From Corynebacterium gallinarum (GTDB taxonomy: Bacteria > Actinomycetota > Actinomycetes > Mycobacteriales > Mycobacteriaceae): a DNA stretch of 64,000 nucleotides. The notes under the pieces were generated by a model. It ran no database searches and was not told the origin of the DNA. It saw only the letters and a list, made by a program, of their open reading frames with translations. Both the position numbers and the translations under genes were made by a program. Positions 1 to 64,000 of the stretch are shown piece by piece (the stretch's first letter is position 1; the number at the start of each line of letters is the position of its first letter). The stretch spans positions 124,001 through 188,000 of the forward strand of contig NZ_JACSPR010000006.1 of assembly GCF_014837045.1 (NCBI RefSeq), given 5' to 3'.

Positions 1-196
1 CGGGTTTGACCGGCTTGGTCACCTTGTTCTTCGCGGTGTGTTTCTCGGTGAGCACGATCTGGATGGCCTCCAGGATCGACGACTTGCCCTTCTCGTTGTC
101 ACCGTGGATGACGATGACACCGGATTCCGGGATGTCTTTCAGTTCCAGGTGCTCGATGGCGCGGAAGTTGGTGATGGTGATGGCGTGGATGCGCAT
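1..196 (-). CDS. SMC-like ATPase, SbcC/RecF type (N-terminal part only)
   Basis: Only the first 65 codons lie in the window; the gene continues past position 1. The translation begins MRIHAITITNFRAIEHLEL and carries a P-loop GDNEKGKSS near residue 33, the usual start of SbcC/RecF/SMC-type ATPases that act on DNA ends. It starts 2 bases after the stop of the phosphoesterase gene, so the two are almost certainly co-transcribed and would form an SbcC/SbcD-like (Rad50/Mre11-like) nuclease pair. The coiled-coil and C-terminal half cannot be seen. Confidence 0.8.
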   Translation of the reverse strand, partial: MRIHAITITNFRAIEHLELKDIPESGVIVIHGDNEKGKSSILEAIQIVLTEKHTAKNKVTKPVKP

Positions 197-198
197 GG

Positions 199-1344
199 TT
201 AGTTCTCCCTGCTCAGTCGGAACATCAGGTTGAGGGCATCACGGTCGACCTCTGAGGCGGGGCCGTCTGTGACTGCGTCGACAAGCTCCCGCAACGCCTC
301 CGCCGCGTACCCGGTGACATCGAGGTTGGCCAGTTCCTCATCGCCGGGCTCGAGGACGAGGTCGGTGGTGCGCTCCCGGGGTTTGAGGGAGGCGAAGATG
401 TCCTCCAGGCTGGCGAGCCCCTCCTCCAGGAGGCGGTTCTGCTCCAGGGTGATGGTGCCCTGAAGGCCGTATTTGATGACCGTGCGGGACTTGTCGGGGT
501 AGGTCCGCAGCGTGGTCAGGAACTCGTCGATGTCCTCATCGGAGGTCAGTTCACGGTTGAGGGCCTCGAAGACCCACTTGCCCACCGGGACCTGTTGCAC
601 CTCGGCGTGCCCCTTGGAGGCGGTGACCACGAGGACGTTGCCTGAGTTGATCTCGCCGCCGACGCGGGTGGGGTCCAGGTCGTGGAAATCGGTGGTTTCC
701 GGGGCGCCGGAGAACCACACCCGGCCGGTGTCACCCACCTGTTCGGCCGAGTGGGTATCACCCAGGGCGAGGTAGTCGATGGTGCCGTCCGCCAGCCGGG
801 ATTCCACATGGGCGAGGTCGATGAGGTCGGGGCGGGCATCGGTGGTGTGGGCCTCTGCCTGACCATGGCCCACCGCGATGCGGATCTTGTCCGTGGGTTC
901 CAGTGGTTCCAGTGCCGCGCGGACCAGATCCGTGGTGGCGGTCTTGCTCAGCAGGGGCGCCCCGACCAGTTCGACACCGGGGAGGATCTCATGGACGTCC
1001 GTGTCCTTGAGCACCGTGACCGTGTCGATGTCCTCCATCCGGTAGAAGATGGAATCCGCGGTGAGGGGATCATGGTTTCCGGGTAACAGGTAGACCGGCA
1101 CCGGCAGCCCACGCAGTGCATCAAGTGCCCGTCCGGTGGTCTGCTGGTGGAGTGAGTTGTGTTCGAACACGTCCCCGGCCACGACAATGAACCGGCACCC
1201 GTGTGCCACCGCCACCTCCCCCATCCGTTCAATGGACCGGATGCGGTCATCATCGAAACGGGCCTGGGCCTCGGCGGAGAGAAACCACCGGGTCATACCG
1301 ATCTGGAGGTCCGAGGAGTGCAGAAACTTCACGCTGTCAGTCAT
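199..1344 (-). CDS. SbcD/Mre11-like metallophosphoesterase (YhaO-type DNA repair exonuclease)
   Basis: The protein begins with a calcineurin-type phosphoesterase domain. FLHSSDLQIG supplies the first metal ligands (D, H/Q), VVAGDVFEH the second, LPGNHDPL the GNHD signature and VGHGQ a later histidine motif. Family members are manganese-dependent nucleases that work with a Rad50/SbcC-like ATPase, and such an ATPase gene follows after 2 bases. I chose the ATG at 1344 because the catalytic domain starts directly after it and GAGATGGA precedes it. In-frame GTG 1374 and ATG 1353 are possible alternatives. The C-terminal 150 residues match the capping region expected of the family and have no motif I recognise. 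Confidence 0.82.
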   Translation of the reverse strand: MTDSVKFLHSSDLQIGMTRWFLSAEAQARFDDDRIRSIERMGEVAVAHGCRFIVVAGDVFEHNSLHQQTTGRALDALRGLPVPVYLLPGNHDPLTADSIFYRMEDIDTVTVLKDTDVHEILPGVELVGAPLLSKTATTDLVRAALEPLEPTDKIRIAVGHGQAEAHTTDARPDLIDLAHVESRLADGTIDYLALGDTHSAEQVGDTGRVWFSGAPETTDFHDLDPTRVGGEINSGNVLVVTASKGHAEVQQVPVGKWVFEALNRELTSDEDIDEFLTTLRTYPDKSRTVIKYGLQGTITLEQNRLLEEGLASLEDIFASLKPRERTTDLVLEPGDEELANLDVTGYAAEALRELVDAVTDGPASEVDRDALNLMFRLSREN

Positions 1345-1410
1345 GTCATCCATCTCAGCACATGGGGTGGACACGGGGGCACCCGCTGTTCGCTACTGCC
1401 TGCGACAGCG

Positions 1411-2287
1411 TCAGACCTCATCATCGGCATCATCGGCGCGCTGGCTCGGATGCGTGGAGGTGAGGATCTCATACATGTCCTCGATGTCACTGACCGCGCG
1501 CAGCTGTTCCAGCGAGGTGTAGGAGACCAGTCGCAGGGCCCGGTGCAGGTAGTTGATGTCGGAATCGTCGATCGCGGCGGCCACCTTCGGGTTCGGCAGA
1601 TCCGGCAGTGTGCGACCCTCCCAGAAGGACTCGTTGGTCTCCGGTTCCTCCTCGCCGCGGGTGTGGAAGGTGTTGATCAGGGCCTCCAGGCCCGCCATCC
1701 CCTGCCCGCGCATGTCCAGCACCATCGCTGGACTGGCGGTCATCTTCTCCGCCACCACATAGGCGGCCGCCACGGCATGTTTACACACCAGGGTGCGGTC
1801 GGGGCAGGTGCAGTCGAAGTAGATCGACTCATCATGATCCCCGATGAGGTGATCGAGCATCGCCGAGGTCAGCCGGCCCTCACGCACCAGTTTCATGCCG
1901 TTGGGGGTCTCGGCGATGGTGGCATACGCCGCGCGGAGTTTCTCCGAGCTGCGGTACGGGAAGGTCATCAGCACGTCGAAAGGCTCGTTCTGGGACCCGG
2001 CGACCTTGCACGAGATCCGCCCCTCGAGCACCTGCACCCCGGTGACATTGCCGTTGCGGTAATAGTCCTCACCGCGCCGGATACGACCCGAATCGGCGTT
2101 TTTCAGGGTCAGCTGGACCACACGGTTGCCGGTGGGGCTGAACCGTTTCTGGCGGACCCTGCTGGTCTGGTCCCCCTTCTCCGGTTCCGTGCTGGTGACC
2201 TGGGTCTTCGCGCCGAAGTTGGCGTAGATGACATTGTCCATGCGGGGGCGACGGGACGCGCCCTGGCCGGAATCAGACTGGGTGGTA

Positions 2288-2295
<8 letters not shown>
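1411..2295 (-). CDS. SWIM zinc-finger protein, partner of the SNF2 helicase
   Basis: The protein has 294 residues. A SWIM zinc-finger, CxC followed by CxH, is visible in DCTCPDRTLVCKHAVAAAY near residue 190, preceded by the F/Y-rich strand pattern typical of SWIM domains. SWIM domains bind DNA or protein and in bacteria often sit next to SNF2/HepA ATPases. Here the start codon overlaps the last 8 bases of the SNF2 gene, so translation is coupled and the two proteins probably form one complex. The first 60 residues are low-complexity and charged. The C-terminal 80 residues have no motif I recognise. The biological substrate is unknown. Confidence 0.8.
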
Positions 2296-5392
<3,097 letters not shown>

Positions 5393-5740
5393 GTGCTCTT
5401 TCTACGCAGTACCGACACCATTACTCGTATCCATGTGCGAACACGGAGGATAACTCTTCTACCCTATCCTGTTCTTCCGGGCAGTGGGGATCGTCGGTGT
5501 GTAGGCCTCGCGTACCGGGTGTCGCGATCCGCCGGTTACTGCCCGGATCCAGCCCCTCCCACATTGGGGTGGTTTGTTTTCTGTGTGTTTCATCGCGCCG
5601 GACTGTGGGTTAGTGTTGGGCTTCACACGTTTTTCATTCCGTTTTTGAAGGAAGTGTGCTCCCACCCGCCCCCGGGTGACCCCCGGTGGTGATGGGACCG
5701 CGCTTCGCCCATGTACAACAACCCCCTGAAGGAGAACCTC
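5393..5740. other. divergent intergenic region, SNF2 operon / putP
   Basis: This 348-base gap must hold the promoters of the leftward SNF2-SWIM operon and of rightward putP. AAGGAG 5 bases before GTG 5741 is the putP ribosome-binding site. I see no clear -35/-10 pair, strong hairpin or open frame worth calling. Confidence 0.5.
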
Positions 5741-7318
5741 GTGAGTGATAACACCTGGTTCATCATCGCCATCATTATCTACATGTTGGTCATGGTGCTC
5801 ATCGGTTTCTGGAGCTACCGCAAAACCGCACACTACGACGAGTACATGCTCGGCGGCCGTGGCCTGAACCCGTTTGTGGCCGCCATGTCCGCCGGCGCCT
5901 CGGATATGTCAGGCTGGCTGCTCATGGGCCTGCCCGGTGCCCTCTACGTCACCGGCATGTCAGAGCTGTGGATCGCCATCGGCCTGACCATCGGCGCCTG
6001 GGCCAACTGGATGTGGGTGGCACCACGTCTGCGTTCCTACACCGAGGTATCACGCAACTCGATCACCCTACCCTCGTTCTTCGAGAACCGCCTGCGTGAC
6101 CATTCCCGGCTCCTGCGCATCATTGCCGCACTGATCATCATTGTCTTCTTCACCTTCTATGTGTCCTCCGGCATGGTCGCCGGTGGCGTGTACTGGCAAT
6201 CCACCTTCGGCGGTGACTACCTCACCGGCATGATGATCGTGGCCTCGGTGACGGTGGTTTACACCTTCGTAGGTGGTTTCCTGGCGGTGTCCTACACCGA
6301 TGCCGTGCAGGGCACGATCATGTTCTTCTCGCTGATCATCGTGCCGGTCTTCGCCATCCTGGCGTTGAACAACCCCGCTGATATCTTCAGCTTCGCCGCT
6401 TCTAATGATTACGGCCCGTACACCGATGGCGAGGGCAACCCCACCTACTTCTCCATGATCACCGGGGTGTCCGTCGCCGCGATCATCGGCAACATCGCCT
6501 GGGGTCTGGGGTATTTCGGCCAGCCCCACATCGTGGTGCGTTTCATGGCGCTGCGTTCCCCCGCCGAGGCCAAGCAGGGCCGTCGCATCGGTATTTCCTG
6601 GATGATTCTGTGCCTGATCGGTGCCACCTTCACCGCCATGGCCGCGACTGTATTCTTCGCCCAGAACCCGGATTTCTCCGTCACCGACACCAGGGCCTAT
6701 GAATCGGTCTTCCTGGATCTGGCCCGGGTACTGTTCCACCCACTGATTGCCGGCCTGGTGCTCACCGCCGTGCTGGCAGCCATCATGTCCACCATGTCCT
6801 CCCAGCTGCTGGTCACCGCCTCCTCGCTGATCGAGGATCTACTGCACGTGGTCAAGAAGGACGGCCTGAGCCAGAAGACCCTGCTCACGCTGTCGCGTGC
6901 CACAGTGATCATCCTGGCCATCATCGCCGGTGTCATGGCGGTCAACCCCTCTGACTCCATCCTTGGCCTGGTTGGTTTCGCCTGGGCCGGTTTCGGTTCC
7001 GCCTTCGGCCCGATCATCCTGGCCATGCTGTACTGGAAGCGTCTCAACGCACCGGGTGCCATCGCCGGCATGATCACCGGTGCCGTGGTCTCCATCGTCT
7101 GGGGCAGCACCGCCCTCGGTGACATCATCTATGAGATCGTCCCGGGCTTTGCCCTGGCCACCATCGCCATGGTCATCGTCTCCCTGGCCACCAAGGCACC
7201 CTCCCAGGAGATCACCGACGAGTTCGACACCGCGGTCCGCCTCTCGCATGCCACCAGCATGGCCGATGAGGACGTGGACTTCTCCGAGGTCGCCCAGGAG
7301 ATCAAGAAGGGCCGCTAG
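5741..7318 (+). CDS. putP: sodium/proline symporter PutP
   Basis: A 525-residue polytopic protein of the SSS family (solute:sodium symporters), which takes up L-proline with Na+. The start SDNTWFIIAIIIYMLVMVLIGFWSYRKT is a typical first helix. GASDMSGWLLMGLPGA is the conserved sodium/proline-binding segment of helix II, and about 13 membrane segments follow. Length matches PutP (about 500 residues). GTG 5741 is chosen because AAGGAG lies just upstream; an in-frame ATG at 5711 lacks such a site. It is probably transcribed alone, with no terminator visible in the 20 bases before the next gene. Confidence 0.92.
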   Translation: MSDNTWFIIAIIIYMLVMVLIGFWSYRKTAHYDEYMLGGRGLNPFVAAMSAGASDMSGWLLMGLPGALYVTGMSELWIAIGLTIGAWANWMWVAPRLRSYTEVSRNSITLPSFFENRLRDHSRLLRIIAALIIIVFFTFYVSSGMVAGGVYWQSTFGGDYLTGMMIVASVTVVYTFVGGFLAVSYTDAVQGTIMFFSLIIVPVFAILALNNPADIFSFAASNDYGPYTDGEGNPTYFSMITGVSVAAIIGNIAWGLGYFGQPHIVVRFMALRSPAEAKQGRRIGISWMILCLIGATFTAMAATVFFAQNPDFSVTDTRAYESVFLDLARVLFHPLIAGLVLTAVLAAIMSTMSSQLLVTASSLIEDLLHVVKKDGLSQKTLLTLSRATVIILAIIAGVMAVNPSDSILGLVGFAWAGFGSAFGPIILAMLYWKRLNAPGAIAGMITGAVVSIVWGSTALGDIIYEIVPGFALATIAMVIVSLATKAPSQEITDEFDTAVRLSHATSMADEDVDFSEVAQEIKKGR

Positions 7319-7338
7319 AAGGGCCCGGAAACCCCTGT

Positions 7339-7917
7339 GTGGGAACCCCTCCCGGAAACGGCGAGTCTAACCAGGATGTGACAACATTTACCCGGTTACT
7401 CGCCGTTTTCACCTTTCTACTCCTTCTCTATACCGCGATCCCCTACATCACCACCTCAGGCACCAACCTCGCCCCGGTGGAACCGGTACCGCAACGGGTC
7501 CGGATCATCGGATACGACCGCGACCAGATGTTCGGCACCTGGCTCCCGGGGGTCCGGGAATCCGTGGTGGAGGCCTCCGGAGCAACCGACCCCTATTCCG
7601 GTGAACCCCTTGATCTCTCCACCGCCGAGGTGGACCACATCCTCCCCCTCAGTGCCGCCTGGGATCTGGGCGCCCACAGGTGGACCGCACTGGAACGCAT
7701 CGAGTTTGCCAACGATCCCGCCAATCTGGTGCTGGTCAACCGGGCTGAGAACCAGCAGAAATCCGATCAGCTGCCCAGCCAGTGGCTCCCCACGAACCGT
7801 TCCGTCCGGTGCTGGTATGTGGGCAGGCTCTTCGACGTGGCCGCCGCCTACGAACTCCCCCTGCCGGAGCAGGACATCCGGGCGGGCAGACGCAGTTGCG
7901 GGTTAGCGATTCTGTAA
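7339..7917 (+). CDS. exported or membrane-anchored HNH nuclease-like protein (DUF1524/GmrSD type)
   Basis: A 192-residue protein. One hydrophobic segment (TRLLAVFTFLLLLYTAIPYI, about residues 16-35) is a signal peptide or N-terminal anchor. The rest matches the actinobacterial HNH family: VDHILPLSAAWDLGAHRW gives the DH pair of the nuclease fold, and PANLVLVNRAENQQKSD the N and closing lysine-rich strand. The domain would sit outside the membrane, where it could degrade DNA; biological role unknown. GTG 7339 gives the full frame. GTG 7378, directly before the hydrophobic segment, is an equally reasonable start. It lies 20 bases after putP and may be read from the same promoter. Confidence 0.7.
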   Translation: MGTPPGNGESNQDVTTFTRLLAVFTFLLLLYTAIPYITTSGTNLAPVEPVPQRVRIIGYDRDQMFGTWLPGVRESVVEASGATDPYSGEPLDLSTAEVDHILPLSAAWDLGAHRWTALERIEFANDPANLVLVNRAENQQKSDQLPSQWLPTNRSVRCWYVGRLFDVAAAYELPLPEQDIRAGRRSCGLAIL

Positions 7918-7980
7918 ACGCCTGATTAGGGTTATTCGGAGCAGAATTTCCATCCCACGACCGAAAGGCCCCCACCCCTC

Positions 7981-8454
7981 GTGACCACCGTTGTGATCAT
8001 CCTGCATGTCCTCGCCGCCATCCTCTTCCTGGGACCGGTGACTGTGGCCACCTCGTCCTTCCACGTCCGCGCCGCGGAGGCCAACAACGGCGACACCGAA
8101 GCCGCCGGGGCCGCCAAGAACCTCTACAGGATCACCCAGAATTACGGCGTCTTCTCGCTCCTGGTCCCACTTCTGGGTGTCGCCGTGATGTTCACCGATG
8201 TCGGCTACTACTTTCAGCAGTACCAGTTCCACGCCGCGATCGTCCTGTCACTGCTTGCCTGGGCTGTACTGCTGTTTCTGATCTTCCCCCGACAGAAGAC
8301 CATGATGGGTGCACTCGGATTCCTGGAGCCTGATGAACTGGCCGCCAAGTCCTACCAGATCGCGGACTGGAACAAGGCCAAGAGCCAGCTGTCGATGTTC
8401 GGTGGTATCTGGGCTCTGCTCTGGGTGCTCACCGCCATCACCATGTTCCTTTAA
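7981..8454 (+). CDS. small four-helix membrane protein (DUF2269-like)
   Basis: A 157-residue protein with about four hydrophobic helices: VVIILHVLAAILFLGPVTVA, FSLLVPLLGVAVMF, AAIVLSLLAWAVLLFLIF and a C-terminal segment. The first helix carries a histidine in the ILHVLAAILFLG pattern found in DUF2269-type and related small membrane proteins. Function unknown. Start is GTG 7981, with GAAAGG 11 bases upstream. A strong terminator follows 30 bases after the stop. Confidence 0.65.
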   Translation: MTTVVIILHVLAAILFLGPVTVATSSFHVRAAEANNGDTEAAGAAKNLYRITQNYGVFSLLVPLLGVAVMFTDVGYYFQQYQFHAAIVLSLLAWAVLLFLIFPRQKTMMGALGFLEPDELAAKSYQIADWNKAKSQLSMFGGIWALLWVLTAITMFL

Positions 8455-8483
8455 CCCCGGGCACCGTCCCCTGGATAGGCCAC

Positions 8484-8518
8484 ACCGCGGCACCGGTTCT
8501 TCCGGTGTCGCGGTTTTT
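8484..8518 (+). terminator. Rho-independent terminator
   Basis: A 12-bp GC-rich stem (CCGCGGCACCGG with CCGGTGTCGCGG, one mismatch, loop TTCTT) is followed by TTTTTCG. It ends transcription of the small membrane protein gene and probably of the run that begins at putP. Confidence 0.9.
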
Positions 8519-8694
8519 CGTGCGGTACGCCGGCTGTTGCGGAAGCTGAGGAGCCGACAGCCGTGAACGACATGGTTGGTTTATGGTGGAAAAAGCCAAC
8601 ATAGGGGTGTTTCCGGCACAGAACAACGATGTCGTTCACCAGCCGTCTCGCACAGTCTGCCGCAGGACCCTCGCAGGTCCCCCGACACAACAAC

Positions 8695-8732
8695 AGCGAC
8701 CCTCCTCCCACCAGGGAGAAGGGTCGCTTGTT
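8695..8732 (-). terminator. hairpin terminator downstream of deaD
   Basis: AGCGACCC pairs with GGGTCGCT around a 17-base loop that can pair further internally. It sits 20 bases past the deaD stop. The T-tract is weak on both strands, so it may act bidirectionally between the two convergent genes. Confidence 0.6.
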
Positions 8733-8754
8733 ATTGGTCAGTCAACCGGGGAAA

Positions 8755-10950
8755 CTAGTCCCTCCAGCCGCCTCGGCCACCGCGATCATCACGGTCACGG
8801 CCGCCGCGGAATCCACCGCGGTCGCCGCCACGTGAGCCGCCTTCACGGCCGCCGCGGAAACCTCCGCGGTCGCCGCCACGTGAGCCGCCTTCACGGCCGC
8901 CGCGGAATCCACCGCGGTCGCCGCCACGGTCATCGCGCTCGAAGCGACGTGGTGGGCGTCCACCGGAGTCACGTTCGATGTTGATGAGCTGGCCGGAGAT
9001 GCGGGTGTCGCGGAGGTTGTCCAGGACACTCTGTGGCAGATCCTTGGGCAGTTCGACCAGGGTGTGGTCGGCTGCAATGGTGATGCGTCCGAAGTCCTTG
9101 GAGTTCAGACCACCCTCGTTGGCCAGGGCGCCGACGATGGCACCTGGGCGGACGTGCTGACGCTTGCCCACCGCGATGCGGTAGGTGGCCAGGTTTGCGT
9201 CGTCACGGTCGAAGCGGGACGGACGGTCACCCCGGTCGCGGCCACGGCCACCACGGTCGTCGAAGTCGCGGTCACGACGTCGATCGCCGCGGTCTCCGCG
9301 GTCACGGTCCCGGCCACGGTCGCGGTCAGCGGCCTGCTCGGTCAGGAAGAAGTCGTTGCCGGCCTGAGCCTGGGTGGCCAGTGCGGCGGCGACGTCCTCG
9401 AGGGGTACGTCGTTCTTGTCGGCGTACTCCTTGATCAGAGTGCGGAAGAGAGCGACCTGGGGGTTCTCGAGTGCCTCGGTGATGGAGTCGGCGAACTTGA
9501 CCTTGCGGTACTCGTTGACCTCGTCCACGGTCGGCAGTTCCATCTCCACCAGTGGGGCGTTGGTGGCCCGCTCGATGGAGCGGAGCATACGACGCTCACG
9601 TGGGGTGACGAACAGGATGGCCTCGCCGGTACGTCCTGCACGGCCGGTGCGGCCAATGCGGTGGACGTAGGACTCGGTGTCGTTCGGGATGTCGTAGTTG
9701 AGCACATGGGAGATGCGCTCAACGTCGAGACCACGGGCGGCAACGTCGGTGGCAACCAGGATGTCCAGACGGCCATCCTTGAGCTGGTCGACGGTGCGCT
9801 CACGCTGAGCCTGGGCGATGTCACCGTTGATGGCCGCTGCGGAGAAACCACGTGCACGCAGCTTCTCTGCGACCTCTTCGGTTTCGTGCTTGGTGCGCAC
9901 GAACAGGATCATTGCCTCGAACTCGGTGACCTCGAGGATGCGGGTCAGTGCGTCCATCTTGTTGCGGTGTGCAACAGACAGGAAGCGCTGGGTGATGTTG
10001 GTGGCGGTGCGAGTCTCGGACTTGACCGAGATCTCCTGCGGGTTGTTCAGGTACTGCTTGCTCAGGCGACGGATGCCGTTGGGCATGGTCGCGGAGAACA
10101 GTGCGACCTGCTTGTCAGTGGGTGTGTCGGCGAGGATGCGCTCGACATCCTCCTGGAAGCCCATGTTGAGCATCTCATCGGCCTCATCGAGCACGAGGAA
10201 GCGCAGACCGGAGATATCCAGTGAGCCCTTCTCCAGGTGATCGATGATGCGGCCCGGGGTACCGACGACGACGTGGGCACCACGACGCAGGCCGGACAGC
10301 TGGATGCCGTAGGCCTGTCCACCGTAGATCGGCAGGACGTTGATGCCACCGAGGTGATCGGCGAAGGACTGGAAGGAATCAGCGACCTGGAGCGCCAGCT
10401 CACGGGTCGGGGCAAGCACGAGAGCCTGGGGGCTGCGCACGGACTTGTCGATGCGGGACAGAACCGGCAGCGCGAAGGCTGCGGTCTTACCGGTACCGGT
10501 CTGTGCGAGGCCGACCACATCGTGTCCGTCCATGAGGACGGGGATGGTCTGTGCCTGGATGGGGGAAGGAGTTTCGAAACCAACCTTGCGCACAGCGTCA
10601 AGAACCTGCTGTGGCAGTCCGAGTGCATCGAAGCCGGTGGAGGCTTCCGTAGAGGATGACTCGTTTGAAGACTGGGTTACGTCTTCCGAGGAGTCCTCAT
10701 TCACATTCTCATTGATTACATTGCTCGCGCTGTCCGCTGCTTCGGCGGAGTCGGCGTCCTCAGAAATTTCCGCAACCCTGGTGATCTCTTCGCTACCCTC
10801 AGGCACAGTGGTGCCTTCAACAGTGTTGGTGGGGGTCTCGAGAGCGAAGTCAGCTACTGCTGAGTCACCCTGCGGGGTTTCCTGAGATTCCGACGAAATG
10901 ACGTTATCCGGCTGTTCTACGTCGCCGTTGACGTTATCGGTATTTCTCAT
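8755..10950 (-). CDS. deaD: DEAD-box RNA helicase DeaD/CsdA
   Basis: A 731-residue protein. The first 110 residues are acidic and low-complexity. The RecA-like core follows with AQTGTGKTAAF (motif I), PTRELA (Ia), TPGR, LDEADEMLNMGF (DEAD), SATMP (III), RGLDVERISHVLNYD and HRIGRTGRAGR (VI). After it comes a DbpA/CsdA-type RNA-binding domain (about residues 575-660) and a glycine-arginine-rich tail. DeaD unwinds short RNA duplexes in ribosome assembly and mRNA turnover, mainly in the cold. It stands alone, flanked by a terminator and a divergent intergenic region. Confidence 0.93.
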   Translation of the reverse strand: MRNTDNVNGDVEQPDNVISSESQETPQGDSAVADFALETPTNTVEGTTVPEGSEEITRVAEISEDADSAEAADSASNVINENVNEDSSEDVTQSSNESSSTEASTGFDALGLPQQVLDAVRKVGFETPSPIQAQTIPVLMDGHDVVGLAQTGTGKTAAFALPVLSRIDKSVRSPQALVLAPTRELALQVADSFQSFADHLGGINVLPIYGGQAYGIQLSGLRRGAHVVVGTPGRIIDHLEKGSLDISGLRFLVLDEADEMLNMGFQEDVERILADTPTDKQVALFSATMPNGIRRLSKQYLNNPQEISVKSETRTATNITQRFLSVAHRNKMDALTRILEVTEFEAMILFVRTKHETEEVAEKLRARGFSAAAINGDIAQAQRERTVDQLKDGRLDILVATDVAARGLDVERISHVLNYDIPNDTESYVHRIGRTGRAGRTGEAILFVTPRERRMLRSIERATNAPLVEMELPTVDEVNEYRKVKFADSITEALENPQVALFRTLIKEYADKNDVPLEDVAAALATQAQAGNDFFLTEQAADRDRGRDRDRGDRGDRRRDRDFDDRGGRGRDRGDRPSRFDRDDANLATYRIAVGKRQHVRPGAIVGALANEGGLNSKDFGRITIAADHTLVELPKDLPQSVLDNLRDTRISGQLINIERDSGGRPPRRFERDDRGGDRGGFRGGREGGSRGGDRGGFRGGREGGSRGGDRGGFRGGRDRDDRGGRGGWRD
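8797..8927. repeat. 48-bp tandem repeat in the deaD 3' end
   Basis: Two complete and one partial 48-bp copies start at 8797, 8845 and 8893. In the deaD frame each codes for the 16-residue unit GGDRGGFRGGREGGSR. The repeat lies wholly inside the gene and keeps the frame, so copy-number change would alter the length of the RGG tail without breaking the protein. Confidence 0.85.
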
Positions 10951-11305
10951 TGTTCCCCCAACTTACGCCACCAGCCGGAAAAACTCCATAGCCACCCCGC
11001 GTCGGCACGCATCACACCCAGGACCGTGAGCTGCGAAAATGAAACGCAGGTCACGATTTTGTCCCAAAAATGCCTGTCGACGCCCGTTCCACCGTCCCAC
11101 AGGCCCTCGGGAAGGTGACACTGATCACGAAGCACCTCTCAATGGGACATTCCCTACTGCCCCGCCCAATAGTCCGATCATAGTATTTGTGCGTCCAGCG
11201 AGTAAGGTGACTTTCGTTCAAATCCCGTACCGCTCGCGCCCCTCACACAGGTGATCCCTGTCCGGCACAGCGGGAATGTCCCTTTGAAACGGAGACCGCA
11301 TTTCC
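10951..11305. other. divergent intergenic region, deaD / permease
   Basis: A 355-base gap between leftward deaD and a rightward amino-acid permease. It must carry both promoters and a long deaD leader, which is common for cold-regulated helicases. GGAG lies 14 bases before the permease ATG. The stretch GTTCAAATCCCG at about 11217 looks like a tRNA T-arm, but no matching acceptor or anticodon arm is present. Confidence 0.5.
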
Positions 11306-12739
11306 ATGAATGCCTCCCCCACCGTGACTGATCAACCGGTACAGACCAGGAAATTCAAGGGTCTGCGCGCTCGTCACATTCATTTCATCGCGCTGGGTTC
11401 AGCCATCGGCACGGGACTGTTCTACGGTTCCGCCGGTGCCATCCAGGCCGCCGGCCCCTCGGTGCTGCTCGTCTACCTGCTGGGCGGGGCCGTGGTGTAC
11501 TTCATGCTCCGGGCGCTGGGTGAGATGTCGGTCAGGCATCCGATCCGCGGCTCCTTCGCCGTGTACACCCGTGCGCACCTCGGTGGCTGGGCCGGGTACA
11601 TCACCGGCTGGATGTTCGCCTTCGAGATGCTCATTGTCTGCCTGGCGGATCTCACCGCAATTGGCATCTACATGAAATTCTGGTTCCCCGACACCGCCCA
11701 GTGGGTCTGGGTGGCGGCGACACTGCTCATCGTCGGTGGCGCGAACCTGGCGTCGGTGCGCTGGTTCGGTGAACTGGAGTTCGTGTTCACCCTGATCAAG
11801 GTCACCGCCGTCATCGGCATGATCGTCGGTGGTGCCGCCATCCTCGCCTTCGGTCTGGGCAACTCCCCGGAGGTCTCCGGGATCTCCAACCTGTGGGAGC
11901 ACGGTGGCTTCTTCCCCAACGGCATCGAGGGCATGATCGCGGCCTTCATCTTGGTCCTGTTCGCCTTCGGTGGCACAGAGATCATCGGCGTGGCCGGATC
12001 GGAGGCCGAGGATCCGGAGAAGTCCATCCCGAAGGCCGTCAACACCGTCCCGGCGCGCATCCTGCTGTTCTATGTGGGTGCCATCCTGGTCATCCTGGCG
12101 CTGAACCCGTGGCAGTCGATCACCGGTGAGGAATCACCGTTTGTGCAGATCTTCTCCACCCTTGGAGTCAACTGGGCCGCCGGTCTGCTCAACCTCGTGG
12201 TGATCACCGCGGCGCTGTCCGCCATCAACGCCGACCTCTTCGGCGCCGGCCGCGTGCTGACGGGCCTGGCCAAGGAGAACCTGGCCCCGAAGATCATGGG
12301 CAAGGTGGCCGGCAACGGCGTGCCGATCATGACCACCGTCATCATGATCATCGTCCTGATCCTGGGTGTGGTGCTCAATGTGATCCTGCCGGAGCGCGTC
12401 TTTGAGATCGTCGCCTCCCTGGCCACCTTCGCCACCGTGTATGTGTGGCTCATGATCCTGCTGGCCCAGGTCGCCTCCCGCCGCCAGATGAGTGCGCAGG
12501 AGGTGGCGGACCTGAAATTCCCAGTACCGTTCTATCCCTTCGGGCAGTACTTCGCCATCATCTTCATCGCCTTCACCTTCGGCATCATGGTCTGGTACGA
12601 CAACTACCACCTGGCCCTCAGTGTGGGCGTCGGTTTCCTCGTGGTGATGACCATCCTCTACTACGCCACCGGACGCCCCAAGGCGATCGCTCCGGCGAGT
12701 AGTCCCTCATCCGTTTCTACCGGATCCCAGCAGGTCTGA
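11306..12739 (+). CDS. APC-family amino-acid permease, possibly for histidine
   Basis: A 477-residue, 12-helix permease of the AroP/ProY/GabP type. The first helix has the signature HIHFIALGSAIGTGLFYGSAGAIQAAGPSV, with the GxGLF/GSA substrate-binding bend. YFMLRALGEMSVRHPIRGSF and FAFGGTEIIGVAGSEAEDPEKSIPKA are further family motifs. It probably imports an amino acid with protons. The gene 33 bases downstream encodes a HutG-like enzyme of histidine breakdown, which makes histidine or its product a plausible substrate. That link is inference from position only. Confidence 0.85.
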   Translation: MNASPTVTDQPVQTRKFKGLRARHIHFIALGSAIGTGLFYGSAGAIQAAGPSVLLVYLLGGAVVYFMLRALGEMSVRHPIRGSFAVYTRAHLGGWAGYITGWMFAFEMLIVCLADLTAIGIYMKFWFPDTAQWVWVAATLLIVGGANLASVRWFGELEFVFTLIKVTAVIGMIVGGAAILAFGLGNSPEVSGISNLWEHGGFFPNGIEGMIAAFILVLFAFGGTEIIGVAGSEAEDPEKSIPKAVNTVPARILLFYVGAILVILALNPWQSITGEESPFVQIFSTLGVNWAAGLLNLVVITAALSAINADLFGAGRVLTGLAKENLAPKIMGKVAGNGVPIMTTVIMIIVLILGVVLNVILPERVFEIVASLATFATVYVWLMILLAQVASRRQMSAQEVADLKFPVPFYPFGQYFAIIFIAFTFGIMVWYDNYHLALSVGVGFLVVMTILYYATGRPKAIAPASSPSSVSTGSQQV

Positions 12740-12772
12740 CACCCTCGCCCCACTTCCCTACCGTGGGTGGGC

Positions 12773-13744
12773 ATGGACAACGAACTGTTTGGCATTGAAC
12801 TTCCCGACACCTGGGTGGGCCGCATCGACGGCGACAACCCCGAGCACGCGCTGTGGTACACCACGGTAAGGCCCCTTCCGGAGCCGGATGAGGTGGATGC
12901 GGGCGTCGTCACGCTTGGTTTTGCCTCCGACGAGGGCAACCTGCGCAACCACGGCGCGGCAGGCGCGGCGCTGGGCCCCGATGCGATCCGCGGGGTGCTC
13001 GGCCTGGTCGCCGTCCATGACGCGCGGCCCCGGTATGACGCCGGCACGATCCGCGTCGATGGGGATCTGGAGCGCGGGCATGATGAGCTCAGCGCCGCCA
13101 TCGAGACCATCGCGCGCGCCGGCCACCTGCCGATCGTGCTCGGGGGCGGGCATGAGGCCGGGTTCGCTTCGCACCGCGGCATCTACCGGGTTCTGGGATC
13201 ATCGCCTGCGATCATCAACCTCGATGCCCACCTGGATCTACGTGCAGCCGAGCGCCCCACCAACGGCACCCCGTTCCGGCAGGTCCGTGAACTGGTTGGA
13301 GAGGAATTCCGGTACTCCGTGCTCGGGGTCTCTGTTCCCAACAACACGACCTTCCTGTTCAACGCGGCCCGGGACTTCGGCACCCACGTCACCACCGATG
13401 ATGAGCTCAATGCGATGAGCCCGCAGGAGGCGGCCGATCACGCGCTCGCGCTCGCCAGGGATGCCGAGCACATCCACCTCACCGTTGACATCGATGTGCT
13501 CTCCGAGGCGCTCGCCCCGGGCACCGGCTCGCCGGCCGCGGTCGGGGTGGAGCTGGGCCGCATCCGGGCCATCTGTACCGGGTTGGCCGCTACCGGACGC
13601 CTCAAGCTTGTCGACGTCGTCGAGGTCAACCCACGCCTCGACCACAACAATCAGACCGCCCGCGTCGCAGCCCGCCTCATCCACGAGATCGCGGAAGCAC
13701 ATCTCGAGGCCACCCAGGAAATGTGCTCACAGGCCAACAGATGA
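12773..13744 (+). CDS. hutG: formimidoylglutamase-like ureohydrolase (HutG)
   Basis: A 323-residue member of the arginase/agmatinase/formimidoylglutamase superfamily. Metal-binding motifs are all present: GGGHEAGF (first Mn ligand His), NLDAHLDLR (DAHxD) and TVDIDVLSEALAPGTG (DxD). VVEVNPRLDHNNQTARVAA resembles the HutG tail. HutG releases formamide from N-formimino-glutamate, the last step of histidine degradation. ATG 12773 is preferred because GGTGGG lies just upstream. The last codons overlap a palindromic repeat element. The arginase superfamily is certain; the exact substrate is likely but not proven. Confidence 0.8.
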   Translation: MDNELFGIELPDTWVGRIDGDNPEHALWYTTVRPLPEPDEVDAGVVTLGFASDEGNLRNHGAAGAALGPDAIRGVLGLVAVHDARPRYDAGTIRVDGDLERGHDELSAAIETIARAGHLPIVLGGGHEAGFASHRGIYRVLGSSPAIINLDAHLDLRAAERPTNGTPFRQVRELVGEEFRYSVLGVSVPNNTTFLFNAARDFGTHVTTDDELNAMSPQEAADHALALARDAEHIHLTVDIDVLSEALAPGTGSPAAVGVELGRIRAICTGLAATGRLKLVDVVEVNPRLDHNNQTARVAARLIHEIAEAHLEATQEMCSQANR

Positions 13745-13800
13745 GCCCCTCAGGTGCCCCGCAACCCCGACATCACCCACAGATGTTGGCCTGTGAGCAC
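13722..13800. repeat. 17-bp inverted repeat at the end of hutG
   Basis: GTGCTCACAGGCCAACA at 13722-13738 is the exact reverse complement of TGTTGGCCTGTGAGCAC at 13784-13800, with 45 bases between. The left arm includes the last codons of hutG. Related arms occur at 21103-21227, so this is a dispersed palindromic element. It may also act as a terminator-like stem. Confidence 0.85.
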
Positions 13801-13885
13801 CGGGCCGTCGCATCCGTGAGAGAGCGGAAACGCACCTGAAGGACGGGTGAGGATCTCAGAGCTGCTCTTACCCTCTCAAAGGTCC

Positions 13886-14776
13886 TCAGCCCCGCAGGAA
13901 CTCCATGATCGCCGGCCAGTCACGCCTCGCCTGACGCATGCCCGCATCAAAGGTGGCCCTGAGTCTGCCCAGGTTGATCTCGGTGTTCCGGATGGCCATA
14001 TCCTCGGAGAAGAACACATAGGCCTGGCCGGCCTTCTCCAGGTCGAGGATGCGTTGCTTGGTCTCGTTGTACCGTGTGGGCCGAGCCAGGGTTGCCTGCG
14101 CCACCGCCGGATAACGCCTGAGTACCGCGGTGAGCAGACCGGGGCGGGTGAACTCCGAACGCCGGTAGTCCCGTGGCCTGGAGGACAGCACCAGGAAACG
14201 CTCAAACCCGGCGCCCAGGGCCGGCTGCAGCATCAACCCACCGGTCTCGCCGATGGCGCCGTCGACATAGGGTGCGCCGTCGATGATGGGGATCGGCATG
14301 AACCCGGGCATGGTGGAGGAGGCCCGCACCCTCTTCATCAGTTGCGAGAGGTCGGTGGCTGATTCCCTCCCCCAGAACACTGTCTCCCCGGTGTCGGCCC
14401 GCACTGCGGAGATCTGAAACGGCGTGGGATTGTTGGTGAAGGTCTCGAAGTCATAGGGGTACTGCTGGTCGGCACCCGGCGCGATCTCATACATATGCTC
14501 GGCGTGGAAATATCCCTTGCCACGCAGAAACGGGCGGATCCCCGAATGCCTGCGGTCGGCGGCGAAATCCACGAAACTCGCCTTCGTGCGGAAGCGGTCC
14601 CCGGACAGGTAGTTGACCGTGTGTGAGGATCCGGCGGAGACTCCCCCAACCCAACCGACATGGATGTCGTGGGCGATGAGCTGATCCACCACGGCGGCCG
14701 TATAGGCGTTGCGGGTGCCACCGCCCTCGATGATCAGGGCGACATCCGGGAAGTACTGGGGTGAGGATAAAGACAT
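13886..14776 (-). CDS. patatin-like phospholipase
   Basis: A 296-residue serine lipase of the RssA/YjjU type. IIEGGGTRNAYTAAV is the oxyanion loop, GGVSAGSSH the GxSxG nucleophile motif, and DGAIGET carries the catalytic Asp of the Ser-Asp dyad. There is no signal peptide or membrane span, so it is probably cytoplasmic; the lipid substrate is unknown. The ATG at 14776 has no Shine-Dalgarno sequence but is preceded, seven bases away, by TAAACT, a good corynebacterial -10 box, so the mRNA is probably leaderless. A longer in-frame start at 14905 would add a tail with no resemblance to the family. Confidence 0.82.
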   Translation of the reverse strand: MSLSSPQYFPDVALIIEGGGTRNAYTAAVVDQLIAHDIHVGWVGGVSAGSSHTVNYLSGDRFRTKASFVDFAADRRHSGIRPFLRGKGYFHAEHMYEIAPGADQQYPYDFETFTNNPTPFQISAVRADTGETVFWGRESATDLSQLMKRVRASSTMPGFMPIPIIDGAPYVDGAIGETGGLMLQPALGAGFERFLVLSSRPRDYRRSEFTRPGLLTAVLRRYPAVAQATLARPTRYNETKQRILDLEKAGQAYVFFSEDMAIRNTEINLGRLRATFDAGMRQARRDWPAIMEFLRG

Positions 14777-15016
14777 GGGGATGAGTTTACGCGTGCGACC
14801 CGAGTCGCTGGCCACCCCAACCTGCACATCCCCCACGGAGAAACTGTGCAGTGCGCCACAAAACTGCACGTAGACCGCATTATATCCAACCCTGAAAGAG
14901 GTCAACCGGGAACTCCCCGGGGTATCTTACGACCTATGAGGAGATGACGGTTTCATCAATCCATTACCCAAGGAGACCGTCGCACCCGATCACCTATTGA
15001 GGGGAAGTGTTTTCAC

Positions 15017-15229
15017 GTGGATGTCGTTGACATCGCACGGTGGCAGTTCGGTATCACCACCGTCTATCACTTCATTTTCGTCCCGTTGACCATCGGCCTG
15101 GCACCGCTGGTGGCGCTGATGCAGACTTTCTGGCAGGACACCACCAATGCAGATCAACGACCCGTGAACTGGCAGTTCACCACCACGGACGCACGGATCA
15201 AGCTCCGCCACCTGTACCCAGAACATTAG
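15017..15229 (+). pseudogene. cydA: cydA remnant (cytochrome bd oxidase subunit I), truncated and fused to a foreign tail
   Basis: The first 42 or so residues, MDVVDIARWQFGITTVYHF through ALMQTFWQ, are the N-terminus of CydA, including the histidine of helix I region. A full CydA has about 510 residues. After QTFWQ the sequence changes to an unrelated 29-residue end (NWQFTTTDARIKLRHLYPEH), which resembles the C-terminus of IS630-type transposases from memory. The GTG start and its GAGGGGAAG ribosome-binding site are intact, so the promoter may still work. No cydB, cydC or cydD follows; a restriction-modification pair does. The product cannot be a functional oxidase subunit. Confidence 0.85.
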
Positions 15230-15259
15230 TCACGACACTCTACTAGTAACATTCTGGGA

Positions 15260-16048
15260 ATGAATCCCGCAAAACCAACTAAAGCTCCTAAGAAAAGTAC
15301 TCTCTCAGCGGGAGACGTCAAACGGTTTCGATCGCTTCTAGAGAAGTTTCTCAATTCTGCAGACCCACAAGGTCGTGTAATAGGTGCTGCAACTTGGGGT
15401 GTTTACGCTTTTTATGATTTCGATGGAGAGCCAATTTATGTCGGGCAAACCAAAGAGTCGCTTCGCGGCCGCGTTCGACGCCACTTAACAAATCAACGTA
15501 CAGATGCAGTCGCTATGAGGGTCCTTGACGTATTAGAAGTCGCCGAAGTAGAAGTTTGGCCCCTATGGGATCTGCAAGTTCTGGGAAGAATCGACAAACC
15601 GACAGCTCAAAAGCGTCTCGATGAATATGAATATAGTGCCTATCTCAAGGCAATCGATAAGTCTAAATTTCGTGCAATCTTAAATGAAAAAATTCCCCCC
15701 AGGAATCCACGAGTGGACCTTCCCGAGTCCTTTCGAGGTTCTGTGATCAGTGTGGAGGATTATGAACATTTGAGTCATCCCGATATTCGCATTGCAAGAA
15801 GAGCAGAGACCATTTCGCGTTTGGCTGACGTCGTCCGAGAGCGGGGCGAAGTGTCAACCGGCTTGCGTCGCGTATTGGTAATTCAGGCAATCCGACTCAC
15901 CTTCTTATCTGCGGAGAGACTTGCTTTTAGTGAAGGAAGACCCCAGCCGTCACCCTTGAGCATCGATTCCATGAGTTTAGTTGGTTCCGTCCTTTCTGAA
16001 AAAGATTCGGAATCCTACGAGCTTGAGCAGGAAGAATGCGAAGACTAG
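15260..16048 (+). CDS. GIY-YIG endonuclease, probable type II restriction enzyme (Eco29kI-like)
   Basis: A 262-residue protein. The GIY-YIG nuclease core is clear at residues 43-80: WGVYAFYDF (GIY), PIYVGQTKESLRGRVRRH (YIG plus the catalytic arginine and histidine region). Eco29kI/Cfr42I-type restriction enzymes have this fold and a similar size. It is followed 89 bases later by a DNA cytosine methyltransferase, so the two are almost certainly a restriction-modification system. The stretch is clearly richer in A+T than its neighbours and begins 30 bases after the cydA break, both signs of horizontal entry. The recognition sequence cannot be read from the sequence. Confidence 0.78.
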   Translation: MNPAKPTKAPKKSTLSAGDVKRFRSLLEKFLNSADPQGRVIGAATWGVYAFYDFDGEPIYVGQTKESLRGRVRRHLTNQRTDAVAMRVLDVLEVAEVEVWPLWDLQVLGRIDKPTAQKRLDEYEYSAYLKAIDKSKFRAILNEKIPPRNPRVDLPESFRGSVISVEDYEHLSHPDIRIARRAETISRLADVVRERGEVSTGLRRVLVIQAIRLTFLSAERLAFSEGRPQPSPLSIDSMSLVGSVLSEKDSESYELEQEECED

Positions 16049-16137
16049 TATGACTCTTGAAAAGAACATCTGTTTGGATAAACATACGCGGATAATGTTC
16101 TCACTTGTCGCCATCTGTTAGATCGAGGTCACTTTAT

Positions 16138-17295
16138 ATGAACCAATTCATTCCACAATCAAAGGAACCTTTGAAAGCGCTGGAATTCTTTGCGGGAATT
16201 GGTTTAGCCCGAGCAGGCATGGGAACCTTTGGCATTTCAACCATCTGGGCTAATGATTATGACCCTTCCAAACAACTCATGTATTCGAAACAATGGGATG
16301 GTTCGGAATATCGATTGGCCGATATACATGAGATTCGGGGCGAGTCAGTACCTACAGCCGATATCGCATGGAGTTCGTCTCCATGCACAGATCTCTCACT
16401 AGCGGGTAACCGCGTAGGACTTCGAGGCGGCCGCGAATCCTCTGCATTCTTTGGTTTCACTAGAGTCCTTCGCGAAATGGGTGAACGTAAACCTAAAGTG
16501 GTGGTATTGGAAAATGTTCTAGGACTTGCCTCATCGAATAAGGGAGCAGATTTACGGGCAGCAGCTCTTGAATTCAACGAATTAGGGTATTCCGTCGACT
16601 GCATAGTCCTAGACACTCTTCATTTTCTCCCCCAGTCGCGCCCGCGGTTGTTTATGGTTGGAGCATTGGAACCCCGGGGGGGCGGGTCATTAGACGAAAG
16701 CCTTCGACCTAAGAAAATTTCAAGCATTCATAGTGATCCCGCAATCGATACTTTCCTAAGTCCTCTACCGCAATTGCCTGATTTAGTCACTGAAGGACTA
16801 ACCTCCGGAATTATTGAGAGATTGGATCCTACTGATAAGCGGTGGTGGCATCAGGAACGAGTTGAGAATTTCGTTCATTCCATGTCAGATGTTCAACGCC
16901 AGCGTTTGAGAAATTACATTCAGTCACCTCTAATTGTTGCTCGCACCGCTTACCGACGTACCCGTAATGGAATTCCCGTATGGGAAATGCGGGCGGAAGA
17001 CGTCTCGGGATGTCTACGCACTGCTCGAGGAGGATCGTCCAAACAAGCGGTCGTTATTATGGGTCAAGGAAGCGTCAACATTCGGTGGATGACCGGCCTT
17101 GAATATGCTCGTTTAATGGGGGCTGGATGGTTTAACCTCGACGGATTACGTGAGAGCCAGATCCATTACGGTTTCGGTGATGCGGTTTCAGTCCCGGCAG
17201 TATCATGGATTACAGCAAATATGGTACTTCCCGTTTTAGGAACACCAACATCTTCCTCTCCGGCGCTCAAACCGTCCTTACTTAGCAATGGGTAA
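16138..17295 (+). CDS. DNA (cytosine-5) methyltransferase
   Basis: A 385-residue C5-cytosine methyltransferase with all main motifs in order: LEFFAGIGLARAGM (I, AdoMet binding), SSSPCTDLSLAG (IV, catalytic Pro-Cys), VVVLENVLG (VI, ENV), QSRPRLFMVG (VIII, QxRxR) and GFGDAVSVPAVSWI (X). The region between VIII and X, about residues 190-320, is the target-recognition domain. It protects host DNA from the GIY-YIG nuclease encoded just upstream. ATG 16138 is chosen because motif I follows closely and GAGG lies 10 bases upstream. Base composition is low in G+C, as for the nuclease. Confidence 0.9.
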   Translation: MNQFIPQSKEPLKALEFFAGIGLARAGMGTFGISTIWANDYDPSKQLMYSKQWDGSEYRLADIHEIRGESVPTADIAWSSSPCTDLSLAGNRVGLRGGRESSAFFGFTRVLREMGERKPKVVVLENVLGLASSNKGADLRAAALEFNELGYSVDCIVLDTLHFLPQSRPRLFMVGALEPRGGGSLDESLRPKKISSIHSDPAIDTFLSPLPQLPDLVTEGLTSGIIERLDPTDKRWWHQERVENFVHSMSDVQRQRLRNYIQSPLIVARTAYRRTRNGIPVWEMRAEDVSGCLRTARGGSSKQAVVIMGQGSVNIRWMTGLEYARLMGAGWFNLDGLRESQIHYGFGDAVSVPAVSWITANMVLPVLGTPTSSSPALKPSLLSNG

Positions 17296-17349
17296 TTCTG
17301 TGGCGTGAAGATCACAGAGATTTAAATAATTGAGACCTTAACGCCGAAA

Positions 17350-17375
17350 GGCGGAGCAGCCCGCGCTGCTCCGCC
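17350..17375 (-). terminator. terminator of the alkaline phosphatase gene
   Basis: A perfect 11-bp stem, GGCGGAGCAGC with GCTGCTCCGCC around CCGC, followed on the minus strand by TTTCGG. It lies 38 bases after the phosphatase stop and separates it from the convergent methyltransferase gene. Confidence 0.85.
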
Positions 17376-17412
17376 TGTGGAAAAACCCTTCAGAGGTTAG
17401 TGAACGAGGATA

Positions 17413-18837
17413 TTAATCCTTGGTCCACCACTTGCCGAAGGTGAGGTTGGCGATGGTGACGTTGTCGATGAAACCACCACGGACCGGGTCGGCGCCGACG
17501 ATGGAGGCCTTGATGTCCTCAGAGCCTGCGCCCTTGAAGAAGAACGGAACCACCTGGTTGGTGTGGTTGCCGGAGTACCAGCCGTGCGCCGGGACCTCGC
17601 CAACCTCACCGGTCAGTGCCTTCCAGTTGGGCAGCTCATCCTGGCCGGAGAGGTAACCGGTCTCGTGGTCGGCGGTGACGATCAGCAGGGTTTCATCCCA
17701 GGAGGAGTTCTGCTCCACCCATGCGACAACAGCGTCGACGGCGTTGTTGAAGTCCTGCTGCTCCTCGATGTTGCGGGAGATGTCGTTGGCGTGGCCGGTC
17801 CAGTCGATGGCGCCGCCCTCGATCATGAGGTGGAAGCCATCCTCGTCCTGGCCCAGGACGTTGAGTGCGCCTTCGGACATGGTGGCGAGATCGACAACGT
17901 CGTTCTGCGGAACGGAGTAGGGGGCGGTGGAGAAGCCGTCGCGACCCTGCTGCAGGGTGGAGGCAACCTGGGCCAGACCGAAGTACTGGGCATCATCCTC
18001 GACGTCACCGTTGGCCAGAGCCTCAAAGTCAGCGTTGTCCTCCACGTAGGTGAAGTCGGTGTCACCGTTGGAGACTGCGTTGAAGTCAGTCTCGGAGATG
18101 TACTGGTAGCGGGGGGTGTCGCGGAGGTTGTTGGAATCGTCGTAAAGCGGGTGGCCGGCACCCATGATGACATCCAGGTCGGAGTTGAGCATCTCGGTGG
18201 CGATACCCTGGTAGTCATTGCGGTTTTCGTTGTGGGCTGCCCAGGCAGCCGGGGTGGCGTGGCTGAACGGCACGGAGGAGACAACGCCGGCGGCCTTGTC
18301 CACGGCGAGGGCGCGCTCAGAGGTGTTCTCGACGGCGTTGCCCTCGTGGTCCAGACCGATGGCACCGTTGGTGGTCTTCGCGCCGGTGGCCATGGCGGTG
18401 CCGGCCGCTGCGGAGTCGGTGATAGAACCGGTGTTAACGTAGTTGTGGTCATTCCACGCCTGGACCGGATCATAAGAACCACCGTGCTGGTAGGTGGTCA
18501 TGCCCACCAGGTCGAAGTCCTCGTAGACCTGGACTGCTTCACCTGGGAGCTCCTCGAGGGCCTCGGCGTCGGCTTCGCCCTCGACCTGATACTTGGTCTG
18601 GCCAGTCTCATACAGGTTGGTGGCAGCAACATGGTTGAAGCCCATGCCGTCACCGACCATGTAGATGATGTTCTTGGGCTCGGAGGGGCCCTCCGGGGCG
18701 GTGGAGCCGTAGTTGAACAGGTCGGAGGAACCGAAGCTGCTCTGGGCGCCGACGCCCGGTGCCATGAGACCGGCGAGGACGACGGCGGACGCGGAGACAG
18801 ACGCTACAGTGCGCAGTGCGAGGCGGGAAAGTGCCAC
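17413..18837 (-). CDS. secreted alkaline phosphatase
   Basis: A 474-residue exported enzyme. The first 32 residues form a signal peptide (hydrophobic core VASVSASAVVLAGLMAPG, cleavage probably after VGAQ). IIYMVGDGMG holds the first metal-binding Asp; TGSITDSAAAGTAMATG is the PhoA active-site signature with the nucleophilic serine; LMIEGGAIDWTGHAND and VTADHETG give the remaining zinc ligands. It releases phosphate from organic esters outside the cell. GTG 18837 has AAGGAT 9 bases upstream. Genes of this kind are usually induced by phosphate starvation through PhoRS; I could not identify a convincing PhoR site. Confidence 0.92.
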   Translation of the reverse strand: MALSRLALRTVASVSASAVVLAGLMAPGVGAQSSFGSSDLFNYGSTAPEGPSEPKNIIYMVGDGMGFNHVAATNLYETGQTKYQVEGEADAEALEELPGEAVQVYEDFDLVGMTTYQHGGSYDPVQAWNDHNYVNTGSITDSAAAGTAMATGAKTTNGAIGLDHEGNAVENTSERALAVDKAAGVVSSVPFSHATPAAWAAHNENRNDYQGIATEMLNSDLDVIMGAGHPLYDDSNNLRDTPRYQYISETDFNAVSNGDTDFTYVEDNADFEALANGDVEDDAQYFGLAQVASTLQQGRDGFSTAPYSVPQNDVVDLATMSEGALNVLGQDEDGFHLMIEGGAIDWTGHANDISRNIEEQQDFNNAVDAVVAWVEQNSSWDETLLIVTADHETGYLSGQDELPNWKALTGEVGEVPAHGWYSGNHTNQVVPFFFKGAGSEDIKASIVGADPVRGGFIDNVTIANLTFGKWWTKD

Positions 18838-19150
18838 TTTGTAAATCCTTATCGAATGAGATCATCAAATGATTTGACCCCACCAGAACGAGCACCGGAT
18901 GCGTTGGTATACGCATGGTGCTGGGTGCGGTGGGGAGATAACCGCAGACCAGAGGCTTTTAACAATTCCTCCGATGCGGACATCCATAATGTAAGAGCTA
19001 TAGATTTCCGGCAGGTAAACTTGAAAATAATGTTCAGTAAAGCTCGGGCGACAAGGGGGTTAGCTGCTGTGTTCGCATAACTGCTGAGCGCGTCCACACT
19101 ATTCGATAGGCTCCCATTAGATTGGGAGAACACGTAATGGAGGATGCGAA
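18838..19150. other. divergent intergenic region, phosphatase / pentapeptide protein
   Basis: A 313-base gap, AT-rich around 18955-19050, that must hold both promoters. CTCCCA and TGGGAG form a small hairpin at about 19111-19128, just before the GGAGG ribosome-binding site (19139-19143) of the rightward gene, and could affect its translation. I see no open frame. Confidence 0.5.
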
Positions 19151-20353
19151 ATGGAACCACGGGCACCGCAGTGGGAACTGAACGAACGGTTCCTCAGAAT
19201 TACTGATCTCCTCGGCGATCACCGCAGCATCGTGGAACGGGAGGCCGCGGTCTATGCGCTGTCCGCCCTCGCGGATGACTGCGCGGAGCTCAATGACGGT
19301 GATCTCGACGAGTCATATCGATTACAGCAGGCCTGCCTCAATCTGATCTGCTCCCAACTCAGGGACCCCATCACCGGCAGTACACCAGCGTCAGAGCTGT
19401 TGGTGTTCAAACATCGCGTCCAGAACCTGATCGTGGACCGATTCCGCCCCAGATTCCTCGGGGGCATCGCCGACTGGTCCCACCTCTGGCTGGATCTCAC
19501 CTACTGCCATTTACATGATTTCGGATTATCACTGGCCACACTGTCCAAACCGGTGAACTTCGCCCACGCCCATTTCCACGGCAACACCTCCTTCAACGAT
19601 TCACAGTTCCACGCACCTGTCCTGTTCACCCACGCCCACTTCACCGGGTTAACCTCACTCCAGCGGGTACAGTTCCACCACACCGCCAGATTCACCGAGG
19701 CGGAATTCACGGCCCTGGCGGTATTCAATGAATCTCAGTTCGATCGTGATGCCTTCTTCGACGAGGTCTGTTTCACCGGTTCATCCTGGTTCCGCGCCGT
19801 GACCTTTGATGCCGATGCCGATTTCACCTCAGCCCAGTTCTGGGATACGGCACATTTCCAGGATTCTGACTTCGCCTCCTATGCCACCTTCTCGCAGGCG
19901 CAGTTCACCTCCACTGCGCGCATCGAGAAGTGCACCTTCCGCGACGGTGTCGATCTCTGCGAGGTATTCTTCGGCGGTCCGATCTCCTTCAACAAATCAG
20001 AATTCATCGATTCCGTGTGTTTCGATGATGCCTTCTTCACCACCTCTCCCCTGTTCCGATCCGCGATGTTCAACGAGGTCCAGTTCCACCGCACCCACTT
20101 CCACTGCCCCGTGATGTTCGGTCCGTTCCAGTTCAGCACCACCACCGACTTCTCCGACGCGGTGTTCTGCAGCGGGTTCGGACTCCACGCAGACCAAGGC
20201 AGCAACATGGAACTGACCCTCGATGGCACCTGCTTCAGCTATGACGAGGACACGGTAATAAAGGAACTGGACAATGCGATCCCGAGCGGACTGCTGAAAA
20301 CCGCGATGTTTGAGTACAGCTGCGATTCACCCCTACAGATCCGCGGTCGGTGA
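19151..20353 (+). CDS. pentapeptide-repeat-like protein
   Basis: A 400-residue protein. From about residue 130 onward it consists of five-residue repeats with a central phenylalanine, such as FNESQF, FDRDAF, FFDEVCF, FTSAQF and FQDSDF, which fold into a right-handed quadrilateral beta-helix. The first 110 residues are helical and lack the repeat. There is no signal peptide. Some pentapeptide proteins mimic DNA and protect gyrase, but here the function is unknown. GGAGG 8 bases before ATG supports the start. Confidence 0.8.
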   Translation: MEPRAPQWELNERFLRITDLLGDHRSIVEREAAVYALSALADDCAELNDGDLDESYRLQQACLNLICSQLRDPITGSTPASELLVFKHRVQNLIVDRFRPRFLGGIADWSHLWLDLTYCHLHDFGLSLATLSKPVNFAHAHFHGNTSFNDSQFHAPVLFTHAHFTGLTSLQRVQFHHTARFTEAEFTALAVFNESQFDRDAFFDEVCFTGSSWFRAVTFDADADFTSAQFWDTAHFQDSDFASYATFSQAQFTSTARIEKCTFRDGVDLCEVFFGGPISFNKSEFIDSVCFDDAFFTTSPLFRSAMFNEVQFHRTHFHCPVMFGPFQFSTTTDFSDAVFCSGFGLHADQGSNMELTLDGTCFSYDEDTVIKELDNAIPSGLLKTAMFEYSCDSPLQIRGR

Positions 20354-20374
20354 TTACTGGCATCTCCTCAGGGG

Positions 20375-21046
20375 CTAGAGGGGGCGGCGCAGGTGGGCGT
20401 CGTAAAGCCGTTGGTAGAGCTTGACGAAACCACCCACCGCGAAAGCCGCGAAGATTGTGCCCTCGCGCACCCCGACGAGCTCGCCGACGAACATGAGACC
20501 GATGGCGACGGCGATGAGGATGAGGGACCAGTCGAACAGCTGCTTGACCGTGCCGAACCTCCACCCCGACGCGATCGTGATCGCCGCGACGATTCCCTCC
20601 CCCGGGGAATAGAGAATACGCGGAAGGATCTGCAGGAACACCCCGAGCGACACCATGATGGCACCGACAATCACCGTGACCCACTGCCACAGATAATTCG
20701 AGGGCTGGATGAAATCCATCATGTACAGCGACACATCGCACAACGCACCGAAGACAACGGCCACGAGGAACTGCCAGTACTGGAAGGTGACGAAACGACT
20801 GCGCAGGATCACTTTCTGGGCGATGACCAGGACGATACTGATCAAAACGGTCACCACGCCAAAGGACAACGATGAGGCCGCCGCGATGGCAGCTGGCACC
20901 GTCGAGATGGGCGTGGTTCCGAGATCAGCGTGGACGGTCAGGGCAATACCGATGGTCATGATCCAGACCCCGAGGAAGAACATCCCCCACCGCACGGGAG
21001 TGCTGTACCGCTTGGAGGGATCCCTCGATGTCTTATCTGCGACCAT
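20375..21046 (-). CDS. YczE/YitT-type integral membrane protein
   Basis: A 223-residue protein with five to six membrane helices. GMFFLGVWIMTIGIALTVHADLGTTPIS is the hallmark of the YczE/YyaS family, in which the first helix is followed by a GLGPW/LGTTPIS-like turn. ILYSPGEGIVAAI is a second conserved loop. Function of the family is unknown. ATG 21046 is chosen because TAAGAT, a -10-like box, lies 8 bases upstream and no ribosome-binding site is visible, as in a leaderless mRNA. A longer frame from 21133 would read through a palindromic repeat. Confidence 0.72.
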   Translation of the reverse strand: MVADKTSRDPSKRYSTPVRWGMFFLGVWIMTIGIALTVHADLGTTPISTVPAAIAAASSLSFGVVTVLISIVLVIAQKVILRSRFVTFQYWQFLVAVVFGALCDVSLYMMDFIQPSNYLWQWVTVIVGAIMVSLGVFLQILPRILYSPGEGIVAAITIASGWRFGTVKQLFDWSLILIAVAIGLMFVGELVGVREGTIFAAFAVGGFVKLYQRLYDAHLRRPL

Positions 21047-21102
21047 AAGGAATGATCTTAAGCCAGTGACGCCGGTTACGGGACTACCCGCTGCGGTTGG
21101 AA

Positions 21103-21227
21103 TCTGTTGGTGTGTGAGCAACTCGGCGCGCACAGGACAACAGCTGCGGGGTTTCCGGGCGGTGGGATGGCGGTTTCGGGGTCATCTGTTGGTATGTGAG
21201 CAAACCCGTGCTCACAGGACAACAGAT
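21103..21227. repeat. two palindromic elements of the CTGTTGG...CCAACAG type
   Basis: ATCTGTTGGTATGTGAGCA (21184-21202) is nearly complementary to TGCTCACAGGACAACAGAT (21209-21227). A second, less perfect copy spans 21103-21143. Both resemble the arms at 13722-13800. The pair lies between the divergent ends of the YczE-like gene's upstream region and the end of the monooxygenase gene. Confidence 0.8.
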
Positions 21228-21318
21228 CCACCCTTTGTCCGCCCCAACCGACGACAACGCCCCGCATCTCCGGGGTGGGAGAATGCGGGGCGGGGGTTGA
21301 GGCGTCGAAAAGCGCAGG

Positions 21319-22722
21319 CTAGCGGGCCTGGCCCTCGCGAATCTGGCCACGGAAGACCTGGCGGGCCTCGTCCTCGTCGGGCTCACTGAGGTAACGCTCA
21401 AGGCTGTCGTCGAGCTCGAGCATCCACGGGGTGTGGTGCTCGGCGGCCTTTGTGCCGGTGATCACCGAGGTGTACGTGGCATCACGGAAGTTCATGATGC
21501 CTTCCTTCTTCGACTGCAGCCACTGGCGCTGGATGTTGGCCACCTCGTCGAGGTCGAACATCGGGTAGTCGGTCTGCTCGATGAGATCCTTGACGTAGTC
21601 GCACTGGAAGTCAATCTGGTCGAACTCGTCCTTCATGGCGTTGAAACGCTCCAGCCACTGGTCCATGTGGGCGCGCTGTTCCTCAGCGGTGGGCAGCTCG
21701 ATGCGGCCGAGGATGACGTCGCGGGTGTACCATGCCTGGGCGTCAAACATGTTGAAGGTCAGCCACTGGTCCTGGGAACCCAACCAGAACAGCTGGTTGT
21801 TCTTCTCCGAGACCACACCGCGGTAGAGGGTGTCCGGGTAGATGTTGTTCGCGGACTGCAGCGTCAGGCTGGAGGGCAGGAACGGATAGTGGTGCTTGTA
21901 ACCGGTGCAGAAGATGACAGCGTCGAAGTCGCGCTTCTCACCATTCTTGAAGTACGCGGTGGAACCCTCGAAGCGCACCACCAGGGGCAGCTCCTCCATC
22001 TCCTCCGGCCAGCCGTGACCCATCGGCTTGGTGCGGTAGCTGTAGGTGATGGAACGGGCACCCATCTTATACGCCTGTGAACCGATGTCCTCGGCTGAAT
22101 AGGATGCGCCGATCAGGAGAACATCCTTGTCAGCGAGGGTTTCAGCACCACGGAACTCGTGGGCGTGCATGACCTGGCCGGGGAAGGTCTCAATGCCCTC
22201 GAAATTCGGGATGTTCGGGAAGGTGAAGTGGCCGGAGGCGACAATGACGTTGTCGTAGGTGTCACTGGTGGTCTCACCGGTGCGCAGGTTTTCCACGTGA
22301 ACGGTGAACAGCTTGGTGTCCTCATCGAAATCGACCCAGCGCACGGCGTGGGCGAACTTGACGTACTTCTTCACATCCGACTGCTCTGCGCGGCCGTTGA
22401 TGTAATCCCACAGCACCTCACGGGGCGGGTAGGAGGAGATGGGTTTACCGAAGTGCTCATCGAAGGTGTACTCCGCGAATTCGAGGATCTCCTTCGGACC
22501 GTTGGACCACAGGTTGCGGTACATGCTGGAGTGGACGGGCTCGCCATAATGGTCGGTTCCGGTTCGCCAGGAGTAATTCCACTGGCCACCCCAGTCGTCC
22601 TGCTTTTCAAAGCAGACAAGTTCAGGGATCTCCTGTCCCTTCTTCTCCGCTGACTCAAATGCCCTCAACTGGGCCATTCCACTCGGGCCAGCTCCGATGA
22701 TCGCTACACGCTTCTTGCTCAT
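21319..22722 (-). CDS. tmm: trimethylamine monooxygenase-like flavoprotein
   Basis: A 467-residue class B flavin monooxygenase. KRVAIIGAGPSGMAQLRAF is the FAD-binding GxGxxG; DWGGQWNYSWRTG and SSMYRNLWSNGPKE are the segments that distinguish bacterial trimethylamine monooxygenase (Tmm); LLIGASYSAEDIGSQ is the NADPH-binding motif; QDQWLTFNMFDAQAWYTRD is near the substrate pocket. Tmm oxidises trimethylamine to its N-oxide. The match along the whole length to Tmm as I know it from Methylophaga and Roseobacter is strong, but a broader amine or sulfide specificity is possible. ATG 22722 follows GGGAAGG by 6 bases. It is probably monocistronic. Confidence 0.83.
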   Translation of the reverse strand: MSKKRVAIIGAGPSGMAQLRAFESAEKKGQEIPELVCFEKQDDWGGQWNYSWRTGTDHYGEPVHSSMYRNLWSNGPKEILEFAEYTFDEHFGKPISSYPPREVLWDYINGRAEQSDVKKYVKFAHAVRWVDFDEDTKLFTVHVENLRTGETTSDTYDNVIVASGHFTFPNIPNFEGIETFPGQVMHAHEFRGAETLADKDVLLIGASYSAEDIGSQAYKMGARSITYSYRTKPMGHGWPEEMEELPLVVRFEGSTAYFKNGEKRDFDAVIFCTGYKHHYPFLPSSLTLQSANNIYPDTLYRGVVSEKNNQLFWLGSQDQWLTFNMFDAQAWYTRDVILGRIELPTAEEQRAHMDQWLERFNAMKDEFDQIDFQCDYVKDLIEQTDYPMFDLDEVANIQRQWLQSKKEGIMNFRDATYTSVITGTKAAEHHTPWMLELDDSLERYLSEPDEDEARQVFRGQIREGQAR

Positions 22723-22884
22723 ACTTGCCTTCCCGACCACCCCTTTCACAAGGCGGCCTCATTCGCAGTGCGTGCAGGGGGCCGGGATGAACATGCTTGT
22801 CGCACCCTGTCTGAGGGCACCAACCAGCACACCGCCGGCCACGCTAGGGCCACACGCTCTTATCATGGGACCTGAAACCGGTGA

Positions 22885-22904
22885 TTATGCGTAAAGGTGC
22901 ATAA
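22885..22904 (-). promoter_or_regulatory. operator-like palindrome over the tmm promoter
   Basis: TTATGC, eight bases, GCATAA forms an inverted repeat 163 bases before the tmm start. On the minus strand one arm reads CATAAT, a good -10 box, so a regulator bound here would cover the promoter. The surrounding 400 bases (22723-23130) hold no other gene. They become AT-rich at 22985-23045. Confidence 0.5.
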
Positions 22905-23130
22905 CCTGCCGGGGCAAAAAAATAGGCTCGCCCATGCGGCCACACTCGTCAGTGGGGGCCTGCAAGGCGACAGCCTTTTTCGCTCTAGTCCGTAAACAAC
23001 CTTATCAAAGTAACAGAAGTTTGCAAGTTTCACTTATTTATCCGGCAGGAAATACCTTCAGATCAGCACCTTCGCGGACGGGCATGATCGGGGGTGGGCG
23101 GCCTTCCGGTGCGCGCCCGATCACGCTTGA

Positions 23131-23445
23131 TCACGCCACCTCGGGCCCGAAATCCCCATCCAGACGCCGGTTATGATCCCGCGACAACATCAGAGCTGGA
23201 ATGGCGGCAAGCACCATCAGAAACACACCCCAGATATTGATGGGCATATACAACACCGCGCCACCCATCAAGAGGAACATGAACCCCATCGCCCGACCCA
23301 CATAAGGGCCGAAAGGGTAATCCTCCGGATTGCCCACAAACACAGGTAATCGCATGAAAGGATTCCACCGCGCCAGGTACAGCGTGGTGGCGATGGCCAT
23401 CATTGAGCCGACAATGAGGATTCCAAGTCCAGGTAGTAGCTCCAT
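23131..23445 (-). CDS. small membrane protein, function unknown
   Basis: A 104-residue protein (from ATG 23445) with three hydrophobic helices: LLPGLGILIVGSMMAIATTLYL, AMGFMFLLMGGAVLYM and IWGVFLMVLAAIPALML. I recognise no family. The longer frame to 23547 adds a hydrophilic start without better support. It is isolated from its neighbours on both sides by gaps of more than 190 bases. Confidence 0.55.
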   Translation of the reverse strand: MELLPGLGILIVGSMMAIATTLYLARWNPFMRLPVFVGNPEDYPFGPYVGRAMGFMFLLMGGAVLYMPINIWGVFLMVLAAIPALMLSRDHNRRLDGDFGPEVA

Positions 23446-23635
23446 GGGGCCATTCCACCAGAATGTGTTCTGCGACACAACCACCCGGTCTGGTTTTATT
23501 CCATTTTTGTACAAGCTCTTATGCTGATCCAGTATTACTGCCAGCAAATTCGTAGTCCCACCTGGGGATGAGCGGCTGGGGGCATGAGGGCTTTAGTGCC
23601 AGGGGCTTGAGCGCTCGGGGGTTTTTCGCCGCCGT

Positions 23636-25231
23636 CTACCGGATTGCCTTGTCCACCATCATCGCCAGGATCCGGACCGCTCCCCCGTTGATCACATGCA
23701 GGGCCCGTTCCGCGATCAACCGTTCATTCACGGTGGGGGCGAATCTCTCCAGCATGGCCATCAGCACGGCCAGCTTGGGGAATCTCCTGTCCTGGCCGAG
23801 ACGTTGGAACGCCACCGCATACAGTGAGGTCTGTGCCATGGAGATTCCCCGCTGGATGAGCTGGTTGTCTGGAAATTCCTGCAGCTTCCCGTATCCGCTG
23901 ATGGCCAGTTGCAGCTGGCGTGCCTGACGTTCGCGTTTGCCGGGATTGTCCACGGGCACTTCGCGCAGCAGCGCCAGGGTCATGGCGTGCAGTGCCACCG
24001 CCTCATCGAGTTCGAGATAACCAAGGTTGGTGTCAGCGGTCTTGCCTGTGGCCAGGTCCATGAACCGTCGCTCGGCGCGGTTTTTGCGTTGGCTGGCGGA
24101 GTCATCGGGATAGTCGTTGCGAAGTTTCTTCACATAAGCCTCGGCGTCCGGCAGCATCTCCTCGAAGAGTTCCCCGAAAGCCGTGGCCAGCTCCTCGGGG
24201 CGGAAATCCTCCACCAGTTCGGCGTCGAAAATCTGTCCCTCGTCGGCAGCGGCGGCGGCAGAATTCCGCGGATCCCTGCTCCGCTCCCCCGGCATGAGTT
24301 CCGGCGGTAACCACCCATCACGATCGCTGCCGGGTCCCCGGAGGTTCACAAACGGCTGGATAATATGCACCGCTCCGTCCAGCATCCGCTGGGTGGACCG
24401 GGTGACCATCCGGGTCACCCGGTGCGAGGGGCGCAGAGCGGGATCTTCCAGCACCGTCACCACATCGGCCAGCACCTCGCACAGGTCCAGGTCGGCGGCG
24501 CGGTTGCCCAGCATGAAGGTGCAGTCCGCCGCCAGGCCCCCGGCCACCGCCTCCGGATCACCCGTGGATCGGATCCCGGCCAACAGGGCACCCGCCAGGC
24601 ATTCCTCCGCGGCGACCAGCAGCGAGACGCGGTGGATCCACCCATCCGGTGCCAGCGCCTTGCGGGTGGTGTCCTTCAGCTCCGCGGGATCGGCGGCGAG
24701 GAACCCGGCCGCACCGAAGACCACGGCCTGCCTCAGCTCGTGGATCAGCTGGTTCAGCGCCTCGACCTCCGCCCGGTCGGTGATGGCGGTCCGTCGTCGC
24801 TGCGCCAGCAGTTCATTGAGGTAAGGGCTACCGGGGATCTCCAGGCGGCCGAGGTCCTCCACCGCCTCCTGGTAGAGCGGTGCCGAGGCATCGGCGATGT
24901 CCTGGATCCGGTTGTTCCACACCGCGGCCATGGCCTCGGCGATCAGGACCCGGCGCGCGGGGATCTCGGGGGCCACGTTGGCGAACACCAGGGGGTCTTC
25001 CGCATCATCGACAAAGACCGAGACCACGGCGTCATCGGCGAAGTCATCGCGCAGGCCCAGCAGCGTGAGCCCGTGGGCAACGGAATCCACCGACAACCGG
25101 CCCGCGGTCATGTGGCCGAGTATCTCCCACCGGGTGATGGCTGCTTCCCCGCCGATCGCGACTGTGATGGGCCCGTCGGTGAAGAACTGTGGTCCACGTT
25201 CACTGAGCGTGGCATTGTGTTCAGCAGTCAT
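23636..25231 (-). CDS. conserved hypothetical protein, 531 residues
   Basis: I do not recognise this protein. It is soluble, largely alpha-helical by composition, and rich in Ala, Leu, Glu and Asp. Features that stand out are the N-terminal GPITVAIGGEAAITRWEILGHMTAGRLS (about residues 20-50) and a central acidic, Arg-rich region before ELVEDFRPEELATAFGELFEEMLPDAEAYVKKL. There is no signal peptide or membrane span. It lies 62 bases downstream of an XRE/IrrE-type regulator on the same strand, so the two may form an operon or a regulator-target pair. Confidence 0.6.
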   Translation of the reverse strand: MTAEHNATLSERGPQFFTDGPITVAIGGEAAITRWEILGHMTAGRLSVDSVAHGLTLLGLRDDFADDAVVSVFVDDAEDPLVFANVAPEIPARRVLIAEAMAAVWNNRIQDIADASAPLYQEAVEDLGRLEIPGSPYLNELLAQRRRTAITDRAEVEALNQLIHELRQAVVFGAAGFLAADPAELKDTTRKALAPDGWIHRVSLLVAAEECLAGALLAGIRSTGDPEAVAGGLAADCTFMLGNRAADLDLCEVLADVVTVLEDPALRPSHRVTRMVTRSTQRMLDGAVHIIQPFVNLRGPGSDRDGWLPPELMPGERSRDPRNSAAAAADEGQIFDAELVEDFRPEELATAFGELFEEMLPDAEAYVKKLRNDYPDDSASQRKNRAERRFMDLATGKTADTNLGYLELDEAVALHAMTLALLREVPVDNPGKRERQARQLQLAISGYGKLQEFPDNQLIQRGISMAQTSLYAVAFQRLGQDRRFPKLAVLMAMLERFAPTVNERLIAERALHVINGGAVRILAMMVDKAIR

Positions 25232-25293
25232 ACCGCCATGCTAACCGCTGTCATGCAGGGACAGCCACGCCGTGAACCGGAGCCGCTGCTCCC

Positions 25294-26424
25294 CTATTCC
25301 ACCACGCGCAATTGCGGGGCCTCGATCCGGGCGAGCTGGGGTGGGCGGAAATAGGTGGGCTCCGAGGTCGGTTTCACCACATGCAGCGCGGTGGAGAATG
25401 TCAGCCCGTGGATCTCCTCCACGGGCAGGTGCAGATCATCCGCCGCCTGCTGCGGGCTGAACCGTTCCGGGGTGAACACCTGCGGGAACACCGACGAGGC
25501 TTCATGGACGGGCAGGCCGTCGGGCTCACCGTGTTTATAACCGAGGGTGTGTAGTTCCAGCAGCATCCGTCGATAAGCAGCGTCGGACAGCCGCCCGGCG
25601 CGGTGGGTGGCCACCGCGGCCATCATCGCCGAGACCCGGTACTCGTTCTTCAGCTCCAGCAACTGCTCCACAGAGGGGTTGGGGGGGAGTTTCTCCAGGA
25701 TCGCGGTGCGTGGCAGGAGCAGTTCGAAGGCGAAAAGGTCGGCCTCGCGTTCCTGTTTCGCGGCGGGTGGTTCATTGCTGTGCAGGGTCAGGTGCCCGAT
25801 CTCGTGGGCGATGTCGAAGCGGAACTGCTCGGGGGTTTTCCGCCGGGCGATGAAGATGAACGGCACCCGACCCGACCACACGGAGAAAGCATCGACCTTC
25901 TCGGCGAGTGCGGGCAGACTGTAGGCCCTGATGCCGAAGTACTCCGCCAGGTGCACCATGTTGGGGATGGGCTGGGTGTCAATGCCCCAGGAGGTCCGCA
26001 GCAGCGCGGCCCCGGTGACAGGATCGGCCCCACCCAGGTCCAGCAGTTTCAGCTGCGGGAGGACGAACCGGCCGGCCACCCACCCCGCCACCTCAACCGC
26101 ATTGGAGGCTGCCGCCAGTGCGGCACCGCGGTGTACGGCGGTGGCCCGGCGCCCGGCCCGGAAGTTGATGTTGGCCGGCGGGATGTCCACGGGGTCACGC
26201 TGGGCGAAGAACTCCACAGGGAATCCCAGGTGCGCGGAGAGATCCGCACCACGGGCCAGTGGCGCACCGGAGCGTTCATACCCACTGACCGTGCGGGGGT
26301 TCACGCCGAGGCGCACGGCCAGGTCTGTCTTGGTCAGACCTCGGCGCCTGCGGGCCAGTTCAATGCGGTGGGGGTTGAGGAATCTGGGGCGCACACCCCA
26401 GTTCCGCGGGTGCGAAGTAGGCAT
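25294..26424 (-). CDS. XRE-family regulator with ImmA/IrrE metallopeptidase domain
   Basis: A 376-residue protein. Residues 15-75 form an XRE helix-turn-helix (LARRRRGLTKTDLAVRLGVNPRTVSGYERSG). The C-terminal part is an ImmA/IrrE (COG2856) zinc peptidase with FDIAHEIGHLTLH (HExxH) and the downstream EREADLFAFELLLP glutamate. Such one-protein fusions sense stress or signals and regulate or cleave partner repressors; some control phage or toxin genes. ATG 26424 is preferred because AGGAGG lies 6 bases before it, while ATG 26430 would sit directly on it. The 531-residue gene lies 62 bases downstream. Confidence 0.85.
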   Translation of the reverse strand: MPTSHPRNWGVRPRFLNPHRIELARRRRGLTKTDLAVRLGVNPRTVSGYERSGAPLARGADLSAHLGFPVEFFAQRDPVDIPPANINFRAGRRATAVHRGAALAAASNAVEVAGWVAGRFVLPQLKLLDLGGADPVTGAALLRTSWGIDTQPIPNMVHLAEYFGIRAYSLPALAEKVDAFSVWSGRVPFIFIARRKTPEQFRFDIAHEIGHLTLHSNEPPAAKQEREADLFAFELLLPRTAILEKLPPNPSVEQLLELKNEYRVSAMMAAVATHRAGRLSDAAYRRMLLELHTLGYKHGEPDGLPVHEASSVFPQVFTPERFSPQQAADDLHLPVEEIHGLTFSTALHVVKPTSEPTYFRPPQLARIEAPQLRVVE

Positions 26425-26682
26425 GCTCATCCTCCTGGAGTTATCGGCTTCATCGCCGCCACACCGGGTGCCACCGGTGAGGGCAAAACGTCTTCTATCA
26501 CTGACAGCAGGCCACGGAACCCGTCCCTGACCTGCTGTGATCTTCCACCAATGATACCTGATTGTGACCAAATAGGAAGGGGCTTTTCCCAGGCGCACGC
26601 GCACCCGCGCCTATTTCCACCGCCTCCGAGCGACCCACTCCCCTGCCCCACGGGATGAATTTAATTCCCTCCCGCTCCTTGA

Positions 26683-26698
26683 CAGACCAAGCTGTCTG
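26683..26698 (+). promoter_or_regulatory. McbR-type operator and -35 box of metE
   Basis: CAGAC, six bases, GTCTG is a 16-bp palindrome whose core AGAC-N6-GTCT matches the McbR operator known from C. glutamicum sulfur genes. It overlaps TTGACA (26679-26684), a perfect -35 hexamer. A plausible -10 lies 17 bases on (26702-26707, weak). McbR represses methionine biosynthesis when S-adenosylhomocysteine is low, so this placement over the metE promoter fits. Confidence 0.75.
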
Positions 26699-26769
26699 GG
26701 GTTTGGTTGGACACGCAATCGGTTTACCTTTTGTCCTCTCCCTGGAGCCCCGGATGATGAGGATCGCAC

Positions 26770-26870
26770 CACCTGCCAGGCAGGTGACGCGGTAGGTAGG
26801 ACCACCTCGCGACCAGGCGGGGACACCCGGGGCAGCCCTTCTGCACACGCATGCACACGCATGCACACGC
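26770..26870 (+). other. metE leader with a 17-bp palindrome and decamer repeats
   Basis: The leader between the operator and metE is about 270 bases. It contains CACCTGCC-A-GGCAGGTG (26770-26786), an exact palindrome, and three copies of GCACACGCAT or close variants in tandem at about 26842-26870. I could not fold it into a cobalamin, SAM or T-box riboswitch. Confidence 0.55.
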
Positions 26871-26989
26871 ACAGCATGCAGCCGCTCCCCGGCATCCCCC
26901 CTGCCCATCGCAAGGTCGGTCCCCACAAGGATTGCCGTGCGTCCTAGCCGGGATCTGCACGTTCGGCTCAAGCAGAAGGACTTTTCCAA

Positions 26990-29254
26990 GTGACTTCTTT
27001 TTTCTCCTCCACCATCGCTGGTGTCCCACGGATCGGCGCGCACCGCGAACTGAAATTCGCCCTCGAGAGTTTCTGGTCCGGCTCTGTGTCCGGCCGCGAA
27101 CTCAGCCAGACCGCCACCACGCTGACCAATGACTACTGTGATCAGCTGGCCGCCGCCGGCCTGGACAACATTCCCACCGCGGGGCGTTCGTACTATGACG
27201 CAATGCTGGATACCACCGCCCTGCTGGGTGTATTCCCGGAGCGGTTCCAGAACATCGATGACCACCCCAATGACGGCCTGCCCGCCCACATCGACCGCTA
27301 TTTCGCCACCGCCCGCGGCACCGCGGAGCTCCCGGCGAGCGCGATGACCAAGTGGTTCGACACCAATTACCACTACCTGGTGCCCGAGTTGTCGGCGGAT
27401 ACCCGCTTTATCCTCGATGACACCGCCCTGCTCACCGACATCCAGGATCAGCTCACCCGCGGCCATGACGTCCGCCCGGTCCTCATCGGCCCCCTGACCT
27501 ACCTCTCCCTGTCGCGCACCACCGACGGGTCTGATCCCCTTGATCATCTGGAGACACTCTTCGAGATCTTCGAGCGCCTGCTGGCCAAGCTGCCCACCAC
27601 CTGGGTGCAGTTGGACGAGCCCTCACTGGTCACCGATATCGCACCGGAGGTGCTGGAGCGGGTGCGCGCAGGGTATGCCCGTCTGGCCACACGGGGCGGG
27701 GTGTTCGTCAACACCTATTTCGGTGCCGGTAATCAGGCGCTGGACACCCTGGCTGGCATCGGTCTGGGCGCGATCGGCGTGGACCTCGTCTCCGATGGCG
27801 TTACCGCGCTGGAGGCCTGGGAGGGCGAGGAACTGCTGGTCGCCGGCATCGTCGACGGCCGCAATGTGTGGCGCACCGACCTGTGCGCGGCCCTGGGCAC
27901 CCTGCGTCGACTCCAGGCACGCGGCCCCGTTGCGGTGAGCACCTCGTGTTCGCTGCTGCATGTCCCCTATGCCCTCACCGCCGAGACCCGGCTCAACCCG
28001 GAGGTGCGCGAGTGGCTCGCCTTCGGCGAGGAGAAGGTCCGGGAGGTGGTCGCGCTGGCCGATGCGCTGGCGGGCGAGATCAACGAGACGCTTTTCGACG
28101 CCGCAGCCGCCGCGCTCGCGGACCGTCGCCACTCGGTGCTCACCGCCGCGCGGGATGCCGACATCACCGATGCCGACCGCTCCCGCTCCCCCTTCGATGT
28201 ACGCACAGCAGCCCAGGACGAGGCCCTGGACCTGCCGGCGCTGCCGACCACCACGATCGGGTCCTTCCCGCAGACCCGTGAGATCCGGTCCGCACGCGCC
28301 CGTTACCGCGCCGGGAACCTCACCGTTGAGCAGTATGAGGACGCGATGCGCGATGAGATCGCCCAGGTGATCAAGGCCCAGGAGGACCTCGGCCTGGATG
28401 TGCTGGTGCACGGTGAACCGGAACGCAATGACATGGTGCAGTACTTCGCGGAGCTGCTGGATGGTTTCCTCACCACCACCAACGGCTGGGTCCAGAGTTA
28501 CGGTTCCCGCTGTGTGCGTCCGCCGATCCTGTTCGGCACCGTCACCCGCCCCGAGCCGATGACGGTGCGGTGGTTCGCCCACGCCCAGAGCCTGACCAAC
28601 CGGCCGGTCAAGGGCATGCTCACCGGTCCGGTGACCATCCTGGCCTGGTCGTTTGTCCGTGATGATCAGCCCCTGGCGGTCACCGCCGACCAGATCGCCC
28701 TGGCACTGCGTGAGGAGATCACCGACCTGGTGGACGCCGGCGCGAAGATCATCCAGGTGGATGAGCCCGCCATCCGCGAGCTGCTGCCCCTGCGCCGGGC
28801 CGAGCAGGAGGCCTACACCCGGTGGGCGGTCGGCGCCTTCCGCCTATCGACGTCCACAGCCCCCGACCATGTCCAGATCCACACCCACATGTGCTACTCC
28901 GAGTTCAATGAGTTGATCCAGTCGATCATCGACCTGGATGCGGATGTCACCACCATCGAGGCGGCCCGCTCCGATATGCAGGTGCTCGCCGCCCTGAAAT
29001 CCTCCGGGTTCCACCTCGGTGTGGGTCCGGGTATGTGGGATATCCACTCCCCGCGTGTACCGGAGTTGAAGGAGGTCTCGCAGCTGTTGTCGTCCGCCCT
29101 GGAGTCGGTGGATCCGAGGCGCCTGTGGGTCAACCCGGACTGTGGTCTGAAAACCCGTGGTTGGGAGGAGACCACCGCCTCACTGAAGGTGCTGGTCGCG
29201 GCAGCGGAGCAGGCCCGCACTAACCTGCTGCAGCGGGCATCGACCAGCGTCTGA
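26990..29254 (+). CDS. metE: cobalamin-independent methionine synthase MetE
   Basis: A 754-residue enzyme that transfers a methyl group from methyl-tetrahydrofolate-polyglutamate to homocysteine. It has the two-barrel architecture of MetE: the N-terminal half begins STIAGVPRIGAHRELKFALESFWSG, and the C-terminal barrel holds TTTIGSFPQTREIR, MLTGPVTILAWSF, QVDEPAIRE, the zinc site HTHMCYSEF (His, Cys) and VNPDCGLKTRGW (second Cys). Length is normal. GTG 26990 has AAGGA 11 bases upstream. It is monocistronic, ending 11 bases before a convergent gene, and controlled by the McbR-like operator in its promoter. Confidence 0.96.
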   Translation: MTSFFSSTIAGVPRIGAHRELKFALESFWSGSVSGRELSQTATTLTNDYCDQLAAAGLDNIPTAGRSYYDAMLDTTALLGVFPERFQNIDDHPNDGLPAHIDRYFATARGTAELPASAMTKWFDTNYHYLVPELSADTRFILDDTALLTDIQDQLTRGHDVRPVLIGPLTYLSLSRTTDGSDPLDHLETLFEIFERLLAKLPTTWVQLDEPSLVTDIAPEVLERVRAGYARLATRGGVFVNTYFGAGNQALDTLAGIGLGAIGVDLVSDGVTALEAWEGEELLVAGIVDGRNVWRTDLCAALGTLRRLQARGPVAVSTSCSLLHVPYALTAETRLNPEVREWLAFGEEKVREVVALADALAGEINETLFDAAAAALADRRHSVLTAARDADITDADRSRSPFDVRTAAQDEALDLPALPTTTIGSFPQTREIRSARARYRAGNLTVEQYEDAMRDEIAQVIKAQEDLGLDVLVHGEPERNDMVQYFAELLDGFLTTTNGWVQSYGSRCVRPPILFGTVTRPEPMTVRWFAHAQSLTNRPVKGMLTGPVTILAWSFVRDDQPLAVTADQIALALREEITDLVDAGAKIIQVDEPAIRELLPLRRAEQEAYTRWAVGAFRLSTSTAPDHVQIHTHMCYSEFNELIQSIIDLDADVTTIEAARSDMQVLAALKSSGFHLGVGPGMWDIHSPRVPELKEVSQLLSSALESVDPRRLWVNPDCGLKTRGWEETTASLKVLVAAAEQARTNLLQRASTSV

Positions 29255-29265
29255 CAAGCGCCTGA

Positions 29266-30630
29266 CTACCGGAACCGTGAGACCGCCGCCAGCCCGGCGG
29301 CCAGCGGTACCACCGTCAACAGGATCGCGATACCCATGGCCGTGCCGAACTCGGTCAGGGTCACCGCGAGCTGCATCGTCGCACCGAGGGTCGCCGCGCC
29401 CACCACGGCGCCGACCTGCCGGGCGGTGTTGTACACACCGGAGGCCGACCCCACCAGATCCTGCGGCACATCACGCAGGGAGATCGTGGAGTTCGGCGCC
29501 CAGCACATCGCATTGGCCACGCCGAACAGCACCACCGGGATGAGCAGGGTCAGTGCGCCGGCGCCACTGATCATGAACACGGCGAACAACGACATCGCGG
29601 TGATCATGGCGGCGAAGCCGATCTTCGAGATCATCCCCGGCGCCACCCGGTCGGTGAGCCGACCGATCACCGGTGACATGAGCACCGACAACACCCCCAT
29701 CGGTACCAGCATGAGACCGGCGGTCTCGGGGGCCATGTTCTGCGCGGTCTGCAGGTAGAGCATGATAGGCAGATTCACCGAATAGACGGTGAACCCCAGG
29801 GTGAACACCGCGAAGGCGCCGCGGGAGAAATTATGCGTCTCAAACAGTCGCAGCGGCATCAGCGGTGCGCTCGAGCGGGTCTGCATCCACACAAACAGCA
29901 CCAGGGCCGCGATACCACCGGCCAGGGACAGCCAGATCAGCGGGCCGAAACCAAGTTCAGGCCCCTGCTGGAGTGCCACCACAATGCCGAGTACCGCGAT
30001 GAGACTGACAGCGCCGGAGAGGTAATCAATGCGCGAGGTGCCCGTGGGTAGGGTGGGCACATAGCGGGCCACCGCCACCAGCGAGATCAGGCCGAGGGGC
30101 ACATAGACGAAGAACACCGCACGCCACCCGACCGCGCCGACCAGCACACCACCGACGACCGGACCGAACAGTCCCGCGCTCGAGGCGACGGCACTCCATA
30201 CACCGGTGGCCGCTCCCCTGCGGTTGTGGGCGAAGATGCGGTGGATGATACTGAGCGGCTGCGGGTTGAGCAGGCTGCCGCCCAGGCCCTGGAAGGCTCG
30301 CGCCAGGATGAGCAGCTCGATGGTGGGTGCCAGGGCACACGCCAGAGCGGAGACGGTGAACAGCGCCATGCCCGCCATATATACGGTGCGCTGCCCGAAA
30401 CGGTCACCGAGCCGGCCGGTGATGAGCAGCGGCACGGCGAAGGTGAGCAGATAGATCGCCGACACCCACACCGCCTGGTTGAGGCTGGCCCCCAGATCCT
30501 CCCGGATACGTGGGAGGGCGACCGCCACCAGCGACTGGTCCAGCAGCGTGAGGAAGAGTCCGACGCTGAGCGCGCCGAGTGCCTTCCAGGCGCGGTTCTC
30601 CGGGATCGGGGTGTTTGTCGTGGCGGTCAT
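29266..30630 (-). CDS. MFS drug-efflux protein (DHA2/EmrB-QacA type)
   Basis: A 454-residue major facilitator. LGALSVGLFLTLLDQSLVAVALPRIREDLGAS is the DHA2 motif D1 (LDxTxVNVALP-like), GRLGDRFGQRTVY the MFS motif A, and RAFQGLGGSLLNPQPLSII motif B. About 12-14 helices are seen. It should export a drug or metabolite with protons. It lies 3 bases after another MFS gene, so both are in one operon and follow the same promoter near 31920. Confidence 0.85.
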   Translation of the reverse strand: MTATTNTPIPENRAWKALGALSVGLFLTLLDQSLVAVALPRIREDLGASLNQAVWVSAIYLLTFAVPLLITGRLGDRFGQRTVYMAGMALFTVSALACALAPTIELLILARAFQGLGGSLLNPQPLSIIHRIFAHNRRGAATGVWSAVASSAGLFGPVVGGVLVGAVGWRAVFFVYVPLGLISLVAVARYVPTLPTGTSRIDYLSGAVSLIAVLGIVVALQQGPELGFGPLIWLSLAGGIAALVLFVWMQTRSSAPLMPLRLFETHNFSRGAFAVFTLGFTVYSVNLPIMLYLQTAQNMAPETAGLMLVPMGVLSVLMSPVIGRLTDRVAPGMISKIGFAAMITAMSLFAVFMISGAGALTLLIPVVLFGVANAMCWAPNSTISLRDVPQDLVGSASGVYNTARQVGAVVGAATLGATMQLAVTLTEFGTAMGIAILLTVVPLAAGLAAVSRFR

Positions 30631-30633
30631 GGC

Positions 30634-31899
30634 TTAGACGGTGGTGTCCACTTGCTTGCTGGGCAGGGTCTCCCGGCCGAACATCCAGAACACCGCGGCC
30701 AGCAGACCGATGACACCGCACAGCAGGAAGCCGTACTGGAAGCCGAAGGCACCCGCGATCGCACCGACGAGGATGGGGCCGGTGATGGCGCCGAAGTCCT
30801 GGGCCATCTGGAAGTTGGCCAGGACCTTGCCGCCGGCGCGGTCGGAACCGATGACGTCGGCAAGCACCGCCTGCTGGGAGGGGTTGAGCAGACCCGCGCC
30901 CGCCCCGGCCAGCGCCGAGAGGATGCACAGGGCCCAGATATTGGTGGCGAACCCCAGGGTGGCGGTGAACAGCGCATTGGTGATCAGGCCCGAGATGATC
31001 AGGGGCTTTCGACCGATCCGGTCCGACAGGTCGCCGGCGAACTGCAGGCAGAGCGCATTGCCAGCGGCGAAGGCGGCCATGGCGAAACCGGCTGCCACTC
31101 CACCGTTGGTGAAGATCGCAGCCGCAAACAGCGGCAGAGTGGCCACCCGGACACCGAAGTTGGACCAACCGTTGGCAAACGCGCCGACCAGCGCGGAGCG
31201 GTAGGCGGAATCCCGGATGGCCTCCATGAACCGCAGCGGGGTCACACCGGAATCGGCCCGGGAGCGCAGGGAGTCATCCACCTTGGGCATCTTCCACCAC
31301 ACCACCAGGGCGGCGAGTGCGACGGAAGCACCGTAGATGACAAACGGGGGTCGCATACCCAGCGTGGACAGCGCGGCACCCACGACGGGGCCGATGATGT
31401 TGCCGAACAGGAATGCCGAGGCGTAGGTGGAGGAACACCAGCCGCGGATCTCCACCGGCGCCATCCGCACGATCAGGCCCATCGCGGAGACCGTGAACAT
31501 CGTCGAACCGATGCCCGCGATGCCGCGCAGCGCCAGAATCTGCCAGTATTCCTGGGCGAACGCGACGAGTCCGGTGGTCACCGCGACGATGAGCAGGCCC
31601 GAGAGATACACCCTGCGGGAGCCGAGCCTGTCGATGAGTGTGCCCGACACCGGCGCGAACAGCAGGCGCGCACCGGCGAAGATGGACACCACGGCGGACG
31701 CGGCGGCGAGGCTGACATCGAAGGTCACGACGAACTGCGGCAGGATCGGCGCGATGAGTCCGTACCCCAGTGCGATGATAAATGCAGCGGCGACCAGGAC
31801 CCAGATCTCCATGGGGATCTTCGGGCGCTCTGTCTGCGCTGCCTGCGGTGCAGGCGTGGATACGGGCACCGGTTCAGGATTTTGTTGAGTATTCACCAT
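30634..31899 (-). CDS. MFS transporter (DHA1-like)
   Basis: A 421-residue, 12-helix major facilitator. SGTLIDRLGSRRVYLSGL is motif A between helices 2 and 3, and RGIAGIGSTMFTVSAMGLI matches the helix-4 region. DLSDRIGRKPLIISGL repeats motif A in the second half. Substrate unknown. It is the first gene of a two-gene operon with a DHA2-type exporter; the pair could handle related compounds. The start ATG 31899 and the divergent gene at 32025 share a short promoter region that has two copies of TATTCGAAC. Confidence 0.85.
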   Translation of the reverse strand: MVNTQQNPEPVPVSTPAPQAAQTERPKIPMEIWVLVAAAFIIALGYGLIAPILPQFVVTFDVSLAAASAVVSIFAGARLLFAPVSGTLIDRLGSRRVYLSGLLIVAVTTGLVAFAQEYWQILALRGIAGIGSTMFTVSAMGLIVRMAPVEIRGWCSSTYASAFLFGNIIGPVVGAALSTLGMRPPFVIYGASVALAALVVWWKMPKVDDSLRSRADSGVTPLRFMEAIRDSAYRSALVGAFANGWSNFGVRVATLPLFAAAIFTNGGVAAGFAMAAFAAGNALCLQFAGDLSDRIGRKPLIISGLITNALFTATLGFATNIWALCILSALAGAGAGLLNPSQQAVLADVIGSDRAGGKVLANFQMAQDFGAITGPILVGAIAGAFGFQYGFLLCGVIGLLAAVFWMFGRETLPSKQVDTTV

Positions 31900-31960
31900 T
31901 TCCTGATCAAGGCTAGCCCTGTTGCCGGGAATATTCCATTGAGCTGCACCGGGCGGGGTT

Positions 31961-31992
31961 TATTCGAACAAACTTTCTACTACTATTCGAAC
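31961..31992. promoter_or_regulatory. paired TATTCGAAC sites in the MFS promoter region
   Basis: TATTCGAAC occurs at 31961-31969 and 31984-31992, two turns of the helix apart. Each contains the palindrome TTCGAA. Direct sites on one face of DNA upstream of an exporter suggest a dimeric regulator, but no regulator gene is adjacent. Confidence 0.4.
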
Positions 31993-32024
31993 GCGTGTCC
32001 GGTGGGCGCTCTAAGCTCACCACC

Positions 32025-32510
32025 ATGATCAAACACATCAACCGTCTTGCCCCGATCCCCTCCCCCACCCGCCACGCCGAGCATCTGCGCGACACCTTCC
32101 CCGAGGTCCTCGCCACCGTGACCTCCATGATGCGGCACCCACGATCACTCGCGCGCCCGGTACCCACCTGGCGGCCGCCGAGCACCCGCCTACCCGGCGA
32201 TGATCCCCTCACCCTGACACTGTCACGCATGAGGGTCGGTGATGTGGTCCGGGAGATCGTCCGCGGCACGGGCGAAACCCGGGCCCCGGCCTACCTGGTC
32301 ACCGTGCGGATCACCGACCCCGCAGGCCGACGCGTCCCCCGCGCCGGCGCCGAGGCGTGGGTGCGCGCCCTGCTTGCCGACGACCACATCACCGCCGTCC
32401 ATCAGCTCACCGATGAACCAACACCCACCTTCTGCTGGTTGGTGGATGCCCGTTTCACCCCGGTCCGGTCCCCGGCGTCACTGTTCCAGCAACCGTCCAG
32501 GGCCGCCTGA
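32025..32510 (+). CDS. hypothetical protein (Rv3651-like size, basic N-terminus)
   Basis: A 161-residue soluble protein I do not recognise. The first half is basic and proline-rich; the second half contains LTLTLSRMRVGDVVREIVRG and EAWVRALLADDHITAVHQL, which look like a small alpha/beta fold. There is no signal peptide. It is divergent from the MFS operon and is probably transcribed alone. Codon use is typical of the chromosome, which supports its being a real gene. The name given to the size class is descriptive only; no homology is claimed. Confidence 0.55.
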   Translation: MIKHINRLAPIPSPTRHAEHLRDTFPEVLATVTSMMRHPRSLARPVPTWRPPSTRLPGDDPLTLTLSRMRVGDVVREIVRGTGETRAPAYLVTVRITDPAGRRVPRAGAEAWVRALLADDHITAVHQLTDEPTPTFCWLVDARFTPVRSPASLFQQPSRAA

Positions 32511-32575
32511 CTCTGGATGAGCAGTGCACTGGGACCCCGCGGTCACCGGATATCAGTGACCGGGGGAAGACTCAG

Positions 32576-33391
32576 TTACTTCGAACCGTCGTCGTCCTCA
32601 TCATCGTCGTCGTCCTCATCATCGTCGCCCTCAAAGTCGTCCTCATCGGAGTCATCGACGAAGAGATCGTAGACATCGGGCTCATCGAATTCCTCATCAT
32701 CGAAGGGGACGAGCTGTTCCTCCCAGTCCTCGGCGTGGTCATCGGCGAGGGAGAGGACATCGAAAAGCCGGTCGAAGTCGGTGAAGGTACCCAGATCGAG
32801 GATCTCATCGGTGGCGAATTCCAGCTCGGTGGTCAGGTCCGCGAACATGCGCTGGCGGTCCTCCTCCGAGAGCACCGCATCACCGTCGGATTCCCACAGC
32901 TCCTCGATGGCCTGGTCCACCAGGTCCTCGAAAGTCTCCCCGATGGCGACGAAACTGACGGTGGCGGTGGGGATCCCATTCTCCACCTCGACAAGAACCT
33001 GCAGCTCAGAGTTCTGTCCGACCTCGGCGCGCACCAGGTTGGCGTTGACGGCGTCCTGGTAGAACTCCAGATCCTGGATACGTTCGTCGGTGCCTTCCAG
33101 CAGATCACGCAGGACGGTGACCACCTGATCGGTGGCGACATGCTTGGCCACGGCTGCTACGGCATCGTCAATGGAGAACACCACGGAGACCAGAACGGCC
33201 TCGAAGTCCTCATCATCCTCATCCACATTGGCGGCGGCGATGTAGACATTGGCCGCCGGCAGGAGGGAATCGATCTCCACGAACTGGATCTCCAGGTCAG
33301 AGGTGATCGGAACGAACATTGTGTCGCCATTGACGCGCGATTCAATACCATCTCTGTCGAGCGCAGCTGCGATGTCCTCGAAAAAGCTCAT
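32576..33391 (-). CDS. YbjN-like acidic protein
   Basis: A 271-residue protein with very acidic composition. The first 130 residues (FFEDIAAALDRDGIESRVNGDTMFVPI...) resemble the YbjN fold found in actinobacteria and type III secretion chaperone-like proteins. The final 30 residues are almost only Asp and Glu, a disordered tail that may bind metal or basic partners. ATG 33391 is preferred over 33409 because GAAGG lies upstream of it at a suitable distance and the domain begins there. Function unknown. Confidence 0.65.
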   Translation of the reverse strand: MSFFEDIAAALDRDGIESRVNGDTMFVPITSDLEIQFVEIDSLLPAANVYIAAANVDEDDEDFEAVLVSVVFSIDDAVAAVAKHVATDQVVTVLRDLLEGTDERIQDLEFYQDAVNANLVRAEVGQNSELQVLVEVENGIPTATVSFVAIGETFEDLVDQAIEELWESDGDAVLSEEDRQRMFADLTTELEFATDEILDLGTFTDFDRLFDVLSLADDHAEDWEEQLVPFDDEEFDEPDVYDLFVDDSDEDDFEGDDDEDDDDDEDDDGSK

Positions 33392-33484
33392 GTTCGGATG
33401 ACCTTCCATCTGGGTTGTGTCGAGGAGGGTCCCTCAGACACTGCCGACCACTCTAGTGCCCGATCCCCGCACATGCCTACCACT

Positions 33485-34147
33485 TCACCGGAGGTGCGGA
33501 CAGGAGGTGCACATATCGGCGTTCGGGGAGTGGTAGATCATGCAGCACGCTGCACGTTTGTACTGTCCATCCCCGGAAAATCTGGGGGCGGGGACGGATG
33601 CGGCGGTGGATAGACCGTCGATAAGCTCCGTGGCCACCTCGCGCGCCAGCTCCTCCTCGAAGGCCTCCTCGCCCGCCTGGGAGGCCGCGATCGCCAGGCA
33701 GTCCCCCGCGACCGCCCACAGGGGCGCCGGCCGCAGCCCGGCCACCTCACAGAGCTTGTCGACGACCACCCCGATCGCCTCACCGTACTGCGCCCCGGCC
33801 AGACGCCACTCCCCCGGACCGAGAAAGGCCCCCGGGACGAAACCGAACCAGAACTCGTCCCGCGCATGCAGCTGCCCCTGCCGGAGATCAAGGCTGGGGA
33901 CCTGATCAAACTCCACCATCGCGTAGACAGAGGGGGCAACCAGCGCATTACACAACGTATAGAACCACAACTGTCCCGCATGCTTGGGCTGGGCGATCTC
34001 GAAGATCTCCTGCCCCTTCGCCACCGCCGCGGTGACCGTCTCCGTGGCGGCGAGTTCCTCCACGGTGATCGGCCGGGCACCCGGCCCCGGCACCAGCGTG
34101 TCGGCAAACAGGGGGTACTGGGCCACGACCCGGTTCCAGAAACTCAT
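33485..34147 (-). CDS. FhuF-like siderophore-iron reductase
   Basis: A 220-residue protein. The C-terminus, CCMIYHSPNADMCTSCPHLR, has the FhuF cysteine pattern C-C-x10-C-x2-C, which holds a [2Fe-2S] cluster in ferric reductases that release iron from imported siderophores. The rest (LWFYTLCNALVAPSVYAM) also fits that family. It is cytoplasmic. Its ATG shares its first base with the last base of the carboxylesterase stop (TGATG), so the two are translationally coupled. An esterase next to a ferric reductase could mean siderophore-ester cleavage, but the esterase is of the general type B family and this link is speculative. Confidence 0.8.
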   Translation of the reverse strand: MSFWNRVVAQYPLFADTLVPGPGARPITVEELAATETVTAAVAKGQEIFEIAQPKHAGQLWFYTLCNALVAPSVYAMVEFDQVPSLDLRQGQLHARDEFWFGFVPGAFLGPGEWRLAGAQYGEAIGVVVDKLCEVAGLRPAPLWAVAGDCLAIAASQAGEEAFEEELAREVATELIDGLSTAASVPAPRFSGDGQYKRAACCMIYHSPNADMCTSCPHLR

Positions 34148-35829
34148 CAACGTGCTCCAAACATCTGCATCAGATTCATCCAGCGCATCCCCGGCACGGC
34201 TTCCTCCTCATCACTCTGCGTGAGCAGGTAATCGAGTTCCGCGGCCAGGTCGGGGCGTCCCGTGCCCCACTCCAGCATCTCGTAATTCTCCCATGCCCTC
34301 CGTTTGGCCTGACGTGGGTCCCACACCATGCGGCTGTTGACATCAATAACGAACGTCCCCCACCCCGGCGCGTCATCGGTCTGCGCGCGGTAGGGATGCC
34401 ACTCCTTCCCTGGTGATGCCGTGCGGATGAACTCACCCCAGTGGTGCTGCACCAGCTCGGTGATATTCTCCAGATGCTCCGCACCACCACCCAGGCGGGT
34501 GAACCCCATGGTGCGCGAGGATTCATGATCCCCGAACACCGCATTGAGCTCAAACGAATGGATAGCACCCAGCCCGATCTTGCGCAGCGACTCCGGCGCA
34601 TAATCAAACCGGTACATCCACGTCGGCTCGAACTTCGCATGCGCCTGCGCCAGTCGCACGGACGGCGCCCAGAAGATCGCATCCGCCAGCAGCTGCGCGA
34701 ACTCCGACCGGGACTCCGCGCCCCCGTAGGCATCCAGCACCTGCTCGGTGTTCTCCGGATCAAAGACACTGAGCATGCGCAGCGCCGACCTCCTCCGCGC
34801 CGAGCTGCGCAGATAGAAGGCCTTGGAAAAGGATGTCTCATCCGAGTTGGTCCCGATGATCAGGGGAATCCGCGCCTGCCTGCCCTCCTCGAACATCACC
34901 AGCGGATGATCGGGCAACAGCGTCCCATCCACGGTCGGGCCATAACAGGAATTGAGATACAGTAACTCCCCCGACTTCCACAGCATGGACTGCCCGGCGC
35001 GCACAATGTCATCAGCTGATTCCTTACGCAGATCCTCCAGGGTGGTATCCCGCGGCATGGCCATCCGGTACACCAGCTCCCGGGCCCACAACTTCGACTG
35101 CGTAGAGGAATGCACCGTGGCCATGGGTGCCGACTGCACCACCGCCCGGTGGAACAACCCCTTCGCGGTGGGCACACACATTAGGGAGATCACCCCGGCC
35201 GCGCCCGCCGACTCACCCATCAGGGTGATGTTCTCCGCATCGCCACCGAAATTCGCGATATTCCTCTTGATCCAGTTCAGGGCCATGAGCTGGTCATGCA
35301 GCGCCGGGTTGGCCACGCAATCCTCCCCCACCGACCGCAGATCCAGATACCCCAACGCCCCCAGGCGGAAATTGATGGACACGTACACCACGTCCATCTC
35401 CCTCACCAGGTTGTATCCCCGCAGCGCCTTCTCACTCGAGGCGCCCATGATGTAGGAACCACCGTGGATATACACCACCACCGGCAGCTGCTCATTGTTA
35501 TCCGGCCTGACGATATCCAGGTTGAGACAATCCTCCGACCCCCGAATCCGGTCAGTCCAGGAATAGGTGGGCTGTGGCGCCACATCCCCGAACACCGAAC
35601 AATCCCTGATCCCCTTCCACCGCTTCATCGGACGCGGCGCCCGGAACCGGTACTTCCCCCCGGTATTGCGACCATAGGGAATCCCCCGCCACGTACGTAG
35701 CCCCGGCCCCCGCACACCTCTCACGAACCCCAACGAAGTGGGAACCACCAACTCATCAGCCAACACCGAACCCGCCGCACTATTGGCGATCGGCCCCTCA
35801 GGCCGCGGCTTCCACGTCGATCCATCCAT
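34147..35829 (-). CDS. type B carboxylesterase
   Basis: A 560-residue alpha/beta-hydrolase of the carboxylesterase/para-nitrobenzyl esterase family. VVVYIHGGSYIMG is the oxyanion-hole HGG, SEDCLNLDIV the EDCLxLN signature, and TLMGESAGAAGVISL the GESAG nucleophile. IIGTNSDETS carries the acid residue and FELNAVFGDHE lies near the catalytic histidine. There is no signal peptide. The start at 35829 has no ribosome-binding site but TAGCCT lies 8 bases upstream, so a leaderless mRNA is likely. A longer open frame to 36000 reads through intergenic repeats and is rejected. Confidence 0.88.
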   Translation of the reverse strand: MDGSTWKPRPEGPIANSAAGSVLADELVVPTSLGFVRGVRGPGLRTWRGIPYGRNTGGKYRFRAPRPMKRWKGIRDCSVFGDVAPQPTYSWTDRIRGSEDCLNLDIVRPDNNEQLPVVVYIHGGSYIMGASSEKALRGYNLVREMDVVYVSINFRLGALGYLDLRSVGEDCVANPALHDQLMALNWIKRNIANFGGDAENITLMGESAGAAGVISLMCVPTAKGLFHRAVVQSAPMATVHSSTQSKLWARELVYRMAMPRDTTLEDLRKESADDIVRAGQSMLWKSGELLYLNSCYGPTVDGTLLPDHPLVMFEEGRQARIPLIIGTNSDETSFSKAFYLRSSARRRSALRMLSVFDPENTEQVLDAYGGAESRSEFAQLLADAIFWAPSVRLAQAHAKFEPTWMYRFDYAPESLRKIGLGAIHSFELNAVFGDHESSRTMGFTRLGGGAEHLENITELVQHHWGEFIRTASPGKEWHPYRAQTDDAPGWGTFVIDVNSRMVWDPRQAKRRAWENYEMLEWGTGRPDLAAELDYLLTQSDEEEAVPGMRWMNLMQMFGAR

Positions 35830-35934
35830 AAGACCCAAGGCTAGGCCGGTTGCGAGGGGGCGGCAATTGAACCGCGGCGGGTGTGAGCAGGATTGCCCTG
35901 GTGGGCGGGGTGGGCCGCGCGCCAGGGGCCCGGT

Positions 35935-36120
35935 GTGGCAAATTCCGTTGGTTTGTCTCAGGCTTCCTGGGGAAACGCGGGGCCGGGGCGCACAAAACAA
36001 CAGTTTTTGTCACGACGGGTCGGCGACCGGCCACCGGCGTGGCAAATTCCGTTGGTTTGCAAACTCCATCCTGGGGAAATGCCCCTCCCCGGTACACAAA
36101 ACAACAGTTTTTGTCACGGC
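35935..36120. repeat. two tandem copies of an intergenic module
   Basis: GTGGCAAATTCCGTTGGTTTG begins both copies (35935 and 36039) and CACAAAACAACAGTTTTTG closes them (35991 and 36094). CTGGGGAAA is shared in between. Each module is about 82 bases; the intervening parts differ. The second copy overlaps the 3' end of the AbiEi-like gene by a few bases. The closing motif is close to an inverted repeat (ACAAAA with TTTTTGT). Confidence 0.85.
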
Positions 36121-37100
36121 GCCTCACGCCAGGCCCGGCCAGCCGCACGAAACCGCTCCTGCGGAAAGGGCCGGGAATGGTGGGAGGCTCTGCGGACCTG
36201 CTCGACGAGACGGTCAATGCCGTCACGATGCGTGAAATCAGCAGCGTTCAACCGGAAGACGAGCAGGCCCTCCTGGGTGAGCAGGCTGTGGCGTTTGAAC
36301 TCGGATTTCGTGGCGGCCAGGGAGGAGACGCCGAACTCGCCCCCAGGTTTCCCCATTCCGTCGTATTCGACGGCAACTGAAATCTCCTCGAAGAGGAAGT
36401 CGACACGTCCGAGGAGATCCCCGCGGGGGTCGTAGATACCCACCTGCTGCAGGGGCGCGGGCAGCCCGGCGTGGAACATCGCCACCTTGGTCACGGATTC
36501 CCGGGGGCTCTCTGACCAGGGCGTGGTCAGTCTCACCGCCGTCCGGGCCGAGGCGATCCCCTTGAAGCCGCGCATCTGATCCAGGTGTTCCCGGAGCTTC
36601 GCCATGCTGGTCATGCGGGTTCGCAGGGCGTGATCCATGTAGGTCACGGCCTCCCACATCGGATACCACCGGGCCACGTCGATGCAGGTGCGGGTGGGGT
36701 TGGTGAGACGGTAGGTATTCTGACCCTTGCCGATGGTCAGGAGGTGTTCGGGCAGGTCAGGACCCAGGTGACGGTGGATCACCGGGGTTACGGACCCGGT
36801 TCTGCGGTGTCCGATTTCCACCGGGATGTCAGTCAGTGAAGATGGCAGCGGGAACCTGTGGAACAGGGCCGCGGTTCTTCCCACGAGAGGTGCTCCAGTC
36901 CGACGTGCGATCATGACCGCGTGTGCTTTTTCCTTATCTGTCTCTGACAGGGAATGCCAGTACTCCGATTCCACGTAGACACCGGTACTCATCCGTATTA
37001 ACCGACCCCCGCGGACTTCACGTCGCAACGCCCAGTAGTTGGGTTGGTCCAGGTCAGCCGGACGATGGAACGGGCCCGCGCCCAGATGGTTGTCCCCCAC
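36114..37100 (-). CDS. AbiEi-like / DUF559-type protein
   Basis: A 328-residue protein of a family common in actinobacteria. Residues 15-50 resemble the AbiEi antitoxin winged-helix N-terminus (ALRREVRGGRLIRMSTGVYV). The C-terminal part, GRVDFLFEEISVAVEYDG followed by EFKRHSLLTQEGLLVFRL, matches the DUF559/Vsr-like endonuclease fold (D, E-x-D/Y, K and Q/R positions). No toxin partner (AbiEii) is adjacent, so it is not a standard type IV toxin-antitoxin system. Start GTG 37100 is uncertain. Confidence 0.65.
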   Translation of the reverse strand: MGDNHLGAGPFHRPADLDQPNYWALRREVRGGRLIRMSTGVYVESEYWHSLSETDKEKAHAVMIARRTGAPLVGRTAALFHRFPLPSSLTDIPVEIGHRRTGSVTPVIHRHLGPDLPEHLLTIGKGQNTYRLTNPTRTCIDVARWYPMWEAVTYMDHALRTRMTSMAKLREHLDQMRGFKGIASARTAVRLTTPWSESPRESVTKVAMFHAGLPAPLQQVGIYDPRGDLLGRVDFLFEEISVAVEYDGMGKPGGEFGVSSLAATKSEFKRHSLLTQEGLLVFRLNAADFTHRDGIDRLVEQVRRASHHSRPFPQERFRAAGRAWREAP

Positions 37101-37184
37101 TGTCGATCCCTCCCCCGAAGAATGTTCGCCGGTCCATCAAAACACACCACCGGATGTGACTCAACACACGTAGAATCTGCGGAC

Positions 37185-37637
37185 ATGACGATCAATCTCA
37201 TTGACAACGGCCCGATCACCGTCGGCGACATCCACGAATTCCGCTACACCGTCCCCGGCAACAAGGCGGTGCCTGATCTGTACCCGGAGTCGGAGGAGTT
37301 CGCGGCGATGCCGAGGGTCTTCGCCACGGGGTTCTTCGTCGGCCTCATTGAATGGGCGTGCATGGACCATTTGAAGGCGAGCCTGCCGGAGGGTGTGATC
37401 TCGCTGGGCGTGGGGGTGGACATCACCCATGATGCGCCGGCGACGGAGGGTGCGGAGCTGGTGGTGAGGGTGACGGCCACCGGCGTCGGCAAGCGTTCTG
37501 CGGAGTGGTCGGTGGAGGTCACCGCGGGTGACACGGTGCAGGGGCGCGGCACGCATAAGCGGGTTGTGGTGGATCGGGAGCAGTTCACCGACACTGTCAA
37601 CAACCTCGCAGACAGCTTCGGCGCCACCCAGATTTGA
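37185..37637 (+). CDS. hotdog-fold thioesterase (FlK-like)
   Basis: A 150-residue protein. The pattern FATGFFVGLIEWACMDHL, then GVGVDITHDAPATEGAELVVRVTATGVGKRSAEWSVEV, matches hotdog thioesterases of the fluoroacetyl-CoA thioesterase-like group. In these, the helix carries Glu and the strand VDITHDAPA a conserved His. Substrate unknown. The ATG at 37185 has TAGAAT, a strong -10 box, 8 bases upstream and no ribosome-binding site: a clear leaderless start. Confidence 0.78.
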   Translation: MTINLIDNGPITVGDIHEFRYTVPGNKAVPDLYPESEEFAAMPRVFATGFFVGLIEWACMDHLKASLPEGVISLGVGVDITHDAPATEGAELVVRVTATGVGKRSAEWSVEVTAGDTVQGRGTHKRVVVDREQFTDTVNNLADSFGATQI

Positions 37638-37683
37638 TTGGCCCCAACGCCCCGGCTGTGTAAAAGAGTATAAAATCCAGTGC

Positions 37684-38493
37684 ATGGTCAACCACGTCGA
37701 CAGGGACACCACCCTGTGTATTTCTCTTGCTGCACGTCCGTCCAACCACGGGGTCCGCTTCCACAACTGGCTCTATGCTGAGCTGGGCCTGAATTTCCTC
37801 TACAAGGCCATCGCCCCGGCGGATATCACCGCGGCGGTGGCTGGTATCCGCGGGTTGAACATCCGGGGTGCGGGTGTGTCCATGCCTTATAAAGGTGATG
37901 TGATCCCGTTGATCGATGTCCTGGATCCCAGTGCGGAGCGGATCCGGTCGGTCAACACCATCGTCAATGATGATGGCCACCTGACCGGGTACAACACCGA
38001 CTACACCGCGGTGATCAACCTGCTCAGGGCCCATGATGTCGACCCGGATCTGCATGTTGCGCTGCGTGGTTCCGGCGGGATGGCCAACGCCGTCATCGCC
38101 GCCCTGACCGATCACGGGATGCGTGGGACCGTCGTGGCGCGTAATCACACCACCGGTGCGGCCCTCGCCCAGCGTTACGGTTGGGAGTACTCCGCGCAGG
38201 TCCCGGAACACGCCCAGGTTCTGGTCAATGTGACTCCATTGGGAATGAATGGACCCGATGAGGATGTTGTAGCTTTCGACAGGGATGAGATCGACCGCGC
38301 TGAGGTCATCTTCGACTGTGTCGCCTTCCCCGTGGAGACCCCCCTCATCAGGCTCGCGAGGTCCCAGGGCAAGAAGACGATCGACGGTGGAGAGGTTGCC
38401 GCTCTGCAGGCAGCCGAGCAGTTCCACCTGTACACGGGCGTCCGCCCGACCGATGAGCAGATCATCGCCGCTGAGGAGTACGCAGCACCTTAA
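37684..38493 (+). CDS. aroE: shikimate dehydrogenase paralogue (AroE family)
   Basis: A 269-residue NADP(H)-binding shikimate/quinate dehydrogenase-like enzyme. GAGVSMPYKGDVI holds the catalytic lysine (the PxK motif), LTGYNTDYTAV the catalytic Asp (NTD), and ALRGSGGMANAV a glycine-rich nucleotide-binding loop. LVNVTPLGMNG is a further AroE motif. Corynebacteria have several AroE paralogues, and this one corresponds in position to the C. glutamicum gene next to odhA; whether it makes shikimate is uncertain. TAAAAT lies 7 bases before ATG 37684, so the transcript is probably leaderless. Confidence 0.85.
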   Translation: MVNHVDRDTTLCISLAARPSNHGVRFHNWLYAELGLNFLYKAIAPADITAAVAGIRGLNIRGAGVSMPYKGDVIPLIDVLDPSAERIRSVNTIVNDDGHLTGYNTDYTAVINLLRAHDVDPDLHVALRGSGGMANAVIAALTDHGMRGTVVARNHTTGAALAQRYGWEYSAQVPEHAQVLVNVTPLGMNGPDEDVVAFDRDEIDRAEVIFDCVAFPVETPLIRLARSQGKKTIDGGEVAALQAAEQFHLYTGVRPTDEQIIAAEEYAAP

Positions 38494-38520
38494 ACTCCCA
38501 TCACCCACAGGAGGCTCATC

Positions 38521-39234
38521 ATGGCCAGAGACACCACCACGTTCACCGATGCCATCCATTCCGACCCGCAGTCCGTCGAGGACAATGCGGGGTGGGGTGG
38601 CAAGCTGCTCATTCCGGCGCTGGACCGGGCCGTGCACATGCAGACCGGTGCCATCGAAGCCTATGTGGCACGTCTCAAGCAGAAGAATCCGGATCATTCC
38701 CCGCAGCAGATCCAGAAGATCATGGATGATCACCTGAAGAAGATCGCCACCGGTACCGGTGCGTCGGTGGGTCTGGCCGCGGCTGTTCCGGGGATCGGTT
38801 TCCTCACCGGCGCGTTGGCCGTCAGTGCGGAGTCGCTGGTCTTCCTCGACGCGGTGGCGTTCTACACCATGGCGTCCGCCCACCTGCGCGGGGTGGATAT
38901 CAGCCACCCGGAGCGTCGTCGTGCGCTGATCCTCGTGGTGCTGCTCGGTTCGCAGGGCACCGCGCTGGTGGATGCCGCCGTGGGTGATATCTCCAAGAAG
39001 CGTAAACTTCCCGCCGCCAATATCTCCCGGTTCAGCATCGGCGGTCTGGCTGATGTGAACAGTCGCCTGCTGCGCATGGCCATCAAGCGTCTGGGTAAGC
39101 GTTTCCGTGGCGCGTGGCTGGGTAAGATCCTGCCCCTCGGTGTCGGCGCGGTGGTGGGCACCCTGGCCAACCGCAAGCTGGCATCCAAGGCCATCACCAA
39201 TGTCGGCCAGTCGCTCGGTCCCCTGCCCGCCTAA
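38521..39234 (+). CDS. conserved protein with a glycine-rich hydrophobic hairpin (EcsC-like)
   Basis: A 237-residue protein. Residues 75-110 (GTGASVGLAAAVPGIGFLTGALAVSAESLVFLDAVAFY) form a Gly/Ala-rich hydrophobic hairpin as in EcsC-type proteins, and a second Gly-rich stretch (LGKILPLGVGAVVGTLANRKLA) lies near the C-terminus. Function unknown. AGGAGG 7 bases upstream supports ATG 38521. It is 28 bases after aroE and 85 before the ABC transporter, so all may be one transcript. Confidence 0.65.
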   Translation: MARDTTTFTDAIHSDPQSVEDNAGWGGKLLIPALDRAVHMQTGAIEAYVARLKQKNPDHSPQQIQKIMDDHLKKIATGTGASVGLAAAVPGIGFLTGALAVSAESLVFLDAVAFYTMASAHLRGVDISHPERRRALILVVLLGSQGTALVDAAVGDISKKRKLPAANISRFSIGGLADVNSRLLRMAIKRLGKRFRGAWLGKILPLGVGAVVGTLANRKLASKAITNVGQSLGPLPA

Positions 39235-39318
39235 CAACGCTTTTCGACGCATCCCCCGCCCCCCTCACCCGACGAAAGGACCTCTCCCCCTCCGGTTTCT
39301 CCCCTGAAAGGCCCACAC

Positions 39319-42300
39319 TTGCCCCGTAGCACCTCACCCACCCCCAACCGCCTCCGCCAGCTGATCACCGTGGCGTGGCAGCGCCCCGTGCTGACCACCA
39401 TCACCGTGATCACCGCAGTGCTGGCCACCCTGTTCGAGCTCACCATCCCGCTGCTCACCGGCGGGGCCATCGACATCGCCCTGGGTCAGACGGGCGCCAC
39501 CCTGACCACCTCCCTGCTCGACGCCATCACCCCGGCCGGCACGAGCATGCTCACCGCCGTGATCACGCTGATCATCATCGTGGCGCTGGCGCGCTATGCC
39601 ACCCAGTTCGGTCGCCGGTACACCGCCGGCCGGTTGAGCATCGGTGTGCAGCATGACATCCGCCTGCAGGTCCTGGGCACCCTGCAGCGTCTCGACGGTC
39701 CCGGCCAGGACGATATCCGCACAGGCCAGGTGGTTTCCCGGTCGATCTCGGATATCAACCAGGTCCAGGGCCTGCTGGCGATGATGCCCATGATCATCGG
39801 CAACGTGGTCAAGCTGGTGGTCACCCTGGTGATCATGCTGTTGATCTCCCCACCGCTGACCATCATCGCGGTCATCCTCGTGCCCCTGCTGCTGTTCGCG
39901 GTGGCCTATTCCCGGCGCGCACTGTTCGCCTCCACGTGGTCGGCGCAGCAGAAGGCCGCGGATCTGGCCACCCACGTTGAGGAGACCGTCTCCGGTATCC
40001 GGGTGGTCAAGGCGTTTGTCCAGGAGGACCGGGAGGTGGAGAAACTCGAGGACAACGCCCGGGATCTCTACGCCCAGCGCATGCGCACCGCTCGCCTGAC
40101 CGCGCGGTTCATCCCCATGGTGGAGCAGCTGCCCCAGATCGCCCTGGTGGTCAACATCGTCGGTGGTGGTTATCTCGCCATGACCGGCCAGATCACGGTG
40201 GGTACCTTCGTGGCGTTCTCCGCGTACCTCACCAGCCTCTCGGCGGTAGCCAGGTCCCTGTCGGGCATGCTCATGCGTGTACAGCTGGCACTGTCGTCGG
40301 TGGAGCGTGTCTTCGAGGTCGTTGATCTGGAACCCGAGCACCACGATCCCGTGGACACCATCGCCGTCCCGGACAATCAGCCCCTCGGCCTGCGCCTGTC
40401 CGATGTGCACTTCCGGGGCATCCTCAACGGTCTGGATCTCACGGTCAATCCCGGGGAGACCATGGTGCTGGTGGGCCCGCCCGGATCGGGCAAGACCATG
40501 GCGGTGCAGCTGGCCGGCGCCTTCTACCAACCGGAGCAGGGCCACCTGTCCTTCCTGGATGCCCAGCGCCGCCCGCTGCCCTTCGACCGTCTCGCCACCG
40601 GTGATATCCGCAGCAACCTCATCGCCGTCTTCGATGAGCCGTTTCTCTACTCCACCACCATCCGCGACAACATCGCGATGGGGCTCGATGTCACCGACGA
40701 GCAGGTTCAACGGGCCGCTGAGATGGCGCAGGCACATGAGTTCGTGGACAAGCTCCCCAACGGTTACGGCGAGGTGGTCGGTGAACGTGGACTGACGCTC
40801 TCCGGTGGGCAGCGGCAGCGCATCGCGCTGGCCCGGGCGTTCCTGGCGCGGCCGCGGGTGCTCGTGCTCGATGATGCGACCTCCGCGATCGATGCCACCA
40901 CCGAGGACCGCATCTTCCGCGCCATCCGCGAGGAACTGACCGATGTCACCATCCTCATGGTCGCCCACCGTCACTCCTCCCTGGAGCTCGCCGACCGCGT
41001 CGGCCTGGTGGAACGCGGTGTGGTGACCGCCCACGGCACCCTGGAGGAGATGAACCATAACCCGCGGTTCGCGCACCTCATGGCGCTTGATTTCAAGGAG
41101 CCGGGCACCCCGGAGTTCGAACTCGACGGCGCCGCCGAGCCCGACCGCGGTGAGCTGTGGCCCGCGCTGCAGGAGCAGGGCAGTCATTACCGCCTGATCA
41201 CCAACACCTCGAGTGTGGGTGGGCGCGGCAGCGGTGCGTCCATGCCCGCCACCCCGGAGCTGATCGCACGGGTGGAGGCGCTGCCCCCGGCCACGGAACA
41301 ACCCCGGATCGACACCGCGCGGTTGAAGAACGAGGCCCGTCCCTTTGAACTGGGTCGCCTGTTCCGCCAGGTGCGCTTCCTCATCGCGGCCGTCATCGGT
41401 CTGCTGCTGGTGGGTGTGGTCGCCGATCTGGCCTTCCCGACGCTGATGCGCATGGCCATCGACAACGGTGTCCAGGCCCGCGACACCGGCACGCTGTGGA
41501 TCATTGCCGGCGTGGGCGCGGTCGTGGTGCTGCTGGGCTGGGCGGCCGCGACCGTCAACACCGTGCTCACCGCCCGGACCGGTGAACGTCTCCTGTTCGG
41601 TCTGCGGCTGCGGTCGTTTGTGCACCTGCTGCGGCTGAGCATGGATTATTTCGAACGCACCATGTCGGGGCGCATCATGACGCGCATGACCACCGACATC
41701 GACAACCTCTCGTCCTTCCTGCAGACCGGCCTGGCGCAGACGGTGGTGTCGGTGGGCACGCTCGTCGGTGTGGTCACCATGCTGCTGATCACCGATGCCA
41801 CGCTCGCGCTCGCAGCGCTGGCGGTGGTGCCGGTCATCGTGGTGCTCACCCTGATCTTCCGCCGGATCTCCTCGCGTCTGTACACCCAGGCCCGCGAGCA
41901 GATCAGCCAGGTCAACGCCACCTTCCAGGAATCCATCGCCGGCCTGCGCACCGCGCAGATGCACCGCATGGAGGACCGCGTCAATGACACCTTAGAACGC
42001 GAGGCCGAGGAGTACCGCCGCCTGCGCGTGAATTCCCAGACCGCGGTGTCCATCTACTTCCCCGGCCTCACCGCCCTGTCGGAGATCGCCCAGGCCCTCG
42101 TGCTCGGCCTGGGTGCCTGGCAGGTGGCCCGTGGCCAGCTCAGCCCCGGCGTGCTCGTGGCGTTCGTGCTCTACATGGGTCTGATGTTCGGGCCGATCCA
42201 GCAGCTCAGCCAGATCTTCGACAGCTACCAGCAGGCCGCCGTGGGCTTCCGCCGCATCCGCGAGCTGCTGGCCACCACCCCGTCCGTGCCCGACGACGGC

Positions 42301-43047
42301 ACCACACCCGGTGCGCGCGCCGCCGCCGGCGGCCACCTGATGCTTGACGACGTCTCCTTCGCCTACACCGACACACCCATCCTGGAAAATGTGCACCTGA
42401 CCATCGAACCCGGCACCACCGTCGCGGTGGTGGGCCCCACCGGTGCTGGTAAGTCCACCATCGTGAAACTGCTGTCCCGGCTCTACGACCCCACCGCCGG
42501 ACAGGTATGCGCCGCCGGCACCGACATCCGCGACTTTCCCACCCGCGACTGGAGGCTGGCGATCGGCCATGTGCCCCAGGAGGCCCACCTGTTCTCCGGC
42601 ACCGTCGCCGACAACATCGGGTACGGGATGACGGGGGCGTCGCAAAGCATGATTGAGGACGCCGCCCGCCGGGTGGGTGCGCTCACCGCCATCGCCGCGA
42701 TCCCGGGTGGATTCAACCACCCCGTCGGTGAACGCGGACGCGGCCTGTCCTCCGGGCAGCGCCAACTGATCGCCCTGGCGCGCGCCGAGCTCATCGAGCC
42801 GGTGATCATGCTTCTCGACGAGGCCACCTCCACCCTCGATCCCGCTACCGAGACAGTCATCCTCAACGCCTCCGCCAGGGTCACCCGGAACCGCACGAGT
42901 GTGATCGTCGCGCACCGGCTCGCCACCGCCAGTAGGGCCGACCGGATCATCGTGGTTGACGGGGGACGTATCATCGAGGATGGTTCCCACGATGAACTTC
43001 TGGGAGCGCATGGAACCTACGCAACAATGTGGCATTTAGTAGGGTGA
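39319..43047 (+). CDS. fused two-in-one ABC exporter
   Basis: A 1,242-residue protein with two complete half-transporters in tandem, each a six-helix membrane domain plus an ATPase. ATPase 1 (about residues 350-600) has GPPGSGKTMA, SGGQRQRIALARA and VLVLDDATS. ATPase 2 (about 1000-1242) has GPTGAGKST, SSGQRQLIALARA and IMLLDEATS. The catalytic glutamate after Walker B is Asp in the first and Glu in the second, so only one of the two sites is likely to hydrolyse ATP well. The substrate is unknown (lipid or drug). TTG 39319 is the start, with GAAAGG upstream. Confidence 0.9.
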   Translation: MPRSTSPTPNRLRQLITVAWQRPVLTTITVITAVLATLFELTIPLLTGGAIDIALGQTGATLTTSLLDAITPAGTSMLTAVITLIIIVALARYATQFGRRYTAGRLSIGVQHDIRLQVLGTLQRLDGPGQDDIRTGQVVSRSISDINQVQGLLAMMPMIIGNVVKLVVTLVIMLLISPPLTIIAVILVPLLLFAVAYSRRALFASTWSAQQKAADLATHVEETVSGIRVVKAFVQEDREVEKLEDNARDLYAQRMRTARLTARFIPMVEQLPQIALVVNIVGGGYLAMTGQITVGTFVAFSAYLTSLSAVARSLSGMLMRVQLALSSVERVFEVVDLEPEHHDPVDTIAVPDNQPLGLRLSDVHFRGILNGLDLTVNPGETMVLVGPPGSGKTMAVQLAGAFYQPEQGHLSFLDAQRRPLPFDRLATGDIRSNLIAVFDEPFLYSTTIRDNIAMGLDVTDEQVQRAAEMAQAHEFVDKLPNGYGEVVGERGLTLSGGQRQRIALARAFLARPRVLVLDDATSAIDATTEDRIFRAIREELTDVTILMVAHRHSSLELADRVGLVERGVVTAHGTLEEMNHNPRFAHLMALDFKEPGTPEFELDGAAEPDRGELWPALQEQGSHYRLITNTSSVGGRGSGASMPATPELIARVEALPPATEQPRIDTARLKNEARPFELGRLFRQVRFLIAAVIGLLLVGVVADLAFPTLMRMAIDNGVQARDTGTLWIIAGVGAVVVLLGWAAATVNTVLTARTGERLLFGLRLRSFVHLLRLSMDYFERTMSGRIMTRMTTDIDNLSSFLQTGLAQTVVSVGTLVGVVTMLLITDATLALAALAVVPVIVVLTLIFRRISSRLYTQAREQISQVNATFQESIAGLRTAQMHRMEDRVNDTLEREAEEYRRLRVNSQTAVSIYFPGLTALSEIAQALVLGLGAWQVARGQLSPGVLVAFVLYMGLMFGPIQQLSQIFDSYQQAAVGFRRIRELLATTPSVPDDGTTPGARAAAGGHLMLDDVSFAYTDTPILENVHLTIEPGTTVAVVGPTGAGKSTIVKLLSRLYDPTAGQVCAAGTDIRDFPTRDWRLAIGHVPQEAHLFSGTVADNIGYGMTGASQSMIEDAARRVGALTAIAAIPGGFNHPVGERGRGLSSGQRQLIALARAELIEPVIMLLDEATSTLDPATETVILNASARVTRNRTSVIVAHRLATASRADRIIVVDGGRIIEDGSHDELLGAHGTYATMWHLVG

Positions 43048-43189
43048 CAGGATATTTTAGGAAAGACTGTTACCAAAAAGTGCTAAAACTGGGGTGCTAG
43101 GTCCCCGCGACCGGAACCAGCGTTACAGTGGATAAAATAAAGCCCATTTAGAACCCTCAACAAGCAAGGAAAAGAGGCGAGTACCTGCC

Positions 43190-46100
43190 GTGAGCAGCGC
43201 TAGTACTTTCGGCCAGAACGCGTGGCTGGTGGATGAGATGTTCCAGCAGTTCAAGAAGGACCCCCAGTCCGTGGACAAGGAATGGAGAGAGCTCTTCGAG
43301 TCTCAGGGGGGTCCACAGGCTGAAAAGGCTACCCCCGCCACCCCCGAAGCCAAGAAGACAGCTTCGCCGCAGTCCTCAACTTCCGGCAAGTCCACCGCCA
43401 AGGCTGCCCCTGCCGCCAAGACCGCACCGGCCTCTGCACCCGCCAAGGCTGCCCCTGTCAAGCAAAACCAGGCATCCAAGCCTGCCAAGAAGGCCAAGGA
43501 GTCCCCCCTGTCCAAGCCAGTTGCCAAGCCTGAGCCAGGAACCACCCCCCTCAGGGGCATCTTCAAGTCCATCGCGAAGAACATGGACCTCTCCCTGGAG
43601 GTGCCCACCGCCACTTCCGTCCGCGACATGCCCGCGCGCCTCATGTTCGAGAACCGCGCCATGGTCAACGACCAGCTCAAGCGCACCCGCGGCGGCAAGA
43701 TCTCCTTCACCCACATCATCGGCTACGCCATGGTGAAGGCTGTCATGGCACACCCGGACATGAACAACTCCTATGACATCGTCGACGGCAAGCCGTCCCT
43801 GATCGTCCCGGAGCACATCAACCTCGGCCTGGCCATCGACCTCCCCCAGAAGGACGGCTCCCGCGCACTCGTGGTCGCCGCCATCAAGGAAACCGAGAAG
43901 ATGACCTTCTCCCAGTTCCTCGAGGCCTATGAGGACGTCGTCGCACGCTCCCGCGTGGGCAAGCTGACCATGGATGACTACCAGGGTGTCACCATCTCCC
44001 TGACCAACCCGGGTGGCATCGGAACCCGCCACTCCATCCCACGTCTGACCAAGGGCCAGGGCACCATCATCGGTGTCGGCTCCATGGATTACCCCGCTGA
44101 GTTCCAGGGTGCCTCCGAGGACCGCCTCGCCGAGCTCGGTGTGGGCAAGCTCGTCACCATCACCTCCACCTACGATCACCGCGTCATCCAGGGCGCGGAA
44201 TCCGGTGAGTTCCTGCGCACCATGTCCCAGCTGCTCGTGGACGATGCGTTCTGGGATCACATCTTCGAGGAAATGAACGTTCCCTACACCCCGATGCGCT
44301 GGGCACAGGACCTGCCCAACACCGGCGTGGACAAGAACACCCGTGTCATGCAGCTCATCGAGGCCTACCGCTCCCGCGGTCACCTCATCGCCGACACCAA
44401 CCCACTGCCCTGGGTCCAGCCCGGCATGCCGGTTCCGGACCACCGTGACCTGGATATCGAAACCCACGGCCTGACCCTGTGGGATCTGGACCGTACCTTC
44501 CACGTCGGTGGTTTCGGTGGCAAGGAGACCATGACCCTGCGTGAGGTGCTCAGCCGCCTCCGCGCCGCCTACACCCTCAAGGTCGGCTCCGAGTACACCC
44601 ACATCCTCGACCGCGATGAGCGCACCTGGCTGCAGGACCGCCTCGAGGCCGGTATGCCCAAGCCCACCGCCGCCGAGCAGAAGTACATCCTGCAGAAGCT
44701 CAACGCCGCCGAGGCGTTCGAGAACTTCCTGCAGACCAAGTACGTCGGCCAGAAGCGCTTCTCCCTCGAGGGCGCCGAAGCACTGATCCCGCTGATGGAC
44801 TCCGCCATCGACACCGCCGCAGGCCAGGGCCTGGACGAGGTCGTCATCGGTATGCCACACCGTGGTCGCCTCAACGTGCTGTTCAACATCGTCGGCAAGC
44901 CACTGGCCTCGATCTTCAACGAGTTCGAGGGCCAGATGGAACAGGGCCAGATCGGTGGCTCCGGTGACGTGAAGTACCACCTCGGTTCCGAGGGTACCCA
45001 CCTGCAGATGTTCGGCGACGGCGAGATCAAGGTCTCCCTCACCGCCAACCCCTCCCACCTCGAGGCCGTCAACCCGGTCATGGAGGGCATCGTCCGCGCA
45101 AAGCAGGACATCCTGGACAAGGGCCAGGACGGCTACACCGTCGTCCCGCTGCTGCTCCACGGTGACGCCGCCTTCGCCGGCCTGGGCATCGTGCCCGAGA
45201 CCATCAACCTCGCAGCCCTGCGCGGTTACGATGTCGGTGGCACCATCCACATCGTGGTCAACAACCAGATCGGCTTCACCACCACCCCGGACTCCAGCCG
45301 TTCCATGCACTACGCCACCGACTACGCCAAGGCCTTCGGTTGCCCGGTGTTCCACGTCAACGGCGATGACCCGGAGGCTGTTGTCTGGGTGGGCCAGCTG
45401 GCCACCGAGTACCGCCGCCGCTTCGGCAAGGACGTCTTCATTGACCTCGTCTGCTACCGCCTGCGCGGCCACAACGAGGCTGATGACCCGTCCATGACCC
45501 AGCCGAAGATGTACGAGCTGATCACCGGACGCGACTCCGTGCGTGCCACCTACACCGAGGACCTCCTCGGCCGTGGTGATCTCTCCGAGGGCGACGCCGA
45601 GGCAGTTGTCCGCGACTTCCACGATCAGATGGAATCCGTGTTCAACGAGGTCAAGGAAGCCGGCAAGAAGCAGCCTGCAGAGCAGACCGGCATCACCGGT
45701 TCCCAGGAACTCACCCGTGGCCTGGACACCAACATCACCCGCGAGGACCTGATCGAACTCGGCCAGGCCTTCGTCAACACCCCCGAGGACTTCACCTACC
45801 ACCCACGTGTGGCACCGGTGGCCAAGAAGCGCGCCGAGTCCGTCACCGAGGGTGGCATCGACTGGGCATGGGGCGAGCTCATCGCCTTCGGCTCCCTGGC
45901 CAACGAGGGCAAGCTGGTCCGTCTCGCAGGTGAGGATTCCCGCCGTGGTACCTTCACCCAGCGTCACGCCGTAGCCATCGACCCGAACACCGCCGAGGAG
46001 TTCAACCCGCTCAACGAGCTGGCACAGGCCAAGGGCGAGGGTAAGTTCCTCGTCTACAACTCCGCTCTGACCGAGTACGCGGGCATGGGCTTCGAGTACG

Positions 46101-46894
46101 GCTACTCCGTGGGCAACCAGGACGCCGTCGTGGCCTGGGAGGCACAGTTCGGTGACTTCGCCAACGGTGCACAGACCATCATCGATGAGTACATCTCCTC
46201 CGGTGAGGCCAAGTGGGGCCAGACCTCCTCGGTCATCCTGCTGCTGCCCCACGGCTACGAGGGTCAGGGTCCGGACCACTCCTCCGCACGCATCGAGCGC
46301 TTCCTGCAGCTGTGCGCCGAGGGTTCCATGACCATCGCCCAGCCGACCACGCCGGCGAACTACTTCCACCTGCTGCGTCGCCACGCACTGGGCAAGATGA
46401 AGCGTCCGCTGGTCGTCTTCACCCCGAAGTCCATGCTGCGCAACAAGGCCGCCACCTCCACCCCGGAGGAGTTCACCGAGGTCACCCGCTTCCAGTCGGT
46501 GCTCGATGATCCGAACGTGGCCGATGCCTCCAAGGTCAAGAAGATCATGCTGTGCTCCGGCAAGGTCTACTACGAGCTGGCCAAGCGCAAGGAGAAGGAC
46601 AACCGCGACGACGTCGCCATCGTCCGTATCGAGATGCTGCACCCGATCCCGTTCAACCGTCTGCGTGACGCGTTCGACGGTTACCCGAACGCCGAGGAGA
46701 TCCTGTTCGTCCAGGACGAGCCGGCGAACCAGGGTGCATGGCCGTTCTACCAGGAGCACCTGCCCAACCTCATCGAGGGCATGCTCCCGATGCGTCGCAT
46801 CTCGCGCCGTTCCCAGTCCTCGACTGCGACCGGCATCTCGAAGGTGCACACCATCGAGCAGCAGAAGCTGCTGGATGATGCCTTCAACGCCTAG
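43190..46894 (+). CDS. odhA: 2-oxoglutarate dehydrogenase E1 with fused succinyltransferase domain, OdhA
   Basis: A 1,234-residue enzyme of the TCA cycle. The order is a short N-terminal segment, a flexible Ala/Pro/Lys linker (about residues 40-110), an E2 acyltransferase domain without lipoyl domain (about 115-350, catalytic motif [14 protein letters not shown]), then the thiamine-diphosphate E1 part (about 370-1234) with [19 protein letters not shown] and NNQIGFTT. The E1/E2 fusion is specific to Corynebacteriales, where it joins AceF and Lpd in a mixed complex and is inhibited by OdhI. GTG 43190 is the start. The 142-base gap before it is AT-rich and must hold the promoter. Confidence 0.97.
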
Positions 46895-46920
46895 TCTCCA
46901 ACACTCCAGTTGATAGTCTG

Positions 46921-46955
46921 AACCCCGCTCGTACCTTTTGGGTGCGAGCGGGGTT
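46921..46955 (+). terminator. terminator after odhA
   Basis: A 15-bp stem, AACCCCGCTCGTACC with GGTGCGAGCGGGGTT around TTTTG (one T-G wobble). There is no T-tract directly after it. It shields the CRISPR leader from odhA transcription. Confidence 0.8.
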
Positions 46956-47200
46956 CCGCTATTCCTTCATAAGCGATAATATTCATCTACCGCCTATAGC
47001 GTTTGACTTCTACATTTTAACTTTGCGAGCATCCCGGTCACCCAGGAAATCCCGGGCTTTGCTCGCGCCATCATCCGCGCAGGTAGATGACTTTCCAAGG
47101 CGATGTTGTCGGTTTCCTTCCAGAAGCGCTGCGTTATTTGGGAACAGCACTCGCAACGCCCCCTAAAACACCTAATCAGAGGCTATTATTTAAAAGGGCA
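46956..47200 (+). promoter_or_regulatory. CRISPR leader
   Basis: AT-rich sequence between the odhA terminator and the first repeat, with no gene. It contains a TTGACT box (about 47007), a stem formed by GCGAG with CTCGC (about 47028-47066), and TATTAT at 47184-47189, 12 bases before repeat 1, which could be the -10 box of the array promoter. The call as leader follows from the orientation of the array. Confidence 0.65.
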
Positions 47201-49557
47201 CCTGCCGTCGTTAGTTCGACGGCCTTTCATTGAGGAGCAACTCGCTCAACATCGCTGCACTGCTGATCGAAGACCTGCCGTCGTTAGTTCGACGGCCTTT
47301 CATTGAGGACCATCCGGCACATCCGGCACACGCACAGGACACCGAGCCTGCCGTCGTTAGTTCGACGGCCTTTCATTGAGGAGTCGCTGTCCTAGAGGAG
47401 CGGAAAGCCGACCCGCCCTGCCGTCGTTAGTTCGACGGCCTTTCATTGAGGAGCGGGAGAGCATCTCATTGAGAATCTGCTCGTTGGTCCTGCCGTCGTT
47501 AGTTCGACGGCCTTTCATTGAGGAGCCACTGACGTGTCCCGCGGGTGGGTGTCCGGCAAGCCTGCCGTCGTTAGTTCGACGGCCTTTCATTGAGGACCAG
47601 CAGCTGGTCAGCGAACCCGACCGCCTGCGACTGCCTGCCGTCGTTAGTTCGACGGCCTTTCATTGAGGAGCCGTGAAATGCGCCTATCTAAAGCCAAAAT
47701 CATTGTGCCTGCCGTCGTTAGTTCGACGGCCTTTCATTGAGGAAGGCCACGGGGAAAGTTTCCCCCGTAATATTTTTCGCCCCTGCCGTCGTTAGTTCGA
47801 CGGCCTTTCATTGAGGAGGCACCACCATCTACGCCGACAAAGCCGCCGCCGAACCTGCCGTCGTTAGTTCGACGGCCTTTCATTGAGGACTAAGTCGGGC
47901 TGCCCTCACATAGGCCAGTATTTCCACCTGCCGTCGTTAGTTCGACGGCCTTTCATTGAGGAGAAACTGCACGGTGTCCAGCACACCGTTGATTTCCCTG
48001 CCGTCGTTAGTTCGACGGCCTTTCATTGAGGACTAACAATCCCCCGTGGGCACGGTGCGGGCGGGCCCCTGCCGTCGTTAGTTCGACGGCCTTTCATTGA
48101 GGATTGCAAGCAGTGGCACCTACTGGAAACATTTCTTATCCTGCCGTGGTTAGTTCGACGCCCTTTCATTGAGGAGGAAAAGAACATTGACATTCCCCTG
48201 ACCTCATGAGGAACCTGCCGTCGTTAGTTCGACGGCCTTTCATTGAGGACCGGACCCCGGAGTACATCCTCGACCGGGCGATCCGCCTGCCGTCGTTAGT
48301 TCGACGGCCTTTCATTGAGGATCGGAGCCACCAGCAGGTTCTTTTGGGGGAAGCCACCACCCTGCCGTCGTTAGTTCGACGGCCTTTCATTGAGGATCGG
48401 AGCCACCAGCAGGTTCTTTTGGGGGAAGCCACCACCCTGCCGTCGTTAGTTCGACGGCCTTTCATTGAGGAGCTTCATTGACCACGGTGGTGAGGGTATC
48501 GACCCCATCCTGCCGTCGTTAGTTCGACGGCCTTTCATTGAGGAGTCTAAGAAGGCGTTGCAGGCGCGGATGGTGGACTTCCTGCCGTCGTTAGTTCGAC
48601 GGCCTTTCATTGAGGAATGATGGGTGCCCCTGAGTCATTCTTCTTGGATGACCTGCCGTCGTTAGTTCGACGGCCTTTCATTGAGGATCAGAGAGTGCGA
48701 GACTGCGTGCCTGCATAGCGTCCTGCCGTCGTTAGTTCGACGGCCTTTCATTGAGGATCGCTGAAAATGTTCCCGCAGGAGGTCGAGGAATGGGTCCTGC
48801 CGTCGTTAGTTCGACGGCCTTTCATTGAGGACTATGTACCCACAGGGCAACGAGTGCACCTCGCCACCCTGCCGTCGTTAGTTCGACGGCCTTTCATTGA
48901 GGACTCCTCCACGGCACCGCCCGCGACATCACCACCCGAACCTGCCGTCGTTAGTTCGACGGCCTTTCATTGAGGACACACGTGGACACCACCCATCGAC
49001 GACCCACCCGTCCTCCTGCCGTCGTTAGTTCGACGGCCTTTCATTGAGGACCAGCGACGACCGCACTACCGTCAGCACCGAATGTCCTGCCGTCGTTAGT
49101 TCGACGGCCTTTCATTGAGGACCGCAGACACAGCCGGATCGCTAGAGGTCATTTCCACCTGCCGTCGTTAGTTCGACGGCCTTTCATTGAGGATTTCCGT
49201 TCTCTGAATCTGTGGGGTGGCGCGGTTGTCCTGCCGTCGTTAGTTCGACGGCCTTTCATTGAGGAGACCTCATCGGCCTGGCACGCTGCCACCCGGACTC
49301 TGCACCTGCCGTCGTTAGTTCGACGGCCTTTCATTGAGGAATGCCGGCGGCGTAGGTGCGCGGACTGACGCTGCATGTCCTGCCGTCGTTAGTTCGACGG
49401 CCTTTCATTGAGGAGCCGAGACACCACAGTCGGCACCCGCATCTTCGCCCCTGCCGTCGTTAGTTCGACGGCCTTTCATTGAGGATCACTGCAGGAGGGT
49501 GACTGGTGGGCGAATCTCGGGCCTGCCGTCGTTAGTTCGACGGCCTTTCATTGAGGA
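47201..49557 (+). CRISPR. CRISPR array, part 1: 33 repeats
   Basis: Thirty-three 36-bp repeats, beginning CCTGCCGTCG and ending CATTGAGGA, alternate with spacers of 34-39 bases. Inner arms CCGTCG and CGACGG form a 6-bp stem around TTAGTT. All are identical except repeat 14 (48140-48175), which has two changes that each break a base pair of the stem. Spacers 16 and 17 are identical. The last spacer (49558-49593) is complete, and IS21 sequence follows two bases later. The array is read on the plus strand, with the 8-nt handle ATTGAGGA, as judged from the degenerate distal end and from the mini-array upstream of csb1. Confidence 0.97.
48286..48435 (+). repeat. duplicated repeat-spacer unit in the array
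   Basis: Two exact 75-bp units in tandem (48286-48360 and 48361-48435), each one repeat plus the same 39-base spacer beginning TCGGAGCCACC. This is a recombination duplication inside the array and not two separate acquisitions. Confidence 0.95.
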
Positions 49558-49711
49558 TACAAGTGCTGTGGGATGCCGCTGACCAAGAGGCGACCTGAAT
49601 ATTCGCGGTTAGAAGAACCGGTGATGGTGTGCTTGAGAACCACTTGCCATTGAGTGCTGTTGGTCTCGGACAGAGCCATTCCTGGTGCCTGAGAGAGCCA
49701 CTATCTTTAGG

Positions 49712-49750
49712 CTCCTTTAAGTCATATGAGAGGCATATGACTTAAAGGAG
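49712..49750 (+). promoter_or_regulatory. 17-bp hairpin masking the istA ribosome-binding site
   Basis: CTCCTTTAAGTCATATG and CATATGACTTAAAGGAG are exact complements with a 5-base loop. The right arm ends in AAAGGAG, the ribosome-binding site of istA, 9 bases before its ATG. In an RNA that starts outside the element the site would be base-paired and translation blocked. Confidence 0.85.
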
Positions 49751-49759
49751 TTACCTCTG

Positions 49760-51319
49760 ATGGTAAATCGAATACCGGCGAAGCGTGTGCTTCGCCTCCG
49801 CGCAGAAGGATTGTCACAGCGAACAATCGCCGCGTCACAGCGGATCTCGCGTAACAGCATCACCGCGGTTTATGATGCCGCGGACACACTCGACATTGAT
49901 TTCGACGACATCGCTGATATGGACGACGCCGATGTTTACGCCCTGCTCTTTCCAGGACGCGGTGAACACCGAAGCATCTTCGTTCAACCAGACTGGAAGC
50001 AGGTACATAAGGAACTCGCCAAAGTCGGAGTGACCCTGAAACTCCTCCACGGTGAATACACCGATCAGGTCTCCGCCACGGCCGGAGTACCGATGAGCTA
50101 CGACCGATTCTGCCGTGGCTATGAACGCCACGTCATGATCACCGGGGTTGATTCCCGGGTCGGACATAAAGCCGCACGCACCGTCGAAGTTGACTGGTCA
50201 GGCCCGACAATGAGGCTGCTGGACCCGGTCACCGGTGAAACACGAAAAGTCTATCTCTTTGTCGCCTGCCTGGCGTTTAGCCGTCTGGCGTTCGTCGAAC
50301 CCACCCTAAATATGGAACAAGCAACCTGGTTGCGTGCGCATGTGTCCATGTTTGAGTTCTTCGGGGGATCAGTCCCGCGGATTGTGTGTGACAACCTGAA
50401 AACCGGGGTTATCTCCCATCCCCGGGACGGCGAGATCGTCCTTAATGACGCCTACCGGGAACTGGCTGCCCATTACTCGGCTGCAGTCCTACCGGGCAGG
50501 GTCAAAGCACCCAAAGATAAACCCTCTGTGGAAAACACCGTCGGGCATGTCGCCACCGTAGTCATCGCAGCCCTGCGTAACCGCACGTTTGCCAGCCTGG
50601 CGGAGTTGAAAGCAGCCATCACCGAGCAGATCACGACGTATAACGCCAACGCCTTCCAGAAACGCCCGGGTAGCCGTGTCAGCGTGTTCCAGGAGGAAGA
50701 ACAAGCCCTCCTGCGGCCCCTGCCGGTGGTGGCCTACGAGATCAGCACCTGGGCCAGGCGCCGACAGGTGGCACGCAATGGGCACGTGACCTGGGCGAAG
50801 AACTACTATTCGGTGCCGTATATCCATGTCGGTGAACACGTGGATCTAAGGATCACCGCCCAACTGGTGGAAATCTGGCAGCATGATCGGCGCCTGGCAT
50901 CGCATGTGCTCCTGCCGGCGACTGCGGTCAACCAGTACGCCACCCGGGAAGCAGACCTTCCAGAAGGAAAGGCATGGCGGGAATGGGATCGTGAACGCTT
51001 AACTGACTGGGCCAGGAGAATCGGGCCGCGCACCGCGCAGGTGGTGGAGCGGATCTTTGAATCGGTACCGGTCGATGACCAGGGCATCAATCCTGCTGTG
51101 GCGGTGTTGCGCCTATCGCGGCGTTATTCCCCTGCCCGGTTGGAAACCGCTGCCGGCATCGGATTGGCCAGCGGGATCTACTCACCACGCTACGGCCACC
51201 TTCACCCGATCCTGGCCACCAACAGGGATAAGGCCGGCACCACTGAAGTATCAGAGCCTGACCACGAACCTGCTGGTTATGTCCGCGGGGCGTCTTACTA
51301 TGCAGGAGGAGAGAAATGA
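49760..51319 (+). CDS. istA: IS21-family transposase IstA
   Basis: A 519-residue DDE transposase. Residues 1-45 hold the helix-turn-helix (RLRAEGLSQRTIAASQRISRNSIT). The catalytic core has Asp in VEVDWSGP, Asp in RIVCDNLKTG and Glu in DKPSVENTVGHV, the IS21 arrangement. It cuts and joins the element ends and needs IstB. Its stop overlaps the istB start by 4 bases (ATGA). Confidence 0.96.
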   Translation: MVNRIPAKRVLRLRAEGLSQRTIAASQRISRNSITAVYDAADTLDIDFDDIADMDDADVYALLFPGRGEHRSIFVQPDWKQVHKELAKVGVTLKLLHGEYTDQVSATAGVPMSYDRFCRGYERHVMITGVDSRVGHKAARTVEVDWSGPTMRLLDPVTGETRKVYLFVACLAFSRLAFVEPTLNMEQATWLRAHVSMFEFFGGSVPRIVCDNLKTGVISHPRDGEIVLNDAYRELAAHYSAAVLPGRVKAPKDKPSVENTVGHVATVVIAALRNRTFASLAELKAAITEQITTYNANAFQKRPGSRVSVFQEEEQALLRPLPVVAYEISTWARRRQVARNGHVTWAKNYYSVPYIHVGEHVDLRITAQLVEIWQHDRRLASHVLLPATAVNQYATREADLPEGKAWREWDRERLTDWARRIGPRTAQVVERIFESVPVDDQGINPAVAVLRLSRRYSPARLETAAGIGLASGIYSPRYGHLHPILATNRDKAGTTEVSEPDHEPAGYVRGASYYAGGEK

Positions 51320-52068
51320 GCATCATTGATATTTCCACCAAGGCGAAACTCCGGGAAATGGGGGCCGCGGAACTACTTATGGCCCTGGAAACCCAGGATG
51401 ATCACCTCACCATGGATCTGCCGTTTACTGAGCGGATCCGCTTGGCAGTCGATGATGCCTACACTGCATTTACCGACACAAAAGTCACCGGGTTGATCAA
51501 ACGTGCTGGTCTGCGCTACCCGAATGCGGACCTGCGTACCATTGATCTGATCGAGCAACGTGGCTTGGACCGGTCCGTCATCGCGGAACTGGGGACCTGC
51601 AGTTTTGTGGGAAACCACCGCAATATTGTGTTGCAGGGGTTCACCGGGTCCGGCAAGTCTTATTTGGCATCAGCGATTGCGAAAGCGGCGTGTCATCACC
51701 GGTACCGGGCGCATGTGATTCGGATGCCTGATCTGGCGGAGGCGTGGCGAATGGCTGCGGATCAACCCCAGGGGGCAACGAAGTTCATCCGGAAGTACAC
51801 GGCATTTACCGTGCTGGTGCTGGATGAATGGCTCTTGGAGAAACCCGATGATCACATCCTGGCGATGTTGTTGGAGTTGATGGAACGCCGGTATGACACC
51901 ACGTCGACGATCTTTGCTACCCAGTACGCGAAGAAGGATTGGCATGCCCGTCTTGGTGGTGGGGTTCATGCGGATGCGATCATGGATCGGATCGTGCATA
52001 ACGCCACCTGGATTAATACGGGTGAGGTTAATATGAGGGAACACACCGCGGCCAGAACCCGGGAGTAA
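51316..52068 (+). CDS. istB: IS21-family helper ATPase IstB
   Basis: A 250-residue AAA+ ATPase. GFTGSGKSYLASAI is Walker A, VLVLDEWLL Walker B, and TSTIFATQY the sensor strand. IstB oligomers select and bend target DNA and stimulate IstA. Length is normal for the family, so the element may be active. Confidence 0.96.
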   Translation: MSIIDISTKAKLREMGAAELLMALETQDDHLTMDLPFTERIRLAVDDAYTAFTDTKVTGLIKRAGLRYPNADLRTIDLIEQRGLDRSVIAELGTCSFVGNHRNIVLQGFTGSGKSYLASAIAKAACHHRYRAHVIRMPDLAEAWRMAADQPQGATKFIRKYTAFTVLVLDEWLLEKPDDHILAMLLELMERRYDTTSTIFATQYAKKDWHARLGGGVHADAIMDRIVHNATWINTGEVNMREHTAARTRE

Positions 52069-52191
52069 GTAGTTGTAGTGCGTGGGGAGCGGTAGTGGTT
52101 CTGGTCAACACCACTACTGGCTCCCATTCACACCATCGTCGGGTCTGAAAGGCACGAACGGGTGGCTCCTATAAGAGCGAATATTCAGCGA

Positions 52192-53796
<1,605 letters not shown>

Positions 53797-53800
<4 letters not shown>

Positions 53801-56493
53801 CGTCCCTCCCTGGATACCTGAGCATCAGCAGCTCTTTCAAAGGCTTCGAACATCGCCATTGTGTAGTAGCCGATATCACGATGAGTAGTGGTGATAATCG
53901 AATCCCACTTCCCGGTCGTGAAAAGTTCCGCTGCTAAATCTCGAAGTGAATGTTCTGGGTTATCGAGCAAATCATCCCCTACATGGGGAAAATCAGGTCG
54001 TCCGTGCCCATGGCTGGTACCGATAATCCTCAAGGGGATCAGAGCATCTGAGCGCGTGGCGAAAAACAGAGCGGATAATTGCTCATGCCTCCAGCTCGAA
54101 GGCAATCCACTCTCCGATCGAGCCTTTCGCACTTGGCTGACGGTGCGGGATTCACTCTTGGCGAGCACTTCATCGATACCTGATGCACCAAGCATCCGCT
54201 GGAAGCGTGGGTCTCTTTTTCCTTCGTCGTGATGTTCTGCCGCGAGCGTTACTGCGTCGATAAGCTCCGGCTTCAAGTCGAGTAAACTGCACATCTTTCT
54301 CGCCCGCAGGCCGACGGCCTGCTGATGATCACTCAGCAGGACCCGCCTCTTTGATGTAGTCCACTCTTGAAGTGCTTCTTCATCAGGAGACGCAACGTCT
54401 TTCTTAATGACGAAGAACCATGGAACGACCTCCCGGCCCCCGGTTTCGATGATTGTTGCTGATATTGTAACTTCAACCTCTTCTATACCGTCTGAGTAAA
54501 GTTCAGCCACTTCGTCGGAAGTCATTCCGACTAGTTTCTCGAATGCCTGTTGATCCAAGCGTGAGAGGTGTGGATTAAAAACCCGCAGTTCTCCTTTCAG
54601 AGGAACCTCGGTGGGAGGTGGATCTTGAGGTTTCATCGTCGCGACGTTTTCGGTGGTAAAAGGCAAACCCCTATCAATGACAAGGATGTCCCCAGGGCGA
54701 AGCGTGTCCTCAGTTGTCATTAGGGAGACTTCGTTTTCCCGGAAGAGAAAAACACGCCTCAAGAGTGGGGTCTTTCGGCGGCCCTGCGACTTCAGTTCCA
54801 TTTTGAACCGATGGGCTGGTGTGACCACTAATTCCTCACTGATCATCTGTAGAATTGAAAGGCTCGCGGGAAATGCTTCCTCGTCACGTGGCGGTAGGGC
54901 TTTAAGGAGTTCTAGCGCTGTGGGGTCGTCCTGGGGTAGATTTTCCCGCACCACCACGCCACCCATGGTCACATCCTGCTCAAAGGAATCGCGAAGCCAA
55001 AGACCCAGGTCTGGTTCTGCGAATAGTTTCTGCGAAGTTTTGGAGAAGAGGTCCAGGTCTGTTAGTTCCACTCTCTGGAAGAGATCTCTACGTGGGCTTT
55101 CCGCAGGGGCAGCAATCTTGTTAATTGTCGCAGGGTTGAGGCTTCCTTCCTCTGCCACTTGATGCAGCCAGTGGAGTGCTGCGGCAAGATCATCACCACG
55201 ATAGGGTGGATGTTCCGTTTTGATCACGTCAGGTGACGGCGGAGTGAGAATGACAGCCTCGCTCTGTTCGAAATCTCCGAGCCGGTTCAGACGCCCGAGT
55301 CGTTGCGCTAGTGCTGCTCCAGGAGCAAGCTCTGTGACCAGCCCACGAAAGTTCGCGTCAATACCCACTTCTAGAGTTTGTGTAGCTACTACGATATCGA
55401 CCGAATCATCCCCTCTGGGGGTAAGAAGGTCTGGATGCGTTTGTCGTAGTTGTTCAACGTCGTAGGGACGCATTCGACCCACGAGTAACTTAACCGCTAA
55501 TCCACGCTTCCTCAGAGCCCTTGCGATATTCGTTGCTGTATCAACATGGTTGACCATGCACCCCGTTGTGGCGCCATACGTCGAATGCAGTCGGGTTGCT
55601 TCATCGACAGCCGCATTCACCACCATTGAGTTCGCGGGACGTCCATTCCACCCTTGAAGCGGTTTGAGCACTAGTTTCTTATGGGCATTCAACCGCTTTC
55701 TCAGAAGCACGTCTGGTCCACTGGGAGAAAGCTCATCAGGAGAAACCCCCACTGTTACTAGTTCCCCGGTTTCTTCTTGGGGTGAAGTAGCCGTCGTTTC
55801 CACCACTTGCAAGCTGGGGATCCCCGTAGGCATTTCACGTCGCTGTAGCTTAGCCACCGTTCGGGCGGTGAACAGCAACTGTCGGTTGAGATGGGCCTCA
55901 TCCAAAATCAATACAGAATCCATCGCCACGAGAGTGGTTTCCCGCGGGCGAGCGAACCTCGAGGAACCATAGCCTCGGAACAGCAGACGCGAGCCCCACA
56001 TATCTGGAGTCGCCGCAATCACCGCACAAGCTGAAAGATCATCAACGGGTAGAGTCCGGTTGCTTAACTCACCACGAAGGTGTCCAAGCTCAAACGGGCC
56101 CGAATCCGGCGCTACCCGGAGTGTCTTCAATGATTCACTGACGCGCCAAAGAAGTTCATCACTCTCAGGCGTCGACGCCTTCAGACGACTGAGAATCATT
56201 TCCGCTCTTACAGCCTGACCATCAACAAGAGCACGTCTGTTCACCACGAGGTGCAATCTGCGCGGAATACGGATACCTAAGCCCTGGGCGCAGGCATTCG
56301 CAAAAAGATGGATATCCACGACCGAGGACTTTCCGCCTCCGGTAGGCACCACCAATCGATCTGGCCATCTCTGATCTCGTAGAATCAGTTCCAACAATTC
56401 GGACTGCCAGGTGAAAGGTGCATGACCTCCATTCAACAATCGGAAGAAGTCTCCAAATTCAGCTGGTTCCACCACTTTTTTCAACTCACACAC
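53797..56493 (-). CDS. cas3: Cas3 helicase-nuclease, type I-G
   Basis: An 898-residue Cas3. The SF2 helicase comes first: VVPTGGGKSSV (residues 49-59, Walker A), LILDEAHLN (DEAH 198-201), QTLEVGIDANF and LAQRLGRLNRLG (motif VI). The HD nuclease is at the C-terminus, with DHQQAVG near residue 716, the metal-binding HHDEGK at 754-759, and HEQLSALFFATR. Helicase-then-HD order is characteristic of type I-G. It degrades DNA marked by the effector complex. GTG 56493 lies 6 bases after AAGGAGG and overlaps csb2 by 8 bases. All catalytic motifs look intact. Confidence 0.93.
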
Positions 56494-58054
56494 GACGATC
56501 CTCCTTCCATGATTCTGGAACCTCCTCCGTGGGAATATCTAATGGGATAAGCAACCCGCCACCCAGGTGTCGAGACTGTCCAATGGCGATTACAGACGTG
56601 GAATCCGATAGATCACCTAGGTCGAACTGCCCGACCCACGGCTGGGTCACAACACTCTGATGTGTCTTATGGGCAAACGAGGCGCTTTTACCAGGAACTA
56701 TTCTGGAGCCCAAGACCCTGGCGCCGCGTTCCTCCACCTGGTTTCTTACTGAGATATAAAGATCCTGACCTCTGGCTGAATGGTCCAACTCGTCGCGCCA
56801 GACGAAACCGAGTGACAGTAAGCCAGAATCTGCAAACGTCCATGTGCGGCCGAACTTGGTTTCACTAACCTGCCGAGTTTCAGGAATGATGGGGCTGGCT
56901 GGCTCCCAAAATCGTGTGTAGCCATCGGATTCCAGCTTCCAGAACTCAGCAGCTGAGACCACATTGCCACTAAAACGGATGTTGCGACGACCGATGTTGC
57001 GTGACCAGAGGGTGGTGACACCTGGGAGGGCTGTAGCAAGCGCATCAAGTTCCGATTCATCTGCTCCAGCTGGGATCATCAACAGAAGAATGCCGGAATT
57101 GAGGCCAAGCTGCGGATCCACCATATCTGTCGCCACGGTAGAGGGGAGATACTGGATTGCTAACCTGTTGGCCGGCCGTCTCACTCCAGGGGCGTACTTC
57201 CCTGTGACAAGTCCCGGGGCGCCTGCTCCGATGGACTTAATCAGTGCTCGATGCATGTCCACGCATAGTTCAACTCGATGTTTCTCTGGGATATCGCCCC
57301 CCAGAATCTCCAGCACAATTATCTGGGACCATGGCCGGTATGGATACTCTTTAAACGAGTCCTTGTACCTGGCGACAGTGAGGTTATCATTTGCTGCCTG
57401 AGCGGGAGTTGGTAGCTCTGAGATCTTGAACTTATCTCGACTAACGGTCGGTGGTTTAACCGGATTGGCGCCGGCGAACTGCTCAATCAGGTGGTCCGTC
57501 CGCCCAGGTGCCGGCACTCGTACCGTCCTTCCAGCCCTGTCGAAGGGCGAGGACTCCCTATCGAGATGAAAGGTGGGATTTACTTCAGCACACTCCAAAA
57601 TCGCTAGGCTGGAGGCCTCCCCGAGATAAGCCACGTCTTCGCAGAGCAGTTCCAGGGTGTCCGCTATCTGTTCGGGGACATGCTTCCAAAAATATCCATA
57701 GCTGCCTGACAAGCTCACACCATCGGACACAGCTCGTTCTTCGGTAGGCCGTTTAGGGTTGATCGAGCTTACGCGTCGGTAGATGAAACGCTGCCCATTT
57801 GGTGCGACCCACCTCTGTTGAGGAAATTCAATGCCGTCGGGTGGATTATGTTCGAGCCACCGAAGAGCCTCGACTGACTCTCTAGTGGGTTTCATTCCTT
57901 CTGGGAACACCTCCGCCGTTGATCCTCGACCGGCGGAATTCACCAAGGCCGCGTGAAGCCTCGCAGGATCTGGAAACCAGTCTGGACGGCCATTTTGTTG
58001 GTGGCCGAGATATACCCCCAGAGGAAATCTCGCCTGAATATTGAGGAATCGCAT
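56486..58054 (-). CDS. csb2: Csb2 (Cas5-Cas6 fusion, GSU0054 family)
   Basis: A 522-residue protein of the GSU0054 family. RFLNIQARFPLGVYLGHQQNGRPDWFPDPARLHAALVNSAG is the Cas5-like N-terminus found in Csb2. The C-terminal half contains TLWSRNIGRRNIRFSGNV and LSLGFVWRDELDHSARGQ and ends in a short Gly-rich segment (RHLGGGLLIPLDI) like the RAMP loop of Cas6. In I-G systems it both processes pre-crRNA and caps the effector complex. Start ATG 58054 is 2 bases after the csb1 stop, with GAGGA upstream. Confidence 0.88.
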   Translation of the reverse strand: MRFLNIQARFPLGVYLGHQQNGRPDWFPDPARLHAALVNSAGRGSTAEVFPEGMKPTRESVEALRWLEHNPPDGIEFPQQRWVAPNGQRFIYRRVSSINPKRPTEERAVSDGVSLSGSYGYFWKHVPEQIADTLELLCEDVAYLGEASSLAILECAEVNPTFHLDRESSPFDRAGRTVRVPAPGRTDHLIEQFAGANPVKPPTVSRDKFKISELPTPAQAANDNLTVARYKDSFKEYPYRPWSQIIVLEILGGDIPEKHRVELCVDMHRALIKSIGAGAPGLVTGKYAPGVRRPANRLAIQYLPSTVATDMVDPQLGLNSGILLLMIPAGADESELDALATALPGVTTLWSRNIGRRNIRFSGNVVSAAEFWKLESDGYTRFWEPASPIIPETRQVSETKFGRTWTFADSGLLSLGFVWRDELDHSARGQDLYISVRNQVEERGARVLGSRIVPGKSASFAHKTHQSVVTQPWVGQFDLGDLSDSTSVIAIGQSRHLGGGLLIPLDIPTEEVPESWKEDRRV

Positions 58055-58056
58055 TG

Positions 58057-59256
58057 TCAGTCCTCGGGGTCTTCTTCGACAGCGCCACTGTAGACCACAG
58101 GGTTTCCCTCAACCTTGAGCACCTGGCCATGCCAGTCTGCGGCACCCAGGTCACGTGCGTATGCTATGGCTTTAGCAAGTAGTTCATCCGAGTATTCAAC
58201 CGTGAGGGCATCGTAGGTATCATAATTGCCGAAGCGGCGGTCCAGCGTGACCACAGGTGCCGCCGCTTCAACCAGGTGGCAGTTCGCCCGGAGGTAAAGC
58301 TCCTGCTCAGCGCGCGCAATAGCTGACAACCCCAGGGCTGCGAGTAAGACCCGACCTGCAACCGTAGCCTGCTCGTCAGCACCGAACCGCAATTGGCGGA
58401 GGGTGGCAAAGCTTAGGACCCAGGACCGAATGATGGTCCGGCAAGATACACCACCCAGAGATTCCAGCGTCGGAGGAATCCCACCCAATCCCAGAGTTGA
58501 AGCCGAAACTAAACCTTTCTTGGCCTGTTTGATCTCATTTTCGATCTTTGCTACAAGTTTAGGGCTGAGCTCATCGCGTTGACCATCCAGGAGTTCCTTC
58601 ATCTGGGGCCCCGTAAGTTGGACGCTCATTGAGTAGGGATCCACTCTCGCGCCACCACGCTTAGACTGCTGTTCAACTCCTGCTCTCCCCTGATCCGCAA
58701 GAACTCCGATGACCTCCCCTGCCAAAGCACTGGGAAGCCGTAGCTGATTTTTTACTCGTGTGGAATCCCAACCACCGAATAGCGCTGCGGCAGGTGCAGT
58801 GTTGACGAGTGGCGCGATATTTGCGGGAGAGGAATTCCTCACTGCACGGTATGTCTCGTCTTGCGTAGCGGGCTGCCCATCGATGGTGCCTGCTCGCACA
58901 TGCCCATCTGCAAATCGGTGCGGGAGTTCAAGATCGGTGAAGGTTAAACCATCGGGATAGGAAACCTCAATTCGGGGAAGTTTGGATATAACCTCGTGAC
59001 CAGCATTGATATCTCCCTGGAGGGCTGATTCCGCGCGGTTACCTTGTGACTGCTTGCTGTCAAGTAGAGCCACCTCAACAGCCTCCCCGTCGACGTAGCG
59101 CCACTCGAAGGCGAAAACCGAATTAGAGCGATCAACAAACTTGGCGGGAGAAACTGAGGCGTGTGCTCCTGCCGCAGGCATCAGAGTTGTAACTGAGGTT
59201 AGAACGTTGGCACCGCCGCGGGTACATGCAGCCACTAGATCATCGAACGTGATCAT
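58057..59256 (-). CDS. csb1: Csb1 (Cas7, GSU0053 family)
   Basis: A 399-residue backbone protein of the I-G effector. PLVNTAPAAALFGGWDSTRVKNQLRLPSAL carries the FGxWDS signature of Csb1, and RSNSVFAFEWRYVDGEAVEVALLDSKQSQGNR is the conserved N-terminal segment. It coats crRNA. The open frame extends upstream to 59532, but ATG 59256 (MITFDDLVAAC) is the start: AAGGGA lies 6 bases before it, and the upstream part is basic and unlike the family. This leaves a 5' region of at least 150 bases that holds the mini-array target. It is the first gene of csb1-csb2-cas3-csb3. Confidence 0.9.
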   Translation of the reverse strand: MITFDDLVAACTRGGANVLTSVTTLMPAAGAHASVSPAKFVDRSNSVFAFEWRYVDGEAVEVALLDSKQSQGNRAESALQGDINAGHEVISKLPRIEVSYPDGLTFTDLELPHRFADGHVRAGTIDGQPATQDETYRAVRNSSPANIAPLVNTAPAAALFGGWDSTRVKNQLRLPSALAGEVIGVLADQGRAGVEQQSKRGGARVDPYSMSVQLTGPQMKELLDGQRDELSPKLVAKIENEIKQAKKGLVSASTLGLGGIPPTLESLGGVSCRTIIRSWVLSFATLRQLRFGADEQATVAGRVLLAALGLSAIARAEQELYLRANCHLVEAAAPVVTLDRRFGNYDTYDALTVEYSDELLAKAIAYARDLGAADWHGQVLKVEGNPVVYSGAVEEDPED

Positions 59257-59406
59257 ATCAGATCCCTTCATAGTTTTTAGAACACGCGAGCGAACGAGAA
59301 CTTTTCTGTCCGGAGGACTTCGTATAGTCCAAGTAGTTCCACGGATAAGCGTATCTGCTTTCTGCGAACGGCGAGGGCTTTTGGCATTGAAAATTTGAGC
59401 CTTTTT

Positions 59407-59429
59407 ATTCTCTCTCAAGTTAAATGCTC
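59407..59429 (-). promoter_or_regulatory. probable target site of the mini-CRISPR guide in the cas leader
   Basis: Read on the minus strand from 59429, this site begins GAGCATTTAACTTG and matches the pseudo-spacer at 18 of 23 positions (mismatches at 6, 9, 12, 15 and 17). It starts in the right arm of a hairpin (AATGCT-TACG-AGCATT, 59424-59439), whose opposite-strand reading is followed by seven T. A weak promoter, TTGAGA at 59413-59418 with AATTTT 17 bases on, overlaps it; TTTAAT at 59455-59460 is another possible -10 box. Either way, a bound effector would block csb1 transcription. Confidence 0.65.
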
Positions 59430-59466
59430 GTAAGCATTGCTTTTTTTCCGTAGGATTAAATGGTCT

Positions 59467-59574
59467 TCCTCTCGAATTATGCCCGTTGAGGCGGTGTGGC
59501 ATCGGTGGCATAGAGATTCTCACCCAGGTCAAGTGCTCTCTTCAATGAAAGGCCACACCGCCAGAAACCATCCT
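59467..59574 (-). ncRNA. degenerate mini-CRISPR upstream of csb1 (CreR-like guide)
   Basis: On the minus strand, pseudo-repeat 1 (59539-59574) keeps the last 16 bases of the array repeat with one change (GGCCTTTCATTGAAGA) and has lost the rest. The pseudo-spacer (59504-59538, 35 nt, begins GAGCACTTGACC) follows. Pseudo-repeat 2 (59467-59503) keeps TGCC and GGC at the stem positions and ends GAGAGGA. An 11-bp inverted repeat (GGCGGTGTGGC / GCCACACCGCC, 59490-59500 and 59552-59562) brackets handle and spacer. TAGGAT at 59572-59577 could be its -10 box. Size and spacing match one repeat-spacer-repeat unit. Transcription is inferred. Confidence 0.72.
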
Positions 59575-59953
59575 AATCCCCGAGTCGTAAAGGATCATCC
59601 ATCGCCCATCTTGGTTACGTTACAAAATATCGTCGACGGCAACTATGAGGTGCCTGGTATCGGGACATACGTCCCCCTGGTGGATCTGAGCGCCTAGTCG
59701 GGGTGATGAAGCGCCTGAGACGACCCGGCGCTGAACGATACGCTCCGCATCCCAGGGCGGTTGTCGACATTTTGCCCCGCGCGTAATACTTGGCCCACTG
59801 ATGGAACAGCCGAGACGGGAGTGTGCTGATCAGGAGCTTCTCTTGATGAGGGCGTTTGACCTCTTGCTGCCCCCTATGCAGCATTTGTCAATCTCTAGCG
59901 ACAGACGAAATGGTAGCGACCCACTGGCAGTAGGCGCAATCAAGGGATTGTGG
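59575..59953. other. intergenic region upstream of the mini-array
   Basis: This 379-base stretch separates the cas locus from the hydrolase pseudogene. It may include the mini-array promoter (AT-rich around 59620-59632). A minus-strand frame of 89 codons at 59615-59884 has no recognisable features and atypical composition, and I do not call it. Nothing else is visible. Confidence 0.5.
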
Positions 59954-61693
59954 TCACCCCGAGGGCGGGAGCCCGGGTATCCACCTGTCATCACCGCTGA
60001 TGCGCTGGGCCCGGTCGTAGAGGGGTTTGAGCTCCTCGACATCCTCCACGGTGAAACCGGCGTCGGGTGTCGCGATGGCCGCGAAACCATCCAGCATGGA
60101 CGCGCCATAATTGTGCCCGTGACCGTCGGGAACGTTCTGGGCCATAGGCAGATCCGCGGAGATCTGCAGGAAGGTGATCACCGGCATCCACCGCATGGCG
60201 GGCAGGCGGTCGAAGCCGGGTTCCTCCTCCAACCAGTCCGGTTCCCGGAAGATCAGGGAGGGCGACCACCACACCACCGGATCAGACGGGTGCTGGAGGT
60301 AGAGCACACGGGTGGGGCCCCAGGATTCCTCATCCAGGGTCTGGGCGAACGCCTGCACATCGGCCGCCGAATTGGCGAAGCGGATCACCGCCCCACCGGA
60401 GTATTCGGGTTGTACCTCAGGGGTGCCGGGGTCACGGCGCTCGGTGAAAGCCGACCACAGGGGGTTGAAATTGGGTGGGCCGGCCAGCAGGATCCCGTCG
60501 ACGGAATTGACGATGTCCCTGATACCGGAGAAACCCGATTCCACCCCGGTGGATCCCAGCGATTCGCCGTAGAGATACAGCCTTGGGCGGGTGTCCTCCG
60601 GCAGGGTGTTCCACCAGTCGATGATCGGGGTGATCAGCTCCCTGCCACCGTTGACCACATCGGTCCCGCCCTGGAGGAAATGCACCGGCGAGGGCAGGTA
60701 GGAGTACTGGGCTGCCGCCCAGGCGGCATCACCGTTGTAGAGCAGCTCGAAGGCCTGAACGGCCTGCGGGTTGACCCAGCCGGTGCCGGTGGTGAAGTTG
60801 AGGACAATGGCTTCACGGCTGACGGCATCGGTGCGGAGTAGTTCGTCGATAAGCACCCAGGCGCGCTCGGTGTGGGTGGGCGCGGTGTCCAGACCGGCGT
60901 AGACGCGGATGGGCTCGCGGGCGGGCCGGCCGGTGAGTTCGGTGAGCTGGTCACGCCCCAGGCCCTGACTGACGAAGCGGGTGCCGTACTGGCCGAGGCT
61001 CTCCCACTCGACGGGGGATGCGGGGGATCCGGAACGTTCGGGCGCGGTGGGTGGCTCCACACCGGGTTCGGGTTGTTGGTACTAGGTGTAGAGGGCGCGT
61101 TCGGTGCCGCGCACAATGGTGCCGGGGATGACCTGCTCGACGGTGATGAGCAGGATGATTATTGCCAGCGCCCATGCCGTCACCGCCTGGAGGCTCGGTG
61201 CCCAGCCGCCCAGGACGGTGCGCGCGAACCAGCGGACCAGCAGTCGTAGGCCCCGCGCGAGGATGATCGCCATGGCCCAGCTGATCACGCCGATCGGAAG
61301 AACAAGTAGGAACTCCCACAGCTCATAGGCACGTGCCTCGGTCAGTTCCGCGAGTCCACGTTGCCAGCGCAGTGAGAAGATGACGAGGGTGAGCATCCAG
61401 ATCAGCAGGACGACGGTGAGGATCAGCTCTGCGCGGGCGCGGTGACGGGTGCTCAGGCTGGGTAGTTTTCCCTGTAGGCGCTCGGCCACCCGGTCCCTGC
61501 CCCAGGTGTCCCACAGGGTGAACAGCAACAGGCCCAGGCCGTAGGCGCTCGCGGCGGCCAGACCGCAGATCAGGCCCTGATAGAAGAAGGTACGGGGCAA
61601 CAGTGATGGGGTCAGCCCCAGGACGAAACCGATCGCGCCGAACACCAGGACCCACGGGTGCGGGCGCCACCGGTTCAGCGTTTCAGTGTTCAT
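59954..61693 (-). pseudogene. Abhydrolase_9-type membrane hydrolase interrupted by an in-frame stop
   Basis: The N-terminal 203 codons (from ATG 61693) encode four to five membrane helices, as in the Abhydrolase_9_N domain (VFGAIGFVLGLTPSLLPR). They end at TAG (61082-61084). The same frame then continues without shift for 376 codons with the catalytic domain: PPTAPERSGSPASPVEWESLGQYG, YLYGESLGSTG (GxSxG), HPSDPVVWW (Asp) and DGHGHNYG (His). Intact relatives are single proteins of about 560-580 residues. No ribosome-binding site precedes the first internal GTG (61060). One nonsense change would explain the structure; stop-codon readthrough or a sequencing error are alternatives. Confidence 0.8.
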
Positions 61694-61740
61694 GATGCCC
61701 ACCATTCTAGGGCCTGCTCACCTGGTGAGGGCGGGTGAGA

Positions 61741-62361
61741 TCAGGGTTCTCGTAGCCCGGTGCGGGCGTCGGCGAGTGGCTCCTCCGGGGCTGTCGTGGG
61801 ATTGGCATCGACTTCCGGATGGGTCTCGAATTTCTTCCGACGGCGGTCCCGGACACCCACGGCCAGGTTCCACAACGCGTAGAGGATGAGGGCGCCGGCC
61901 GCCGTGGGCACCACGATGTCCCGTTTCTCCCCGTTGAACCAGTTATTGACCCAGCCCAGCATGGGGATCCGGTACCAGACGGTGCCGTGGATTTGGACAT
62001 CACGAATCGGGGTGGCATCTGGCACATCGTTGGCATCACCCTGGGTAATGAAGCTGACAGAACCATCCGTGGAAGAGTTCTTCTCAATCACCCTGTGGGT
62101 GATCAGCTCCGATTCCCCCGAATGTACCTGGTAGGTGATCACGTCACCGATCCTGATATCGGTCGGCTCTTTCGGCTTGATGACCACCAGATCACCCGGT
62201 TCGTAGGTCGGCCGCATCGACCCGGACAGGACAGACAGGGGCATGCCATCGACAGCGGCCGGGACCGCGACCACCAGGGCTGCGACAGCTAACACAAGGA
62301 TGCTGATGCCTGTGGTGAGTCCTCTCCATACTGCACCCACAATTGAACTTTTCTCATTCAT
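61741..62361 (-). CDS. SipW-type signal peptidase I
   Basis: A 206-residue membrane protease of the ER/archaeal-like S26B group. A first hydrophobic helix (GISILVLAVAALVVAVPAAV) is followed by LSGSMRPTYEPGDLVV (the SGSM serine motif) and ELITHRVIE, where His replaces the lysine of the usual bacterial enzyme. A second helix (VVPTAAGALILYALWNLAVGV) lies near the C-terminus. Such peptidases process a few special substrates. A gene for a matching exported protein lies directly upstream, past a hairpin. AAGGA is 8 bases before ATG. Confidence 0.88.
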   Translation of the reverse strand: MNEKSSIVGAVWRGLTTGISILVLAVAALVVAVPAAVDGMPLSVLSGSMRPTYEPGDLVVIKPKEPTDIRIGDVITYQVHSGESELITHRVIEKNSSTDGSVSFITQGDANDVPDATPIRDVQIHGTVWYRIPMLGWVNNWFNGEKRDIVVPTAAGALILYALWNLAVGVRDRRRKKFETHPEVDANPTTAPEEPLADARTGLREP

Positions 62362-62396
62362 GGGTCATCCTTCCTGGAAAGTGGCGAAGAAAGGCA

Positions 62397-62434
62397 ATGA
62401 CCACCACTGTCACTGGCGTGGCACTGGTGGTCAT
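62397..62434 (-). terminator. intra-operon hairpin between exported protein and signal peptidase
   Basis: ATGACCACCA pairs with TGGTGGTCAT, with further pairs inside (GTGCCAC/GTGAC). On the minus strand it is followed by TGCCTTTCTTC. It could reduce read-through so that the structural protein is made in excess of the peptidase. Confidence 0.6.
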
Positions 62435-62477
62435 TGGTCATCTTCGAGCTACATTATCTCAACTGGTTGAACCAGAT

Positions 62478-63062
62478 CTAGATGGCCGGATTGGCATCGG
62501 TCTGAGTGAGGGCCAGGGCCATACCCGAAAGATTCACCTTGCCCAATTGGGAGTCATTGGTAGAGCCTTCGAAGGGGAAGTCGATGGTGACGGTGGCGTT
62601 CACAGTACCTGTTGTATTCTCCTCGAACTCGTAGGTAGTGGCATCCACTTTAGTAACACCCCCCGGTAAGGTCTCACCGAGACTGATCTCAGCCTTGTTG
62701 AAGAGCTGGGTAGCGAGATTCGAGTCAGCCGACCCCTCGTCGTTATTGACCGGTGTGATCGCTCCAGGGGTTAGCTTGAGCGTTGCCTCGAGATCATCAC
62801 CCTCAGTCGTGTAGGTGATCGCCTGGGTGAACACCAGGGTGTCACCCGGCACAACCTTAACGGCATCAATATTAGTCCCAACCGGCACAGTGTTGAGAGT
62901 CCATGTTCCTGCTTCTCCTTCTTTCAGAGCCAGGTTACCGGCGGCAATCCCCTGATCAGGCTGAGTCACGTTGTCGTTCCACGACATGAACGTTCCGCCG
63001 CCACCAACGAGGAGGAGCGCTGCAGCTGCGGCAGCGATGGCACCCTTGGTCATCTTTTGCAT
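62478..63062 (-). CDS. exported protein with alternate-type signal peptide, probable SipW substrate
   Basis: A 194-residue protein. The start MQKMTKGAIAAAAAALLLVGGGGTFMSW is the 'alternate signal-mediated exported protein' type, in which the hydrophobic core is followed by a TxxxW segment cut by SipW-like peptidases. The mature part is a beta-rich domain (ALKEGEAGTWTLN, VVPGDTLVFTQAITYT, NATVTIDFPF), similar in style to TasA/camelysin. GGAAGG lies upstream of ATG 63062; the longer frame to 63242 is not supported. It may form a surface or matrix component. Function inferred from gene pairing. Confidence 0.8.
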   Translation of the reverse strand: MQKMTKGAIAAAAAALLLVGGGGTFMSWNDNVTQPDQGIAAGNLALKEGEAGTWTLNTVPVGTNIDAVKVVPGDTLVFTQAITYTTEGDDLEATLKLTPGAITPVNNDEGSADSNLATQLFNKAEISLGETLPGGVTKVDATTYEFEENTTGTVNATVTIDFPFEGSTNDSQLGKVNLSGMALALTQTDANPAI

Positions 63063-63356
63063 TTTGATCGTATTCCTTCCACAACGGGGGTTCGCAGCTG
63101 AAAAGTGCTCCGCTGGGAATCCGTTTCGTTGGCCCACCGGGTTCGGTGGGTCCGTGTGTCGGGAAGCCAATTGAGGAGTGCCGTCTCGCAGTGATCCGAT
63201 GTGCAGTCCGCGTAAGATTTTTATTTCTCCGGGACTTCCCATGTCTAATAATAGCCATGGTGCTTCATCAAAAACAACTGATACAACACTGAAAGATGGT
63301 TAGTTTTGTCACCATATGCAAATAACCAATCTATTAACATCCATTTAATAGATGGG
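63063..63356. other. AT-rich upstream region of the exported protein gene
   Basis: A 294-base gap with an AT-rich block at 63245-63356. It must hold the promoter of the leftward exported-protein operon. A TTTTTATTTC-like tract is visible near 63217. No gene is seen. Confidence 0.5.
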
Positions 63357-64000
63357 CTAGAATATCCCCGCTGCCTGGGTAATCACCATGACCGAGCCAA
63401 TGAGGGAAATCGTCACTGATCCAAGGAAGATCAACCGTCGGTTCAGATGCCTGTTTACCACGCTTGACAGGAAAAACCCAGCAATCACTGCCGGCGCATA
63501 CAGCAGCGCCGCCCGCAGATGCATCGACTCGAGCGCGCCAGCACCAGTCAGCAGCGCAATCGAGATGGCACTGCCGATCACGAAACACACCGAGAGCGTC
63601 CCCCGCACTCGCTCTGGCGACATGGACCGCATGATCAACGCCAGGGGCGGGCCACCGATCGCGGTGGTGGTCCCCAGGAACCCTCCCGATGCGCCGGCAA
63701 TGAAGGAATTTTTCCGCCCATGCCCCGGCGACCACCCCACGAGACTGACCAGCGTCCCCAGGATCACCGCAGCAGCCAGGATGATCTTCAACCCCGCCAC
63801 TGGCATGGCCACCACCGCCCATGTACCCAGCACTGAACCGGGCACCCTCCCGAGCAGTGACCAACCCACCACGGGCCACTCCACCGCTCCCCTGTCGCGG
63901 GCCCAGGTCGCCAGGGAGAATCCGAAGGCCAACAGGAGGATCAGACCGGGCAGCAGGTCAGGTCGCATGAGGGCGATGATCGGGGCCGCGAGCATCCCCA
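63357..64000 (-). CDS. TauE/SafE-family permease (start outside window)
   Basis: The C-terminal 213 residues or more of a multi-helix permease. Two Gly/Pro-rich motifs typical of TauE/SafE are visible: GWSLLGRVPGSVLGTWAV and GASGGFLGTTTAIGGPPLALIM. The family exports or imports sulfite, organosulfonates or similar anions. The frame is open to the window edge, and family length (about 250 residues) indicates that only a short N-terminal part is missing. Confidence 0.82.
   Translation of the reverse strand, partial: GMLAAPIIALMRPDLLPGLILLLAFGFSLATWARDRGAVEWPVVGWSLLGRVPGSVLGTWAVVAMPVAGLKIILAAAVILGTLVSLVGWSPGHGRKNSFIAGASGGFLGTTTAIGGPPLALIMRSMSPERVRGTLSVCFVIGSAISIALLTGAGALESMHLRAALLYAPAVIAGFFLSSVVNRHLNRRLIFLGSVTISLIGSVMVITQAAGIF

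What the first reader, a model, noticed from the sequence alone, without database searches (positions are those of the whole stretch)
15017..17295. Cytochrome bd locus destroyed and replaced by a restriction-modification pair
cydA is intact from its ribosome-binding site to about codon 42, then continues into a short foreign tail that resembles a transposase end. Thirty bases later starts an AT-rich GIY-YIG nuclease/C5-methyltransferase pair, and the next gene is a phosphatase; cydB, cydC and cydD are absent. In the C. glutamicum group cydABDC is expected here. The strain would then lack the bd oxidase unless another copy exists.
Basis: partly seen in the sequence, partly recalled or inferred. 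Interest (0 to 1): 0.6.

Follow-up and report, generated by a model that had tools for sequence, protein, structure and literature searches.

The report
IS-linked deletion of cytochrome bd operon
A Corynebacterium related to C. efficiens has lost its cytochrome bd oxidase genes through one deletion joining the start of cydA to the tail of a jumping gene, which leaves a neighbouring DNA-restriction gene pair sitting behind the old cyd promoter.

Summary
Window 15017-15137 is the first ~40 codons of cydA. It runs in frame into the last 117 bp of an IS630-family element, identical to the end of a complete copy elsewhere in the genome. The join lies within an 8-bp word shared by cydA and the transposase gene. 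No other CydA, CydB or CydC was found in the assembly. The closest relative by its patatin gene, G097, has patatin-cydABDC-[26 kb]-phoA; the window has patatin-cydA'-IS'-R-M-phoA. R-M did not itself replace cyd: it sits where G097 and G100 carry other defence genes. Most likely an IS630 landed just upstream of R, then one deletion of about 6.7 kb or more removed cyd and most of the IS. The cyd promoter region with a conserved ECF-type motif survives and faces R-M. The pair resembles an ordinary type II module (GIY-YIG nuclease, C5 methyltransferase), with unusual R-before-M order. CydA matches occur in only 88 of 242 genomes of the genus. G100, which lacks cyd at this site, has it on a plasmid.

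The parts
14908..14933 (+). ECF-sigma-like promoter motif GGGAAC-N16-CGAC of the former cyd operon
   Evidence: Conserved 100-141 nt upstream of cydA in 7 of 7 clade genomes with a chromosomal cyd operon; 35 of 20000 random 300-nt windows hold it
15017..15137 (+). 5' remnant of cydA (codons 1 to about 40)
   Evidence: PF01654 1-41; 93% DNA identity to G097
15130..15137 (+). 8-bp microhomology CTGGCAGG at the cydA/IS630 junction
   Evidence: Three-way comparison cydA(G097)/window/IS
15017..15229 (+). chimeric 70-aa ORF, CydA N-terminus fused in frame to transposase C-terminus
15130..15246 (+). 3' remnant of an IS630-family element; terminal inverted repeat at 15228-15244
   Evidence: 117/117 identity to the complete copy on C29
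15260..16048 (+). R: GIY-YIG nuclease, 262 aa, complete reading frame
   Evidence: PF01541; catalytic-type residues invariant in 40 aligned sequences chosen from 67; AlphaFold2 pLDDT 87, best fold matches UvrC GIY-YIG domain
16138..17295 (+). M: DNA cytosine-5 methyltransferase (ATG 16138 with GAGG upstream; the mechanical ORF starts at TTG 16105)
   Evidence: PF00145, TIGR00675, PADLOC MTase_II E 2e-154
17340..18837 (-). phoA alkaline phosphatase with its 3' region; homology to G097 resumes at 17340
13886..14905 (-). patatin-like phospholipase, divergent from cydA; left flank shared with G097

Best explanation
This is a scar of a single IS630-adjacent deletion. (1) Inferred: the ancestor had patatin-cydABDC followed by a variable interval ending at phoA, as in G097. 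(2) Inferred: a GIY-YIG/C5 methyltransferase module was acquired in that interval, next to phoA. (3) Shown from the remnant, order inferred: an IS630 element inserted with its right end about 15 bp before the R start codon. (4) Shown from the junction: recombination at an 8-bp word removed everything between cydA codon ~40 and the last ~33 codons of the transposase frame, which took the rest of cydA, cydBDC and the first 1,153 bp of the IS. (5) Consequence, inferred: no bd oxidase, so aerobic respiration must use the remaining haem-copper oxidase (one COX1 gene). The intact cyd promoter region now faces a 70-aa chimeric ORF, then R and M. R-M is inferred to act as an ordinary type II restriction system.
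For: cydA homology and the IS tail meet in CTGGCAGG. The complete IS has matching 17-bp inverted repeats, and joining its flanks gives one continuous 226-codon open stretch, which supports the assembly of that copy. Gene order patatin-cydABDC-...-phoA-pentapeptide-yczE-FMO in G097 equals the window order minus cyd. Other copies of cydA, cydB and cydC were not found. R and M differ from the window in GC; a C5 methyltransferase lies in the same locus as the nuclease in 66 of 66 related loci. No terminator-like site was found between 14850 and 15260 on the + strand.
Against: The assembly is a draft of 33 contigs, and the 117-bp identical tail is a place where short reads can be misjoined; flanking synteny argues against it but reads were not available. 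G097 has no DNA match to this IS or to R-M anywhere in its cydC-phoA interval, so steps 2 and 3 rest on the remnant alone and their order is not shown. That R-M is transcribed from the cyd promoter is not shown: R lacks a well-placed Shine-Dalgarno, and M may have its own promoter. CydD was not searched genome-wide.
Confidence: 0.85

Rival explanations
1. Assembly artefact: the contig was wrongly joined at the IS630 tail, and cyd is intact in the cell.
For: Draft assembly; the 117-bp tail has a second identical copy.
Against: The cydA-IS junction sits in only 8 bp of shared sequence, in general too short to mislead an assembler. The C29 copy is supported by its empty site. Both sides of the window junction match G097 gene order. 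No cydA remainder, cydB or cydC was found on any contig.
Confidence: 0.05
2. The R-M module itself inserted into cydA as a mobile element and displaced the rest of the operon.
For: The pair differs in GC; relatives of R lie in many genera and in 12 plasmid records.
Against: R-M does not touch cydA; 109 bp of IS after the shared word lie between them. Only one IS end is present in the window, so there is no composite transposon. The other end of the module abuts phoA, as different defence genes do in G097, and one lies in the same interval in G100.
Confidence: 0.06
3. cyd was lost first by an unrelated event, and IS630 plus R-M were placed next to the stub later.
For: The order of events cannot be dated from one genome; many genomes of the genus lack CydA.
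Against: The junction joins cydA directly to an internal point of the transposase gene; a later IS insertion would leave a left IS end, and none is present.
Confidence: 0.04

Closest known systems
Type II R-M systems with GIY-YIG endonucleases (Eco29kI, Cfr42I, Hpy188I)
   Same: GIY-YIG nuclease beside a DNA methyltransferase. Invariant Y49, Y60, R71-x3-H75, E124 and N142 match in kind the Eco29kI active site Y49, Y76, R104-x3-H108, E142, N154 (residue correspondence made by eye).
   Different: No sequence match to solved Eco29kI or Hpy188I chains. Best fold match is the UvrC GIY-YIG domain (Z 7.4); Eco29kI only Z 3.6. Recognition site unknown.
IS630-family insertion sequences
   Same: HTH_32 and DDE_3 frames, 17-bp terminal inverted repeats, TA target; several plasmid relatives are annotated as IS630 family transposases.
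   Different: In the window only the last 117 bp remain.
Cytochrome bd oxidase operon cydABDC of G097 (by recall of its chromosome length, C. efficiens YS-314)
   Same: Promoter region and first ~40 codons, 93% DNA identity.
   Different: All the rest is deleted.
Plasmid-borne cyd genes of Corynebacterium faecale (NZ_CP047205.1) and C. halotolerans (NC_020303.1)
   Same: Shows cyd as a relocatable function; G100 (its contig C2 matches the C. faecale plasmid at 100% over 4,398 bp and has the same length) also lacks cyd at this chromosomal site.
   Different: Not found in the window genome.

Membership tests
Functional cytochrome bd oxidase | Complete CydA | tested here: not met
   Only model positions 1-41 of 418 in the genome
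Functional cytochrome bd oxidase | CydB | tested here: not met
   No PF02322 match over the cut-off; best 20 bits against 35.6
Functional cytochrome bd oxidase | CydC exporter subunit | tested here: not met
   G097 CydC as query finds 60 ABC-type matches, the near full-length ones at 30% and 29% identity
Functional cytochrome bd oxidase | CydD exporter subunit | not tested
   Not searched genome-wide; tblastn only in the window and in fetched loci
IS630 family | DDE_3 transposase with HTH, terminal inverted repeats, TA target | tested here: met
   C29 copy: PF13565, PF13358, TIRs 17/17, TA target and restored frame. The window remnant was tested only by identity and its one repeat
Type II restriction-modification system | Nuclease gene next to a DNA methyltransferase gene | tested here: met
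   Adjacent on one strand in the window; in related loci adjacent on one strand in 57 of 66, within the locus in 66 of 66
Type II restriction-modification system | Site-specific cleavage blocked by methylation | not testable with these tools
   Needs enzyme assay or methylome
GIY-YIG restriction endonucleases (Eco29kI type) | GIY-YIG domain with catalytic Tyr, Tyr, Arg, His, Glu, Asn | tested here: met
   PF01541; Y49, Y60, R71, H75, E124, N142 invariant in 40 of 67 sequences chosen for alignment, and in 65 or 66 of all 67; reference residues from PMC1952068 passages
GIY-YIG restriction endonucleases (Eco29kI type) | Sequence or fold kinship with Eco29kI beyond the catalytic domain | tested here: inconclusive
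   No sequence hit; VIA-align Z 3.6 over 115 residues
C5 cytosine methyltransferase | PF00145/TIGR00675 over cut-off | tested here: met
   129.9 bits and 138.7 bits, both over their cut-offs
SigC-dependent promoter | Conserved ECF motif at known SigC targets | tested here: inconclusive
   Motif upstream of cydA in 7 of 7 clade genomes and of a probable ctaB; ctaA only a one-mismatch version read by eye, missed by the script's pattern. A printed SigC consensus was not found

The most novel reading that the evidence does not exclude
Promoter capture: the deletion placed a restriction-modification operon, nuclease first, under the respiratory-stress promoter of the lost cyd operon. In C. glutamicum that operon is activated by SigC and HrrA and repressed by OxyR. 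Restriction in this strain would then rise when the aa3 oxidase fails, or with haem or peroxide, coupling DNA defence to the state of the respiratory chain.
Probability: 0.2. Interest if true: 0.55.

Novelty: new member of a known kind. Interest (0 to 1): 0.34.

Why it matters
It is a clean, base-level example of how an insertion sequence beside a variable, defence-carrying interval removes a respiratory operon. With the plasmid-borne cyd genes in the neighbouring species C. faecale, it suggests that bd oxidase is becoming an accessory, relocatable trait in this subclade. The strain would be a natural bd-null for respiration work. The surviving promoter region in front of R-M makes a rewired-restriction hypothesis directly testable.

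Tried and rejected
Simple IS insertion into cydA: rejected, no left IS end in the window. Composite transposon carrying R-M: rejected, only one terminal repeat in 64 kb. ISAzo13-type origin of the tail, guessed from recall: PF07592 gave nothing in the genome, but its control rang nowhere, so that call proves nothing; the IS630 assignment comes. Eco29kI kinship by sequence: none found. Phage origin of the pair: one partial match (69% of the query, 55% identity) in an unnamed phage record and two short hits annotated excinuclease; 7 viral contigs carry relatives and were not followed. Gene-tree congruence of R and M: trees of 62 rows (window plus 61 of 66 loci, those with R of 200 aa or more); both window proteins fall with actinobacterial sequences, but the positions differ (M beside L063/L083 on a long branch, R at the base of the group; the R tree is a quick tree), so I make no claim of strict co-inheritance. 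The COX1 control rang in 8 of 14 genomes and not in C. glutamicum, which by recall has ctaD, so that search can miss genes; it found one gene here. Scripts with errors: the R/M order labels were wrong for overlapping genes and were recomputed; one search searched promoters without orienting the loci and was redone; one printed cydA translation was out of frame and was not used.

Literature: searches for a printed SigC consensus and passages of PMC6338062 gave none; that GGGAAC-N16/17-CGAC is the SigC motif is recalled, its conservation is. A search for IS630 with microhomology, deletion and R-M showed no similar case in its 8-paper listing. Search for C. efficiens and bd: listing only. PMC4081073: passages on GIY-YIG only.

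Full report
What is there. Window 15017-15229 encodes a 70-residue chimera. Its first ~40 residues are CydA (PF01654 model positions 1-41, E 5e-13). Against G097, the closest of the 242 genomes of the genus by the patatin protein (88%), the DNA is 93% identical over 14884-15142, including the upstream region. The stretch 15130-15246 is identical, base for base, to the end of a complete element on contig C29 of the same genome. That element (L136 about 8453-9721) has two overlapping frames with HTH_32 and DDE_3 domains and 17-bp inverted repeats identical at both ends. Joining its flanks leaves one TA and a continuous open stretch of 226 codons. Several plasmid relatives are annotated as IS630 family transposases. 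It is an IS630-family element, and the window keeps only its right end.

The junction. cydA of G097 reads CTTCTGGCAGGTCACC, the IS reads TCGCTGGCAGGACACC, and the window reads TTTCTGGCAGGACACC. The switch is inside CTGGCAGG at 15130-15137, starting at base 114 of cydA. By the geometry of G097 and of the full IS, 5,515 bp from the breakpoint to the end of cydC and 1,153 bp of IS are missing, about 6.7 kb, plus whatever lay between cydC and the IS. The left IS repeat is absent from the window, which excludes a plain insertion.

Other copies. The genome (33 contigs, 99.99% complete) has no other CydA, no CydB over the cut-off, and no CydC orthologue among 60 ABC-type matches (best near full-length ones 30% and 29% identical to the G097 protein). 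CydD was not searched genome-wide. One COX1 gene was found (its control rang in 8 of 14 genomes). In the genus, 88 of 242 genomes have a CydA match, the window's stub included, so absence is common. Of the 11 genomes compared, 8 have a near full-length CydA match, 1 is the window's stub and 2 have none (G232, a 210-contig draft, and G168).

Surroundings. In G097 the order is hutG-patatin-cydABDC-[about 26 kb]-phoA-pentapeptide-yczE-FMO. In the window it is hutG-patatin-cydA'-IS'-R-M-phoA-pentapeptide-yczE-FMO. Homology to G097 resumes at 17340, about 45 bp after the M stop codon. In G097 the stretch beside phoA encodes Druantia-type proteins (DruF, DruL and part of DruE), with a frame between L and E that looks like a transposase (by eye). 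In G100 the patatin-phoA interval holds a protein matching a type IV restriction enzyme (E 2e-293). So 3 of 3 genomes in which I examined this interval carry different defence-type genes there. R-M is best seen as the local occupant of a defence hotspot, not as the agent that destroyed cyd. In six other clade genomes (G079, G090, G094, G117, G167, G241) cydA lies on the 3' side of patatin (coordinates).

G100 and the plasmid cyd. G100 has no cyd in the fetched 19.9 kb at this site, but its contig C2 (103,707 bp) carries cydA, and the fetched 4,398 bp are 100% identical to a Corynebacterium faecale plasmid, NZ_CP047205.1, of the same length. C. halotolerans has a 93%-identical plasmid copy. L015, from another genome of the genus (G018), is 98.8% identical. 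The identity of G097 with C. efficiens YS-314 is my recall of its chromosome length, not a tool result.

The R-M pair. R (15260-16048) has 65 relatives among the loci returned by a pattern-based GTDB contig scan, which is a lower bound, but only 2 of 242 genomes of the genus have it, the window's included. A C5 methyltransferase lies in the same locus in 66 of 66 (those 65 plus G168). In 56 of 66 it is directly upstream on the same strand; 1 of 66 (L090) has R first and adjacent, as in the window; 7 have it upstream but more than 250 bp away, and 2 on the opposite strand. In an alignment of 40 of the 67 sequences Y49, Y60, R71, H75, E124 and N142 are invariant; in all 67 they hold in 65 or 66. 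They correspond by eye to the active-site residues of Eco29kI (Y49, Y76, R104, H108, E142, N154; PMC1952068, abstract and passages). The AlphaFold2 model (mean pLDDT 87) matches UvrC GIY-YIG domains best (VIA Z 7.4, 93 residues, 2.5 A) and Eco29kI weakly (Z 3.6); Foldseek gave no hit at E 0.001, and Z under 8 is not strong by the tool's own note. M carries PF00145 and the dcm model over cut-off. PADLOC has a close methyltransferase model but no match for R.

Expression. The region upstream of cydA keeps GGGAAC-N16-CGAC at 14908. The same motif, with N17, lies 100-141 nt before cydA in 7 of the 8 loci L126-L133; the exception is the plasmid-borne L126. Of 20 other cydA loci (L002-L021), 1 has it. 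The stricter form occurs in 35 of 20000 random 300-nt windows. Genome-wide it occurs 34 times against 18 for the reversed control, so most genome-wide matches may be chance; one lies upstream of a UbiA-family gene that is probably ctaB, and ctaA has a one-mismatch version read by eye. In C. glutamicum the cyd operon is activated by SigC and HrrA and repressed by OxyR (PMC7337898, abstract and passages). PMC6027265 (passages) cites work in which SigC overexpression raised cydABCD, ctaA and ctaB. No terminator-like site lies between this motif and R. R-M may therefore be read from the cyd promoter. Against this, R has no well-placed Shine-Dalgarno (GGGA touches its ATG), because the IS end lies about 15 bp upstream; M has GAGG at normal spacing (sequence). 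Whether R is expressed is open.

Verdict. The reading 'replaced by R-M' becomes 'removed by an IS630-adjacent microhomology deletion next to a defence hotspot'. Each element is of a known kind; the interest lies in the base-level record of the event, the plasmid-borne cyd of a neighbouring species, and the testable promoter capture.

Noticed in passing
L126/L169 (G100:C2), NZ_CP047205.1: cydA, cydB and an ABC transporter gene lie on a 104-kb Corynebacterium faecale plasmid, with a 93%-identical copy on a C. halotolerans plasmid, beside a VKOR-thioredoxin-like cassette; six other Corynebacterium plasmids match only in that cassette.
   Followed up: partly
L138 5977-12558 and L116 12716-15853: The interval beside phoA carries Druantia-type genes in G097, apparently broken by a transposase frame, and a type IV restriction enzyme in G100: a possible defence hotspot.
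   Followed up: partly
L136 8453-9721: The complete IS630 on C29 has its two frames overlapping at a run of A7, as in elements with programmed frameshifting, and lies near a frame that looks like an integrase and one that looks like a primase (by eye).
   Followed up: no
G161, G170, G116, G068: Other genomes of the genus show only partial CydA matches, possible independent remnants of bd loss (contig ends not checked).
   Followed up: no
G097, G167, G117 cyd loci: The cyd operon lies on opposite sides of the patatin gene in different relatives, so it has moved or been inverted within the clade.
   Followed up: no
window 19151-20353: A pentapeptide-repeat protein (PF13576) next to phoA, found in G097 at 85% identity and not in the fetched 19.9 kb of G100.
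   Followed up: no
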